This document shows positions 1-49,312 of a stretch of DNA of 49,312 nt, piece by piece. Made by a program: the position numbers and the translations under genes. The notes under the pieces are model-generated. The model ran no database searches, was not told the origin of the DNA, and saw nothing but the letters and a program-made list of their open reading frames with translations. Positions within the stretch are counted from its first letter, which is position 1. Every line of letters begins with the position of its first letter. Source of the DNA: Cryomorphaceae bacterium (GTDB lineage: Bacteria; Bacteroidota; Bacteroidia; Flavobacteriales; Flavobacteriaceae); assembly GCA_018646865.1 (NCBI GenBank), contig JABGTW010000026.1, positions 1 to 49,312 on the forward strand, read 5' to 3'.

Positions 1-1
1 C

Positions 2-187
2 AATGGTGCTATTGCGGTAGGAATTTCAGGTTCTGGACCATCAATTTTTTCATTATCAAACGATACTATTATCTCGGGGAAAATTTTAGAAGCCACAACT
101 AATCATTTTGATAAATCAAAAATTGATTATGATGGATTTATTTCTAAAATTAACTCAACAGGAATAAAAATTCTTGAATCAAAGTGA
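2..187 (+). CDS. thrB: Homoserine kinase, C-terminal end (partial)
   Basis: This is the last 61 codons of a reading frame that enters from the left edge and ends at TGA 185-187. The fragment contains a glycine- and serine-rich stretch (AVGISGSGPSIFSL) that matches the C-terminal motif of GHMP-family homoserine kinases, which phosphorylate homoserine to O-phosphohomoserine. The next gene is threonine synthase, which uses that product, and its GTG start lies inside the final codons of this frame (GTGA overlap), as expected of a thr operon. The ATP-binding part lies outside the window, so the family call rests on the short motif and on context. Confidence 0.8.
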   Translation, partial: NGAIAVGISGSGPSIFSLSNDTIISGKILEATTNHFDKSKIDYDGFISKINSTGIKILESK

Positions 188-1485
188 AATATATAAGCTT
201 AAATCACAACTCAGCACCAACTTCGTTTAAGAAGGCTGTTATAAATGGATTAGCTCCTGATAAAGGTTTATATTTTCCTAAGAATGAGGTTAAACTATCT
301 GCAAGTTTTATTGAATCACTGAAAAATATAGATGATTTTGAGATTTGTTATGAAGTTATAAGAAAATATATCGGTGATGAAATTCCAAAAAACAAATTAT
401 TAGATATTGTTAAGGATACTGTATCTTTTAAAATTCCTCTTAAAAAAATAGAAAAATCTATATATTCTCTTGAACTTTATCATGGACCAACATTAGCTTT
501 CAAGGATATAGGTGCTAAGTTTATGGCATTATGTCTAGATTATTTTAAGGATAGCTATACTTCAAAAAAAATTACTGTTTTAGTTGCCACGTCAGGTGAT
601 ACTGGAGGTGCTGTAGCAAATGGTTTTTCTGGAACAAAGGATATTGATGTATGTATATTATATCCTAAAGGAAAAATTAGTGAAGTTCAAGAAAAACAGA
701 TAACTACAAATGGATCATATGTCAATGCAATTGAAGTAGAAGGTGATTTTGATTTATGTCAATCAATGGTTAAAAGAGCTTTTAACGATGAAGAAATTAA
801 TAGAAAAATAGCTCTAACATCAGCAAACTCAATCAATGTAGCTAGATGGCTCCCTCAAATGTTTTATTATTTTTTAGCATATAAAAAAATTAAAAACAAG
901 AAGAAAAACATCTTTTCTGTTCCAAGCGGTAACTTTGGAAATATATGCGCAGGTATTTTAGGAAAGTCAATGGGGTTACCTATTGATCATTTTATTGCAT
1001 CTACAAACATTAATGATACTATACCAAGATACATTAGGGATGGTATTTTTGAACCTAATGATACACAGCAAACAATTTCAAATGCAATGGATGTATCAAA
1101 TCCCAGTAATTTCATTAGAATACAAAGAATATTCAATAATGACTTACAAAAAATAAGAAAAAATATATCAGGGTATAGTTATGATGATAGAGAAACTAAA
1201 GAAACTATAAAAAGGTTGTACAACTCACAACATTACCTTTTAGATCCTCATTCAGCAATTGGTTATCTGGGATTAAAAGAGTATATGGATATTAATAAAG
1301 ATGATGTAAATGGGATTTTCATTTCAACTGCACATACAATAAAATTCAAAAATATTGTTGAAGAAACTATTAAATCAAAGATAAAATATCCTAATTCAAT
1401 TAAAGAAATTTTAAAAAAAGAAAAGACAACTCAATTAATTGATAGTTATTCTGAACTTAAAGAAATTTTGCTTAACAGAAGTTAA
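184..1485 (+). CDS. thrC: Threonine synthase
   Basis: Converts O-phosphohomoserine to threonine with pyridoxal phosphate, the last step of threonine synthesis. The 433-aa length is normal for the family. The N-terminal domain is followed by the PLP-lysine motif TLAFKDIG with the lysine at residue 107, the ATSGDTGGA phosphate-binding loop near residue 135, and SVPSGNFGN near 245. The start is GTG, which overlaps the thrB stop by four bases and suggests translational coupling; no ATG lies near the conserved N-terminus. It converges on the aminopeptidase gene, and the two stop codons share TTAA at 1482-1485. Confidence 0.95.
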   Translation: MKYISLNHNSAPTSFKKAVINGLAPDKGLYFPKNEVKLSASFIESLKNIDDFEICYEVIRKYIGDEIPKNKLLDIVKDTVSFKIPLKKIEKSIYSLELYHGPTLAFKDIGAKFMALCLDYFKDSYTSKKITVLVATSGDTGGAVANGFSGTKDIDVCILYPKGKISEVQEKQITTNGSYVNAIEVEGDFDLCQSMVKRAFNDEEINRKIALTSANSINVARWLPQMFYYFLAYKKIKNKKKNIFSVPSGNFGNICAGILGKSMGLPIDHFIASTNINDTIPRYIRDGIFEPNDTQQTISNAMDVSNPSNFIRIQRIFNNDLQKIRKNISGYSYDDRETKETIKRLYNSQHYLLDPHSAIGYLGLKEYMDINKDDVNGIFISTAHTIKFKNIVEETIKSKIKYPNSIKEILKKEKTTQLIDSYSELKEILLNRS

Positions 1486-2915
1486 CCATTTATATCTGGA
1501 AGTACTAATTGATTGATTGGACTCTCTTGCTTCATAAGCTTTTCAATTTCATTTGATGACCTTGGAGCATCGTCTGAAAGATTTATAGGCTCTGAATCAG
1601 TTATTAAGATATCATCCTCAATTCTAACTCCTATATTCCACCATTTTGGATCACAATCACTGTTCTCAGGAATATAAATGCCTGGCTCTACTGTTATAAC
1701 CATGTTTTTTTCTAATGTCCTAGATCCAGGATCATGAACATCTAATCCTATATGATGAGAAACTCCATGAGGATAGTATTTTCTGGCTTCGCTGGCATCA
1801 TCAATAATACCTAACCTAATTAACCCAGTAGATATTATTTCAAGACTTTCTGTATAAATATCACTAAATGTGTTACCTACTACAGCTTTTTTTATAGCTT
1901 CTTCTTGTGACCTATATACTAAATCATATATTTCCTTTTGCTCTACTGAGAATTTACCATTTACTGGAATTGTTCTAGTTACATCTGCAGTATAACCTCT
2001 ATATTCTGCACCTAAATCCATTAGAATTAGTTGATTATCAATATTAATATCATCATTTGTCACATAATGTAAAATACATGAATTAGCACCTGCACCTACA
2101 ATCGAATTATAACCCTCATGAGCAGCACCATATTTTCTATAAATAAATTCATGTATGCCTTGAATTTCTCTTTCTGTCATTTCACCATGAATAGCTTTCA
2201 TAACCTCAATTTGAGCTAATGAAGATATTTTGATAGCTTTAGTTAAAAGTTTAATCTCTAAAGAATCTTTTTTTTGTCTTAGACTAGACATAATATTATC
2301 TACAGAAGTGTTTTTAAATTCCCTTTTTAGATCTCCTAAATTATCTGAAAATGATTTACTATTAATGATTTCCAAGAACTTATTTTGAATGTTATATAAA
2401 TCATATTTATCGTCTTTAAAGTCTCTAACATCATCTCTAATATTCATGTTTAAAACATTTGAGAAATCTTCAATTTTGATAGAATTTTCAATAAAATCAG
2501 ATCTAAGCAAAACTCTATCAAAATTCATGTTTTTAGCACCTTTTAAACCAAGTCTTTTTCCATCCCACATTTCTCTATATTCATTCCTCTCTCTGACAAA
2601 AAGTATTTCATTGTAAAAACCATTATCATCTTGCTGATTATCCTTGAATATAACAAGAACACCATGTGGCTCTCTCCAACCTGTTAAATAATAATAATTT
2701 GGATCTTGATGATACATAAAGTCTGTGTCATTTGATCTTTTCATTATTGGAGCTGTGAAAAAAAATGCAATGCTATTTGCAGGCATTTGATTTCTGAATT
2801 CTTGTCTTTTCTTTTTATGAAAATCAGATCCTAAATCATCATTGTATTGTTGACTTGAAAGAATACATGTAGAAGAAAAAATTAATAATAAAAAAAGAGT
2901 ATTTTTGAATTTCAT
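1482..2915 (-). CDS. Secreted Xaa-Pro aminopeptidase (M24B, aminopeptidase P)
   Basis: A metallopeptidase that removes the N-terminal residue preceding proline. The 477-aa protein starts with a hydrophobic signal peptide (residues about 5-22, ending near a serine and cysteine), so it probably acts in the periplasm or at the outer face. An aminopeptidase P N-terminal domain (about 30-200) precedes the M24 catalytic domain. The metal ligands are visible: the two aspartates of MDLGAEYRGYTADVTR, the histidine in PHGVSHHIGLDVHD, the glutamate in TVEPGIYIPE and the last glutamate in GVRIEDD. It is a single-gene unit, with its stop shared with thrC and only 25 bases separating its start from divergent gcvT. 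The cysteine near the end of the signal could make it a lipoprotein, but the lipobox is poor. Confidence 0.92.
   Translation of the reverse strand: MKFKNTLFLLLIFSSTCILSSQQYNDDLGSDFHKKKRQEFRNQMPANSIAFFFTAPIMKRSNDTDFMYHQDPNYYYLTGWREPHGVLVIFKDNQQDDNGFYNEILFVRERNEYREMWDGKRLGLKGAKNMNFDRVLLRSDFIENSIKIEDFSNVLNMNIRDDVRDFKDDKYDLYNIQNKFLEIINSKSFSDNLGDLKREFKNTSVDNIMSSLRQKKDSLEIKLLTKAIKISSLAQIEVMKAIHGEMTEREIQGIHEFIYRKYGAAHEGYNSIVGAGANSCILHYVTNDDINIDNQLILMDLGAEYRGYTADVTRTIPVNGKFSVEQKEIYDLVYRSQEEAIKKAVVGNTFSDIYTESLEIISTGLIRLGIIDDASEARKYYPHGVSHHIGLDVHDPGSRTLEKNMVITVEPGIYIPENSDCDPKWWNIGVRIEDDILITDSEPINLSDDAPRSSNEIEKLMKQESPINQLVLPDING
2900..2907 (+). promoter_or_regulatory. Possible gcvT promoter -7 box (TATTTTTG)
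   Basis: TATTTTTG fits the Bacteroidota -7 element TAnnTTTG. It lies inside the first codons of the divergent aminopeptidase gene because the spacer between the two genes is only 25 bases. Using the spacing seen at rnpB, transcription would begin near 2912, giving a leader of about 29 bases. There is no TTG at the proper -33 distance, so this is a weak call. Confidence 0.35.
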
Positions 2916-2940
2916 AAAAATTTATTTATAGATCAAATTA

Positions 2941-4014
2941 ATGAAAAAAACAGTTCTTTTTGATAGACATGAAAAATTAAATGCAAAAATTGTAGATTTT
3001 GCCGGCTATATGATGCCTGTTAGCTATTCATCTGTAAATGAAGAACACTTGCATGTCAGAAACAATGTTGGAGTGTTTGATGTGTCTCATATGGGTGAGA
3101 TAGAAATTTCAGGATCAAATGCTATAAATTTTGTTCAACACCTATGCTCTAACGATATATCAAAAATAAAAATAGGAAAAGCACAATACAACTGTCTAAC
3201 TAATGAATTAGGTGGAATTATTGATGATCTTATTGTGTATAGAATTGAGATAGAAAAATACCTCCTGGTTGTAAATGCTTCAAATATATCTAAAGATTGG
3301 GAATGGATTAAAAAACAAAATAAAGATTTTAATTGTAGTGTAATTAATTTATCAAATGAAATATCACTTCTAGCTATTCAAGGACCTAATGCTGAAGAAT
3401 TATGTCAAAAATTCACTAATGAAAACCTATCATTACTGCCAAATTATTCATTTACTGTTTCATCTTTCGCGGGGTTTAAAAATATTATGATTTCTAAAAC
3501 TGGATATACTGGTTCCGGTGGATATGAGCTATACATACCCAATGATAGTGCTATTCATGTCTGGGATGCTTTATTTACTAAAAACGAATTTGATCTGAAG
3601 CCAATTGGGCTAGCTGCTAGGGATACTCTAAGAATTGAGATGGGGTATTGTTTGTATGGAAATGATATTAATGAAAATACCTCCCCTGAAGAAGCAAATT
3701 TAAGATGGATTACTAAAGTTGAAACTAATTTTATAGGTAGTGTAATAATTAATAATCAGATCCAAGATGGATGCAATAAAAAGTTAGTTGGGTTTAAGTT
3801 AACAGAAAAGTCAATTCCAAGAAAAGGATATAAAATATTTAGTAGAGATAATGAATTAATTGGACACGTAACATCCGGTACCTTCTCACCTCTTCTTAAG
3901 AAAGGAATTGGTCTTGCATATATCAACTGTATAAATCTTAAAGATGATTTAATTTATATAAAAATTAGAAACAATCTTAATGAAGCAGAGATTGTAAAAA
4001 CACCATTTATTTAG
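2941..4014 (+). CDS. gcvT: Aminomethyltransferase, glycine cleavage T protein
   Basis: The T protein of the glycine cleavage system transfers the aminomethyl group from the H-protein lipoyl arm to tetrahydrofolate, releasing ammonia and methylene-THF. The 357-aa length is typical. The sequence shows the folate-binding GcvT domain with VFDVSHMGEIEI near residue 45 and NCLTNELGGIIDDLIVYR near 82, a GYTGSGGYELY segment near 190, the AARDTLRIEMGYCLYGND motif near 225, and a C-terminal beta-barrel domain. The other gcv genes are not in the window; the dihydrolipoyl dehydrogenase at 22.5 kb could serve as L protein. YebC follows after one base, so they are probably co-transcribed. Confidence 0.95.
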   Translation: MKKTVLFDRHEKLNAKIVDFAGYMMPVSYSSVNEEHLHVRNNVGVFDVSHMGEIEISGSNAINFVQHLCSNDISKIKIGKAQYNCLTNELGGIIDDLIVYRIEIEKYLLVVNASNISKDWEWIKKQNKDFNCSVINLSNEISLLAIQGPNAEELCQKFTNENLSLLPNYSFTVSSFAGFKNIMISKTGYTGSGGYELYIPNDSAIHVWDALFTKNEFDLKPIGLAARDTLRIEMGYCLYGNDINENTSPEEANLRWITKVETNFIGSVIINNQIQDGCNKKLVGFKLTEKSIPRKGYKIFSRDNELIGHVTSGTFSPLLKKGIGLAYINCINLKDDLIYIKIRNNLNEAEIVKTPFI

Positions 4015-4015
4015 T

Positions 4016-4732
4016 ATGGGTAGAGCATTTGAATTTAGAAAAGCCAGGAAAATGAAAAGATGGTCTAATATGGCTAAAACTTTCACTAGAATTGGAAGGG
4101 AGATAATAATTGCTGTAAAAGATTTAGGACCTGACCCAATTTCAAATTCAAAATTAAGAGCAATAATTCAGAATGCTAAGGCTGCTAATATGCCTAAAGA
4201 GAATATTGAAAGAGCTATAAAAAAGGCATCTGAGAAAAGCACAGAAGACTTTAAAGAAGTTTTATTAGAAGGGTATGCTCCACACGGAATTGCTATTCTT
4301 GTTGAAGCTGCTACAGATAACAATAACAGAACTGTAGCTAACATAAGAAGTTACTTTAATAAGTGTGATGGTAATCTTGCCACATCGGGATCAGTTGATT
4401 TTTTATTTAAACATTTATGTTTTTTTCAAATAAAAGATGAAGGTTTAGATATCGAAGAACTTGAATTAGACTTAATAGATTTTGGTGCAATAGATCTAAG
4501 TAAATCAGAAAGTGAAATAAGTATTACTGCAAATTTTGAAAATTTTGGATCAATTCAAAAAGAATTAGAAAAAAGAAAGCTTGAGATTACATCAAGTGAC
4601 TTTGAAAGGGAGGCAATTAATTTAAAAGATCTTGATGAAGAAAAAATGATTAAAGTAGAAAAGTTGATAAACATGATTGATGAGGATGAAGATATTCAAA
4701 ATGTTTATCATAACATGAAATCAGAAAATTAA
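4016..4732 (+). CDS. YebC/PmpR family protein (TACO1 family)
   Basis: A member of the conserved YebC/TACO1 family, known as DNA-binding regulators in some bacteria and, more recently, as factors helping ribosomes through difficult sequences. The 238-aa length is standard. The N-terminus MGRAFEFRKARKMKRWSNMAK resembles the usual basic opening in a Bacteroidota variant. It is followed by the IGREI and KAANMPKENIERAIKKA helices and the acidic domain with EGYAPHGIAILVEAATDNNNRT near residue 84. It begins one base after the gcvT stop. Its stop overlaps that of the convergent acyltransferase by four bases (TTAA). I cannot say from the sequence whether it acts on transcription or translation. Confidence 0.92.
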   Translation: MGRAFEFRKARKMKRWSNMAKTFTRIGREIIIAVKDLGPDPISNSKLRAIIQNAKAANMPKENIERAIKKASEKSTEDFKEVLLEGYAPHGIAILVEAATDNNNRTVANIRSYFNKCDGNLATSGSVDFLFKHLCFFQIKDEGLDIEELELDLIDFGAIDLSKSESEISITANFENFGSIQKELEKRKLEITSSDFEREAINLKDLDEEKMIKVEKLINMIDEDEDIQNVYHNMKSEN

Positions 4733-5262
4733 ATCTTATTCCTAAATACTACATCACTAACCATATTCTCAAGCACATTAAAATCACTTTCAATATTTCC
4801 TGTTGGATTAAACTTATCATTGATTTTAACTTCTTTTCTATCATAATCAAAAGAGACCATTAGTATTGGTAATTCTGCTTTTAATGCAATATAATAGAAT
4901 CCTGTTTTCCATTTATTTACTTTTTTTCTTGTACCCTCCGGAGCTATTGCAAGAATTTGAATTTTATTTGTATGAAAAAGATTAACAACTGCATCAACTA
5001 GATTTGTATTTTTATTTCTATTAACAGGAATTCCACCCAGAAATCTAAAAAAAAATGCTGTAACAGGATTAAATAATTCTTTTTTACCAATAAATTTAAT
5101 TTTTACACCCGAATAAGTCCTTATTAAAACAGCAACTATTAGATCAAAATAGCTTGAATGAGGAACTACAGCAATAATATATTTTTTGTTTACAGGTAAA
5201 GAGCCAATAACTTTCCAGCCTATGATTTTGCTTAAAATAAATTTTGATAATATTTTAATCAT
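4729..5262 (-). CDS. 1-acyl-glycerol-3-phosphate acyltransferase family (PlsC-like)
   Basis: A membrane-associated acyltransferase of the lysophosphatidic acid family, expected to add the second acyl chain to glycerol-3-phosphate or a related lipid. The catalytic HX4D motif is H35-S-S-Y-F-D40 and the EGTR substrate motif is at residue 109 (APEGTRKK). At 177 aa it is short, but this size is common for the compact Bacteroidota branch of the family. It overlaps the upstream kdsB by ATGA and was probably co-transcribed with it, a pairing that fits envelope lipid synthesis. The exact substrate cannot be read from the sequence. Confidence 0.85.
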   Translation of the reverse strand: MIKILSKFILSKIIGWKVIGSLPVNKKYIIAVVPHSSYFDLIVAVLIRTYSGVKIKFIGKKELFNPVTAFFFRFLGGIPVNRNKNTNLVDAVVNLFHTNKIQILAIAPEGTRKKVNKWKTGFYYIALKAELPILMVSFDYDRKEVKINDKFNPTGNIESDFNVLENMVSDVVFRNKI

Positions 5263-5978
5263 TTTTTTGAAATTAAGTTTTCAGCTTTTATTAGGTCTTC
5301 AGGTGTGTCAATAGATATACCATGAAATGATGTACTTACCATTCTAATCTTTTTTGAATTCTCAATAATTCTAATTCCTTCAAGACTTTCAATTATTTCA
5401 AGTTTTGATCTTTCTAGACTTGAAAAATCAATTAATGCATCTCTTAAAAAAGCATAAACACCTATATGTCGATTAAAATCTTCTATTTTCTTAGAATTAT
5501 AAGGGATTGCAAGTCTTGAAAAGTATATAGCATCATTGTTTTTATCAACTATAACTTTAACATTATTAGGGTTTTCTATTTCATCAAAGGATTCAAACTT
5601 AGTTATTAATGAAGCTATTTGAACATCTGGATCATTAAAAGACTTTATTAAATCACTAATAGCTAATTTATTAATAAACGGTTCATCACCTTGAAGATTA
5701 ACAACTATATCGTAATCTATATTGGCTGCTGCCTCAGCTATTCTGTCAGTTCCCGAAGCATGATTTTTTAACGATTTAAAGGTAAGACCATCTTCAGCTC
5801 TTATGAGATCTATGATTTCATTATTACCACTAACTACATATACTTCATCAAAAAGTTTTGTTTCTAACGCAGATCTGTATGTTTTGAGTATTATGGGGGT
5901 TCCATTAATTTTTTTGAGTAATTTATTTGGAAACCTTTTAGACTCCAGTCTAGCGGGGATTAAAGCTATAGTTTTCAT
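5259..5978 (-). CDS. kdsB: 3-deoxy-manno-octulosonate cytidylyltransferase (CMP-Kdo synthetase)
   Basis: Activates Kdo with CTP to CMP-Kdo, the donor for the inner core of lipopolysaccharide, in the cytoplasm. At 239 aa it has the usual length. The N-terminal nucleotide-binding motif is IPARLESKRFPNKLL, and the diagnostic segments ASGTDRIAEAA (near 75) and VVNLQGDEPFI (near 93) are present, followed by HIGVYAFLRDAL near 167. The gene indicates a Gram-negative outer membrane with Kdo-containing LPS. It is the first gene of a two-gene unit with the acyltransferase and is divergent from the anchored protein gene at 6067. Confidence 0.95.
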   Translation of the reverse strand: MKTIALIPARLESKRFPNKLLKKINGTPIILKTYRSALETKLFDEVYVVSGNNEIIDLIRAEDGLTFKSLKNHASGTDRIAEAAANIDYDIVVNLQGDEPFINKLAISDLIKSFNDPDVQIASLITKFESFDEIENPNNVKVIVDKNNDAIYFSRLAIPYNSKKIEDFNRHIGVYAFLRDALIDFSSLERSKLEIIESLEGIRIIENSKKIRMVSTSFHGISIDTPEDLIKAENLISKK

Positions 5979-6066
5979 TTAAAATATTTTTCTAATATAA
6001 TTCATTTATATATTGTTTCACGAAAAAAAAAAAATTGTAGATTTGTTAGAATCAAAAATTACCAAG

Positions 6067-6723
6067 ATGAATAAAAAACGTGCATTAGAATTCTCTTTAT
6101 GGTTGCTATCAATCTTTTTTGCAACACAAATATACAGCTCTATTAACGGACCTATAAAATTTAACCAAGTTAAAAACGATAGATATACTCAAGTTATTAA
6201 TAGATTAAAAGATATAAGAAATGCTCAGATCGCTCATAAAGATGTAAGAGGTTTCTACGCAAACAACTTTGACAGTCTTGTAAGCTTTATTGATACTGGT
6301 ATTTTTACGCTTATTGAAAAAAGAGATTCATCTTATCTAGAATATAATAGAACATATAGAATTGATATGTTAAAAGAGATTGAAATAGTTGACACACTTG
6401 GATTTGTTTCAGTAAAAGATTCTCTTTTTGGTCAAAATGAATCATATAAGATGATGGCGAAAGTTCCAATAGAAGGAACAGATTCTAAATTTTCTATCAA
6501 ATCAGATATAATTGATAAAAATGGTTATAATGTCCCTGTTTTTGAAGTTAAAGTCAAAAAAGATATTGTCCTTTTTGATCAAAATAAAGATTTATTAGAT
6601 CAAGAAAATAAGGTTATTTCTGTTGATGGAGTTAACGGAACTGAGATAATTTTAGGTTCTATGACAGAGGTAAGTACTAGCGGAAACTGGCCTACGATTT
6701 TTGATGCAAAAAACAAAGAGTAA
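6067..6723 (+). CDS. Membrane-anchored protein of unknown function upstream of DUF3822
   Basis: I do not recognise a named family. The 218-aa protein has one hydrophobic N-terminal segment (about residues 8-24, LWLLSIFFATQIYSSI) preceded by basic residues, which fits a signal anchor, and the rest looks soluble and extracytoplasmic with many charged residues. The frame is open further upstream to a TTG at 6013, but that extension would encode a run of lysines from an A-rich tract in the divergent intergenic region, so I prefer ATG 6067. It overlaps the next gene by about 20 bases and is first in an apparent operon with DUF3822 and rsmD. A pilin-like or gliding-related role would be a guess. 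Confidence 0.7.
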   Translation: MNKKRALEFSLWLLSIFFATQIYSSINGPIKFNQVKNDRYTQVINRLKDIRNAQIAHKDVRGFYANNFDSLVSFIDTGIFTLIEKRDSSYLEYNRTYRIDMLKEIEIVDTLGFVSVKDSLFGQNESYKMMAKVPIEGTDSKFSIKSDIIDKNGYNVPVFEVKVKKDIVLFDQNKDLLDQENKVISVDGVNGTEIILGSMTEVSTSGNWPTIFDAKNKE

Positions 6724-7450
6724 AATCAAAAAAACATTTGTTTACCAATTTGAATCTATCATTCATATTGAATCATCAGATGATAACCTAATATTAGATT
6801 TTTCAGAAGACTACTTATCGAAATCTATTGATTTTATATTAAATTCATCTAGTGATTTAGTTGAGTTAATTTATTTCAATTCTCACCCATCTATTGTTCC
6901 ATCTTTATACTTTGACAACAATATTAAGTCTAAGTATTTAATAACTAATACAGTCTCAGCAAAAACTATTTTATCAGATACATCTAATGATAAAAAAATT
7001 AAAGTCGTTTACTCTATTTCAGATAACTTAATTGACTTGCTAAATAAATCTAAATTAGAACATTCATATAATAACTATTTTACATATCTCTATAACTTCC
7101 TTATTGATAAAGTTTTAAAACCAAAAGGATTATCTTTTTTTGTTAACCTAAATAATAAATCATTTGATATAATAATTTTTAACAATAATGAATTTATTTT
7201 CTTTAATTCATTTAAAATCAACGATGAAAATGAGTTTTTGTATTATCTTTTCTTTGTTCTAAAGAATTATGAAGGTTCAAATAAAACAGATAAAGTTATA
7301 TTCTTAGGGAAATTTGAAAAATTTAAAGATTATTACGATATAGCTTCAAAATACTCCGTAATTGATTTCATACAAGATGATAATAGTTCTATAATAATTC
7401 ATGACTCACCATTTTTTTCAATCATAAATGAGAATTATATCCGGAACTAA
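6704..7450 (+). CDS. DUF3822 family protein
   Basis: A 248-aa protein rich in Asn, Ile, Phe and Ser, placed directly before rsmD. This is the usual genome position of the Bacteroidota-specific DUF3822 family, and the pattern of alternating strands (for example FFVNLNNKSFDIIIFNNNEF in the middle) is compatible with the actin-like ATPase fold that I recall for a solved member. No catalytic motif is visible. The ATG at 6704 is preferred over the adjacent TTG at 6701. It overlaps the preceding gene by 20 bases and the following rsmD by 23 bases, which points to coupled translation. The function is unknown. Confidence 0.75.
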   Translation: MQKTKSKIKKTFVYQFESIIHIESSDDNLILDFSEDYLSKSIDFILNSSSDLVELIYFNSHPSIVPSLYFDNNIKSKYLITNTVSAKTILSDTSNDKKIKVVYSISDNLIDLLNKSKLEHSYNNYFTYLYNFLIDKVLKPKGLSFFVNLNNKSFDIIIFNNNEFIFFNSFKINDENEFLYYLFFVLKNYEGSNKTDKVIFLGKFEKFKDYYDIASKYSVIDFIQDDNSSIIIHDSPFFSIINENYIRN

Positions 7451-7973
7451 AAAAAGTATATCTATTAGAGCTCCTAAGAACCTGCCAGTTAGACCGACTA
7501 CTGATAAGGTTAAAGAATCCCTTTTTAATATAATCTCAAATAAGTTTAATTATGATGAATTAATTGTATTAGACTTATTTTCTGGAACAGGAAACATTTC
7601 TTATGAATTTGCATCTAGAGGGTGTTCTGAAATTCTATCAATTGATAATAATAATGACTGCATCAAATTTATTAATAAAACTTCATCAATTCTTGAGTTA
7701 AATATTCAAACAAAAAAGATTGATTATGAAATTTTTTTAAAAAATCAAAAGAAAAGCTTTGATATAATTTTTGCAGACCCACCTTATAATTTTTCAATTA
7801 AACAATATATTGAACTGATAGATCTAATAAAAAAAAATGAGATTCTCCGTAATGAGGGAGAAATAATAATTGAACATAGCTCAAATATCACTTTAAAAGA
7901 ATATAATAAAAATATAGAAGAAAGAAAATATGGTTCTTCTATATTATCTATTATAAAAAAAGCAAGCCTGTAA
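7428..7973 (+). CDS. rsmD: 16S rRNA (guanine-966-N2)-methyltransferase
   Basis: Methylates G966 of 16S rRNA in the 30S subunit using S-adenosylmethionine. The 181-aa protein begins MRIISGTKK, the usual RsmD opening, with PTTDKVKESLFNII near residue 25, the SAM-binding loop VLDLFSGTGNISYEFASRG near 48, and the catalytic DPPY motif in FADPPYNF near 115. The start overlaps the end of DUF3822. Its last codons and stop (TAA 7971-7973) overlap the 3' end of the RNase P RNA gene on the other strand, so the end of this gene is constrained by an RNA helix. Confidence 0.93.
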   Translation: MRIISGTKKSISIRAPKNLPVRPTTDKVKESLFNIISNKFNYDELIVLDLFSGTGNISYEFASRGCSEILSIDNNNDCIKFINKTSSILELNIQTKKIDYEIFLKNQKKSFDIIFADPPYNFSIKQYIELIDLIKKNEILRNEGEIIIEHSSNITLKEYNKNIEERKYGSSILSIIKKASL

Positions 7974-8243
7974 GCCGGATTCTGTCGAGCCTTATCATTT
8001 ATCTAGATATAATATTACTATTATATTCATACCGCCTACCCTTCTACTTAAAACGAGTAATTTTAAAATGTAGATATACTTGGCGTTTCACCATGCAGAG
8101 TTTACAAGATTCCACTACAGCATTACCTGTACATACTTTCTGTTGCACTATTCCTATCTATAAATAGATGACGGGTATTACCCGCTGCATTACTCTTTGG
8201 TGTCCGGACTTTCCTCTGAAAAATCAGCGATAAGACGGCTTGC
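7962..8243 (-). ncRNA. rnpB: RNase P RNA
   Basis: The catalytic RNA that trims the 5' ends of precursor tRNAs. On the minus strand the sequence has the universal 5' core GAGGAAAGTCCGGA (8203-8216 on the plus strand) and the universal 3' core ACAGAATCCGGCTTAC (around 7972-7987), with the segments GGGTAATACCC and GGTGAAACG between them. The closing helix P1 pairs GCAAGCC (8237-8243) with GGCTTGC (7962-7968). This gives about 282 nucleotides, short for a bacterial type A RNA. Its 3' end overlaps the rsmD stop codon by about 12 bases. The ends are set from P1, so they may be off by a few bases. Confidence 0.93.
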
Positions 8244-8247
8244 ATGA

Positions 8248-8255
8248 CAAATATA
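8248..8255 (-). promoter_or_regulatory. rnpB promoter -7 box (TATATTTG)
   Basis: On the minus strand TATATTTG matches the Bacteroidota -7 element TAnnTTTG and ends five bases before the first base of the RNase P RNA P1 helix. Since the 5' end of RNase P RNA is usually the transcription start, this box calibrates the distance from box to start in this genome. No TTG is found at the usual -33 distance. Confidence 0.6.
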
Positions 8256-8317
8256 GTATTTGTTGATAATTTTATTAAAAAAAAAATATCATTTAAGAAT
8301 TAATTTTTCTCAATCTC

Positions 8318-8325
8318 TATATTTG
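8318..8325 (+). promoter_or_regulatory. dnaX promoter -7 box (TATATTTG)
   Basis: TATATTTG sits six bases before the ATG at 8332 and is identical to the rnpB box. With the rnpB spacing, transcription would start near 8330, leaving a leader of about two bases. There is no clear -33 TTG. The position also argues that translation starts at 8332 and not at the upstream in-frame TTG. Confidence 0.5.
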
Positions 8326-8331
8326 TTAATA

Positions 8332-9393
8332 ATGAATAATTCCTCAATTTCATCAGCTTCTGAATATAGACCGAAAGATTTCAGTGATATGATAGGTCAA
8401 GATGCTATTGTCAAGACCCTTTTAAATGCTATAAAAAATGATCATATTCCACAAGCACTTCTTTTTTGTGGACCAAGAGGTGTAGGTAAAACTTCATGCG
8501 CAAGAATTCTAGCGAAAAAAATAAATGATTTAGAGGAGAATTTTGAGTATAATATTTTTGAACTTGATGCAGCATCTAATAATTCTGTTGAGGATATTAG
8601 AAACATTACTGATCAAATTCGTATACCTCCTCAAATTGGAAAATATAAAGTCTACATAATAGATGAGGTTCATATGCTTTCAAATGCTGCTTTTAACGCC
8701 TTCTTAAAATCATTAGAAGAGCCTCCAAAACATGTTGTATTTATACTAGCAACAACAGAAAAAAATAAAATTATACCAACAATTTTATCTAGATGTCAAA
8801 TTTATGACTTTAAAAAAGTTGACATCTCTTCAATAACCAAACTATTGGCCAGTATTTGTAAAGACAAAAAAATTAAGTTTGATGAAAATTCATTATCATT
8901 AATTTCTGAAAAATCTGATGGCTCAATAAGGGACGCCTTATCTATGTTTGATAGATTAGTTAGTTTTACTGATTCTAATTTGACAATTACTGATGTAACT
9001 TTAAATCTAAATGTTTTAGATTATGAAACATATTTCGATTTATCAAGCTTAATAAAAAATAAAGACATACCAGGAATTCTAACTAATTACAATGACATAT
9101 TTAGTCGTGGATTTGATGATGTTAATTTTTTAAGTGGATTATCAAGACATCTAAGGGAAATCTTGATTAGTAAAATTGGTTCTTCAGATAAAATATCTGA
9201 TTTAAAAAATGAATTAAGCATAAAATATTTAGAACACTCTAATGACTTTCTAGATGAAGACCTTATTTTAATGATTCAAATTATTAATGACTCTCTTATT
9301 AATTATCAAAAAATTAATGATAAAAGAATTCATATTGAGCTTTGCTTGATGAGACTAGCTTCAATAGATAGTATTAAAAAAAAAAATCCTTAA
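8332..9393 (+). CDS. dnaX: DNA polymerase III gamma subunit, zero-frame product of dnaX
   Basis: Read without slippage the gene gives a 353-aa protein that stops two codons after the A11 run (codons AAA AAA AAA AAT CCT TAA). It keeps the whole AAA+ ATPase and most of the collar domain needed for the clamp-loader pentamer but lacks the tau-specific part, just as gamma does in E. coli and Thermus. The start ATG 8332 is chosen over an in-frame TTG at 8260 because conserved sequence (SEYRPKDFSDMIGQ) begins soon after it and a promoter box lies between the two. Confidence 0.7.
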   Translation: MNNSSISSASEYRPKDFSDMIGQDAIVKTLLNAIKNDHIPQALLFCGPRGVGKTSCARILAKKINDLEENFEYNIFELDAASNNSVEDIRNITDQIRIPPQIGKYKVYIIDEVHMLSNAAFNAFLKSLEEPPKHVVFILATTEKNKIIPTILSRCQIYDFKKVDISSITKLLASICKDKKIKFDENSLSLISEKSDGSIRDALSMFDRLVSFTDSNLTITDVTLNLNVLDYETYFDLSSLIKNKDIPGILTNYNDIFSRGFDDVNFLSGLSRHLREILISKIGSSDKISDLKNELSIKYLEHSNDFLDEDLILMIQIINDSLINYQKINDKRIHIELCLMRLASIDSIKKKNP

Positions 9394-9944
9394 TTAAAAC
9401 TTCAGAATTAAAAAATCTAAAAAAAGAGGAAGTTTTTGAGTTAGGAAATCAAGAAATTATCACTAATAACAAGCTGTTTACTCCTCCACCCACTAAAGAT
9501 GTCTCCTCTCTTTCTTTAGCAAGCTTAAATTTTAAAAAATCTACTGAAGATAAACAGAATGAAGAACTAGACAACCTACCTTCTGATGACTTTACAGAGA
9601 ATGATTTTCAAATTGTTTGGAAAAAATTCTGTGATATAGAAAAAAATAAAGGCAATAATAATATTCTTTCTTTATTGAACATGAATAATCCTTCAATTAA
9701 TAATAATATCATTACTATATCTACAATTAATAAGATGAATTTTAAGGAAGTTAAAGGATATAGAAATAGAATCCAGACTTTTATATCAAAAGAACTTAAT
9801 AATTATTTAATTTCAGTAGATGTTAAATTATCAGAAGAGAATACAAAAAAATCTTATCTAGATAGTAAAGATAAACTAGATATCTTAATAAAAAATAATC
9901 CTGACATAGAGAAGTTAATTGATGACTTAAAGTTAAGAATTTAA
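8332..9944 (+). CDS. dnaX: DNA polymerase III tau subunit, full length by slippage at an A11 run
   Basis: Tau is the clamp-loader ATPase that also ties the replication fork together. The zero frame ends early at 9393, but shifting by -1 (or adding one A) at the A11 run 9376-9386 joins it to a frame open from 9387 to the TAA at 9942-9944. That gives about 537 aa: the AAA+ domain with GPRGVGKTS near residue 47, IIDEVHML and the ATTEKNKIIPTILSRCQIYDF segment, the clamp-loader collar domain, a linker rich in charged residues, and a C-terminal domain ending near IEKLIDDLKLRI, typical of Bacteroidota tau. The four-cysteine zinc module seen in E. coli is absent. Whether the shift is real recoding or an A12 misread as A11 cannot be decided here. 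The end overlaps the ppx gene by 12 bases. Confidence 0.85.
9376..9393 (+). promoter_or_regulatory. A11 slippery run and gamma stop codon in dnaX
   Basis: Eleven consecutive A (9376-9386) are followed by TCCTTAA, which puts a zero-frame TAA at 9391-9393. The run contains the heptamer A AAA AAA in the reading frame needed for -1 ribosomal slippage, and it is also long enough for RNA polymerase slippage. I see no strong hairpin just downstream, which favours transcriptional slippage over structure-stimulated frameshifting. Confidence 0.7.
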
Positions 9945-10829
9945 CTTACTGGCATTATTTTCATAGAATATTTCATTCACCATTCCATCTACTAGACCTA
10001 ACTTGGGTACAAACATTTTATTAGCTTGAACCGACTCCATAGTTGTTATAAATATTTTTAAAGCAGGAATTATTACATCAGCTCTATCTGGATTTAAATC
10101 AAACTTTACCATTCTGTCATGGTAAGTATGTTTTAATAGAGTGTTAGATAAATCTTTCAATGAAAGATAAGAAATAGGTTTACCAGATTTAGAGTCCGTC
10201 ATTGATTGAATTTTATTTATGTTACCTCCTGTTGCAAATAATTTAATTTTATCATCATTATCTATGTTAGATCTTAACCAGTCTCTTATATCCTTTATCA
10301 TAGAATCGTCAACTAAATTATTGAGGAGTCTAACAGTTCCTATTTTAAATGATTTAGATATTTTTTCCTTACCTCTTCTCAAAATTGAATACTCAGTACT
10401 ACCTCCACCTACATCAACATATAAGAAGGTTTTATTGAAACCTATTTTCTCAAGGGAATTTCCTTTAGAAATAATTGTCGCTTCTTTAAGACCAGTAATA
10501 AGTTCAATTTTTAAATCAGTTTTTTCCTTAACAATTGATATGACTTCTTTTGAATTTGATGATTCTCTTAGGGCTGATGTAGCATAAATCTGATAATCTT
10601 CAACTTCATGTACTTTCATTATATACTTAAATGAAAGAATAGCATTTGTGAGTAAATTAATTTTTGAATTTGATATGATTCCACTTTTAAATGAGTCTTC
10701 ACCAAGTCTTATAGGTAATCTTAGATACAAGTTTTTTTGAAAAATATATTTATCCCCTGAAGGAATAACAAAACAAATAAGCATTCTTATAGCATTAGAA
10801 CCAATATCAATAGCAGCAATTTTTTTCAA
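9933..10829 (-). CDS. Ppx/GppA family phosphatase (exopolyphosphatase)
   Basis: An ASKHA-fold phosphatase that shortens polyphosphate or hydrolyses pppGpp. The 298-aa protein contains only the two ATPase-like domains, without the C-terminal HD domain of long Ppx enzymes. The phosphate loop AAIDIGSNAIRMLI is at residues 4-17, YATSALRES near 88, VDVGGGSTEYSI near 140, and the ATGGNINKI loop near 195. It starts one base after the end of ppk1 and is the last gene of that operon, so an antagonistic role to the polyphosphate kinase is likely. Its end overlaps the tau end of dnaX. Confidence 0.9.
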   Translation of the reverse strand: MKKIAAIDIGSNAIRMLICFVIPSGDKYIFQKNLYLRLPIRLGEDSFKSGIISNSKINLLTNAILSFKYIMKVHEVEDYQIYATSALRESSNSKEVISIVKEKTDLKIELITGLKEATIISKGNSLEKIGFNKTFLYVDVGGGSTEYSILRRGKEKISKSFKIGTVRLLNNLVDDSMIKDIRDWLRSNIDNDDKIKLFATGGNINKIQSMTDSKSGKPISYLSLKDLSNTLLKHTYHDRMVKFDLNPDRADVIIPALKIFITTMESVQANKMFVPKLGLVDGMVNEIFYENNASKLNS

Positions 10830-10830
10830 A

Positions 10831-12873
10831 TTAATCTAAATTATTTTTAAAATAACTATAAGTATCCAATTGAGATCTTATAATTTTCTTTGAATTGATT
10901 ATAAATTCATTTTGAGAATTATGATTGATCAATCTAGATTTTACATTGTCATTATCATTAATATAAAGTGTCTCTAGAATTTGGTTTTTAAGGTCATCTT
11001 GATAAATTGGACAAGCTACTTCTACACGTTTCTCAATATTTCTTGTCATTAAATCAGCAGAAGATATATAAATTTTCATATCGCCTGCATTTTCAAAAAC
11101 ATAAACTCTAGAGTGTTCAAGATATTTATCTACAACACTTTTAACCTCAATATTTTCACTAAGTCCAATTTTATCAGGAATCAAACAACATATACCTCTT
11201 ATTAATAATTTTATTTTGACACCTGATTTACTAGCCTCATATAGTTTATCCACAAACTTATAACTAGTAAAACTGTTTAATTTAAGAATGATATGACCTT
11301 TTAATCCTTTCTTCACATTTAAAATTTCGTTATCTATAAGTTCTAAAAGTTTATTAGAAGTCTGATGAGGAGAAACAATTAGATGTTTATAATCATATAT
11401 TTTATAATTAGCTTTAAGGAAATCAAAAACTTTATGAACTTCTTTTAATATTTTTTGATTTGATGTGAATAATGTAAAATCTGAGTATATTTTAGCTGTA
11501 GACTCATTAAAATTTCCAGTACTAACAAATCCATAATATCTTTTTTTATTCCCCTTAAATCTTTCTATTAAACAAATTTTTGAATGAACCTTTAAACCTT
11601 TTACTCTAAAAATTATATCAACTCCTGCTGCTTTTAACTGTTGGGATACCTTTATATTATTTTCTTCATCAAATCTAGCTTGAAGTTCTATCTGAACTAA
11701 AACTTTTTTACCATTTTTAGCAGCATTAATTAGAGAGCTAATAACGTTTGATTTTTTTGAAAGTCTATATAAGGTGATTTTAATTGACTTAACAGTAGGA
11801 TCAATTGCTGATTGCTTTAAAACTGAAACCAAATAAGAGAATGAATGATATGGTGTGTACATCAAGAAATCTTTTTCTTCTATTTGATCAAGAAGGTTTG
11901 ATTCAATTTTTAAATCTTTTATATCTAATGATTTTTCTTTTGGATATAACAAATCAGATCTTCCTAAGTCTGGAAAATTCATATAATCACTTCTATGATG
12001 ATATTTACCTCCGGGTATTAAACTATCATAGGAAGTAATCTTAATTTTTTTGATTAAATACTTTAGAGTAGAACTAGAGATATTTTTATCATAAACAAGT
12101 CTAACAGGATTGCTTATTTTTCTCTTATTGACATATTCTTGAATTTTTTTAATGTAACTCTTAGATATATCTATATCATCTATATCAAACTCAGCATCTC
12201 TAGTTATTTTTAGCATATTTGCTTCAATGTGAGAATAATTAAAAAAACTAAAAATAATATCAAGATGATATCTAATTATGTCATCAATAAGCATTATATA
12301 TTGTCTATCATTTTTTTTAGGCAAAACTACAAATCTGCTTATATCTCTTGGAATCTCAACTAAAGCATAGATATTATCTTTTTCTATAAGTTTTATATTA
12401 GTTATTAGAAAAGCCTTGTTGTCTTTAAAATCATGAAGTTTATTATTCGATAATATAACAGTAACTAAGGCTGGACTTATTTTTTGAATAAAATAATCCT
12501 TTAAAAATTCTTTATGAGATTCTGGCACCTCTTTTTCATTAATAAAAACGATATTTTCTTTTTTTAATGATTTCTCAATTGATTCTAATATTAATGAGCT
12601 TTCTGATTGAAGACTAATGACTTTTGATGTTATTTTATCAAGGAGCTGTTTAGCAGCAATATTATCTTTATTATTTTTAATACTTGGTTTAGCATCAGCT
12701 ATTCTTTTGACAGTTGCATACCTAACTTGAAAAAATTCATCTAAATTATTTGAAAAAATCCCTATAAACCTCAATCTCTCAAGGATTGGGACTTCTTTAT
12801 TAGAAGCTTCTTGGAGAACTCTTGCATTAAAATCTAGCCAACTTAGCTCTCTATTTATATATTTAGGTTCCAC
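10831..12873 (-). CDS. ppk1: Polyphosphate kinase 1
   Basis: Reversibly transfers the ATP gamma-phosphate to polyphosphate. The 680-aa protein opens with YINRELSWLDFNARVLQEA, the standard N-terminal motif, followed by the NLDEFF(Q)VRYATVKR helix. The two phospholipase-D-like catalytic domains contain KSIKITLYRLSKKS near residue 360, the autophosphorylated histidine in LKVHSKICLIER near 430, and GFVSTGNFNESTA near 455. Translation starts at GTG 12871-12873, which overlaps the end of sixA by 11 bases; no ATG fits before the conserved motif. The setting with ppx and a SixA-type phosphatase suggests one unit for phosphate storage. Confidence 0.95.
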   Translation of the reverse strand: MEPKYINRELSWLDFNARVLQEASNKEVPILERLRFIGIFSNNLDEFFQVRYATVKRIADAKPSIKNNKDNIAAKQLLDKITSKVISLQSESSLILESIEKSLKKENIVFINEKEVPESHKEFLKDYFIQKISPALVTVILSNNKLHDFKDNKAFLITNIKLIEKDNIYALVEIPRDISRFVVLPKKNDRQYIMLIDDIIRYHLDIIFSFFNYSHIEANMLKITRDAEFDIDDIDISKSYIKKIQEYVNKRKISNPVRLVYDKNISSSTLKYLIKKIKITSYDSLIPGGKYHHRSDYMNFPDLGRSDLLYPKEKSLDIKDLKIESNLLDQIEEKDFLMYTPYHSFSYLVSVLKQSAIDPTVKSIKITLYRLSKKSNVISSLINAAKNGKKVLVQIELQARFDEENNIKVSQQLKAAGVDIIFRVKGLKVHSKICLIERFKGNKKRYYGFVSTGNFNESTAKIYSDFTLFTSNQKILKEVHKVFDFLKANYKIYDYKHLIVSPHQTSNKLLELIDNEILNVKKGLKGHIILKLNSFTSYKFVDKLYEASKSGVKIKLLIRGICCLIPDKIGLSENIEVKSVVDKYLEHSRVYVFENAGDMKIYISSADLMTRNIEKRVEVACPIYQDDLKNQILETLYINDNDNVKSRLINHNSQNEFIINSKKIIRSQLDTYSYFKNNLD

Positions 12874-13348
12874 TTTTTAAATTATTTGTATAAGAAATAG
12901 GTTTTAAACTTAAAATATGAGACCAACTATCAGAATCAAATTTCAAAGAAAACCATCTCGCGGTTGGTAAATTTATAATTTTATTTTCAGAAAAATAATT
13001 TGAAATTTGAGTGTATGCTGGGTTATGACCAACTAAAATAACATCTGAGTATCTATTATCTATTTTTTTCACAAACTCAAGCACCTCATTATAATTAAAT
13101 GTATATAAATCTTTACAAACTCTAATTTTATCTGAATTTATAGATAAATGTCGAGTTAGAATTAAACTGGTTTGCATAGCCCTATTTGCAGAGCTTGAAA
13201 AGATTATTTCAGAACTAATAAATTGATCTTTGGAAGATGTTGCGATTTTCTTAATTTTTTCAATACCTATTTGATTTAATGGTCTATCTATATCTGAGTG
13301 AGATTCCCATGAGGATTTTGAATGCCTCAAGAAGGTGATGGTTTTCAT
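12863..13348 (-). CDS. sixA: SixA-type histidine phosphatase
   Basis: A small member of the histidine phosphatase superfamily (161 aa). The phosphohistidine-forming RHG-like motif is LRHSKSSW with the catalytic histidine at residue 9, and the second histidine is in VILVGHNPAYTQIS near 100. SixA of E. coli removes phosphate from protein histidines, but the Bacteroidota homologues are not well characterised, so the substrate is open. The gene lies one base after pdxH and overlaps ppk1, so it is translated with the polyphosphate genes; removal of phosphate from a polyphosphate-linked target is only a guess. Confidence 0.82.
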   Translation of the reverse strand: MKTITFLRHSKSSWESHSDIDRPLNQIGIEKIKKIATSSKDQFISSEIIFSSSANRAMQTSLILTRHLSINSDKIRVCKDLYTFNYNEVLEFVKKIDNRYSDVILVGHNPAYTQISNYFSENKIINLPTARWFSLKFDSDSWSHILSLKPISYTNNLKSGT

Positions 13349-13987
13349 CTAAGGTGACAAAAGTTTAAGTGACCACTTATCATCTATTAAATTGCAGATT
13401 ACTCTATTATGAAGTCTACTCTCTCTACCTTGCCAAAATTCAATTTCTTGAATAAACAATTCAAACCCTCCCCAATGTTTTGGTCTTTTCAAACTTGAAT
13501 TTTCATTTTCCTTTAAGAATTTATCATATCGATTTTTCAATTCGTCATAACTTGAAATTATCTGACTTTGATTTGAGACTATTGCACCAACTTGACTTTG
13601 GAATGGTCTTGATTTAAAATAGATGTCTGAGTAATGTTCTGAAGTTTTTTTTACAATTCCTTTAATAATTACTTGTCTTTCTAAAGGAGGCCAGTAAAAT
13701 GATGCACAAATATTTGGATTATTTTCAATTTCCTTTCCTTTTTTACTGTTATAATTTGTAAAAAATATTAAACTTTTATCTTTTATTTCCTTTAATAGCA
13801 CTACTCTTGATGATGGATGATTGTTAATATCAACAGTTGAAACAGTCATAGCATTAGATTCAATTATTTGATCTGATTTTTCAGCATCATTGAACCATTT
13901 AATAAAAAAACTAATTGGATTATCCCCGATTTCATCAACAGATAGAGAATCTTTGTCGTAAAATTTTCTGTGATTAAATAACTTCAT
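13349..13987 (-). CDS. pdxH: Pyridoxamine 5'-phosphate oxidase
   Basis: Oxidises pyridoxamine or pyridoxine phosphate to pyridoxal phosphate using FMN, in the cytoplasm. The 212-aa length is typical. FMN-binding segments are visible: SSRVVLLKEIKDKSLIFFTNYNS (near residue 58, described in part), the FYWPPLERQVIIKG strand near 95, and the C-terminal WQGRESRLHNR motif that contacts FMN and substrate. The start ATG overlaps the pyrB stop by one base (TAATG). Threonine synthase earlier in the window is one of the users of its product, though that link is generic. Confidence 0.94.
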   Translation of the reverse strand: MKLFNHRKFYDKDSLSVDEIGDNPISFFIKWFNDAEKSDQIIESNAMTVSTVDINNHPSSRVVLLKEIKDKSLIFFTNYNSKKGKEIENNPNICASFYWPPLERQVIIKGIVKKTSEHYSDIYFKSRPFQSQVGAIVSNQSQIISSYDELKNRYDKFLKENENSSLKRPKHWGGFELFIQEIEFWQGRESRLHNRVICNLIDDKWSLKLLSP

Positions 13988-14928
13988 TATTCATTAATTG
14001 AAAAATTCATTTTTGATGCAAGTAAATAAATTATAGCCATTCTTATAGCAACTCCATTTTCTACCTGATCTAAAATAATCGAATTATTTGACTCTACAAT
14101 ATCAGAAGTTATTTCTACACCCCTATTAATTGGACCAGGGTGAAGAATTAATATGTCTTTTTTTATTTTATTTAATTTATTAATATCTAAGCCAAAAAGC
14201 ATTGAGTATTCTCTATTATCTGGAAAATAAGATTTTTGCATTCTTTCACTTTGAACCCTAAGAACATTTACAGCATCACACCATTTTAGAGCTTTAACAA
14301 TATCAGTCTCAACAGATACATTAAGCTTTTCTATGTCTTTTGGAAGAAGACTTAAAGGGCATGACAACTTCACATTTGCCCCTAAAAGATTAAGTGTATA
14401 AATATTTGATAAAGCAACTCTAGAATGAAGAATATCTCCAACAATTAAAATATTCTTATTTTTAATATCTCCTAAGTTTTCATATAATGAAAATGAATCT
14501 AGCAAAGCTTGAGTTGGATGTTCATGGGCACCATCTCCAGCATTTATAATACATGAATCTGTATGTTGAGACAATAGAAATGAAGATCCTGGATTAGGAT
14601 GTCTTAAAACTATCATGTCCACTTTCATTGCTAGAATATTATTTACAGTATCTATTAATGATTCACCTTTTTTAACTGATGAAGAAGAGCTTGAAAAATT
14701 AATTATGTCTGCACCTAATCTTTTTTCTGCTAATTCAAAAGAAATTTTAGTTCTAGTACTATTTTCAAAAAATAGGTTAGCTATAGTAATATCTCGTAAT
14801 GTTGGTACCTTTTTTATTGGCCTGTTTATTACTTCTTTAAAATGAGATGCAGTCTTGAAAATTAGATTTATATCACTTTCATTTAAAGATTTAATACCTA
14901 ACAGATGATCAACACTTAACTTATTCAT
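13987..14928 (-). CDS. pyrB: Aspartate carbamoyltransferase, catalytic chain
   Basis: Forms carbamoyl-aspartate from carbamoyl phosphate and aspartate, the committed step of pyrimidine synthesis. The 313-aa protein has the carbamoyl-phosphate site FFENSTRTKISFE near residue 53, the loop SSSVKKGESLIDT near 80, INAGDGAHEHPTQALLD near 130 and the aspartate-side motif HPGPINRGVEI near 265. It lies one base after the pyrR stop. No regulatory chain pyrI is seen in the window, which fits the PyrR-linked type of enzyme. Confidence 0.95.
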   Translation of the reverse strand: MNKLSVDHLLGIKSLNESDINLIFKTASHFKEVINRPIKKVPTLRDITIANLFFENSTRTKISFELAEKRLGADIINFSSSSSSVKKGESLIDTVNNILAMKVDMIVLRHPNPGSSFLLSQHTDSCIINAGDGAHEHPTQALLDSFSLYENLGDIKNKNILIVGDILHSRVALSNIYTLNLLGANVKLSCPLSLLPKDIEKLNVSVETDIVKALKWCDAVNVLRVQSERMQKSYFPDNREYSMLFGLDINKLNKIKKDILILHPGPINRGVEITSDIVESNNSIILDQVENGVAIRMAIIYLLASKMNFSINE

Positions 14929-15465
14929 TTAACTCTCAATATATATAACGTTATCCTTTAATTTTTCTCCCCATAAAACCTTTACTCTGTCACCTTTAAA
15001 AGTATCTATTTTAGCTCCACAGTAGTTAGCCTCTATAGGAATTTCTCTCTTAAATCTTCTATCAATTAAAACTAATAGCTCGATTGATTTTGGCCTTCCA
15101 TATGTATCAATAGATGACATAGCTGCTTTTATACTTCTTCCGGTAAACAAAACATCATCAATTAAAACAACATTTTTGTTTTCAATTGAAAAATCTATTT
15201 TAGTTGAACTTGCAGAAAGTATTTTCTCTGATCTTCTAAAATCATCTCTAAAAAAAGTATAATCTAGAATGCCGCTTTTAATTTCAATATTAGGGTGGTC
15301 TCTTTTAAAAACTTCTAAAATTTTATCAATTAAAAATATACCTCTGGGTTGTAAGCCTAATAAAACAGTATCTTGGAAGTCTTTGTGATTTTCTATTAAT
15401 TGATATACAAGCCTACTTAGTATTATTTCTATTTTTTTTGAATCTAAGAGGATTTTATTTGGCAT
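14929..15465 (-). CDS. pyrR: PyrR: pyrimidine regulator / uracil phosphoribosyltransferase
   Basis: A phosphoribosyltransferase-fold protein of 178 aa. In Gram-positive bacteria PyrR binds pyr mRNA to cause attenuation and also makes UMP from uracil; in Bacteroidota the regulatory role is less certain. The PRPP-binding motif VVLIDDVLFTGRSIKAAM is near residue 95, and the LLGLQPRGIFLIDKI loop near 33. It is the first gene of the pyrR-pyrB-pdxH-sixA-ppk1-ppx operon. Its predicted leader is only about 11 bases, so there is no room for a PyrR attenuator here and control, if any, must be exerted elsewhere. Confidence 0.93.
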   Translation of the reverse strand: MPNKILLDSKKIEIILSRLVYQLIENHKDFQDTVLLGLQPRGIFLIDKILEVFKRDHPNIEIKSGILDYTFFRDDFRRSEKILSASSTKIDFSIENKNVVLIDDVLFTGRSIKAAMSSIDTYGRPKSIELLVLIDRRFKREIPIEANYCGAKIDTFKGDRVKVLWGEKLKDNVIYIES

Positions 15466-15480
15466 GATATTTAATTAATA

Positions 15481-15488
15481 CAAAAATA
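15481..15488 (-). promoter_or_regulatory. pyrR operon promoter -7 box (TATTTTTG)
   Basis: On the minus strand TATTTTTG matches TAnnTTTG and lies 15 bases before the pyrR ATG, just after the rpsA terminator. With rnpB spacing the start would be near 15476. A TTG at -33 is not seen. Its place right behind a terminator and before a gene start supports it. Confidence 0.45.
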
Positions 15489-15512
15489 TACATTTTAAAT
15501 TTTAAGTTTATG

Positions 15513-15542
15513 TAAAAAAAAATCCTCAAAAATTGAGGATTT
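15513..15542 (-). terminator. Rho-independent terminator of rpsA
   Basis: On the minus strand a perfect 10-bp stem (15533-15542 pairing with 15520-15529) closes on a three-base loop and is followed by a run of T. It lies just after the rpsA stop codon at 15550 and ahead of the pyrR promoter, so it separates the two units. This is the clearest terminator in the window. Confidence 0.85.
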
Positions 15543-15549
15543 AAAAAAT

Positions 15550-17328
15550 TTATTCTTCATCTTTTTTCTTAGATTTCTTTTCCTTGACTTTTTCTTCAAC
15601 CACTTCCTCCGTAGATGAGTCATTATGAGTTTGCATATGAGATACAACTACTCTTTTAAATTCCTTACTAAACTCAATAACTTTAAATTCGGCAGATTCT
15701 CCTTGTGTTAGTTTTGAGCCATCTTCTTTATCTAAATGTCTAGTTGGACAAAAAGCAGAAATATCATCATTAAAGCTTATAATAGCCCCTTTATCGATTA
15801 TTTGTGAAATTTCAGATTTATGGACAGTGTCTAAAGCAAAGTCCTTTTCATATACATCCCATGGGTTCGGTTTAGTTTGTTTATGTCCTAAACTAAGTTT
15901 TCTGCCTTCAACATCTAAATCAAGAATAACTACTTCAATTTTGTCTTCAATAGATAAAAATTCTGAAGGATGCTTTATTTTTTTTGTCCATGATAAATCT
16001 GAGATATAGATTAATCCATCAATACCTTCTTCAAGTTCAATAAATACTCCAAAATTTGTAAAATTTCTAACTGATCCAGTATGTTTAGACCCAATTGGGA
16101 ATTTTTTTGTTATATCAGTCCACGGATCTTCAGATAATTGTTTCATACCCAGAGACATTTTTCTTGATTCTCGATCAAGATTTAAAACAATCGCTTCAAT
16201 TTTATCACCAACATTAACAAAGTCTTGAGCACTTCTTAAATGAGTAGACCATGACATTTCAGAGACATGAACTAAACCTTCAATACCTTCATCAATTTCA
16301 ATAAAAGCACCATAATCTGCTATTACAACAACTTTACCTGTTACTTTTGACCCTTCTTTAACATCATCTCCTAGTTTATCCCATGGATGTTGAGTTAGTT
16401 GCTTAAGTCCTAGCTGAATCTTTGATTTATCATCATCAAAGTCTAATATAACTACTTTAATAGTTTGATCCAGATCAAGTATTTCACTTGGATGGTTAAT
16501 TCTACTCCATGATAAGTCAGTAATGTGAACAAGACCATCAACACCTCCTAAGTCAACAAATACACCATAAGAAGTCATGTTTTTAACAGTACCCTCTAAT
16601 ACCTGACCTTTTTCAAGTTGACTAATAATACCTTTTTTCTGTTCTTCAATATCAGCTTCTATAAGGGCCTTGTGAGATACTACTACGTTCTTAAACTCAT
16701 GATTGATTTTAACAACTTTAAAATCCATGTTTTTATTTGTGTATTGATCATAATCCCTAATAGGTTTAACATCAATCTGAGAACCTGGTAAAAATGCTTC
16801 AATTCCAAAAACATCAACAATCATTCCCCCTTTAGTTCTACACTTCACAAACCCTTGGACTATATCTCCTTTATCATGTGCTTCATTTACTCTTTCCCAA
16901 GCTTTAATAACTCTTGCCTTTCTATGAGATAAAACTAATTGACCAGCCTTATCCTCTCTGATATCAACTATTACTTCAACTTTATCACCAACCTTAAGGT
17001 CAGGATTATATCTAAACTCATTTTTAGAGATAACTCCCTCTGATTTAGCATTAATATCAATTATGATGTCTTTGTCAGTTAAATGAATAACTTCTCCTTC
17101 TATTATATTATCATCTGATGTATCAACAAAGTTTTTCTCGACAAGTTTCTCAAATTCCGTAATTTGCTTATCATCAAGTTCATCAATTCCCTCTTGGTAT
17201 TGATGCCAATTAAAATTTGTTAAAAAATCATCTTGAGGTTCAGCTTTTTTCTTAGCTTTTTTTGGAGTAGTCTTTACAGGCTTATCCGTCTCCTCAATAT
17301 TAGTATTTGCAGTATTTTCTTCACTCAT
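15550..17328 (-). CDS. rpsA: 30S ribosomal protein S1
   Basis: An RNA-binding ribosomal protein with six S1 domains, visible as repeats starting near residues 57 (EGEVIHLTDKDIIIDI), 142, 228 (EGTVKNMTSYGVFVDLGG), 313 (TGKVVVIADYGAFIEI), 400 (TGSVRNFTNFGVFIEL) and 487. A basic N-terminal extension and a Lys/Glu-rich C-terminal tail frame them. The protein is 592 aa from ATG 17328; an in-frame TTG three codons earlier (17337) lies within the promoter box and is unlikely to be used. The gene follows cmk as in many bacteria but has its own promoter and terminator. S1 normally unwinds mRNA and binds leaders, so its nearly leaderless own mRNA is notable. Confidence 0.96.
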   Translation of the reverse strand: MSEENTANTNIEETDKPVKTTPKKAKKKAEPQDDFLTNFNWHQYQEGIDELDDKQITEFEKLVEKNFVDTSDDNIIEGEVIHLTDKDIIIDINAKSEGVISKNEFRYNPDLKVGDKVEVIVDIREDKAGQLVLSHRKARVIKAWERVNEAHDKGDIVQGFVKCRTKGGMIVDVFGIEAFLPGSQIDVKPIRDYDQYTNKNMDFKVVKINHEFKNVVVSHKALIEADIEEQKKGIISQLEKGQVLEGTVKNMTSYGVFVDLGGVDGLVHITDLSWSRINHPSEILDLDQTIKVVILDFDDDKSKIQLGLKQLTQHPWDKLGDDVKEGSKVTGKVVVIADYGAFIEIDEGIEGLVHVSEMSWSTHLRSAQDFVNVGDKIEAIVLNLDRESRKMSLGMKQLSEDPWTDITKKFPIGSKHTGSVRNFTNFGVFIELEEGIDGLIYISDLSWTKKIKHPSEFLSIEDKIEVVILDLDVEGRKLSLGHKQTKPNPWDVYEKDFALDTVHKSEISQIIDKGAIISFNDDISAFCPTRHLDKEDGSKLTQGESAEFKVIEFSKEFKRVVVSHMQTHNDSSTEEVVEEKVKEKKSKKKDEE

Positions 17329-17334
17329 AGTGCG

Positions 17335-17364
17335 CAAAAATATAATTAATTAAGTTATTGGCAA
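17335..17364 (-). promoter_or_regulatory. rpsA promoter (TTG-N19-TATTTTTG)
   Basis: On the minus strand a TTG (17362-17364) is followed after exactly 19 bases by TATTTTTG (17335-17342), matching both parts of the Bacteroidota vegetative promoter. The box ends six bases before the ATG. With the rnpB spacing the transcript would start near 17330, leaving a leader of about two bases. The same TTG-N19-TATTTTTG arrangement occurs before rplS. Confidence 0.65.
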
Positions 17365-17384
17365 AGTTAAGATGAGTTTTTTAT

Positions 17385-18041
17385 CTACTTCGAATTAATT
17401 TTGTGAAGTATTTTTTCAAAAACCTGATCTATAGTAAGGAGAGTAACATCAATTTCATAAGCATCATCAGCTTTTTTAAGAGGAGCAATTTTTCTTGTTG
17501 AATCAGTATTATCTCTAGATTTAATCTCTTCCTCTATTGATTCTAATTTTACTGATTTATCGTTAATTTGTTTATGGCGTCTTTCTGCCCTTATTTTTGG
17601 ATCTGCACTGAGGAAAAATTTAAAAGTAGCATCTGGAAAAACAACTGTCCCTATATCTCTTCCATCAATAACAAGAGAATTAGATTTGACAGATTTTCTT
17701 AATTGTTTATATACAAAGTTTCTAATCTCAGGTATTTTTGCATAATTACTGACATTTACAGAAACTTTAAAACCTCTAATTTTTTCACTTACATCAATAT
17801 CATTAAGATAAATAGTTAATTTTTTATCTTTATATATCTGCTCAAGAGCAATATTATCAAGAATACTGTGGTTAATGTTTTCATTTGAGTTAATATTATT
17901 TTGAATAAGGTAAAGTGTTATTGCCCTGTAATAAGCTCCTGAATCTCGATAATTATAATCAAACTTTTCAGCAATTTTTTTAGCTTGAGTACTCTTCCCT
18001 GTAGAGGCTTCTCCGTCAATAGCTATAATTACTGGGTTCAA
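17385..18041 (-). CDS. cmk: Cytidylate kinase
   Basis: Phosphorylates CMP and dCMP to the diphosphates. The 218-aa protein has the Walker A loop AIDGEASTGKSTQAKKIA near residue 7, the CMP-binding segment YRDSGAYYRAITLY near 31, the IDGRDIGTVVFPDA motif near 120 and the LID region RRHKQINDKSVKLE with the following IKSRDNTDSTR. It begins one base after the lon stop and lies upstream of rpsA, the common bacterial cmk-rpsA order. Confidence 0.95.
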   Translation of the reverse strand: MNPVIIAIDGEASTGKSTQAKKIAEKFDYNYRDSGAYYRAITLYLIQNNINSNENINHSILDNIALEQIYKDKKLTIYLNDIDVSEKIRGFKVSVNVSNYAKIPEIRNFVYKQLRKSVKSNSLVIDGRDIGTVVFPDATFKFFLSADPKIRAERRHKQINDKSVKLESIEEEIKSRDNTDSTRKIAPLKKADDAYEIDVTLLTIDQVFEKILHKINSK

Positions 18042-18042
18042 A

Positions 18043-20493
18043 TTAAATCACTTTAGGGTTTAAAACTTTTCTGTTTGTTAAAGCATTATTAATCACATCA
18101 GTCATTGACTCAACATAAATAAACTTTAATCCTTTTAGATATTTCTGATTTATTTCTTCTATATCTTTTTTATTGTATGAACTTAGAATAATTTCTTTAA
18201 TATTAGCTCTTTTAGCAGCTAGAATCTTCTCCTTAATACCTCCTACAGGTAAAACCTTACCTCTTAAAGTAATCTCACCAGTCATTGCAACATTCTTTTT
18301 TACTCTTTTTTGAGTAAATAATGAAACTAGTGAGGTTAATATAGTTATACCTGCACTGGGCCCATCTTTTGGTGTAGCACCTTCAGGAACATGAATATGT
18401 ATGTTATATTTTGTATAATCTAATTCATTATTTATTCCAAGTAACTTATGATTTGATTTAATATATTCTAGAGCAATAATAGCGGACTCTTTCATTATTT
18501 TTCCGAGATTTCCTGTTATTGAAAGATTCCCTTTTCCATCAGAAATAGATGACTCAATGAATAAAATTTCACCACCGACAGATGTCCATGCTAATCCAGT
18601 AACAACTCCCGCAACTGAATTGTTTTCATATTTATCTCTAAAAAACTTTTTAGGACCAAGAACATTCTTTAAATAGTCAATATCTTTAGAATCATTAAGT
18701 TTAGATTGAGAGACAATATTCTTAGCTCTATTCCTAATTAATTTTGCTATTTGTTTTTCTAAATTTCTAACACCTGATTCCCTTGTATAGCCACTTATAA
18801 TATCCTTTAATGTTTGATTATTAATTTTGAAATCATTACTCTTCATTCCATGTTCTGATAATTGCTTCTTAATTAAAAATTTTGAAGCAATTGAAGTTTT
18901 TTCTTCAGATGTGTAACCTGATACATTTATTAATTCCATTCTATCTAATAAAGCTGGATGCATAGATGATAAGTTGTTAGCGGTAGCTATGAACATAACC
19001 TTTGAAAGATCATAACCAATTTCCAAAAAATTATCATGAAAAGAGTTATTCTGTTCAGGATCAAGCAACTCTAATAATGCTGAACTAGGGTCTCCTTGTG
19101 ATCCACTTGAAATTTTATCTATCTCATCTAATACAAATACTGGATTTGAAGTGCCTGATTTTCTAATACTTTGAATAATTCTACCTGGCATTGCACCTAT
19201 GTATGTTTTTCTATGGCCTCTAATCTCTGCTTCATCTCTTAATCCTCCGAGAGATACCCTAACATATTCTCTATTAATTGATTTTGCAATAGATTTACCA
19301 AGTGAAGTTTTTCCAACTCCAGGAGGGCCATATAAACATAAAATTGGAGATTTCATGTCACTCCTTAGCTTAAGAACAGCTAGATACTCGATAATTCTTT
19401 TTTTGACATCCTCTAGTCCAAAATGGTCTCTATCTAAAATCTTTTGCGCTTTATTTAAATCGAAATTATCTTCAGAAAACTTCTCCCATGGTAAGTCTAC
19501 TAATAAGTCAAGATAATTTCTTTGAACAGAATATTCAGCAACTTGAGAATTCATTCTCTTAAGCTTTGATAATTCTTTCTCAAAATGGATTCTAGTTTCA
19601 TTATTCCAATCCTTGTTTTTTGATTTATTGATCAAGTCCTGGATGTCTTCTTCATATGAGTTATCACCCAACTCTTCCTGGATAGTCTTCATCTGTTGTT
19701 GAAGATAATATTCGCGTTGTTGTTGGTCTAAATCATTTCTTACTTTAGATTGAATATCATTTTTTAATGCAAGTTTTTCATATTCAACATTTAATAATTT
19801 TAAACATTTGAGCGCTCTTTTGTCAATACTAATACTTGAAAGTAATTCCTGCTTTTCTTTGACAGTAATATTCATGTTAGAGCAAACAAAATTTATTAAA
19901 AAAGCAGAGCTATGAATGTTTTTTATTGCAAAAGAAGCTTCAGATGGTATATTAGGATTCTCTTTAATTATTTTTAATGAAATATCCTTTATTGCATCAA
20001 TTGTTGCAGAAAAATTACTATCAGACTCTTTTTGACTCTTGTCAGATACTGAATCTATAGTAGCTTGGATGTATGGATCTGTTTTAACAACTGATTTTAT
20101 TTTAAATCTTTTCTTACCTTGAATTATAACTGTAGTATTTCCATCAGGCATTTTTAATACTCTTAATATTTTTGCCACAGTTCCTACACCATAGATGTTT
20201 TCTACACTAGGATTTTCAATTTTAGTGTTTTTTTGTGCTACAACACCAATTAATTTATTTGATTTGTTTGCATCATTAATTAGTTTTATAGACTTATCTC
20301 TACCAGCATTTATAGGAATAACAACACCTGGAAACAAAACAGTATTTATTAATGGTAGAATTGGTAAAACATCTGGAAGACTTTCTTTCTCTAGAGCTGC
20401 TTCATCCTCAGATGTCATTAATGGAATGAATTCTGATTCTTCTCCAAGATCATCAAATGACATTTTGTCTATATTATTAAAAATGATACTCAT
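18043..20493 (-). CDS. lon: ATP-dependent protease Lon
   Basis: A cytoplasmic AAA+ serine protease that degrades damaged and regulatory proteins. The 816-aa chain has the LAN substrate domain (about 40-240, LPILPLINTVLFPGVVIPI), a coiled-coil, the AAA+ module with Walker A GPPGVGKTSLGKS and Walker B PVFVLDEIDKI, and the C-terminal protease domain. The catalytic serine is in PKDGPSAGITILTS and the lysine in GGIKEKILAAKR. The acidic extension before the LAN domain is like that of other flavobacterial Lon proteins, so ATG 20493 is kept although a second ATG follows at codon 11. Likely co-transcribed with cmk. I see no TAnnTTTG box before it, so its promoter may be of another type. Confidence 0.96.
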   Translation of the reverse strand: MSIIFNNIDKMSFDDLGEESEFIPLMTSEDEAALEKESLPDVLPILPLINTVLFPGVVIPINAGRDKSIKLINDANKSNKLIGVVAQKNTKIENPSVENIYGVGTVAKILRVLKMPDGNTTVIIQGKKRFKIKSVVKTDPYIQATIDSVSDKSQKESDSNFSATIDAIKDISLKIIKENPNIPSEASFAIKNIHSSAFLINFVCSNMNITVKEKQELLSSISIDKRALKCLKLLNVEYEKLALKNDIQSKVRNDLDQQQREYYLQQQMKTIQEELGDNSYEEDIQDLINKSKNKDWNNETRIHFEKELSKLKRMNSQVAEYSVQRNYLDLLVDLPWEKFSEDNFDLNKAQKILDRDHFGLEDVKKRIIEYLAVLKLRSDMKSPILCLYGPPGVGKTSLGKSIAKSINREYVRVSLGGLRDEAEIRGHRKTYIGAMPGRIIQSIRKSGTSNPVFVLDEIDKISSGSQGDPSSALLELLDPEQNNSFHDNFLEIGYDLSKVMFIATANNLSSMHPALLDRMELINVSGYTSEEKTSIASKFLIKKQLSEHGMKSNDFKINNQTLKDIISGYTRESGVRNLEKQIAKLIRNRAKNIVSQSKLNDSKDIDYLKNVLGPKKFFRDKYENNSVAGVVTGLAWTSVGGEILFIESSISDGKGNLSITGNLGKIMKESAIIALEYIKSNHKLLGINNELDYTKYNIHIHVPEGATPKDGPSAGITILTSLVSLFTQKRVKKNVAMTGEITLRGKVLPVGGIKEKILAAKRANIKEIILSSYNKKDIEEINQKYLKGLKFIYVESMTDVINNALTNRKVLNPKVI

Positions 20494-20520
20494 AAAATAT
20501 TTTTACAGTCATTTTGTCAT

Positions 20521-20548
20521 AAACTAAAATCAATTAAATACTAATTGA
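20521..20548 (-). terminator. Possible weak terminator after the MFS gene
   Basis: On the minus strand TCAATTA (20542-20548) can pair with TAATTGA (20530-20536) around a five-base loop, followed by TTTTAGTTT. It lies about 37 bases after the MFS stop and before lon. The stem is rich in A and T, so it would be a weak terminator or possibly an operator for lon. Confidence 0.4.
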
Positions 20549-20584
20549 GTGATTATAACTATTACATATATATAAGGGCAAAAG

Positions 20585-21907
20585 CTATGCCAACTTATTT
20601 TTGTCTATACGAGGAACTCTTATAAGAAGTATTGCTCCTAAAAAGAAGAAAAACATAAATATTATTACTGAAAATCTAACACTGCCTGTAATTTGTGCAG
20701 CAGTTGCATAAAAAAGCATACCAAATACTATTCCTATTTTTTCTGTGACATCATAGAAACTAAAAAATGATGTTGTATCATTAGTCTTGGGTATAAATAA
20801 AGAAAATGTAGCTCTTGTAATAGGTTGAGTTCCGCCCATTAAAAGGCCTACAAGTCCAGCAATCATATAAAATTGCATTGGAGATTTAATAAAATATGCA
20901 TAAATACAAACAACTCCCCATAGAAAAATAGCGAAGGTTAAGACTATGATATTTCCATATTTTTGAGCTAATCTTGAAAAAATGTATGCGCCACCTATGG
21001 CTACAATTTGGATAAGTAAAATGCTAATAATCAACCCTGATGTTTGTTCACTTGAACTACTCCATTCAATTTCACTTACTCCAAAATATGAAGCTATATA
21101 TAAAATAGTTTGAAGAGAAAATGAAAATATAAAAAATGCTAATAAAAATCTAGTAAATCTTTTACTAGATCTAATTATTTTATAGACTGATTTAAGCTCT
21201 CTAAATCCATTCCAAATAATATTTTTTGGAATTTTAACACCTTTGTTACCTTTTGGTAAATGATAAAATGAATATTGGCTAAAAGCTAACCACCATAAAC
21301 CTACAATTGCAAAAGATGTTTTCATAGCATATATCTCAGAAGAAAAGCCAAATGACTCATAATAGTTAATCATAATTAAATTCACTAATAGGAGAATTAC
21401 ACTTCCAATATACCCCATAACATAACCTCTAGCACTAACTTTATTAGTCTGTTTAGGATATGTTATATCTGTTAAATATGAGTTATAATAAACTAGGCTT
21501 CCCCAGAAACCAATTAACCCAAGCACATAAAACACTAGACTAATTTCAATTGTCTCCAACTCAAACCAATACAAGGATATACATGAAAAAGATCCTAGAT
21601 AAACAAAGAATTTCATAAATATTTTTTTATTACCAATATAATCAGCAATACCACTTAGAAGAGGAGAAAGAAAAGCTATTAATAAAAAAGAAAGACCTGA
21701 AACTGAACTAATTAAAGTGTCTTTATTTATTTCCAAATTAAATAAAATTATACTATTAGTATCTGCAAAAATATATTGAGAATAATAAATTGGGAAAACA
21801 GCAGAGGAAATGACTAAAGAATACACAGAGTTGGCCCAGTCATAAAGAGCCCAAGCACCTATTAGTTTTTTACTGCCTCTAGGATGATCAGTTTTTTTAT
21901 TAAACAT
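20585..21907 (-). CDS. MFS transporter, UMF1/Atg22-like
   Basis: A 440-aa inner-membrane protein with about twelve hydrophobic segments. The opening GAWALYDWANSVYSLVISS is the signature of the UMF1 (vacuole effluxer Atg22-like) branch of the major facilitator superfamily, and the first half has the usual cytoplasmic motif in SPLLSGIADYIGNKKIFMKF near residue 84. These transporters are common in Bacteroidota; some eukaryotic relatives export amino acids, but the bacterial substrate is not known. The gene stands alone, divergent from msrB and with a possible hairpin after its stop. Confidence 0.88.
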   Translation of the reverse strand: MFNKKTDHPRGSKKLIGAWALYDWANSVYSLVISSAVFPIYYSQYIFADTNSIILFNLEINKDTLISSVSGLSFLLIAFLSPLLSGIADYIGNKKIFMKFFVYLGSFSCISLYWFELETIEISLVFYVLGLIGFWGSLVYYNSYLTDITYPKQTNKVSARGYVMGYIGSVILLLVNLIMINYYESFGFSSEIYAMKTSFAIVGLWWLAFSQYSFYHLPKGNKGVKIPKNIIWNGFRELKSVYKIIRSSKRFTRFLLAFFIFSFSLQTILYIASYFGVSEIEWSSSSEQTSGLIISILLIQIVAIGGAYIFSRLAQKYGNIIVLTFAIFLWGVVCIYAYFIKSPMQFYMIAGLVGLLMGGTQPITRATFSLFIPKTNDTTSFFSFYDVTEKIGIVFGMLFYATAAQITGSVRFSVIIFMFFFFLGAILLIRVPRIDKNKLA

Positions 21908-21952
21908 AAATTTAAATGATTGCCAAAATAAGCAAATAAATCAAAAGATATT

Positions 21953-21960
21953 TATATTTG
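21953..21960 (+). promoter_or_regulatory. msrB promoter -7 box (TATATTTG)
   Basis: TATATTTG, identical to the rnpB and dnaX boxes, ends 12 bases before the msrB ATG. With rnpB spacing the leader would be about eight bases. The nearest upstream TTG is too far away to be a normal -33 element. Confidence 0.45.
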
Positions 21961-21972
21961 TCAAAAAAATAG

Positions 21973-22464
21973 ATGTACAACAAAATACACTTATTTGGAG
22001 TTTTATTTTTTAGCTTATCCCTACTAAATTGTCAAACTTCTACAAATAATAAAGAATCTAAAATAACTTTTAAAGTGAATAAAACTGATAACGAGTGGAA
22101 AGAAGAACTTTCTTCAGAAGAATTTGAAATTCTAAGAAATAAAGGAACTGAAAGACCCAACACAGGTATTTATAACATGCACTTTAAAGAAGGTGTTTAT
22201 GCGTGTAAAGGATGTGGTCAAGCTCTTTTTAATAGTGATAACAAGTTTATGACAGATTGTGGATGGCCAAGCTATGAAAGTGCAATTCCTGGTGCAATTA
22301 CATACAAAAAAGATACAAGTTTAGGGATGATACGAACAGAGATTTTATGTTCTAATTGTGGTGGGCATCAAGGTCATGTTTTCGATGATGGACCTACCTC
22401 CACTGGTAAAAGATATTGTGTCAATTCTGCTAGTATTAATTTCATAAATAATAAAAATGAATAA
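21973..22464 (+). CDS. msrB: Peptide-methionine (R)-S-oxide reductase, predicted lipoprotein
   Basis: Reduces methionine-R-sulfoxide in proteins. The 163-aa protein starts with a lipoprotein signal (hydrophobic residues 7-19, lipobox SLLNC with C20), so it is probably anchored in an envelope membrane and repairs exported proteins. The zinc-binding cysteines are C78/C81 (CKGCG) and C126/C129 (CSNCG), and the catalytic cysteine is C149 in RYCVNSASINF. Its end overlaps the start of lpd by eight bases. The reductant in the periplasm is not evident; no thioredoxin-like gene is adjacent. Confidence 0.94.
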   Translation: MYNKIHLFGVLFFSLSLLNCQTSTNNKESKITFKVNKTDNEWKEELSSEEFEILRNKGTERPNTGIYNMHFKEGVYACKGCGQALFNSDNKFMTDCGWPSYESAIPGAITYKKDTSLGMIRTEILCSNCGGHQGHVFDDGPTSTGKRYCVNSASINFINNKNE

Positions 22465-23848
22465 AAAATATGATTTAATTGTTCTAGGTAGTGGTCCTGG
22501 AGGTTACGTAAGTGCTATAAGAGCATCACAGTTAGGATTAAAAACTGCAATAGTTGAGAAAGAAAGTCTTGGTGGAGTTTGTCTTAATTGGGGCTGTATA
22601 CCCACTAAAGCATTATTAAAATCTGCTCAAGTATTTGAATATCTGAAAAAAGCTGATACTTATGGTCTAAAAATTAAAGATTTTGATAAAGATTTTGAAT
22701 CAGTTGTAAAAAGAAGTAGAGGTGTTGCAGATGGTATGAGTAAAGGGGTAAACTTCTTAATGAAGAAGAATAAAATTGATGTAATCAATGGATACGGTAG
22801 ATTGTTTCCAAATAAAATTATCTCTGTCGAAAACGAAGGAAAAACTGAAAACTTTGAGGCTAATAATATAATAATTGCCACTGGGGGAAGATCAAGAGTA
22901 ATTGATTCAATTCCACAAGATGGTAAAAAAATAATTGGTTATAGAGAAGCTATGACTCTTGCAAAACAACCTAAAAAAATGATAATAGTTGGATCTGGAG
23001 CAATAGGTATTGAGTTTGCATATTTCTACAACTCTATGGGAACTGAAGTCACAGTAGTTGAATATATGGATAGAGTTTTGCCTGTGGAAGATAAAGATAT
23101 TTCAAATCAATTAAACAGAACATTTAAAAAATCAGGAATTAAGATACTAACCAATTCAGAGGTAATTTCATCTGACACAAAAGGTAAAGGTGTTAAAGTT
23201 CAAATTAAGTCCAAAGGACAAATTTCAGAACATGAAGCAGATATAGTACTTTCTGCAGTTGGTGTAAAAAGTAATATTGAAAATATTGGACTGGAAGAAG
23301 TTGGAATTGCAGTTGATAAAGATAAAATAATTGTTGATGAGTTTTATAAAACTAATATACCAGGTTACTTTGCTATAGGTGATGTAACTTCAGGACAAGC
23401 ACTAGCTCATGTTGCATCAGCTGAAGGTATTTTATGTGTTGAAAAAATTGCTAATCACGATGTTGAACCTATTGATTACGAAAATATACCTGGATGTACA
23501 TATTGTTCTCCTGAGGTTGCTTCTGTTGGTTTAACTGAAGAAAAAGCTCTAGAAAAAGGGTATAGTATAAAAGTTGGTAAATTTCCATTTACTGCTTCTG
23601 GAAAAGCTAAAGCATCTGGCCATCCAGAAGGCTTTGTTAAAGTAATATTTGATGAAAAATATGGTGAATGGCTTGGCTGTCATATGATTGGAGCTGGTGT
23701 AACTGACATGATCGCTGAAGCTGTTTTAGGTAGAAAGCTTGAAACTACAGGTAAAGAAATTATAAAATCAGTGCATCCTCATCCTACAATGAGTGAAGCT
23801 TTGATGGAGGCTGTGGCAGATGCCTATGATGAGGTAATACATCTTTAA
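22457..23848 (+). CDS. lpdA: Dihydrolipoyl dehydrogenase (E3)
   Basis: The FAD-dependent E3 component that reoxidises dihydrolipoyl groups of the 2-oxoacid dehydrogenase complexes and of the glycine cleavage system. The 463-aa protein shows the FAD fold GSGPGGYVSAIRASQLG at residue 11, the redox disulfide GGVCLNWGCIPTKALL near 39, the NAD site IIVGSGAIGIEFA near 175, the second FAD motif AIGDVTSG near 305, and the C-terminal HPHPTMSEALMEA with the active-site His and Glu. It overlaps msrB by eight bases and shares a TTAA with the stop of aroQ. The T protein encoded earlier in the window may use it. Confidence 0.96.
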   Translation: MNKKYDLIVLGSGPGGYVSAIRASQLGLKTAIVEKESLGGVCLNWGCIPTKALLKSAQVFEYLKKADTYGLKIKDFDKDFESVVKRSRGVADGMSKGVNFLMKKNKIDVINGYGRLFPNKIISVENEGKTENFEANNIIIATGGRSRVIDSIPQDGKKIIGYREAMTLAKQPKKMIIVGSGAIGIEFAYFYNSMGTEVTVVEYMDRVLPVEDKDISNQLNRTFKKSGIKILTNSEVISSDTKGKGVKVQIKSKGQISEHEADIVLSAVGVKSNIENIGLEEVGIAVDKDKIIVDEFYKTNIPGYFAIGDVTSGQALAHVASAEGILCVEKIANHDVEPIDYENIPGCTYCSPEVASVGLTEEKALEKGYSIKVGKFPFTASGKAKASGHPEGFVKVIFDEKYGEWLGCHMIGAGVTDMIAEAVLGRKLETTGKEIIKSVHPHPTMSEALMEAVADAYDEVIHL

Positions 23849-24258
23849 TTAATTATACTCTCTAAAGCTAATCTATAGCTATCTAGACCGAAACCTATAA
23901 TGATTCCATCTACAACAGGTGACAAAAAAGAGTTGTGTCTGAATTCCTCTCTAGAATATGTGTTTGATATATGTACCTCAATAACTTTACAATCAATTGA
24001 TTTAACAGCATCTGCAATTCCAACAGAAGTATGAGTGTAAGCAGCCGCATTTAAAATGATTCCATCACAATCTTTAGACTTATGGATAAGATTAATAATT
24101 TCACCTTCAATATTTGACTGAAAATATTCAATTGCAATTTTTGGAAAAGAAGTTCTGAGTGAATCCAGGTATGAGTCAAAGTTTTGACTTCCATATATAT
24201 CAGTTTCTCTAGTTCCTAGAAGATTCAAATTAGGACCATTAATTATCGTTATTTTCAT
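23845..24258 (-). CDS. aroQ: 3-dehydroquinate dehydratase, type II
   Basis: Dehydrates 3-dehydroquinate to 3-dehydroshikimate in the shikimate pathway. The 137-aa protein has the type II opening IINGPNLNLLGTRE with the flexible-loop arginine and the catalytic tyrosine in the following IYG, the QSNIEGEIINLIH segment near residue 48, the NAAAYTHTS motif near 71, and the catalytic histidine in VIEVHISN near 98. It is a single-gene unit divergent from xerD with 42 bases between them. Confidence 0.95.
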   Translation of the reverse strand: MKITIINGPNLNLLGTRETDIYGSQNFDSYLDSLRTSFPKIAIEYFQSNIEGEIINLIHKSKDCDGIILNAAAYTHTSVGIADAVKSIDCKVIEVHISNTYSREEFRHNSFLSPVVDGIIIGFGLDSYRLALESIIN

Positions 24259-24300
24259 ATATTATAAAGGTAACGCATAAAGAGTAATTAAAAAATTAAA

Positions 24301-25197
24301 ATGAATTGGGATTCTTGCTTTGAAAATTTTAAAAATTATTTAAAATTAGAAAGGGGTTTAAGTGATAACTCAATTAAAAGCTATGATTTTGATCTTAATT
24401 TATTTAAAAAATTTTTAGATTCAAATCAAATAAATGATACTCCACTTAACTGTAAGGCTGAAACTATAAAAAATTATTTATATAAAGATTTATCAGATAA
24501 GAAATCAAGAAGTCAGGCAAGAAGTATATCAGCTTTAAAAAGTTTTTTTAATTATTTAATTTTTGAGGGACATATTAAAGAATCTCCGGTCTCAAATATT
24601 GAACCTCCGAAACTTGAAAAAAAACTCCCTGAAGTCTTGACAGAAGATGAGATTAATCAATTAATAAAATCAATTGACCTAAATCACGTATTTGGTCAAA
24701 GAAATAAAACGATAATAGAAGTTTTATATGGTACTGGGATTCGTGTAAGTGAACTTGTGAATTTAAAATTATCAAATATATTTTTCAAAGAAAACATTCT
24801 TAAAGTAACAGGAAAAGGAGATAAAGAGAGGTTTGTGCCTCTAGGAAAAATTGCATCTACTGAAATTAAGACATATATAAGTTTAAGAGATAAATTAAAA
24901 ATTGATTTAAAATTTTCAGATATATTATTTCTTAATAAATATGGAAGAAGACTAACTAGGTCAATGATTTTTAAAATAATAAGCGATGCTTCTAAGAGTA
25001 TCAAATTAGAGAAGAAAATTAGCCCACATACATTAAGACATTCATTCGCAACTCATTTGCTTAAAAATGGTGCAGATTTAAGAACAATTCAGTTAATTCT
25101 TGGACATGAGAGTATAACAACTACTGAGATATATACTCATCTTGATACTTTCCATTTAGAGGAGGTATTGAAAAAATACCATCCGAGAGGAGATTAG
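24301..25197 (+). CDS. xerD: Tyrosine recombinase XerD/XerC type
   Basis: A site-specific recombinase that resolves chromosome dimers at dif with FtsK. The 298-aa protein has the N-terminal SAM-like core-binding domain (residues 6-92) and the catalytic domain with the full set R148, K172, H243, R246, H269 and nucleophile Y278 (TTEIYTHLD). The length, the absence of other phage or element genes, and the housekeeping neighbours all argue for a chromosomal Xer protein and not an integrase. I did not find a dif site. Whether it is XerC or XerD cannot be told from this window alone. Confidence 0.9.
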   Translation: MNWDSCFENFKNYLKLERGLSDNSIKSYDFDLNLFKKFLDSNQINDTPLNCKAETIKNYLYKDLSDKKSRSQARSISALKSFFNYLIFEGHIKESPVSNIEPPKLEKKLPEVLTEDEINQLIKSIDLNHVFGQRNKTIIEVLYGTGIRVSELVNLKLSNIFFKENILKVTGKGDKERFVPLGKIASTEIKTYISLRDKLKIDLKFSDILFLNKYGRRLTRSMIFKIISDASKSIKLEKKISPHTLRHSFATHLLKNGADLRTIQLILGHESITTTEIYTHLDTFHLEEVLKKYHPRGD

Positions 25198-25230
25198 AAA
25201 AGTATCATTTATACTTATTTAATACCTTAT

Positions 25231-25929
25231 CTACTCTTTTGCTAGTCTAAAGCCTTCTCCATGTACATTAATAATTTTTAGTGTCAAGTCTTTATCAAGA
25301 TACTTTCTAAGTTTTGCTATATATACATCCATACTTCTAGAAGTGAAGTAATTTGAATCTCTCCAAATCTTATTTAAGGCAATGTCTCTAGGTAGAAGAT
25401 CGTCAAAATTTAAAACAAGCATTTTAAGGAGTTGATTTTCTTTTGGGGATAACTTGTAAGATTCATCATCTTTATGAGTTAGAATACGAAGCTTTGAATT
25501 GAAATTAAAATCACCAAACTCAAACTCAAATGTATCTTGTTCATTATTATATACATTAGATTTTCTATTTAAAATAGATTTAATTTTTGCAAGCAAAATC
25601 TCTGAATCAAATGGTTTAGTTAAGTAATCATCTGCACCAATTTTATAACCTTTAAGAACATCATCTTTAAGGTTTTTTGCAGTAAGAAAAATTAATGGAA
25701 TCAGCTCATTAACCTCCCTAATTTCCTTTGCTAGTGTGAGACCGTCTTTAAATGGCATCATTATATCGAGAATGCATAAATCAAAGTCGGATCTGTTAAA
25801 TTTTTCAAATCCTTCTATACCATTTACAGCAAGAGACACCTCATAGTTATTTATAGTTAAATAGTCTTTTAAGATTCTTCCAAAATTTGGATCATCTTCA
25901 ACTAGTAAGATTCTTTTATTTGATTTCAT
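25231..25929 (-). CDS. OmpR-family response regulator (RprY-like)
   Basis: A 232-aa two-component regulator with an N-terminal receiver domain (phosphoacceptor D55 in CILDIMMP, acidic pair E11-D12, lysine in LTKPF near 105) and a C-terminal winged-helix DNA-binding domain (about 130-232, ending with YIAKLRKYLDKDLTLKIINVHGEGFRL in outline). It follows the kinase gene after one base. The pair resembles the RprX/RprY type found throughout Bacteroidota, but target genes cannot be inferred from this window. Confidence 0.93.
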   Translation of the reverse strand: MKSNKRILLVEDDPNFGRILKDYLTINNYEVSLAVNGIEGFEKFNRSDFDLCILDIMMPFKDGLTLAKEIREVNELIPLIFLTAKNLKDDVLKGYKIGADDYLTKPFDSEILLAKIKSILNRKSNVYNNEQDTFEFEFGDFNFNSKLRILTHKDDESYKLSPKENQLLKMLVLNFDDLLPRDIALNKIWRDSNYFTSRSMDVYIAKLRKYLDKDLTLKIINVHGEGFRLAKE

Positions 25930-25930
25930 A

Positions 25931-27508
25931 TTAAATATTTTTTAGAGTTAAATAAAACTTTGTACCTACACCTTTTTTACTCTCCAATGAAATTTTTCCA
26001 TTATGAAAGTCAACAATTTTTTTTACGTAAGATAATCCTAAACCATGACCTTTGATATTATGTATGTTACCATTCTGTTCTCGATAAAATTTTTCAAAAA
26101 TCAATTTCTGAGTGTTTTTATCCATTCCGATTCCATTATCTTCAAAGCATATTATAATATCTTTATTAGAATTAGTTGATGAAACAACTATCTGTGGATT
26201 TTCTTTTGAATACTTTACTGCGTTATCTAAGATATTTATAATAATATTTTCTAAGTGATTACTATTTCCATTAATATCAAAATTTTTAGCTTTAAGAGAT
26301 AATTTTATTGACCCTTTTTTGCTTTTAACAATTAACTTCACGTGCTCTAAAGCATCCTCAATTACTTCGTGAATATTTGTCTCTTCCATGTCAAAGGGAT
26401 TTGAACTTTTCTCTAACTGAGATATCCTAAGTATGTTTTCAACTTGTGACAACATTCTAGAATTCTCTTCTCTAATCATTCCTAGGTAAGAAGTGAATTT
26501 CTCGTTTAAATTATTCTTAGAACTTGAAATTGAATCAAGAGCTAAATTTATTGTTGCGATAGGTGTTTTAAATTCATGAGATATATTATTTATAAAATCA
26601 TTTTTTATCTCAGATAATTTTTTTTGCTGAATAATTTGATAAAGTGCACTAGTTGATATGACCACAATAATTATAGTAAGCATAAATGACAAAGCAGCAA
26701 CTCCTACAATACCTGAAAGAACATATTCTTGCTTTTCAGGAAATGATACAATTAAATTGTAAGATATAGGGCTAGATCTATCATTAAAAAAGGGTATAGA
26801 ATACTTTGGACCAGATTGAACTTCTAAATAATTATTTGATTTAACCTTGGTTGACAGTCCATTACTGTAAATCCCAAATTCATACGGTGTAATAATATTT
26901 CTATCATTAAAACCTTTATTTAGTAGAATTTGTATCTCACGAGAAGTAGTTCTTTTATGGATTGGAAGAGATGAGGCATATTCTTGAAAAGCTGACTTAT
27001 ATTTCTCAAACTTAAATAAATCTATTTCTTCTACACTTCTTAATTTAGAGATAGATGAATTCAACCTATTTTCCCTTCTATCAAAAATATTTTTATTAAC
27101 TATTGTTGTTTTTACTGCTTTATAATCTTTTAAATCATCATCACCATATTTATTAGAGAGGTTATCAGGTAAGTTTATATTATAATCTTCTTCAAGAATT
27201 CCATAAGCAAAGAACGTAGAAAGGTTAGAAGATTGATCTTCATCTAAGAATAAAAAAACATCAGTAAAGTTAGATTCATCAGGAGTTCCAATAGAATCAA
27301 TTAGCATTTGATAAGTATAAACATAATCATTAAGTTCCCTGCTTTGAATTTCATCAACAACTTCGCGAAGTGTTCTAGTAACTGCAAGCGTAAACTCTTC
27401 TTCTTTATTCTGCCATGAAGAATAAATCCAGTAGCCTTGCAATAAGATTATGCCTATCAAAGAAAATGACATTAATAGAACTAAGGATGTATAAAGCTTT
27501 TTATTCAT
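25931..27508 (-). CDS. Membrane sensor histidine kinase
   Basis: A 525-aa kinase with a first membrane segment (about residues 8-28), a periplasmic sensor of about 230 residues, a second membrane segment (about 263-288), then the HisKA dimerisation domain with the phosphorylated histidine in NNISHEFKTPIATI near residue 311 and the ATPase domain with LENIIINILDNAVKYS, DNGIGMD and GHGLGLSYVKKI. There is no HAMP domain between the second membrane helix and HisKA. The sensor part has no motif I know, so its signal is open. It is transcribed just before its response regulator. Confidence 0.93.
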   Translation of the reverse strand: MNKKLYTSLVLLMSFSLIGIILLQGYWIYSSWQNKEEEFTLAVTRTLREVVDEIQSRELNDYVYTYQMLIDSIGTPDESNFTDVFLFLDEDQSSNLSTFFAYGILEEDYNINLPDNLSNKYGDDDLKDYKAVKTTIVNKNIFDRRENRLNSSISKLRSVEEIDLFKFEKYKSAFQEYASSLPIHKRTTSREIQILLNKGFNDRNIITPYEFGIYSNGLSTKVKSNNYLEVQSGPKYSIPFFNDRSSPISYNLIVSFPEKQEYVLSGIVGVAALSFMLTIIIVVISTSALYQIIQQKKLSEIKNDFINNISHEFKTPIATINLALDSISSSKNNLNEKFTSYLGMIREENSRMLSQVENILRISQLEKSSNPFDMEETNIHEVIEDALEHVKLIVKSKKGSIKLSLKAKNFDINGNSNHLENIIINILDNAVKYSKENPQIVVSSTNSNKDIIICFEDNGIGMDKNTQKLIFEKFYREQNGNIHNIKGHGLGLSYVKKIVDFHNGKISLESKKGVGTKFYLTLKNI

Positions 27509-27568
27509 TTATATAAAATTCTCAATTTTAAAATTAAAATTTCTTAATGAAATGTTAATATCTATTGA

Positions 27569-28147
27569 TTAGCCTTTTAATTCAAGATGAATAGATAGGA
27601 CTTTATCTTTTAAATTCTTAATGTTCTGGTTATTGATTATGTAATCACATTTATCAATAATTGAATTTTCATCTAATTGATTATTAATCCTTTTCATGAC
27701 TTCTAATCTTGAAAGACTATCTCTATTCATAACTCTTTCAATTCTAACTTCTAGAGGTGATCTAATTAAAATTATTTTATCATAATTACTCTCAGACTTA
27801 GTCTCAAAGATAATTGCAGCCTCTTTTACTATATAATCATCATTATTTATTTCTAAAAAATTCTTAAAGTCTAAAGCTACCACTGGGTGAATAATTGAGT
27901 TTAGTAATTTAAGTTTTTCAGTGTTTCCAAAAACAATTTTAGATAATTTTTTTGAATCTAAAATGTTATCCTTATAAATATTATTTCCAAAAGAAGTCTT
28001 TATAAGATCTATTAATTTTTCATCAGAATTAACCAATTGTTTAGCAGATATATCTGCGCTATAAGTTCTTATACCTAGATTTTTAAAAAGTTTTAAAACA
28101 GTAGATTTCCCAGAACCAATACCCCCGGTTAATCCAATGATTTTCAT
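27569..28147 (-). CDS. coaE: Dephospho-CoA kinase
   Basis: Carries out the last step of coenzyme A synthesis, phosphorylating the 3'-hydroxyl of dephospho-CoA. The 192-aa protein has the Walker A loop GLTGGIGSGKSTVLKLF at residue 5, the SADISAKQLV segment near 33, IIHPVVALDF near 86 and the LID region RVMNRDSLSRLEVMKRI near 135. Its start overlaps the fabI stop by ATGA. Another CoA gene, coaBC, lies upstream in the same transcription unit. Confidence 0.94.
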   Translation of the reverse strand: MKIIGLTGGIGSGKSTVLKLFKNLGIRTYSADISAKQLVNSDEKLIDLIKTSFGNNIYKDNILDSKKLSKIVFGNTEKLKLLNSIIHPVVALDFKNFLEINNDDYIVKEAAIIFETKSESNYDKIILIRSPLEVRIERVMNRDSLSRLEVMKRINNQLDENSIIDKCDYIINNQNIKNLKDKVLSIHLELKG

Positions 28148-28956
28148 TTTGAATTTAATTTATCTATAATTTCTTGACTAACTCCAACATTAGAAAAGCC
28201 ACCATCATTATATATATTTTGAAGTGTTACTCTTTTTGAGTAATCTGAAAACAAAGACACTGTAAGATTTGCGCAATCATCTGCTGTTGCATTTCCAAGA
28301 GGTGAAGTTAATTCTGCATAATTTAAAAAGTCATCAAGACCTTTAACACCCTTACCTGCAGTTGTTAGAGTTGGGGATTGAGAAATTGTATTAACTCTAA
28401 CTTTTTTCTCTTTACCAAAAATATATCCAAAACTTCTAGCTATTGACTCTAAATATGCTTTATTGTCAGCCATATCATTATAATTAGGAAAAGTTCTTTG
28501 AGCTGCAATATAGGTGAGAGCAACAATACTTCCCCATTCGTTCATTGCGTCTAATTTAAAAAGAGATTGCATTAACTTATGAAAGGAAACAGCAGAAACG
28601 TCCCAACCTTTAGTTAACCAATCATAATTTAAGTCTGTGTAATGCCTCCCTTTTCTTACATTAACCGACATACCAATAGAGTGTAAAATAAAATCAAGTT
28701 TTCCAAATTTCTCTGTAGCTATATTAATTAAGTTTTCAAGGTCATCAAGGTTTGTTGCATCTGCAGCCACTAAGTCTGAATTTGTTTTTTCAGCTAATTC
28801 ATTTATCGAACCCATCCTTATTGAAACAGGAGCGTTAGTCAAAACAAATTCACCACCCTCATTATAAACATTTTCAGCTGTCTTCCAAGCAATAGAACTA
28901 CTATCTAAAGCGCCGAATATAATTCCCTTTTTACCTTTTAAAATATTATTTTTCAT
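28144..28956 (-). CDS. fabI: Enoyl-[acyl-carrier-protein] reductase (NADH), FabI type
   Basis: Reduces the enoyl-ACP double bond, the last step of each fatty acid elongation cycle. The 270-aa protein is a divergent short-chain dehydrogenase. It has the nucleotide motif GKKGIIFGALDSSSIAWK near residue 8, the DFILHSIGMS segment near 87, and the active-site set Y-x2-M-x3-K in NYNDMADNKAYLES near 158. It lies 17 bases after recN and overlaps coaE. Triclosan-type inhibitors act on this class, but no resistance feature can be judged here. Confidence 0.95.
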   Translation of the reverse strand: MKNNILKGKKGIIFGALDSSSIAWKTAENVYNEGGEFVLTNAPVSIRMGSINELAEKTNSDLVAADATNLDDLENLINIATEKFGKLDFILHSIGMSVNVRKGRHYTDLNYDWLTKGWDVSAVSFHKLMQSLFKLDAMNEWGSIVALTYIAAQRTFPNYNDMADNKAYLESIARSFGYIFGKEKKVRVNTISQSPTLTTAGKGVKGLDDFLNYAELTSPLGNATADDCANLTVSLFSDYSKRVTLQNIYNDGGFSNVGVSQEIIDKLNSK

Positions 28957-28973
28957 TGTATCGTAAATATAGT

Positions 28974-30626
28974 TTAATTCAATAATTCATTTGCAAGTTC
29001 ATTAGCAGATTTATTCGATTTATCACCTGACAACATTTCTGCTATCTCATTAACTCTCTCTTTATCTGAAAGCAATTTTACATCCGTTATGATTTTATTA
29101 TTCTCTTCTCTTTTGAATACTTTATAATGAAAATCACCCTTTGATGCAACTTGAGGAGTATGTGTAATAACTATAACTTGCATTTTACTAGACATATATT
29201 TCATAAGTTCAGCTACTTTAGAAGAAACAGAACCTGAAATTCCTGTATCAATTTCATCAAAAATTATAGAAGATAATCGAGTAAAATTTGATAAAATAGA
29301 TTTAATAGATAGCATAACTCTGGAAATCTCTCCACCCGAAGCAATATCTTTTAATTCACTATAGAGACTACTATTATTGGATTTAAATAAAAACTTACCT
29401 TCACTAATACCGTTTTTTTGAATTGTTTCACTTTCAAATAAATCAATTTTAATGTCAGATTTCTCCATACCTAATTCTGATAAATTTTTATTCATTAAAA
29501 TTTGAAATTCAGGAATAACAGATTTTCTTTTATCATGAATTTGATTTGCCTTAAAGAGAAGATTCTCAGTTAATAATTTAATCTTTATCTCTAGTTGCTC
29601 AATCTCAGAATCTATATTGTCATGACTAGATATTTTAAAAGATAAATCTTCTTTTAATTTTAACAAATCATCTAGTGAATCTAGCCTGTGCTTGTTTTGA
29701 AGAGAAAATACTTTATCAAGAGTATCCCTGAGTTTATCAATATTCTCATCAGAATTTGAAATATCATTAAGTATAGATTCTGAATCATTAACTATTTGAT
29801 TTAGATTTTCGTTGACTAAATTAAGATTCTGAGTAAGTTCATTAAGACGTCTTGAAGAACTTGCAACCTTACTTAAACTTTTGACTATCTGAGATAATTT
29901 ATCTGATATACCTATTTCATCGGTATTAAACTCATTATTAATTTTTGATAGTATTTCTTTAATTTGATCAACATTATCTGCCTCTTTTACTTTATTATTA
30001 AGTTCGTCTATATTAAGATTATCAAAATTCAATTCCTCAAATTCACTGAATAAGAATTTATTATAGTCTAAATCAGAATTTAATTTTTCTCTGATAATTT
30101 TTTTATCCTCTATCTGTCTTTTAATTAATTGCAATGATTTAAATTCATTTAGATATATTTTAAAATCATCTATATTATTAGAAAGTGAATCTAGAATTAA
30201 AAAAATAAAGTTGGAGTCAAGAATGCTTAAGTTATTGAATTGAGAGTGAACATCAATTAACTTATTAGTAAGACCAGATAAAAGATCAAGTTTTACTGGA
30301 GTATCATTAATAAAAGCCCTTGACTTACCTTTTTGGTTAACTTCCCTCCTAATTATAGTAATATCTTCATAGTCTAAATCATTTTTAGAAAAAAAGTCAA
30401 TAGAATTCTGGTCACTGAGATCAAATACAGCTTCAACAAAACATTTTTTATCCTTATTTATAATTTTAGAGTTATCAATTCTAGAACCTAAGACCATTGA
30501 TAGACCACCTAAAATTATTGATTTCCCAGCACCTGTTTCACCAGTAATAGATGTCATACCCTTATCGAAAGATATTTCAATAGAGTCTATTAGAGCATAA
30601 TTATCAATCTTAAGTCTCTTTAACAT
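28974..30626 (-). CDS. recN: DNA repair protein RecN
   Basis: An SMC-like ATPase in double-strand break repair. The 550-aa protein has the N-terminal ATPase half with LKIDNYALIDSIEISF and Walker A GETGAGKSIILGGL near residue 29, a long coiled coil (about 150-360), and the C-terminal half with the ABC signature DIASGGEISRVMLSIKS and Walker B SSIIFDEIDTGISG, followed by ITHTPQVAS. It overlaps coaBC by 17 bases, so the start at 30626 (MLKRLKIDN) is well supported. Confidence 0.95.
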   Translation of the reverse strand: MLKRLKIDNYALIDSIEISFDKGMTSITGETGAGKSIILGGLSMVLGSRIDNSKIINKDKKCFVEAVFDLSDQNSIDFFSKNDLDYEDITIIRREVNQKGKSRAFINDTPVKLDLLSGLTNKLIDVHSQFNNLSILDSNFIFLILDSLSNNIDDFKIYLNEFKSLQLIKRQIEDKKIIREKLNSDLDYNKFLFSEFEELNFDNLNIDELNNKVKEADNVDQIKEILSKINNEFNTDEIGISDKLSQIVKSLSKVASSSRRLNELTQNLNLVNENLNQIVNDSESILNDISNSDENIDKLRDTLDKVFSLQNKHRLDSLDDLLKLKEDLSFKISSHDNIDSEIEQLEIKIKLLTENLLFKANQIHDKRKSVIPEFQILMNKNLSELGMEKSDIKIDLFESETIQKNGISEGKFLFKSNNSSLYSELKDIASGGEISRVMLSIKSILSNFTRLSSIIFDEIDTGISGSVSSKVAELMKYMSSKMQVIVITHTPQVASKGDFHYKVFKREENNKIITDVKLLSDKERVNEIAEMLSGDKSNKSANELANELLN

Positions 30627-31821
30627 TTATTATTATCTGATTTAAAATATCATTCGAAACATCTGATTTTAATTTTTTTTCAAATGAAGTTATTTTTAAA
30701 CTTGAATTTATAAAATCAATTTGATTATAGTCACTTGAAATAGGATTAAAATCACCTATTTTATTAACGACTATTGCGTCAAGGTTTTTAGATTTTAATT
30801 TATTTTTTGCATTATCAATAATATTATCTGTCTCAAGAGCAAATCCAACTAGATACTGTGAGGTTTTGATCTTGCCTAATTTTTTTAATATGTCAACGGT
30901 AGGTTCTAGTTTAATTGAATCTAACCCATCCTCCTTTTTAATTTTATGTTGAACTACTTCAGTTGGCTTAAAGTCAGATATAGCTGCAGAACAAATTACT
31001 ACATCTGAACTTTCAAAGAATTTAATTGTTTCATTAAACATTTCCTCAGAGTCTTCAACTCTTATTGTTTTAATATTTAAAAGATCCATAGGGAGATTAG
31101 TTGGACCAATAACTAAAATTACATTAGCTCCCAACTCTTTAGCTTTTTTAGCAAGGTAGTAACCCATTTTACCAGATGAACTATTACCAATATATCTAAC
31201 TGGATCAATTTTTTCATGAGTTGGTCCAGCAGTAATTAAAAAGTTTAAATTATTTAATGGAAGGGTGTCTTTAATTTTATTTTCTACATATTGAATTATT
31301 TCATTAGGCTCAAGCATTCTCCCTTCCCCCTCTAATCCACTTGCAAGAGAGCCAGATCCAACAGGTAGAACATCTGTTAAATTAGCTTTTAACTTCTTTA
31401 TGTTTTCTTGATTAAGATTGTTTTTAAACATTTCAAGATCCATTGCAGGAGCAACAAAAACAGGGCAGCTAGATGATAAGTAACAAGCTAATAAAAGATT
31501 GTCACATTTAGCATTAGCCATTGATGAAATTGTATTTGAAGTTGCGGGAGCTATAATAAAAATATCAGCCCACTCTGCTAGCTCAACATGATTATTCCAT
31601 GAAGGATTATTATTTTTTTGAGTAGTAAATTCTGAAAATACATCATTTTCAGATAAGGTTGATAAAGTCAAAGGAGTAACAAACTCTTTTGAAGATGGAG
31701 TCATTACAACTCTAACATTAGAGTTTAGCTTGGTAAGTTGTCTTATTAATAAAGGAATCTTATAAGCAGCTATACCCCCTGAAACTCCTATCAAAATATT
31801 TTTCTGAGCTAAAACACTCAT
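30610..31821 (-). CDS. coaBC: Bifunctional phosphopantothenoylcysteine synthetase/decarboxylase
   Basis: Performs two steps of CoA synthesis: joining 4'-phosphopantothenate with cysteine (CoaB) and decarboxylating the product (CoaC). The 403-aa protein opens with the FMN-binding flavoprotein domain (GVSGGIAAYKIPLLIRQL at residue 12). It carries the CoaC active-site histidine in WNNHVELAEWAD near 77 and APAMDLEMF near 123. The CoaB domain (about 187-403) begins ITAGPTHEKIDPVRYIGN and contains the AAISDFKP motif. It lies 11 bases after the omega-like gene. Confidence 0.95.
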   Translation of the reverse strand: MSVLAQKNILIGVSGGIAAYKIPLLIRQLTKLNSNVRVVMTPSSKEFVTPLTLSTLSENDVFSEFTTQKNNNPSWNNHVELAEWADIFIIAPATSNTISSMANAKCDNLLLACYLSSSCPVFVAPAMDLEMFKNNLNQENIKKLKANLTDVLPVGSGSLASGLEGEGRMLEPNEIIQYVENKIKDTLPLNNLNFLITAGPTHEKIDPVRYIGNSSSGKMGYYLAKKAKELGANVILVIGPTNLPMDLLNIKTIRVEDSEEMFNETIKFFESSDVVICSAAISDFKPTEVVQHKIKKEDGLDSIKLEPTVDILKKLGKIKTSQYLVGFALETDNIIDNAKNKLKSKNLDAIVVNKIGDFNPISSDYNQIDFINSSLKITSFEKKLKSDVSNDILNQIIINVKET

Positions 31822-31832
31822 ATCATGAAAGT

Positions 31833-32165
31833 TTATTGTTCACTTTCAGATTCAGTATCTCTGAAGTAAATTTTATCATCTAACCATTCTTGAACAGCAA
31901 TAGCATAAGGCTTAGGAAGCTTTTCATAGAATCTTGAAACCTCGATTTGCTCCTTATTTTCAAATATTTCTTCTAAGCTGTCATTATGTGTAGCAAACTC
32001 ATCAAGTTTATCATGAAGTTCTTTTTTAATTTCAGAATTAATTTGACTAGATCTTTTAGCAATTATTGAAATAGCTTCATAAATATTATTAGTTGGATCC
32101 TCAATCTCATGCTTATTATAAGTTTTTGTTGTTTGTGCTGCGTTAGTATTTCTGTATTTATTCAT
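31833..32165 (-). CDS. rpoZ: RNA polymerase omega subunit, Bacteroidota type
   Basis: A 110-aa protein matching the Bacteroidota RpoZ-like family: the conserved N-terminal helix region NIYEAISIIAKRSSQINSEIK corresponds to the omega core that clamps the beta-prime chain, and the C-terminal part EQIEVSRFYEKLPKPYAIAVQEW is particular to this phylum. It lies between bamD (eight bases) and coaBC, the usual flavobacterial order. The family is short and divergent from E. coli omega, so the call rests largely on this resemblance and context. Confidence 0.85.
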   Translation of the reverse strand: MNKYRNTNAAQTTKTYNKHEIEDPTNNIYEAISIIAKRSSQINSEIKKELHDKLDEFATHNDSLEEIFENKEQIEVSRFYEKLPKPYAIAVQEWLDDKIYFRDTESESEQ

Positions 32166-32173
32166 TAGTTTAA

Positions 32174-32956
32174 TTATAAAAGTTGTTTTGCTATATTAAT
32201 TTTTTCTGACAAATCTTCAATGAAAATAGTGTCAGGGTAATATCTTAAAAAGTTATCAAACGATCTTTCAAGCTCAGTAACTCTTTCGTTTATTCTAGCC
32301 TCTATGCTATTAATTGCAATCTCATATTGAGATAACCATCTATAATACAGTGCTTCTTCTCTGAAAATTGTTCCAGGATTATCTGCTATAAAATTATCTA
32401 ATGATTTGATAGCAGAGTTGTAGTCTAAAATAGAATAATATTGTTTAGAAACTTCAAATTCTTTTTTCTCTAATTTATTTTGTAATTCCTCCATCAGCTC
32501 TAGAGCTTCAGTAACATATTCACTATTTGGAAATCTATTTATAAACACCTGAAGTTTATCTATTCCTTTGTATGTGTCATCTTGATCAAGAGTGTGAAGT
32601 GGGGAAAGCATATAATATGATTTAGCTTCCATAAAATAAGCTTCTTGAATTCTTTGACTATTAGGATATGATTTAATAAAGTTTTCAAATTGAATTGCAG
32701 AAGAATAATAAATTTTTGTTTCAAAATAAGAGTTAGCAAAGAAATAGACTAATCTTTCACCTTGAGGTTTACCTCTATATGTTGGGATAATTTGTTCTAT
32801 TAGGGCATTAGCTCTTCTAAATTCTCCATTATTGTAGTATTCTTCAGCTGCTGTATATTTATCAACCTCATTTTCAGGACTATTTAATAATTTCTGATAA
32901 TCATTACAAGAAAAAAGCAAGAGAGATAACAATAATAAAAAAGAAAATCTGTACAT
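32174..32956 (-). CDS. bamD: Outer membrane assembly lipoprotein BamD
   Basis: A subunit of the BAM complex that inserts beta-barrel proteins into the outer membrane. The 260-aa protein has a lipoprotein signal with lipobox LLFSC and the lipidated cysteine at C17. TPR-like helical pairs follow from about residue 35 to 240 (for example AAEEYYNNGEFRRANALIEQ and SAIQFENFIKSYPNSQRIQEAY). It sits between ligA and the omega gene. Overall length and TPR arrangement match BamD, although similar TPR lipoproteins exist. Confidence 0.9.
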   Translation of the reverse strand: MYRFSFLLLLSLLLFSCNDYQKLLNSPENEVDKYTAAEEYYNNGEFRRANALIEQIIPTYRGKPQGERLVYFFANSYFETKIYYSSAIQFENFIKSYPNSQRIQEAYFMEAKSYYMLSPLHTLDQDDTYKGIDKLQVFINRFPNSEYVTEALELMEELQNKLEKKEFEVSKQYYSILDYNSAIKSLDNFIADNPGTIFREEALYYRWLSQYEIAINSIEARINERVTELERSFDNFLRYYPDTIFIEDLSEKINIAKQLL

Positions 32957-32991
32957 ATAGAATCAAGTATTTTGGCAAATTTAATATAAGT

Positions 32992-34989
32992 TTATGAAAT
33001 TAGGTCAATTAATGATACTTCATTAATAACCGGAACTCCAAGTTCATTTGCTTTGTTGAATTTTGAAGGACCTATATTTTTGCCAGCCACAAGATAATTA
33101 GTCTTAGAGCTAATAGACGAACTGATTTTACCTCCGTTTTCTTCTATTAATTTTTTCAACTCTTCTCTACTGTGTATTTCAAAAACACCAGATATAACAA
33201 ATATAAGATTAGATAAGTTTGAAGAATTTGTATTTAATGCATTATTAGTAAAATTTAAACCTGATGATTTAAGTCTATTAACTAAATTCAAATTTTCATC
33301 ATCTTTAAAAAAACTGACAATACTTGAGGCTGTTTTATCTCCAATTTCGTCAATCGACGATAGTGATTCTATATCTAAGGATATTAGTTCATCTATAGAC
33401 TTTATTTGTTTCAAAATTGTTTTTGAGGCAGACTCTCCCACATATCTAATACCCATGCCATATAAAACTTTCTGAAATGATTTTAACTTAGATTCTTCAA
33501 TTCCATTTCTAAGATTTTCAACTGATTTCTCAGCGTGACCTTCAATCTTTGATATGGCTTCATAATCTAGATTATAAATATCTGAAATATCAATTATATG
33601 ACCTTTATCATATAAAAGTGTAATTGTTTCATCACCCAATCCATCAATGTTCATTGCCTTTCTTGAAGCAAAATGCTGTATCCTGCCAATTCCTTGTGGT
33701 CTACAACTATTTGTGTTTGGACAAAAAAAGTTAGCTTCAGATTCCAGTTTTATCAATTCAGTTTCACAATCTGGACAATTTACAGGAAATGGTATTTCAT
33801 CTTGTTTAAATCCACGATTATTAATATCTATTCCTGTTATTTTAGGAATTATTTCTCCTCCTTTTTCAACAAACACATTATCATTCAACCTTAACCTAAA
33901 CTTAATCATTTGATCATAACTGTGAAGTGAAGCTCTTTTAATAGTTGATCCTGAAATTAAAACAGGCTCTAGATTTGCAACTGGCGTAATAGCTCCAGTC
34001 CTACCAACATTAAAAGAGATTGATTTTAATTTAGTAGCTAAGTTCTGAGCCTTAAATTTATAAGATATTGCCCATCTGGGAAATTTAGAAGTAAAGCCTA
34101 ATATTTTTTGATATTTAATACTATTAACCTTTAATACTATCCCATCAATTTCAAATGGTAAAGTATGTCTATTGTGATCCCAAAATTGAATATACTCTTT
34201 AACACCCTCTAAACCATTAACAACCTTTTCGTACGCTGGAATATTAAATCCAATATCTCTGGCTGTATTTAATAATTCAGAGTGGTTATTTATAATTAAA
34301 TCTTCCGAAATAACAGAATAAAGAAAACATTCTAATGGTCGTCTAGCAACTTCTTTTGAATCTAATAATTTAATACTACCTGAAGCAGTATTTCTAGGAT
34401 TCATAAATAATGGAAGACCCATTTGTTCTCGTTTTTTATTAAGTGAACTGAAAGAGGTTTTAGGCATTATTATCTCACCTCTAATTTCAAACTTATTTGG
34501 AAAAGATTTGTTTTTTAATTTGAGAGGAATAGAATTAATAGTTTTAATATTATTAGTAATGTTATCACCCTGCGAGCCATCACCTCTTGTAAGTCCCCTT
34601 ATTAGCTCTCCATTTTCATATAAAAGATTTACAGAAGCTCCATCATATTTTAATTCACAACAAAACTCAAAATCTTTCACGTCTATAATTTTAATAATTC
34701 TTTTATACCAAGCTTCAAGCTCAATATCCGAGTAAGTGTTATCAAGAGAAAACATTGGAAAAATATGTGATTCTGAATCGAACTTATCGGAAAGTCCTCC
34801 TCCTACCCTTTTTGAAGGGGAATTTTCATCATGGAATTCAGGATATTGATTTTCAAGATTAATCAACTCATTAATCAATTTATCGTACTCAAAATCAGAA
34901 ATTAAATTTTTATCAAGATCATAGTAATTATGATTATGTTCTATAATAAGATTTCTTAATTCTAAAATTCTAGATTTAATTTTACTCAT
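32992..34989 (-). CDS. ligA: NAD-dependent DNA ligase
   Basis: Seals nicks at Okazaki fragments and in repair using NAD. The 665-aa protein has domain Ia with the YYDLDKNLISDFEYDKL NAD-binding helices near residue 22, the adenylated lysine K114 in CELKYDGASVNL, the GRTGAITPVANLEPV segment of the OB fold near 325, a four-cysteine zinc finger (CPDCETEL, then C and C further on), helix-hairpin-helix repeats and a C-terminal BRCT domain (about 590-665). It starts one base after the prmC stop. Confidence 0.96.
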   Translation of the reverse strand: MSKIKSRILELRNLIIEHNHNYYDLDKNLISDFEYDKLINELINLENQYPEFHDENSPSKRVGGGLSDKFDSESHIFPMFSLDNTYSDIELEAWYKRIIKIIDVKDFEFCCELKYDGASVNLLYENGELIRGLTRGDGSQGDNITNNIKTINSIPLKLKNKSFPNKFEIRGEIIMPKTSFSSLNKKREQMGLPLFMNPRNTASGSIKLLDSKEVARRPLECFLYSVISEDLIINNHSELLNTARDIGFNIPAYEKVVNGLEGVKEYIQFWDHNRHTLPFEIDGIVLKVNSIKYQKILGFTSKFPRWAISYKFKAQNLATKLKSISFNVGRTGAITPVANLEPVLISGSTIKRASLHSYDQMIKFRLRLNDNVFVEKGGEIIPKITGIDINNRGFKQDEIPFPVNCPDCETELIKLESEANFFCPNTNSCRPQGIGRIQHFASRKAMNIDGLGDETITLLYDKGHIIDISDIYNLDYEAISKIEGHAEKSVENLRNGIEESKLKSFQKVLYGMGIRYVGESASKTILKQIKSIDELISLDIESLSSIDEIGDKTASSIVSFFKDDENLNLVNRLKSSGLNFTNNALNTNSSNLSNLIFVISGVFEIHSREELKKLIEENGGKISSSISSKTNYLVAGKNIGPSKFNKANELGVPVINEVSLIDLIS

Positions 34990-34990
34990 A

Positions 34991-35830
34991 TTAAAATGAT
35001 ACTTTAACTAATCTTTTTTTACCTCTAAAATCATCTCTAAAGTTAACATCATTTAGATTAAAATCTGATAATAATTGATTAAAATCTTTAATAAATACCG
35101 GGTTTATTTCTAAATAAATTTGACCTTTTTTATTTAAATTTATTAATGCAAATTCAATAATTCTCTTATAATAATGAAGAGGATCATTAGATGGAGCAAA
35201 TAATGCAGTTTCTGGTTCATATTTAACATTTTTTCCTATTTCGTTTGCTTCATTAGGACTAAGATAAGGTGGGTTTGAGACTATTATATCATATTTGTTT
35301 TGAGGTAAAAATTTTGAGTTTAGATCAAGTTTAATTGTTTTAACATTAGAGGCTAGTTTAATTTTATTTTTATTACAAATTTCTAGAGCTTTTTCTGAGA
35401 CATCTGATAAAGTAACATCCATATTTTTATTTTCTTTATAGATTGTGATCCCAATACATCCTGATCCTGAGCACAAGTCAATAAGTTTTTTTGATTTATT
35501 AATATTGATGTTATCCTCAAGTACCCACTGAACTAGCTCTTCTGTTTCTGGCCTAGGAATTAAGACATCTTCATTTACATAAAAATCATATCCATAGAAA
35601 TTTTTTTTGTTTATCAAATAGTCAATAGGATAATTCTTAGAGATTGGATCTAGACTATCTAATATGATTTTTTTAGAATCTTGATTAATTATACAATGAG
35701 GATCTAAAGCAATTTTAATCGGATCAATGCTGCATAATTCTTCTAAAATTATTTTATAAATAAAATCACATTCATTATGAGAAAGATTGAGTTTTTTTCT
35801 ATAAATATTTCGTAATTCAATAATTGTCAT
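34991..35830 (-). CDS. prmC: Peptide chain release factor N5-glutamine methyltransferase
   Basis: Methylates the glutamine of the GGQ motif in release factors RF1 and RF2. From ATG 35828-35830 the protein has 279 aa. That start overlaps the stop of the preceding GNAT gene by ATGA and gives MTIIELRN, while a longer in-frame start exists at 35860. The helical N-terminal domain is followed by PRPETEELVQWVL near residue 110, the SAM site LIDLCSGSGCIGI near 130, and the catalytic NPPY motif in VSNPPYLSPNEAN near 192. Confidence 0.93.
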   Translation of the reverse strand: MTIIELRNIYRKKLNLSHNECDFIYKIILEELCSIDPIKIALDPHCIINQDSKKIILDSLDPISKNYPIDYLINKKNFYGYDFYVNEDVLIPRPETEELVQWVLEDNININKSKKLIDLCSGSGCIGITIYKENKNMDVTLSDVSEKALEICNKNKIKLASNVKTIKLDLNSKFLPQNKYDIIVSNPPYLSPNEANEIGKNVKYEPETALFAPSNDPLHYYKRIIEFALINLNKKGQIYLEINPVFIKDFNQLLSDFNLNDVNFRDDFRGKKRLVKVSF

Positions 35831-36306
35831 CTTATATTTTTTATCAACCATACAGGACATGCATTATGCCCTGTGTTTCCAAGAGGACTGTCTATGTATT
35901 TAAATCCCTTTTTTAAATATAATTTTTGAGCTTTAAGCATATTGGGCATTGTTTCTATGTAGCATTTTTCAAAACCAGATTCAATAGCAAAATCTATACA
36001 AATCTGTATCATCTTATTTCCAATTCCTCTTCCTCTAAGAGATTTATGAAAATACATTTTTTGAAGTTCACAGATGTCTTCATCTCCCTCTTTTAGTGGG
36101 CTTATTCCTGCACCACCTAATATTCGTCCTTCCTCCTCGACTACAAAATATTTTGATCTGGGTAATTGATAAGTCAAAAACATATTATCTAGTTCAGGAT
36201 CATCATATGCAGAAGCTTTTTTTGGAATTTGCATTTCAATTAATACTTCTCTAAGTATAACTGATAAGGGTTCATTATCAGATTCATTGATTGGTCTTAT
36301 CAACAT
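35827..36306 (-). CDS. GNAT family N-acetyltransferase
   Basis: A 159-aa acetyltransferase of the GNAT fold. The acetyl-CoA-binding loop is SLRGRGIGNKMIQICIDFA near residue 93 (R-x-x-G-x-G/N pattern), preceded by the strand YFVVEEEGRILGGAGISPL and followed by CYIETMPNMLKAQKLYLKKGF. The substrate is not known. It is the first gene of the long minus-strand series that continues with prmC. Its position next to prmC could suggest acetylation of a translation component, but this is speculative. Confidence 0.85.
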   Translation of the reverse strand: MLIRPINESDNEPLSVILREVLIEMQIPKKASAYDDPELDNMFLTYQLPRSKYFVVEEEGRILGGAGISPLKEGDEDICELQKMYFHKSLRGRGIGNKMIQICIDFAIESGFEKCYIETMPNMLKAQKLYLKKGFKYIDSPLGNTGHNACPVWLIKNIR

Positions 36307-36308
36307 AG

Positions 36309-36326
36309 TTAAGCTTTTTGGCTTAA
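36309..36326. repeat. Inverted repeat between GNAT gene and ribD
   Basis: TTAAGC (36309-36314) and GCTTAA (36321-36326) form a six-base inverted repeat around TTTTTG in the 48-base divergent spacer. It could be an operator for either gene or a chance feature of A+T-rich sequence. Confidence 0.3.
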
Positions 36327-36354
36327 ATTTACAATTCTAATTTTATTAGTAATC

Positions 36355-37377
36355 ATGGAGTATGATATAATCTATATGAAAAGGTGTATTGAAATTGCAT
36401 CAAAAGAAATAGGGAATACCTATCCAAATCCGTTAGTTGGTTGTGTTATAGTTCATGAAAACAAAATTATAGGAGAAGGTTCTCATAAAAAATATGGAGA
36501 TAAACATGCTGAAGTAAATGCTATTAATAGTGTTGACAATAAAGATCTTCTAAGAAACTCTTCACTATATGTTAATCTGGAGCCATGTAATCACTTTGGA
36601 AAAACACCACCATGCACTGATTTAATTATTAAATATAAAATCCAAAATATAATTATTGGCTCAAGAGATCCTAATAGCTTGGTAGAAGGAGGAGGTGTCG
36701 AAAGACTTAAATCTAAGGGCTGCAATGTGAAATATGGTGTTTTACAAGATGAATGTGACTGCTTAAATAAAAGATTTTTTACATACCATAAACTTAAAAG
36801 ACCTTATATAATTTTAAAATGGGCAGAATCAAAGGATGGTTTTATTACTCCTATTAAAAGTCAAAGAGAGGTCTTTAAAATCTCTGGAGATGAATCACTA
36901 AAATTATCTCATACTTGGAGAAAAGAAGAAAATTCAATTTTGGTTGGTGTTCAAACTATAATAGATGATGACCCTAAGCTTACCACTAGATTAGTTAAGG
37001 GAAAAAATCCAATTAGAATTGTTTTAGACCCAAACTGTAGAATTCCGATTAACTCTAATATATTTTCAAAAGACTCAGAGACAATAATATTATCAAAAAA
37101 TGAGAATAGTGAAATAAGTGAGAATCTAAGAATAATAAATTTTGAAAAAATGGAATCTATTTTAAACTCATTATATGATTTAAAAGTTCAATCAGTTATA
37201 ATTGAAGGTGGAACTAAAACAATTAAAAATTTTCTAGACAATGACCTATGGGACTCAATAAGAGTATTTAAAGGAAATACAGATCTGGTTAAAGGTATAA
37301 AAAGTCCTGGGATTGATTTTATTGATTTTAAAAAAACTAAAAGTGGTAATGATTCCCTATACATTCTAGATAGATAA
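36355..37377 (+). CDS. ribD: Riboflavin biosynthesis deaminase/reductase
   Basis: Carries out deamination and side-chain reduction of the pyrimidine intermediate in riboflavin synthesis. The 340-aa protein has an N-terminal deaminase domain with the zinc ligands in KHAEVNAI (near residue 50) and EPCNHFGKTPPC (near 76). The C-terminal NADPH reductase domain begins near LKRPYIILKWAESKDGFI (about 145) and includes VIIEGGTKTIKNFL near 281. It stands alone, and its TAA directly abuts the stop codon of the convergent thioesterase gene. No FMN riboswitch fits in the short upstream spacer. Confidence 0.95.
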   Translation: MEYDIIYMKRCIEIASKEIGNTYPNPLVGCVIVHENKIIGEGSHKKYGDKHAEVNAINSVDNKDLLRNSSLYVNLEPCNHFGKTPPCTDLIIKYKIQNIIIGSRDPNSLVEGGGVERLKSKGCNVKYGVLQDECDCLNKRFFTYHKLKRPYIILKWAESKDGFITPIKSQREVFKISGDESLKLSHTWRKEENSILVGVQTIIDDDPKLTTRLVKGKNPIRIVLDPNCRIPINSNIFSKDSETIILSKNENSEISENLRIINFEKMESILNSLYDLKVQSVIIEGGTKTIKNFLDNDLWDSIRVFKGNTDLVKGIKSPGIDFIDFKKTKSGNDSLYILDR

Positions 37378-37773
37378 CTAATCAAAAAGACTACTAATTA
37401 TTTTTGGACATCTTAATGGTTTTCTTGATATGGAATCAACAAATGCAAGAGATGTTTTACCTTCTGTAGTTATTTCATTATTGTCATTAAAAATTTTATA
37501 TGCAAACTCAATTGTAGAAGTTGGTTTTTTTGAACAAAAAACCTTAATAAAAAAAATATCACCAAAAATTAATGGTTTTATAAATTTTAATTCACATTTA
37601 ACAACTGGTAAAATAACATTATTACTTTCAATTTCTTCATATGGCATATTTAGTTTTTCAAGCCATTCTATTCTTGCTAATTCAAAAAATTTCAAATAAT
37701 TACTATGATGAACAATTCCCATTTGATCCGTTTCATTATATCTGACTTTAATTTTACCTGATGTGTAGTTCAT
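37378..37773 (-). CDS. Acyl-CoA thioesterase, hotdog fold (YbgC/4HBT-like)
   Basis: A 131-aa single hotdog-fold protein. The catalytic segment YNETDQMGIVHHSNYLKFFELARIEWLEK (quoted in part: ETDQMGIVHHSNYLKFFE, near residue 13) is diagnostic of the 4-hydroxybenzoyl-CoA thioesterase/YbgC family, with the aspartate as the active residue. YbgC proteins hydrolyse short acyl-CoA or acyl-ACP and in some bacteria are linked with the Tol-Pal system, but no tol genes are here. Divergent from dnaA. Confidence 0.87.
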   Translation of the reverse strand: MNYTSGKIKVRYNETDQMGIVHHSNYLKFFELARIEWLEKLNMPYEEIESNNVILPVVKCELKFIKPLIFGDIFFIKVFCSKKPTSTIEFAYKIFNDNNEITTEGKTSLAFVDSISRKPLRCPKIISSLFD

Positions 37774-37789
37774 TTAAAATGTTTTACGA

Positions 37790-37809
37790 AGGAAAACCTT
37801 AATTTTCCT
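37790..37809. repeat. Inverted repeat upstream of the thioesterase and dnaA
   Basis: AGGAAAA (37790-37796) and TTTTCCT (37803-37809) form a seven-base inverted repeat around CCTTAA in the 184-base spacer between the thioesterase gene and dnaA. It falls in the predicted leader of the thioesterase mRNA. The rest of the spacer is A+T-rich with T8-9 and T7 runs near 37868-37888, and I see no good DnaA box. Confidence 0.4.
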
Positions 37810-37810
37810 A

Positions 37811-37818
37811 CAAAATTA
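37811..37818 (-). promoter_or_regulatory. Possible thioesterase promoter -7 box (TAATTTTG)
   Basis: On the minus strand TAATTTTG fits TAnnTTTG, 37 bases before the thioesterase ATG. There is no TTG at -33. The inverted repeat at 37790-37809 would lie at the start of the transcript. Confidence 0.3.
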
Positions 37819-37957
37819 TCTTACTTGATTTTAACTAAAAAAAATTTAATAATCAATAGTAAACTATGTTTTTTTTTCACTTTTTTTAACTAATATTTGT
37901 ATTCAACCAAAAACAATATTTCATAAATATATTCAATTAATATCTAGCTAAGAAAAA

Positions 37958-39385
37958 ATGAGTCAAACACCCTCTGCAGTATGGAACAATTGTTTATCCT
38001 TTATTAAGGATAATATCCAACCTCAGGCTTATAAAACATGGTTTGAACCTATAATCCCAGTTAAGATTACTAATGATGTTTTAAGCATTCAAGTTCCTAG
38101 TAAATTCTTTTATGAATGGCTTGAAGAGCATTATGTTAAGATATTACGTATGGCTCTTACTAAAGAACTTGGATCTGAAGCTAGACTTGTATATATAATT
38201 AAGATGGAAAATACTTTCGGTAATAAGATGCCATTTACTGAAAAGATTCCAAGTTCTTCAAGTTCTAGTATAAAATCACAATCTATTGAATCTCCATTTA
38301 GCACTTTTGCTTCTGAATTAAAAAACCCTTTTGTAATACCTGGTATTAGAAATCTTCAAATTGAATCTCAATTAAATCCAAACTATACTTTTGAAAATTT
38401 TTTAGAGGGTGATTCGAACAGACTGGCTAGATCTGCGGGAATTGCTGTTTCAAATAAACCAGGAGGTACGTCATTTAATCCTCTTCTTGTATATGGAGGT
38501 GTTGGTCTAGGAAAAACTCACTTAGCTCATGCTATAGGAGTTGATATCAAACAAAAGTATCCAGATAAAACAGTTTTATATATATCTGCAGAAAAATTTA
38601 CGCAACAGTATGTTGATTCAGTCAAAAAAAATACAAGAAATGATTTCATTCATTTTTATCAAGTAATAGATGTTTTAATTGTTGATGATGTTCAATTTCT
38701 TTCCGGTAAATCTGGAACTCAAGATGTATTCTTCCATATTTTTAATCATTTGCATCAAAATGGCAAACAAGTTATTTTGACTTCAGATAAAGCTCCAATT
38801 GACATGCAAGATATAGAACAAAGACTCTTATCTAGATTTAAATGGGGATTATCTGCAGAACTTCAAAATCCTAGTTTTGAAACTAGAGTTTCGATTCTAA
38901 AAAACAAGCTATATAGAGATGGTGTTGAGATTCAAGATGATGTAATTGAATTTGTTGCTAAGAATATTAACTCCAATGTAAGAGAACTAGAGGGTGCAAT
39001 CATTTCACTAATTGCTCAATCATCTTTTAATAAAGCTGAAATAACTGTAAACTTAGCAAAAGAGGTTATTAATAAATTTGTCAAGAGTAACAGAAGAGAA
39101 GTATCTATAGATTACATTCAAAAAGTTGTTTCTGATTACTTCCAAATGGATATTCAAACCTTACAATCAAAAACTAGAAAGAGACATATAGTTCAGGCTA
39201 GACAAATTGCAATGTACTTTGCTAAAAAGTTCACTAAGGCTTCATTAGCTAGCATTGGCTCACAAATTGGAAGAAGAGATCATGCGACAGTCCTACATGC
39301 TTGTAAAACTGTTGATAATCTCAGCTTTACTGATAAACAATTCAGAAAATATGTTGAAGATCTAAATCAAAAACTTTCAAACTAA
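37958..39385 (+). CDS. dnaA: Chromosomal replication initiator protein DnaA
   Basis: Opens the origin by binding DnaA boxes and loads the helicase. The 475-aa protein has domain I (WNNCLSFIKDNIQPQAYKTW near residue 10), a low-complexity linker rich in serine (about 85-115), the AAA+ domain with Walker A YGGVGLGKTHLAHAIG near 178 and Walker B VLIVDDVQFLSG near 242, and the C-terminal DNA-binding domain with the signature GRRDHATVLHACKTVDN near 440. It is a single gene here; dnaN and recF do not follow, which is normal in Bacteroidota. The closely following convergent mltG leaves one base between the stops. Confidence 0.96.
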   Translation: MSQTPSAVWNNCLSFIKDNIQPQAYKTWFEPIIPVKITNDVLSIQVPSKFFYEWLEEHYVKILRMALTKELGSEARLVYIIKMENTFGNKMPFTEKIPSSSSSSIKSQSIESPFSTFASELKNPFVIPGIRNLQIESQLNPNYTFENFLEGDSNRLARSAGIAVSNKPGGTSFNPLLVYGGVGLGKTHLAHAIGVDIKQKYPDKTVLYISAEKFTQQYVDSVKKNTRNDFIHFYQVIDVLIVDDVQFLSGKSGTQDVFFHIFNHLHQNGKQVILTSDKAPIDMQDIEQRLLSRFKWGLSAELQNPSFETRVSILKNKLYRDGVEIQDDVIEFVAKNINSNVRELEGAIISLIAQSSFNKAEITVNLAKEVINKFVKSNRREVSIDYIQKVVSDYFQMDIQTLQSKTRKRHIVQARQIAMYFAKKFTKASLASIGSQIGRRDHATVLHACKTVDNLSFTDKQFRKYVEDLNQKLSN

Positions 39386-39386
39386 A

Positions 39387-40415
39387 CTATCTGTAGATTC
39401 CTTTGCTATTTATCCAGCGAATGTATGCTTTTTTATTTCTATTATGTCCAGTTAAATCGCTTGCAAAAAGATGATATCCTCTATTAGAAGGATTAGCTAC
39501 CATAAACAAATAATCATGTTTCTCATGATTAAGAACAGCATCTATAGCAGATATATCTGGCATTGTTATAGGGCCTGGTGGGAGTCCTTTTATTTTATAT
39601 GTATTAAACTCTGAATCTAGTTTAAGATCGCGATAAAGAACTCTTCTGATAATAGTATCAAAATTCTTATAATATTCTTTTATTGTATAGATTACTGTAG
39701 GATCAGCCTGAAGCCTCATTTTATCTCTAAGCCTATTTATGTATAACCCTGCAACTCTTGGACGTTCATCAATTTTTCTACTCTCAATTTGAACAATTGA
39801 TGCAAGTGAGATTACTTCTAATTTACTCAAGCCTAATTTTTTAGATTTTTCAGACCTATCCTGATTCCAAAACTTCTTGTATTCATCTAGCATTTTGTCT
39901 CTAAAATCATCAGGATTAATATCCCAATAAATATTATATGAATTAGGAATAAAGATTGAAAGAATATTTTTCTCATTTAGATCATTATTCATTAAAAAAT
40001 CTTCATTTTTAAACGAATTGATTAGAGATAAACTATCCTCATATATTTGCTTTGAAATTCTTCCTGCCAAGTTTTCAATTCTTTCTTGATTATTAAAAGT
40101 AACAGTTACTGGAGTATTATTAAACTTTAAAGATCTAACAATATCATTGTTCCCAATACCTTTTTTTATCTTAAATCTTCCAGTTTTTTTATTCTTTAAA
40201 TAGTCAAGCCTTTCTGCAACTTTATAAAATGTTTTTGTAGATTTAAGATACTTTGAAATAGAGTCTGCAAAGGATAGGCTGTCTCCTTCTATAACATAAA
40301 GAAATATAGTCTCCTCATCAAAGTCAGTATTTTCCTTATAAAACTTATTATAGTAGTCAATTGCTAAAACTGACAAAAGAATTGTGACTGGTATAATTGT
40401 TTTTAAAACTTTCAT
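39387..40415 (-). CDS. mltG: Endolytic murein transglycosylase MltG (YceG-like)
   Basis: Cleaves nascent peptidoglycan strands and so sets glycan length. The 342-aa protein has one N-terminal membrane helix (about residues 5-22) and a LysM-like region. Its YceG catalytic domain carries the catalytic glutamate in SIVQIESRKIDERPRVAGLY near residue 218, followed by NRLRDKMRLQADPTVIYTI and the C-terminal GLPPGPITMPDISAIDAVLNH motif. It overlaps the upstream GNAT gene by ATGA. Confidence 0.94.
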   Translation of the reverse strand: MKVLKTIIPVTILLSVLAIDYYNKFYKENTDFDEETIFLYVIEGDSLSFADSISKYLKSTKTFYKVAERLDYLKNKKTGRFKIKKGIGNNDIVRSLKFNNTPVTVTFNNQERIENLAGRISKQIYEDSLSLINSFKNEDFLMNNDLNEKNILSIFIPNSYNIYWDINPDDFRDKMLDEYKKFWNQDRSEKSKKLGLSKLEVISLASIVQIESRKIDERPRVAGLYINRLRDKMRLQADPTVIYTIKEYYKNFDTIIRRVLYRDLKLDSEFNTYKIKGLPPGPITMPDISAIDAVLNHEKHDYLFMVANPSNRGYHLFASDLTGHNRNKKAYIRWINSKGIYR

Positions 40416-40915
40416 TTATTCAGAATTTTTTGAAATAATAACTCATCATTAAATTTGTTATTGTAAAATATCCAATCTTTTTTCAAACCTATGTTAACAA
40501 AACCACTTTTCTCAAAAAGCGAGATACTTTCTTTATTTTTCGATGAAATATTTGCATATACTTGATGAATAGGCACATGCTCAAGTAAATAATTTTCAGT
40601 TAGTTGTAACGAACTTAACCCTATTCCTTTAGATCTATATTTTTTAAATATAATTATCCCTAACCCTACTCTTCTATTTATAAAATCATAATCATATAAA
40701 TCTATGAATCCATATGATTGTTCATCATCAGCTATTACCAACCTTAATTGTTTATGTTCAATAATATCTAGGTGTGAATTTTCTATAAATTTCTTAAGAG
40801 TGTGTCTGGAAAAAGGAGAAGAAGTATTTGAATAGACCCATAATGATTTATCATTTTCTACCTCATAAACTAACTCTAAATCATTGGGTTCAAGAGCTCT
40901 AAGTTTTAAATTCAT
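40412..40915 (-). CDS. GNAT family N-acetyltransferase (RimJ/RimL type)
   Basis: A 167-aa acetyltransferase with the opening MNLKLRALEPNDLELVYEVEND typical of the RimJ/RimL-like branch, and the acetyl-CoA loop FKKYRSKGIGLSSLQLTENYL near residue 100, followed by VYANISSKNKESISLFEKSGF. I prefer ATG 40913-40915; a TTG start six codons earlier is possible. It is translationally coupled to mltG. In Bacteroidota some of these enzymes modify sugars such as amino-sugar nucleotides, which would fit an envelope context, but the substrate is unknown. Confidence 0.83.
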   Translation of the reverse strand: MNLKLRALEPNDLELVYEVENDKSLWVYSNTSSPFSRHTLKKFIENSHLDIIEHKQLRLVIADDEQSYGFIDLYDYDFINRRVGLGIIIFKKYRSKGIGLSSLQLTENYLLEHVPIHQVYANISSKNKESISLFEKSGFVNIGLKKDWIFYNNKFNDELLFQKILNK

Positions 40916-40947
40916 AATACTCAAGTTAAACAATAGTTAAAATATAA

Positions 40948-40965
40948 ATATTAAAAATTTAATAT
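40948..40965. repeat. A/T palindrome between GNAT gene and htrA
   Basis: ATATTAAA (40948-40955) and TTTAATAT (40958-40965) form an eight-base inverted repeat in the 70-base divergent spacer ahead of htrA. It consists only of A and T, so it may be a chance pattern, but it lies where an operator for either gene would be expected. Confidence 0.25.
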
Positions 40966-40985
40966 GTTATTTTTACTTTAAAAAA

Positions 40986-42125
40986 ATGAAATCAAATATT
41001 AAAATTTTAATTATTTCCGTTATATGTTCAATTATAACTTTTTTCATTTTTAATAGTCTCTTTGTAACTAAAGAAAATAATTATGAGGTATCCTATAAAA
41101 ATGAAAATATACCTCATTATACTCTTAACACATTATCAAATCAAAGGAATATTCCTTCCACATCATCTCTTCCAGATCTAACTTTTGCAGCTAGTAAATC
41201 AATTGATGCAGTTGTACACGTTAAAAACACAAGTATAGTTAAAGACAGTGATGGATGGGCTTTACAATTTTTTTATGGTGATGATTCTAGAAAAAAAGTT
41301 GGTACAGGTTCCGGAGTAATTATATCTCCTGATGGTTATATAATTACTAATTATCATGTAATTGAAAATTCAAGTGAGGTTATTGTAACTACTAACGATA
41401 ATAAAGAATATGAAGCAGTAATTATTGGTTTTGATGAAATATATGATGTTGCGGTTTTAAAAATTGATTCAGATTCAACTTTAGATTATGTTTTTTTTGG
41501 CGACTCAGATTCAACACTAATCGGGGAATGGGTGCTTGCAGTTGGAAATCCTTACAACTTAAACTCAACAGTTACTGCAGGAATTATAAGTTCTAAATCA
41601 AGAGATTTAAACGAATATGATCAAAAAAATCAATCATTTATTCAAACTGATGCGGCTGTAAACTTTGGAAATAGTGGTGGAGCTTTAGTTAATATTGAAG
41701 GAGAACTAATAGGGATTAATACACTTATTCAATCAATGACTGGGGGATATGTTGGGTATTCTTTTGCTGTACCTAGCAACACTGTGAGAAAAATATTTGA
41801 AGATATATTAGAATATGGAGGTGTTCAAAAAGGTCTTCTTGGAGTAAGAGGTGTAGCTTTAAAGTCCTCATATTCAAAACAGCTTAACATTACTGAGACT
41901 GAAGGCTTCTATATTGATGAAATAGAGTTAGGATTTGGAGCTGATTCAGCAGGACTCGAGAAAGGTGATATCATCAAATCAATTGATGGTTTTAAAATAA
42001 ATCGATTTTCAGATCTATCAGGGTATTTATCTTCAAAAAGACCTGGAGATAAAGTCGAAGTAAAATTCGTAAGAAATAGTAAGATTGAAACAGCAATAGT
42101 AACCTTGAAAAAAAGCTCAAACTAA
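40986..42125 (+). CDS. Trypsin-like serine protease, DegP/HtrA family
   Basis: A periplasmic quality-control protease anchored by one N-terminal membrane helix (about residues 6-26). The 379-aa protein contains the complete triad H124 (ITNYHVIEN), D154 (IYDVAVLKI) and S230 (GNSGGAL), and a single PDZ domain (about 285-375, GFGADSAGLEKGDIIKSIDG). A single PDZ and a membrane anchor make it more DegS-like than DegP-like in layout, although sensing of a sigma-E system is not implied. Its TAA overlaps the ATG of trmD by one base (TAATG). Confidence 0.93.
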   Translation: MKSNIKILIISVICSIITFFIFNSLFVTKENNYEVSYKNENIPHYTLNTLSNQRNIPSTSSLPDLTFAASKSIDAVVHVKNTSIVKDSDGWALQFFYGDDSRKKVGTGSGVIISPDGYIITNYHVIENSSEVIVTTNDNKEYEAVIIGFDEIYDVAVLKIDSDSTLDYVFFGDSDSTLIGEWVLAVGNPYNLNSTVTAGIISSKSRDLNEYDQKNQSFIQTDAAVNFGNSGGALVNIEGELIGINTLIQSMTGGYVGYSFAVPSNTVRKIFEDILEYGGVQKGLLGVRGVALKSSYSKQLNITETEGFYIDEIELGFGADSAGLEKGDIIKSIDGFKINRFSDLSGYLSSKRPGDKVEVKFVRNSKIETAIVTLKKSSN

Positions 42126-42802
42126 TGAGAATAGATGTCTTGACATTATTTCCTGAGGTATTTGATAATCTTAATTCATTTTCAATAATTAAAAAGGCTA
42201 TTGACTCAAACAAAGTTCAGGTAAAAACTCATAATCTTAGAGATTATGCAGATAATTCGAGAAAAGTAGATGATTATCCTTATGGTGGATTTCCAGGAAT
42301 GGTTATTAAAATTGAACCTATAGATAAGTGTATTGAATCATTAAAAAAAGATAAAGTCTATGATGAGATAATATACCTTACTCCAGATGGTGAGTTATTG
42401 AATCAAAAAAAATCAAATTATTTTTCAACTTTAAACAATATCATAATTATTTGTGGACATTATAAAGGAATCGATCATAGAGTAAGAGAATTTCTTGTAA
42501 CTAAAGAAATATCTATTGGAGATTTTGTTGTATCAGGTGGAGAACTTCCTGCTGCCGTCTTATGTGATTCAATAATTAGACTTCTACCAGGTATAATTGG
42601 TAATGAATCATCTGCTCTTTCAGATACTTTCCAAGACGACTTATTATCTCCTCCTATATATACTAGACCTGAAACTTTTAAAGGTTTAAAAGTTCCAAAG
42701 GTTCTTTTATCAGGAAATGATAAAGAGATTCAAAAGTGGAATGATGAAAAATCTTTAGAAAGAACTAAATTACTTAGGCCAAATCTTTTTGATAATGAAT
42801 AA
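42125..42802 (+). CDS. trmD: tRNA (guanine-37-N1)-methyltransferase
   Basis: Methylates G37 next to the anticodon, preventing +1 frameshifts. The 225-aa SPOUT-class protein opens RIDVLTLFPEVFDNLNSFSI and has the DDYPYGGFPGMVIKIEPI segment near residue 50. The SAM-binding knot follows, with YLTPDGELLNQKKS, IICGHYKGIDHRV and EISIGDFVVSGGELPA (about 85-150). It is coupled to htrA and precedes rplS, the common trmD-rplS order, though rplS has its own promoter inside the end of trmD. Confidence 0.95.
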   Translation: MRIDVLTLFPEVFDNLNSFSIIKKAIDSNKVQVKTHNLRDYADNSRKVDDYPYGGFPGMVIKIEPIDKCIESLKKDKVYDEIIYLTPDGELLNQKKSNYFSTLNNIIIICGHYKGIDHRVREFLVTKEISIGDFVVSGGELPAAVLCDSIIRLLPGIIGNESSALSDTFQDDLLSPPIYTRPETFKGLKVPKVLLSGNDKEIQKWNDEKSLERTKLLRPNLFDNE

Positions 42803-42818
42803 AAAAGGTTTATTTTTG
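42789..42818 (+). promoter_or_regulatory. rplS promoter (TTG-N19-TATTTTTG)
   Basis: TTG at 42789-42791 is followed after exactly 19 bases by TATTTTTG (42811-42818), the same two-part arrangement as before rpsA. It lies at the end of trmD. With the rnpB spacing, transcription would start near 42823 and give a leader of about 37 bases before the rplS ATG at 42860. Confidence 0.65.
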
Positions 42819-42822
42819 CCCG

Positions 42823-42859
42823 TGTTTGAAATTAATCAAACCCAATAAATAAAATTTCA
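42823..42859 (+). promoter_or_regulatory. rplS leader with 5' hairpin (candidate L19 leader)
   Basis: GTTTGA (42824-42829) and TCAAAC (42836-42841) pair around AATTAA, forming a hairpin right at the predicted 5' end of the rplS transcript. I recall a described flavobacterial L19 ribosomal-protein leader motif; whether this hairpin is that motif needs a covariance-model search. It may serve in autoregulation by L19. Confidence 0.45.
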
Positions 42860-43204
42860 ATGGATTCTTTAGTAAATTTAGTTCAAGAGAAACTTATCAA
42901 TAAAAATGAATTCCCTTCATTTTCAGCTGGTGACACGTTAACTGTTACTATAGAAATTAGAGAAGGTGATAAAGTTAGACCTCAGTCTTTTAAAGGTGTT
43001 GTTATTCAAGTAAAAGGAAGAGGCCAATCTAAGACATTTACTATAAGGAAAATGTCCGGTACTGTTGGAGTTGAAAGAATTTTTCCAATTAACATGCCTG
43101 GTTTAAAGAAAATTGAAGTTAATAAGAAAGGTAAAGTAAGACAATCAAGAATTTATTACTTCAGAGAACTTAGAGGAAAGAAAGCTAGGATTAAAGAAGT
43201 ATAA
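42860..43204 (+). CDS. rplS: 50S ribosomal protein L19
   Basis: A structural protein at the 30S-50S interface. The 114-aa length is normal. The sequence shows the family segments [20 protein letters not shown] (near residue 17) and [20 protein letters not shown], then [19 protein letters not shown] and the basic end [15 protein letters not shown]. It has its own promoter with a short structured leader, and icd follows after five bases. Confidence 0.97.
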
Positions 43205-43209
43205 ATCTT

Positions 43210-44439
43210 ATGTCAAAAATTAAAGTAGCCAATCCCATAGTAGAAATTGATGGTGATGAAATGGCTAGAATCATCTGGAAATTTATTAAAGAAAAATTAA
43301 TCCTAGATTATTTAGATTTAGATGTAATTTATTATGATTTAGGTATTGAATCAAGAGATAAAACCGATGATCAAATAACAATTGATGCAGCAAATGCTAT
43401 TAAAAAATATAATGTTGGTATCAAATGTGCTACAATAACTCCAGACGAACAAAGAGTTGATGAATTCTCACTAAGTAGAATGTATAAATCTCCCAATGGA
43501 ACTATAAGAAACATAGTAGGTGGAACAGTATTTAGAGAACCTATTATCTGTAGCTCTATACCCAGATATGTTCAGGGCTGGTCAAGACCAATTTGTATTG
43601 GTAGACATGCTTTTGGAGACCAATATAGAGCAACTGATGTTACAACTCATGGACCAGGAAAGCTTGAAATGAAATTTACACCGAAAGATGGAAGTGAACC
43701 AAAAACATGGGAAGTTTATAATTTTGAAGAAGATGGTATCGCTATGTCAATGTATAATATTGATTCATCTATTTATGGATTTGCAAGGTCATGTATGAAT
43801 ATGGCTTTAACTAAAAGATGGCCTCTTTATCTTTCCACAAAAAATACTATTCTTAAAGCATATGATGGCCGTTTTAAAGATATCTTTCAAGAAGTTTTTG
43901 AAAATGAATTCAAAGATAAATTTGAAAAAGAAAATTTAACCTACGAACACAGGCTAATTGATGATATGGTAGCATCTGCTATAAAATGGAAAGGTGGCTT
44001 TGTTTGGGCGTGTAAGAACTATGATGGAGATGTTCAATCAGACATTGTAGCTCAAGGATTTGGTTCTCTTGGATTAATGACTTCAACGCTGATAACTCCA
44101 GATGGAAAAACTCTTGAAGCAGAAGCTGCACATGGCACTGTTACTAGGCACTTTAGAAGACATCAAACAGGTGAACAAACTTCTACAAATCCAATAGCAT
44201 CAATTTTTGCTTGGACTCGTGGACTAATGCATAGAGGTAAACTCGATAATAATCAAGAACTAATTAACTTCTGTAAAACACTCGAAGAAGTTTGTGTTGA
44301 AACTGTTGAGGATGGTAAAATGACAAAAGATCTAGCTCTACTCGTCTTTAGAGATGATCTTGTAGATTCAAATTATTTAACAACACAACAGTTTTTAGAT
44401 GAGTTAAAAAAGAATCTTAATCAGAAGCTCAGCCTATAA
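43210..44439 (+). CDS. icd: NADP-dependent isocitrate dehydrogenase, eukaryote-like dimeric type
   Basis: Oxidatively decarboxylates isocitrate to 2-oxoglutarate in the TCA cycle. The 409-aa sequence opens with [20 protein letters not shown] and contains [14 protein letters not shown] and the substrate motif [19 protein letters not shown] near residue 94. The metal and NADP sites lie in [20 protein letters not shown] and [12 protein letters not shown] near 305. These features place it in the class II (eukaryote-like, NADP) group, distinct from the E. coli Icd. It lies just after rplS with a five-base gap and before murQ, also with a five-base gap. Confidence 0.95.
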
Positions 44440-44444
44440 TTATA

Positions 44445-45260
44445 ATGGAATTTATTAAGATTACAGAACAAGAATCCAATCATAAAGATTTAGAAAAAAA
44501 ATCTGTAGTTGATCTTGTTAATGCTATGCATGAAGAGGATAATAATGCACTTAAGGCTGTTCATAAAGTTCTTCCTAAGATTACTGAATTGATTAATGAA
44601 ATTAAGCCAAAAATTAAAAATGGAGGTAGATTATTCTACATTGGGGCTGGAACAAGTGGAAGACTTGGTGTTTTAGATGCTTCAGAATGTCCTCCTACTT
44701 TCGGAACACCTCCTGAAAAAATTGTTGGTTTAGTGGCTGGTGGAATTCCTGCTCTTTACAGTTCAATTGAAGTAGCTGAAGATGACTTAACTCAGGCATG
44801 GAAAGATTTATCAGAATATAACATCAATTCAAATGACTTTGTAATAGGTATAGCTGCATCTGGCACTACTCCATACGTGATTGGTGGATTAAAAGAATGT
44901 CAAAAAAATAATATTTCAACCGGCTGTATTGTTTGTAATCTAAACTCACCTTTATCAAAATATGCAGATTTTAAAGTTGAAGTAATAGTAGGTCCTGAAT
45001 TTTTAACTGGCAGCTCTAGACTTAAAGCAGGCACAGCTCAGAAGCTTATCTTAAATATGATTTCAACTATCTCTATGATTCTAGACGGTCATGTTAGAGG
45101 AAATAAAATGATTGACATGCAGATGAGTAATGCCAAATTAAATAAAAGAGCTAGAAGAATAATTATGGGAGAATTAGGAGTTGACAAAAAAGAAGCTGAC
45201 AGACTAATTGTTAAACATAAAAGTATTCGATCAGCAATAGATAATTATTTAAATGAATAA
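44445..45260 (+). CDS. murQ: N-acetylmuramic acid 6-phosphate etherase
   Basis: Cleaves MurNAc-6-phosphate to GlcNAc-6-phosphate and lactate, recycling cell wall sugars in the cytoplasm. The 271-aa SIS-domain protein has ESNHKDLEKKSVVDLVNAM near its start, GAGTSGRLGVLDASECPPTFG near residue 66, GIAASGTTPYVIGGL near 142, GPEFLTGSSRLKAGTAQKL near 184, and the C-terminal helix region. It overlaps the next small gene by eight bases. Presence of a recycling enzyme along with mltG indicates active peptidoglycan turnover. Confidence 0.94.
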   Translation: MEFIKITEQESNHKDLEKKSVVDLVNAMHEEDNNALKAVHKVLPKITELINEIKPKIKNGGRLFYIGAGTSGRLGVLDASECPPTFGTPPEKIVGLVAGGIPALYSSIEVAEDDLTQAWKDLSEYNINSNDFVIGIAASGTTPYVIGGLKECQKNNISTGCIVCNLNSPLSKYADFKVEVIVGPEFLTGSSRLKAGTAQKLILNMISTISMILDGHVRGNKMIDMQMSNAKLNKRARRIIMGELGVDKKEADRLIVKHKSIRSAIDNYLNE

Positions 45261-45480
45261 ATACTTAAAAAAAGGATTTATTCAAGTTTTCACAGGGATT
45301 TCTCTATGTTTTATAGCACCTGTTATTGTATCACAGGCCTTTAACAATCAGGATCATCCATTTTTTATCTTTGTTTTAATCATAGGCGCAATTTTACTTG
45401 TATTAGCTGTTTTTTATGGATATCGAGGAATAGTCAATATATTAAATGGAACATTAGGGCCTAAGAATAAATTAAATTGA
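45253..45480 (+). CDS. Small two-helix membrane protein (DUF6095-like)
   Basis: A 75-aa protein with two hydrophobic segments (about residues 10-28 and 37-57) separated by a short polar turn (QAFNNQDHPF). A conserved-looking end YRGIVNILNGTLGPKNK follows. I believe it belongs to DUF6095, a short flavobacterial family usually located after murQ, but I recognise this from memory of the arrangement more than from a motif. The ATG overlaps murQ by eight bases. The function is unknown; a link with cell wall recycling is suggested only by context. Confidence 0.65.
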   Translation: MNKYLKKGFIQVFTGISLCFIAPVIVSQAFNNQDHPFFIFVLIIGAILLVLAVFYGYRGIVNILNGTLGPKNKLN

Positions 45481-45482
45481 AT

Positions 45483-45490
45483 TATTTTTG
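45483..45490 (+). promoter_or_regulatory. thrS operon promoter -7 box (TATTTTTG)
   Basis: TATTTTTG follows the end of the preceding gene and ends 16 bases before the thrS ATG. With the rnpB spacing the leader would be about 12 bases, so a structured thrS operator or T-box is not possible here. No TTG at a proper -33 distance is seen. Confidence 0.4.
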
Positions 45491-45506
45491 ATTTTCAAAG
45501 TAAGAT

Positions 45507-47456
45507 ATGATAAGTATAATTTTTCCAGATAGTTCAGTTAAAAAGTTCGAAAAAGGAACTAAAGTTATTGATGTAGCTAAGAGTATTAGTGAAGGGCTTG
45601 CTAGGAAAGTAATATCAGCATCATTTAATTCAGAAACTTATGAAATGGAATCTGAGTTACATGTTGATGGGAGTATAAAATTTTACACTTGGGATGATGA
45701 TGAGGGCAAGCAAGCATTCTGGCATTCTTCAGCACATATACTAGCTCAAACAATAAAGTTTTTCTATCCAAAATCTAAATTAACAATTGGACCTTCTATT
45801 GAAAATGGTTTTTATTATGATGTTGACTTTGATGGTGATAATATTTCAGAAAATGATTTTCAAAAACTTGAAGCAAAATTTCTTGAATTTGCAAGAACTA
45901 ATAGCCAGTTTAAAATGAAATCAATATCTAAAGATGAGGCTCTTGAATTCTATAAAAAAGAAAAAAATCAATACAAAGTTGAATTAATTGAAGGGCTTGA
46001 TGATGGAACTATTACATTTTGTGATCATTCTGATTTCAGTGATTTATGTCGAGGTGGACATATTCCATCTACAGGTATTGTTAAAGCAGTAAAACTACTT
46101 AATATAGCAGGAGCATACTGGAGAGGAGATGAAAAGAATAATCAGCTTACAAGAATTTATGGTATATCTTTTCCAAAACAAAAACTTCTAACTGCATATT
46201 CTGAATTAATTGAGAAAGCTAAAGAAAGAGATCATAGAAAATTAGGTAAAGAGCTAGAGTTGTTTACATTTTCAAGTAAAGTTGGACAAGGTCTACCACT
46301 TTGGCTACCAAAAGGGACTGAATTAAGAGATCGTCTTCAAAGCTTTCTGGAAGATGCTCAAAAAAAAGCAGGTTATAAAAAAGTAATATCACCTCACATA
46401 GGATCAAAAGAATTATATGTTACATCTGGTCATTTTGAAAAATATGGAGAAGATAGCTTTCAACCAATTCATACTCCAAATGAAAATGAAATTTTCATGC
46501 TAAAACCAATGAATTGTCCTCACCATTGTGAAATTTTTAATTCGAAGCCATTAAGTTATAGAGATCTTCCCCTCAGGTTAGCTGAGTTTGGAACTGTATA
46601 TAGATACGAGCAAAGCGGAGAACTTCATGGATTAAGTAGAGTGAGAGGATTTACAGTAGATGATGCACATATTTTTTGTGCACCCGAACAAGTTGATTCA
46701 GAGTTTAAGAATACAATAGACTTAGTGCTATATGTTTTTAAATCTCTAGGATTCAGTGACTTTTATGCTCAAGTTTCACTTAGGGATCCTGATAACACTG
46801 AAAAATATATAGGATCTAAAGAAAATTGGAATATAGCTGAGCAAGCTATTTTGAATGCTGCTAAAGAAAAAGAGTTAAATTTTAAAGTTGAATACGGAGA
46901 GGCTGCTTTTTATGGTCCTAAACTTGACTTTATGGTTAAAGATGCCTTGGGAAGAAGTTGGCAATTAGGTACAATTCAAGTTGATTACAACCTGCCCGAA
47001 AGATTTGAACTTACGTATAAAGGGAATAATAATGAGGATTTAAGGCCCGTTATGCTTCATAGGGCTCCTTTTGGTAGCATGGAAAGATTTGTAGCAATTC
47101 TTCTCGAGCATACAGGTGGAGTTTTCCCATTATGGCTATCAACTATTCAAGTTGAAATTTTAATTGTTAGTGAGAACTTTAAAAATTATGGTGAAAAAGT
47201 TTTAAATATCTTAGAAAATGACGAAATTCGCGCGCACTTAGATGATAGAAATGAGACTGTTGGAAAGAAAATTAGAGAATCTGAGATAAATAAGATTCCT
47301 TTTATGATAGTTGTTGGTGAAAATGAAGTTAAAAACAACACTATCTCTATTAGAAGACATCATGGTGATGATCTAGGTGAAATGAAAATTGAAAAGTTTA
47401 TTGATATAATCAAAAAAGAAATTTCAGATTGTATCCCAAAATTTAATATTAATTAA
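45507..47456 (+). CDS. thrS: Threonyl-tRNA synthetase
   Basis: Attaches threonine to tRNA(Thr). The 649-aa protein has the N-terminal TGS domain (1-62), the SAD editing domain with [16 protein letters not shown] (near 72) and the CRGGHI cysteine motif near 184. The class II catalytic core shows motif 2 region [22 protein letters not shown] near 350 with the zinc ligand cysteine in [13 protein letters not shown], and motif 3 [17 protein letters not shown]-terminal anticodon-binding domain (about 550-645) ends it. It is first in the thrS-infC-rpmI-rplT series. Confidence 0.96.
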
Positions 47457-47467
47457 AAATAGTTGTT

Positions 47468-48025
47468 ATAGCAATAAGAAGAAGAAGATCGAATAGGAGA
47501 TTCAGCAGAGTAATAAAAGAAGATCCTCATAAAATCAATACAAAGATAACCGCTCATGAAGTTAGACTTGTAGGTGATAACGTTGATGTAGGAGTATACT
47601 CAACAAATGAGGCCCTAAGACTTGCAAGAAATCTAGAATTAGATTTAGTTGAAATTTCTCCAAAAGCTTCTCCTCCTGTTTGTAAAATTCTAGAATATAA
47701 GAAGTTCTTATATGAGCAGAAAAAAAGGGAAAAAGCATTAAAATCAAAAGCAACAAAAATTGTTGTAAAAGAGATTAGGTTTGGACCACAAACAGATGAA
47801 CATGATTATCAGTTTAAAAAGAAACATGCGGAAAAGTTTTTAAATGAAGGTGCTAAATTAAAAGCATTTGTATTTTTTAAAGGAAGATCGATTATATTTA
47901 AAGAACAAGGTCAAATTTTGCTACTTAGATTAGCTCAAGATCTTGAAGGACTTGGAACGGTTGAGCAAATGCCACAGCTAGAAGGAAAAAGAATGATTAT
48001 GTTTATAATGCCAAAAAAGAATTAA
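47468..48025 (+). CDS. infC: Translation initiation factor IF-3, AUA start
   Basis: IF-3 binds the 30S subunit, prevents 50S joining and checks the start codon and initiator tRNA. The frame is open from 47453 (stop at 47450-47452) to TAA 48023-48025 with no ATG, GTG or TTG before the conserved N-terminal domain. The family's usual opening Met-Ala-Ile-Arg-Arg-Arg aligns to codons ATA GCA ATA AGA AGA AGA, so ATA 47468-47470 is the likely start. The 185-aa product has [60 protein letters not shown] and the C-terminal [19 protein letters not shown]. infC starts in E. coli with the rare AUU, enabling autoregulation; AUA would serve the same end. The next gene rpmI follows after 11 bases. Confidence 0.9.
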
Positions 48026-48036
48026 AAAAAGGAACT

Positions 48037-48234
48037 ATGCCTAAAATGAAAACAAAATCCAGTGCTAAGAAAAGGTTTAAAATAACTGGATCAGGAAAAA
48101 TTAAAAGAAAACATGCCTTTAAAAATCATATTTTGACAAAGAAGTCAAAAAAGAGAAAATTAAGGTTAACTCACTTTGGACTTGTTCATGAAAGTGATGA
48201 AAACAATATTAAAAGACAATTAAGATTAAAATAA
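48037..48234 (+). CDS. rpmI: 50S ribosomal protein L35
   Basis: A 65-aa basic ribosomal protein with the standard opening [20 protein letters not shown] and the conserved [20 protein letters not shown] segment. It sits between infC and rplT, the universal bacterial order. In many bacteria L20 represses this operon through an RNA structure near rpmI; I see no obvious structured leader in the 11 bases upstream, so any L20 site must overlap the infC end or the rpmI-rplT coding region. Confidence 0.97.
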
Positions 48235-48244
48235 ATTACTAGCC

Positions 48245-48589
48245 ATGCCAAGATCAGTAAACTCAGTTGCTTCCAGAGCAAGAAGAAAAAAAATAATCAA
48301 ACAAGCTAAAGGTTACTTTGGCAGAAGAAAAAATGTTTGGACAGTAGCTAAAAATGCTGTTGAAAAAGCACTTCAATACGCATACAGAGATAGAAAGACA
48401 AAGAAAAGAAACTTTAGATCTCTATGGGTTATGAGAATAAATGCTGCAGCACATGAACATGGTCTGTCTTACAATGAATTTATGTTTAAGTTAAAATCAA
48501 ACAATATCTCTCTTAATAGAAAGGTTTTAGCTGACTTGGCTATGAACAATCCAAGTGCTTTTGAGGCAATTATTAAGTCACTAAAATAA
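48245..48589 (+). CDS. rplT: 50S ribosomal protein L20
   Basis: A 114-aa protein of early 50S assembly. It opens [20 protein letters not shown], with the long basic helix [22 protein letters not shown], the [20 protein letters not shown] segment near residue 59 and the [15 protein letters not shown] end, all typical. It follows rpmI after ten bases. No hairpin terminator is visible after its stop; the next gene starts 60 bases later. Confidence 0.97.
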
Positions 48590-48649
48590 GCTCTCCCCTC
48601 CTCTACCTCAACTTTATCTTATTTTTTAGGTCTAAAATATAAATATAGA

Positions 48650-49195
48650 TTGAAAGAAGGTGCTTTACTTAAAATCCTAAAGAATCCTGCCTCAAAGAAT
48701 GAGGGTTTTAGACTTCTAGTAGATTTATATCAAGAAAAAATCTATTGGATGATAAGAAAAATGGTACTATCACATGATTCTACAAATGATGTTCTTCAAG
48801 AAACATACATTAGGATATTTAAAGGAATAGAAAAATTTCAGGAGAAAAGTAAGCTTTCTACCTGGATTTATAGAATTGCTTACAATGAATGTATTAGATT
48901 CTTATCAAATGAATCAAAGCTTAAAAAGGTTGAGCTTGATTCAAATGATGATAACTATTCTAGAAAACTATATGCTGATGTTTATTTTGATGCAGAAAAT
49001 TTATCTCTAAAATTTCATCAAATTTTATCAGAATTAACCTTAAGGCAGAGAAATATATTTAATATGAAATATTTTGACGAACTTAAGTTTACTGAAATAT
49101 CAAAAATAACAGGCATAAATATTAACACAATTAAATCAAAATACTATTTAGTTGAAAAAAGAATTAAAAAAGAAATAAATGAGTCAGCATTATAA
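48650..49195 (+). CDS. RNA polymerase sigma factor, ECF family
   Basis: A 181-aa extracytoplasmic-function type sigma-70 factor. Region 2 is visible as LVDLYQEKIYWMIRKM, DVLQETYIRIFKGIEKFQ and KLSTWIYRIAYNECIRFL (about residues 23-85). Region 4 is LSELTLRQRNIFNMKYFDEL plus TEISKITGININTIKSKYY (about 122-170), separated by a short linker. The only suitable start is TTG 48650. The following frame overlaps it by 17 bases and may encode its membrane partner. I cannot tell which promoters it reads. Confidence 0.88.
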   Translation: MKEGALLKILKNPASKNEGFRLLVDLYQEKIYWMIRKMVLSHDSTNDVLQETYIRIFKGIEKFQEKSKLSTWIYRIAYNECIRFLSNESKLKKVELDSNDDNYSRKLYADVYFDAENLSLKFHQILSELTLRQRNIFNMKYFDELKFTEISKITGININTIKSKYYLVEKRIKKEINESAL

Positions 49196-49312
49196 AAAAC
49201 TAGGTTTTAAAACACCAGAAAACTATTTTCAAAAGTCAAAAAATCAAATTTTAGCGACTACAATTAATAATGAAAATAAAATAATTAAACAGCAGACTAA
49301 TTCATACTTTCA
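49179..49312 (+). CDS. Start of an unknown protein following the sigma factor (partial)
   Basis: An ATG at 49179 opens a frame that overlaps the sigma gene by 17 bases and continues to the right edge (44 complete codons plus two bases). The visible part starts MSQHYKKLGFKTPENYFQ, a polar stretch of the type seen in short flavobacterial proteins encoded after ECF sigma factors, where a membrane helix usually follows. Such partners often act as anti-sigma factors, but here neither membrane segment nor sigma-binding part is within the window. Confidence 0.6.
   Translation, partial: MSQHYKKLGFKTPENYFQKSKNQILATTINNENKIIKQQTNSYF

Follow-up and report, generated by a model that had tools for sequence, protein, structure and literature searches.

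An A11 run at the gamma/tau junction of dnaX in a Cryomorphaceae bacterium, a probable site of programmed transcriptional slippage with counterparts across its relatives

The dnaX gene of a Cryomorphaceae bacterium raises the question of how its longer product, tau, could be made at all. In the 49,312-nucleotide stretch of DNA analysed here (contig JABGTW010000026.1 of assembly GCA_018646865.1; hereafter, the window), the gene starts at an ATG and runs into eleven As with a T on either side. The zero-frame codons up to the gamma stop are ...AGT ATT AAA AAA AAA AAT CCT TAA, in which the run and the codon after it read KKKNP, and the tau-specific tail lies in the -1 frame (Table 1). A first-pass annotation made from the letters had described this run, the zero-frame stop with its 353-residue gamma and the open -1 frame of 185 codons, all of which agree with the sequence. 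It had also proposed that tau can be made only by slippage on the run.

Table 1. Positions of the dnaX features in the window.
Feature	Position	Strand	Basis or remark
dnaX gamma reading frame, AAA+ clamp loader part, 353 aa	8332..9393	+	stop 9391-9393; NCBIfam and Pfam matches
A11 slippery run, gamma/tau junction	9376..9386	+	sequence
gamma stop TAA, zero frame	9391..9393	+	sequence
second gamma terminator TAA, third (+1) frame	9395..9397	+	two codons past run
tau-specific tail, -1 frame, 185 codons and stop	9387..9944	+	PRK14971 match; no Pfam match

The gamma part matched TIGR02397 dnaX_nterm (E=4.9e-108), PRK14971 (E=2.3e-136) and the Pfam families PF13177, PF22608 and PF12169. The tail alone matched PRK14971, the best-scoring full-length DnaX model, over positions 459-612 of 614, its last quarter (E=3.7e-15; 55.8 bits, below the whole-protein cut-off of 685), which bore out the tau-like C-terminus that the annotation had noticed; a search of the tail against Pfam gave no match. 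We take the gamma part and the tail to be one gene. Its tau stop codon (9942-9944) lies within a 12-base overlap (9933-9944) with the 3' end of a convergent ORF (9933-10829) that reads as exopolyphosphatase-like and adjoins a polyphosphate-kinase-like ORF (10831-12873). The four-Cys zinc module expected between the Walker A and DAAS motifs was missing from the DnaX of the window (8474-8575). Among 194 proteins with both flanking motifs, the interval held at most one Cys in 142 and four to six in 52; the example DnaX proteins without the module came from Flavobacteriales and one Bacteroidia MAG, and those with it from other orders.

When we changed the length of the run in silico, tau products of 536, 537 and 538 aa resulted from 9, 12 and 15 As, respectively, and the A12 product has the size of about 537 aa that had been predicted for tau. 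All other lengths between 8 and 16 As gave gamma products of 352-356 aa, because both non-tau frames close, one and two codons past the run. Transcripts with A10 or A13 would end in ...ILN at the TAA of the third frame. The zero-frame stop thus stands as a gamma terminator, as annotated, but not as the single one, since the third-frame TAA also ends gamma. The window gene is therefore gamma-nominal, that is, its DNA frame encodes gamma, and tau is not one continuous ORF, unlike in the Thermus layout.

Several known systems resemble this arrangement. Two-ORF dnaX genes whose tau is made by recoding were described by Antonov et al. 2013 (PMC3711429), whose set comprised 17 genes from 12 genera, 12 of them with a poly-A run (A10 in nine of these), and who proposed transcriptional realignment. 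The window shares their layout, with a zero-frame gamma stop after poly-A and then a -1 tau tail in the DNA; it differs in having A11 and apparently belongs to another lineage, with overlap possible within Flavobacteriales. In Thermus thermophilus, slippage in dnaX has been demonstrated experimentally (Larsen et al. 2000, cited via PMC1088944 and PMC5009743), whereas the window gene is known from its sequence alone. In both, the dnaX gene has an A run after which the two remaining frames soon stop, and the same two products are expected. However, the DNA frame of Thermus encodes tau and slippage on its A9 yields gamma, whereas the DNA frame of the window encodes gamma and slippage would yield tau. 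In E. coli, too, one dnaX gene gives gamma and tau, by -1 frameshifting (PMC3711429, PMC5009743), but at an A_AAA_AAG heptamer with a Shine-Dalgarno (SD)-like motif and a hairpin as stimulators; the window has neither the heptamer nor the stimulators. Blochmannia, too, has a dnaX frameshift inside a poly-A tract, and slippage is thought to correct it (PMC3017870). The Blochmannia site, however, is situated further downstream, in the part specific to tau, and one of the three species lacks it (PMC3017870), unlike the junction site of the window, which recurs in most relatives together with paired stops. Chance homopolymer damage, such as occurs in the symbionts of ants and aphids, was set aside as an explanation, given the recurrence of the run in most relatives and its pairing with stops.

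The annotation had named as the competing explanation a true A12 misread as A11, which would leave one continuous tau frame. The assembly is a draft (82% complete, 83 contigs) and homopolymers are error-prone. Among same-genus genomes, 22 out of 25 gave a dnaX match (E<=1e-60). With the window counted, all 22 genes had A10-A12 at the junction, and 14 of them were gamma-nominal (seven with A10 and seven with A11). The remaining eight were tau-nominal (one with A10, six with A11 and one with A12). The A run and the out-of-frame region downstream of it were thus kept in many same-genus genes, and the relatives did not uniformly show A12 with an uninterrupted frame: 14 out of 22 were interrupted, none of these with A12. 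Thirteen same-genus genomes besides the window's were therefore interrupted in the same way, and a single miscount cannot account for this pattern because the 22 genomes are separate assemblies. The same layout also occurred in the named isolates Flavobacterium denitrificans, F. quisquiliarum and Chryseobacterium lathyri. A sequencing or assembly error is, in our judgement, very improbable.

To see how widely the run occurs, we surveyed loci from whole-genome searches, chosen extracted stretches and a scan of named genomes (best 80 matches); 40 survey loci were hand-picked from a longer list for spread over families. The 199 loci with a gamma match represented 198 distinct ones, of which 193, the window (L003) included, extended far enough past the run. 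L001 (the window dnaX repeated), L002 (a second AAA locus) and L121 (the same gene as L051) were dropped, as were L041, L145, L147, L152 and L158, which were too short after the run. Both features were assigned by rule and not by homology gene by gene: within a segment of fixed length beyond the conserved region, the longest series of As was taken as the run, and whichever frame stayed open longest after it was taken as that of tau.

By this rule, 177 out of 193 usable dnaX genes had A9-A12 at the junction: A9 in 11, A10 in 131, A11 in 34 and A12 in one, so that lengths centred on 10. Elsewhere in the same genes, runs of at least nine As occurred 14 times in 303,310 bases. Run length was bimodal, with A5 or less in 13 out of 193 genes and only three genes in between, namely L049 (A8, with the tail in -1), L047 (A7, with an A12 further downstream) and L141 (A6). 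Among the best 80 named matches, tau was out of frame in F. quisquiliarum, F. denitrificans, F. psychrotolerans, Halpernia humi and C. lathyri and in frame in Aquimarina mytili, Aequorivita viscosa and Pedobacter puniceum. The run was absent from 11 out of 20 loci ranked as Bacteroidales. We also drew 198 genomes from across the phylum, of which 196 gave a match. The 60 loci hand-picked from these for family spread and searched over a wider stretch (L229, L241 and L257 possibly being cut by contig ends) had at least nine As in 23 out of 24 cases within the same class and in 21 out of 36 cases in other classes.

Some loci stood apart. L133 (Bacteroidetes bacterium RUG13693) had no run, and its three frames closed within 18 codons of the examined point; perhaps this dnaX lacks a tau tail, or the anchor was placed wrongly. 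At L072 (G290), the open frame past the run was unusually long (439 codons). In the order survey, all 16 listed genomes of genus g57 in family f16 (about 0.6 Mb) lacked a dnaX match at E<=1e-70, as did 41 further genomes; members of g57 are perhaps reduced symbionts in which dnaX is divergent or lost.

Long A runs were also scarce in the assembly of the window as a whole. Its 1,303,786 bases contained four distinct runs of at least 11 As on both strands, the dnaX A11 included; five matches were listed, two of which fall inside one A12. The other three runs (window 6023-6034, an A12; L202; L206) each fall in the opening codons of a stop-to-stop open frame, shortly before an ATG that is likely to be its start. 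For the A12, however, the ORF list gives a TTG start ahead of the run instead of the ATG after it, so its position outside the gene is only probable. To judge from these three runs, long A runs look as if they were confined to leaders. An A10 run (8277-8286) sits a short way 5' of the dnaX start.

Slippage that inserts a variable number of As would be expected to go with early stops in both non-tau frames. In each of the 177 genes with the run, both of these frames had stopped by 16 codons after it; in 78% they had done so by five codons, compared with 14-15% at other positions in these genes. Where the run was missing (16 genes), the farther stop was 6-103 codons from the longest A stretch. 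In tau-nominal genes, stops within five codons were found in 85% (background, 35%) and 97% (background, 46%) for the two non-tau frames. When tau was in -1, the stop of the zero frame always lay within five codons (background, 35%) and that of the third frame did so in 69% versus 46%, a mild enrichment only. A -1 ribosomal shift would need just one of the two stops.

The direction of the offset also varied. Tau was in frame 0 in 101 out of 177 genes, which have the Thermus-like tau-nominal layout, in -1 in 70 and in +1 in six. We counted at least 26 frame changes on each of two trees, 24 of them between gamma- and tau-nominal states, and at least four within the genus of the window (in the genus tree of 25 genomes, 13 out of 22 inner branches were well supported). 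The six +1 genes, among which sequencing errors are possible, implied at least five changes between -1 and +1. Shuffled frame labels required 54-67 changes, as opposed to the 26 observed. Frame states are therefore clustered on the tree; they are inherited yet labile, and the DNA frame is not simply ignored. This clustering weakened a fully frame-blind model, which we had considered. Orthologues keep their direction in ribosomal shifting and are free to differ in transcriptional realignment (PMC3711429); the dnaX cluster in that paper is all -1, whereas we observed frame switching between close relatives. In E. coli and Buchnera, single-base insertions dominate at A/T runs and rise exponentially with run length (PMC5574713), and the excess of -1 over +1 fits such insertion-biased slippage. 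This excess alone is not decisive, because -1 ribosomal shifting fits it too.

A DNA-level switch was also weighed, in which replication slippage would mix cells with A11, making gamma only, and cells with A12, making tau, within one population. Long A runs are mutable, and run length changed at least six times among the 22 same-genus genes. However, run length is centred on 10 and frame state is inherited within clades. Moreover, tau is expected from knowledge of E. coli to be necessary for every cell. Phase variation of this kind is very unlikely.

The tail could alternatively be a relic, with tau lost, or a separate protein translated by internal initiation. Its dN/dS was 0.142-0.351 in ten pairs of gamma-nominal congeners and 0.225-0.373 in four pairs with the tail in frame 0 (pairs share species in both sets), and that of the gamma part was 0.04-0.11. 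The tail is thus under purifying selection in its shifted -1 frame, which speaks against decay. As for a start of its own, the tail of the window contains a TTG at 9675 (89 aa), and an ATG, GTG or TTG lay within 20 codons of the run in 15 out of 76 gamma-nominal genes. However, 73 out of 76 had no ATG within that distance, the median position of the first ATG past the run was 98 codons, and that ATG fell in the last 115 codons or was absent in 51 out of 76. By these counts, the tail is unlikely to be translated independently, and decay and internal initiation together seem to us highly unlikely explanations of the locus.

We also modelled the structure of the tail, using an alignment of the window and 52 out of 75 named tails. 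The last 151 residues were modelled by AF2 with a pLDDT of 86.2. Compared with PDB structures, the model had no match at E<=0.001; its best matches, DnaA domain I and DciA, were weak (E 0.06-0.3), and a tau-tail profile found nothing significant among PDB sequences (best E 0.041, DnaA). A KH-like fold is common to DnaA domain I, DciA and tau domain V, the last of which binds the alpha subunit of the polymerase.

The alternative that deserves the most weight is -1 ribosomal frameshifting, in which ribosomes on AAA AAA AAA would slip one base back on a uniform A11 mRNA. Tandem re-pairing in -1 is possible on the A_AAA_AAA within the run, and 70 out of 76 gamma-nominal genes have tau in that frame. 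A 2016 review treats the reversed dnaX layout, with tau made by shifting, as ribosomal and puts forward Chlorobium phaeobacteroides, whose stimulators resemble those of E. coli, as a candidate (PMC5009743). Signals of this kind were partly present in the survey. An SD-like tetramer lay within 20 nt upstream of the run in 78 out of 177 genes (background, 11%), often, by eye, as GATGGAG directly before it, and in one out of 22 genes in the genus of the window. Downstream RNA was slightly stable: over 60 nt, the mean z was -0.60 compared with -0.25 for the control (p 0.0025, a guide only, as kinship was ignored), and folding energies of -10 kcal/mol or lower occurred in 48 out of 177 genes, including 17 out of 70 with tau in -1. 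Three tau-nominal congeners reached -10.5 to -15.2 kcal/mol. RNA 3' of the run had values of -9.8 to -15.2 kcal/mol in the tau-nominal congeners L014-L017 and was less stable in the 14 gamma-nominal congeners (-1.1 to -7.0 kcal/mol).

In the window itself, however, we found no SD-like tetramer within 20 nt upstream of the run and no A_AAA_AAG heptamer; the run is followed by TCC, so that a T stands where E. coli has a G. The 60 nt downstream had a minimum free energy (MFE) of -4.9 kcal/mol (z -0.75), in keeping with the annotation's remark that a strong hairpin is lacking. Across the survey, the same site has tau in +1 in six genes and in frame 0 in 101, and a site of 7 nt would suffice for ribosomes, yet runs of 6-8 As occur in just the three intermediate genes named above, out of 193. 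Furthermore, ribosomes of Bacteroidia fail to recognise SD sequences (PMC9976891) and F. johnsoniae frameshifts poorly at prfB (PMC12421855). Ribosomal frameshifting is therefore an unlikely source of tau here, though clearly a stronger candidate than the other alternatives.

Taking these results together, we consider programmed transcriptional slippage (realignment) at the dnaX A11, Thermus-like with a reversed layout, the probable reading, at roughly four chances in five. It is favoured over ribosomal frameshifting because the offset direction varies among orthologues (0, -1 and +1), because the run is bimodal in length and stops are enriched in both non-tau frames, and because the window lacks an E. 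coli-like signal. The annotation's proposal stands in that polymerase slippage is the best supported route to tau; its "only" was too strong, since A_AAA_AAA permits a -1 ribosomal slip. RNA polymerase would lose register on the A11, mainly adding As. Transcripts with 11 As, and also those with 10, 13 or 14, would give gamma of about 353 aa, because the non-tau frames both stop within one or two codons, and transcripts with 12 As (or 9 or 15) would give tau of about 537 aa, whose tail would carry the C-terminal domain expected to bind polymerase. We infer that slippage occurs in the cell, in some ratio of products, and that both products are used. Two published statements count against this reading: in Buchnera, no transcription error restoring a frame was reported (PMC5574713), and slippage may be absent from AT-rich genomes in which A9 is not selected against (PMC1088944).

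More tentatively, and at somewhat less than even odds, the dnaX junction of Bacteroidota may be nearly frame-tolerant. About ten As with stops in both other frames would yield gamma and tau whatever the DNA frame, so that this essential replication gene would survive single-base indels; the frame would have flipped dozens of times, and insertion-biased slippage would have set the lasting offsets (-1 common; +1 rare and scattered). The two-ORF dnaX layout was published in 2013, in what is the direct precedent among the papers that we consulted (PMC3711429), and Thermus slippage before that (PMC1088944, PMC5009743). The broad conservation of the run and the repeated flipping of the DNA frame were not found in the open-licence literature that we searched, and we claim no priority for them.

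Read naively, the window gene is a truncated DnaX followed by a stray ORF, though it very probably encodes both subunits, and the same misreading is to be expected for the other gamma-nominal genes of the survey. Polymerase slippage rather than ribosomal slippage may be used in this class because its ribosomes ignore SD sequences (PMC9976891). With at least 26 changes of the DNA frame counted around a slippery run that was itself preserved, the survey makes it possible to test an old question: does the cell need gamma, and if so, how much of it relative to tau?
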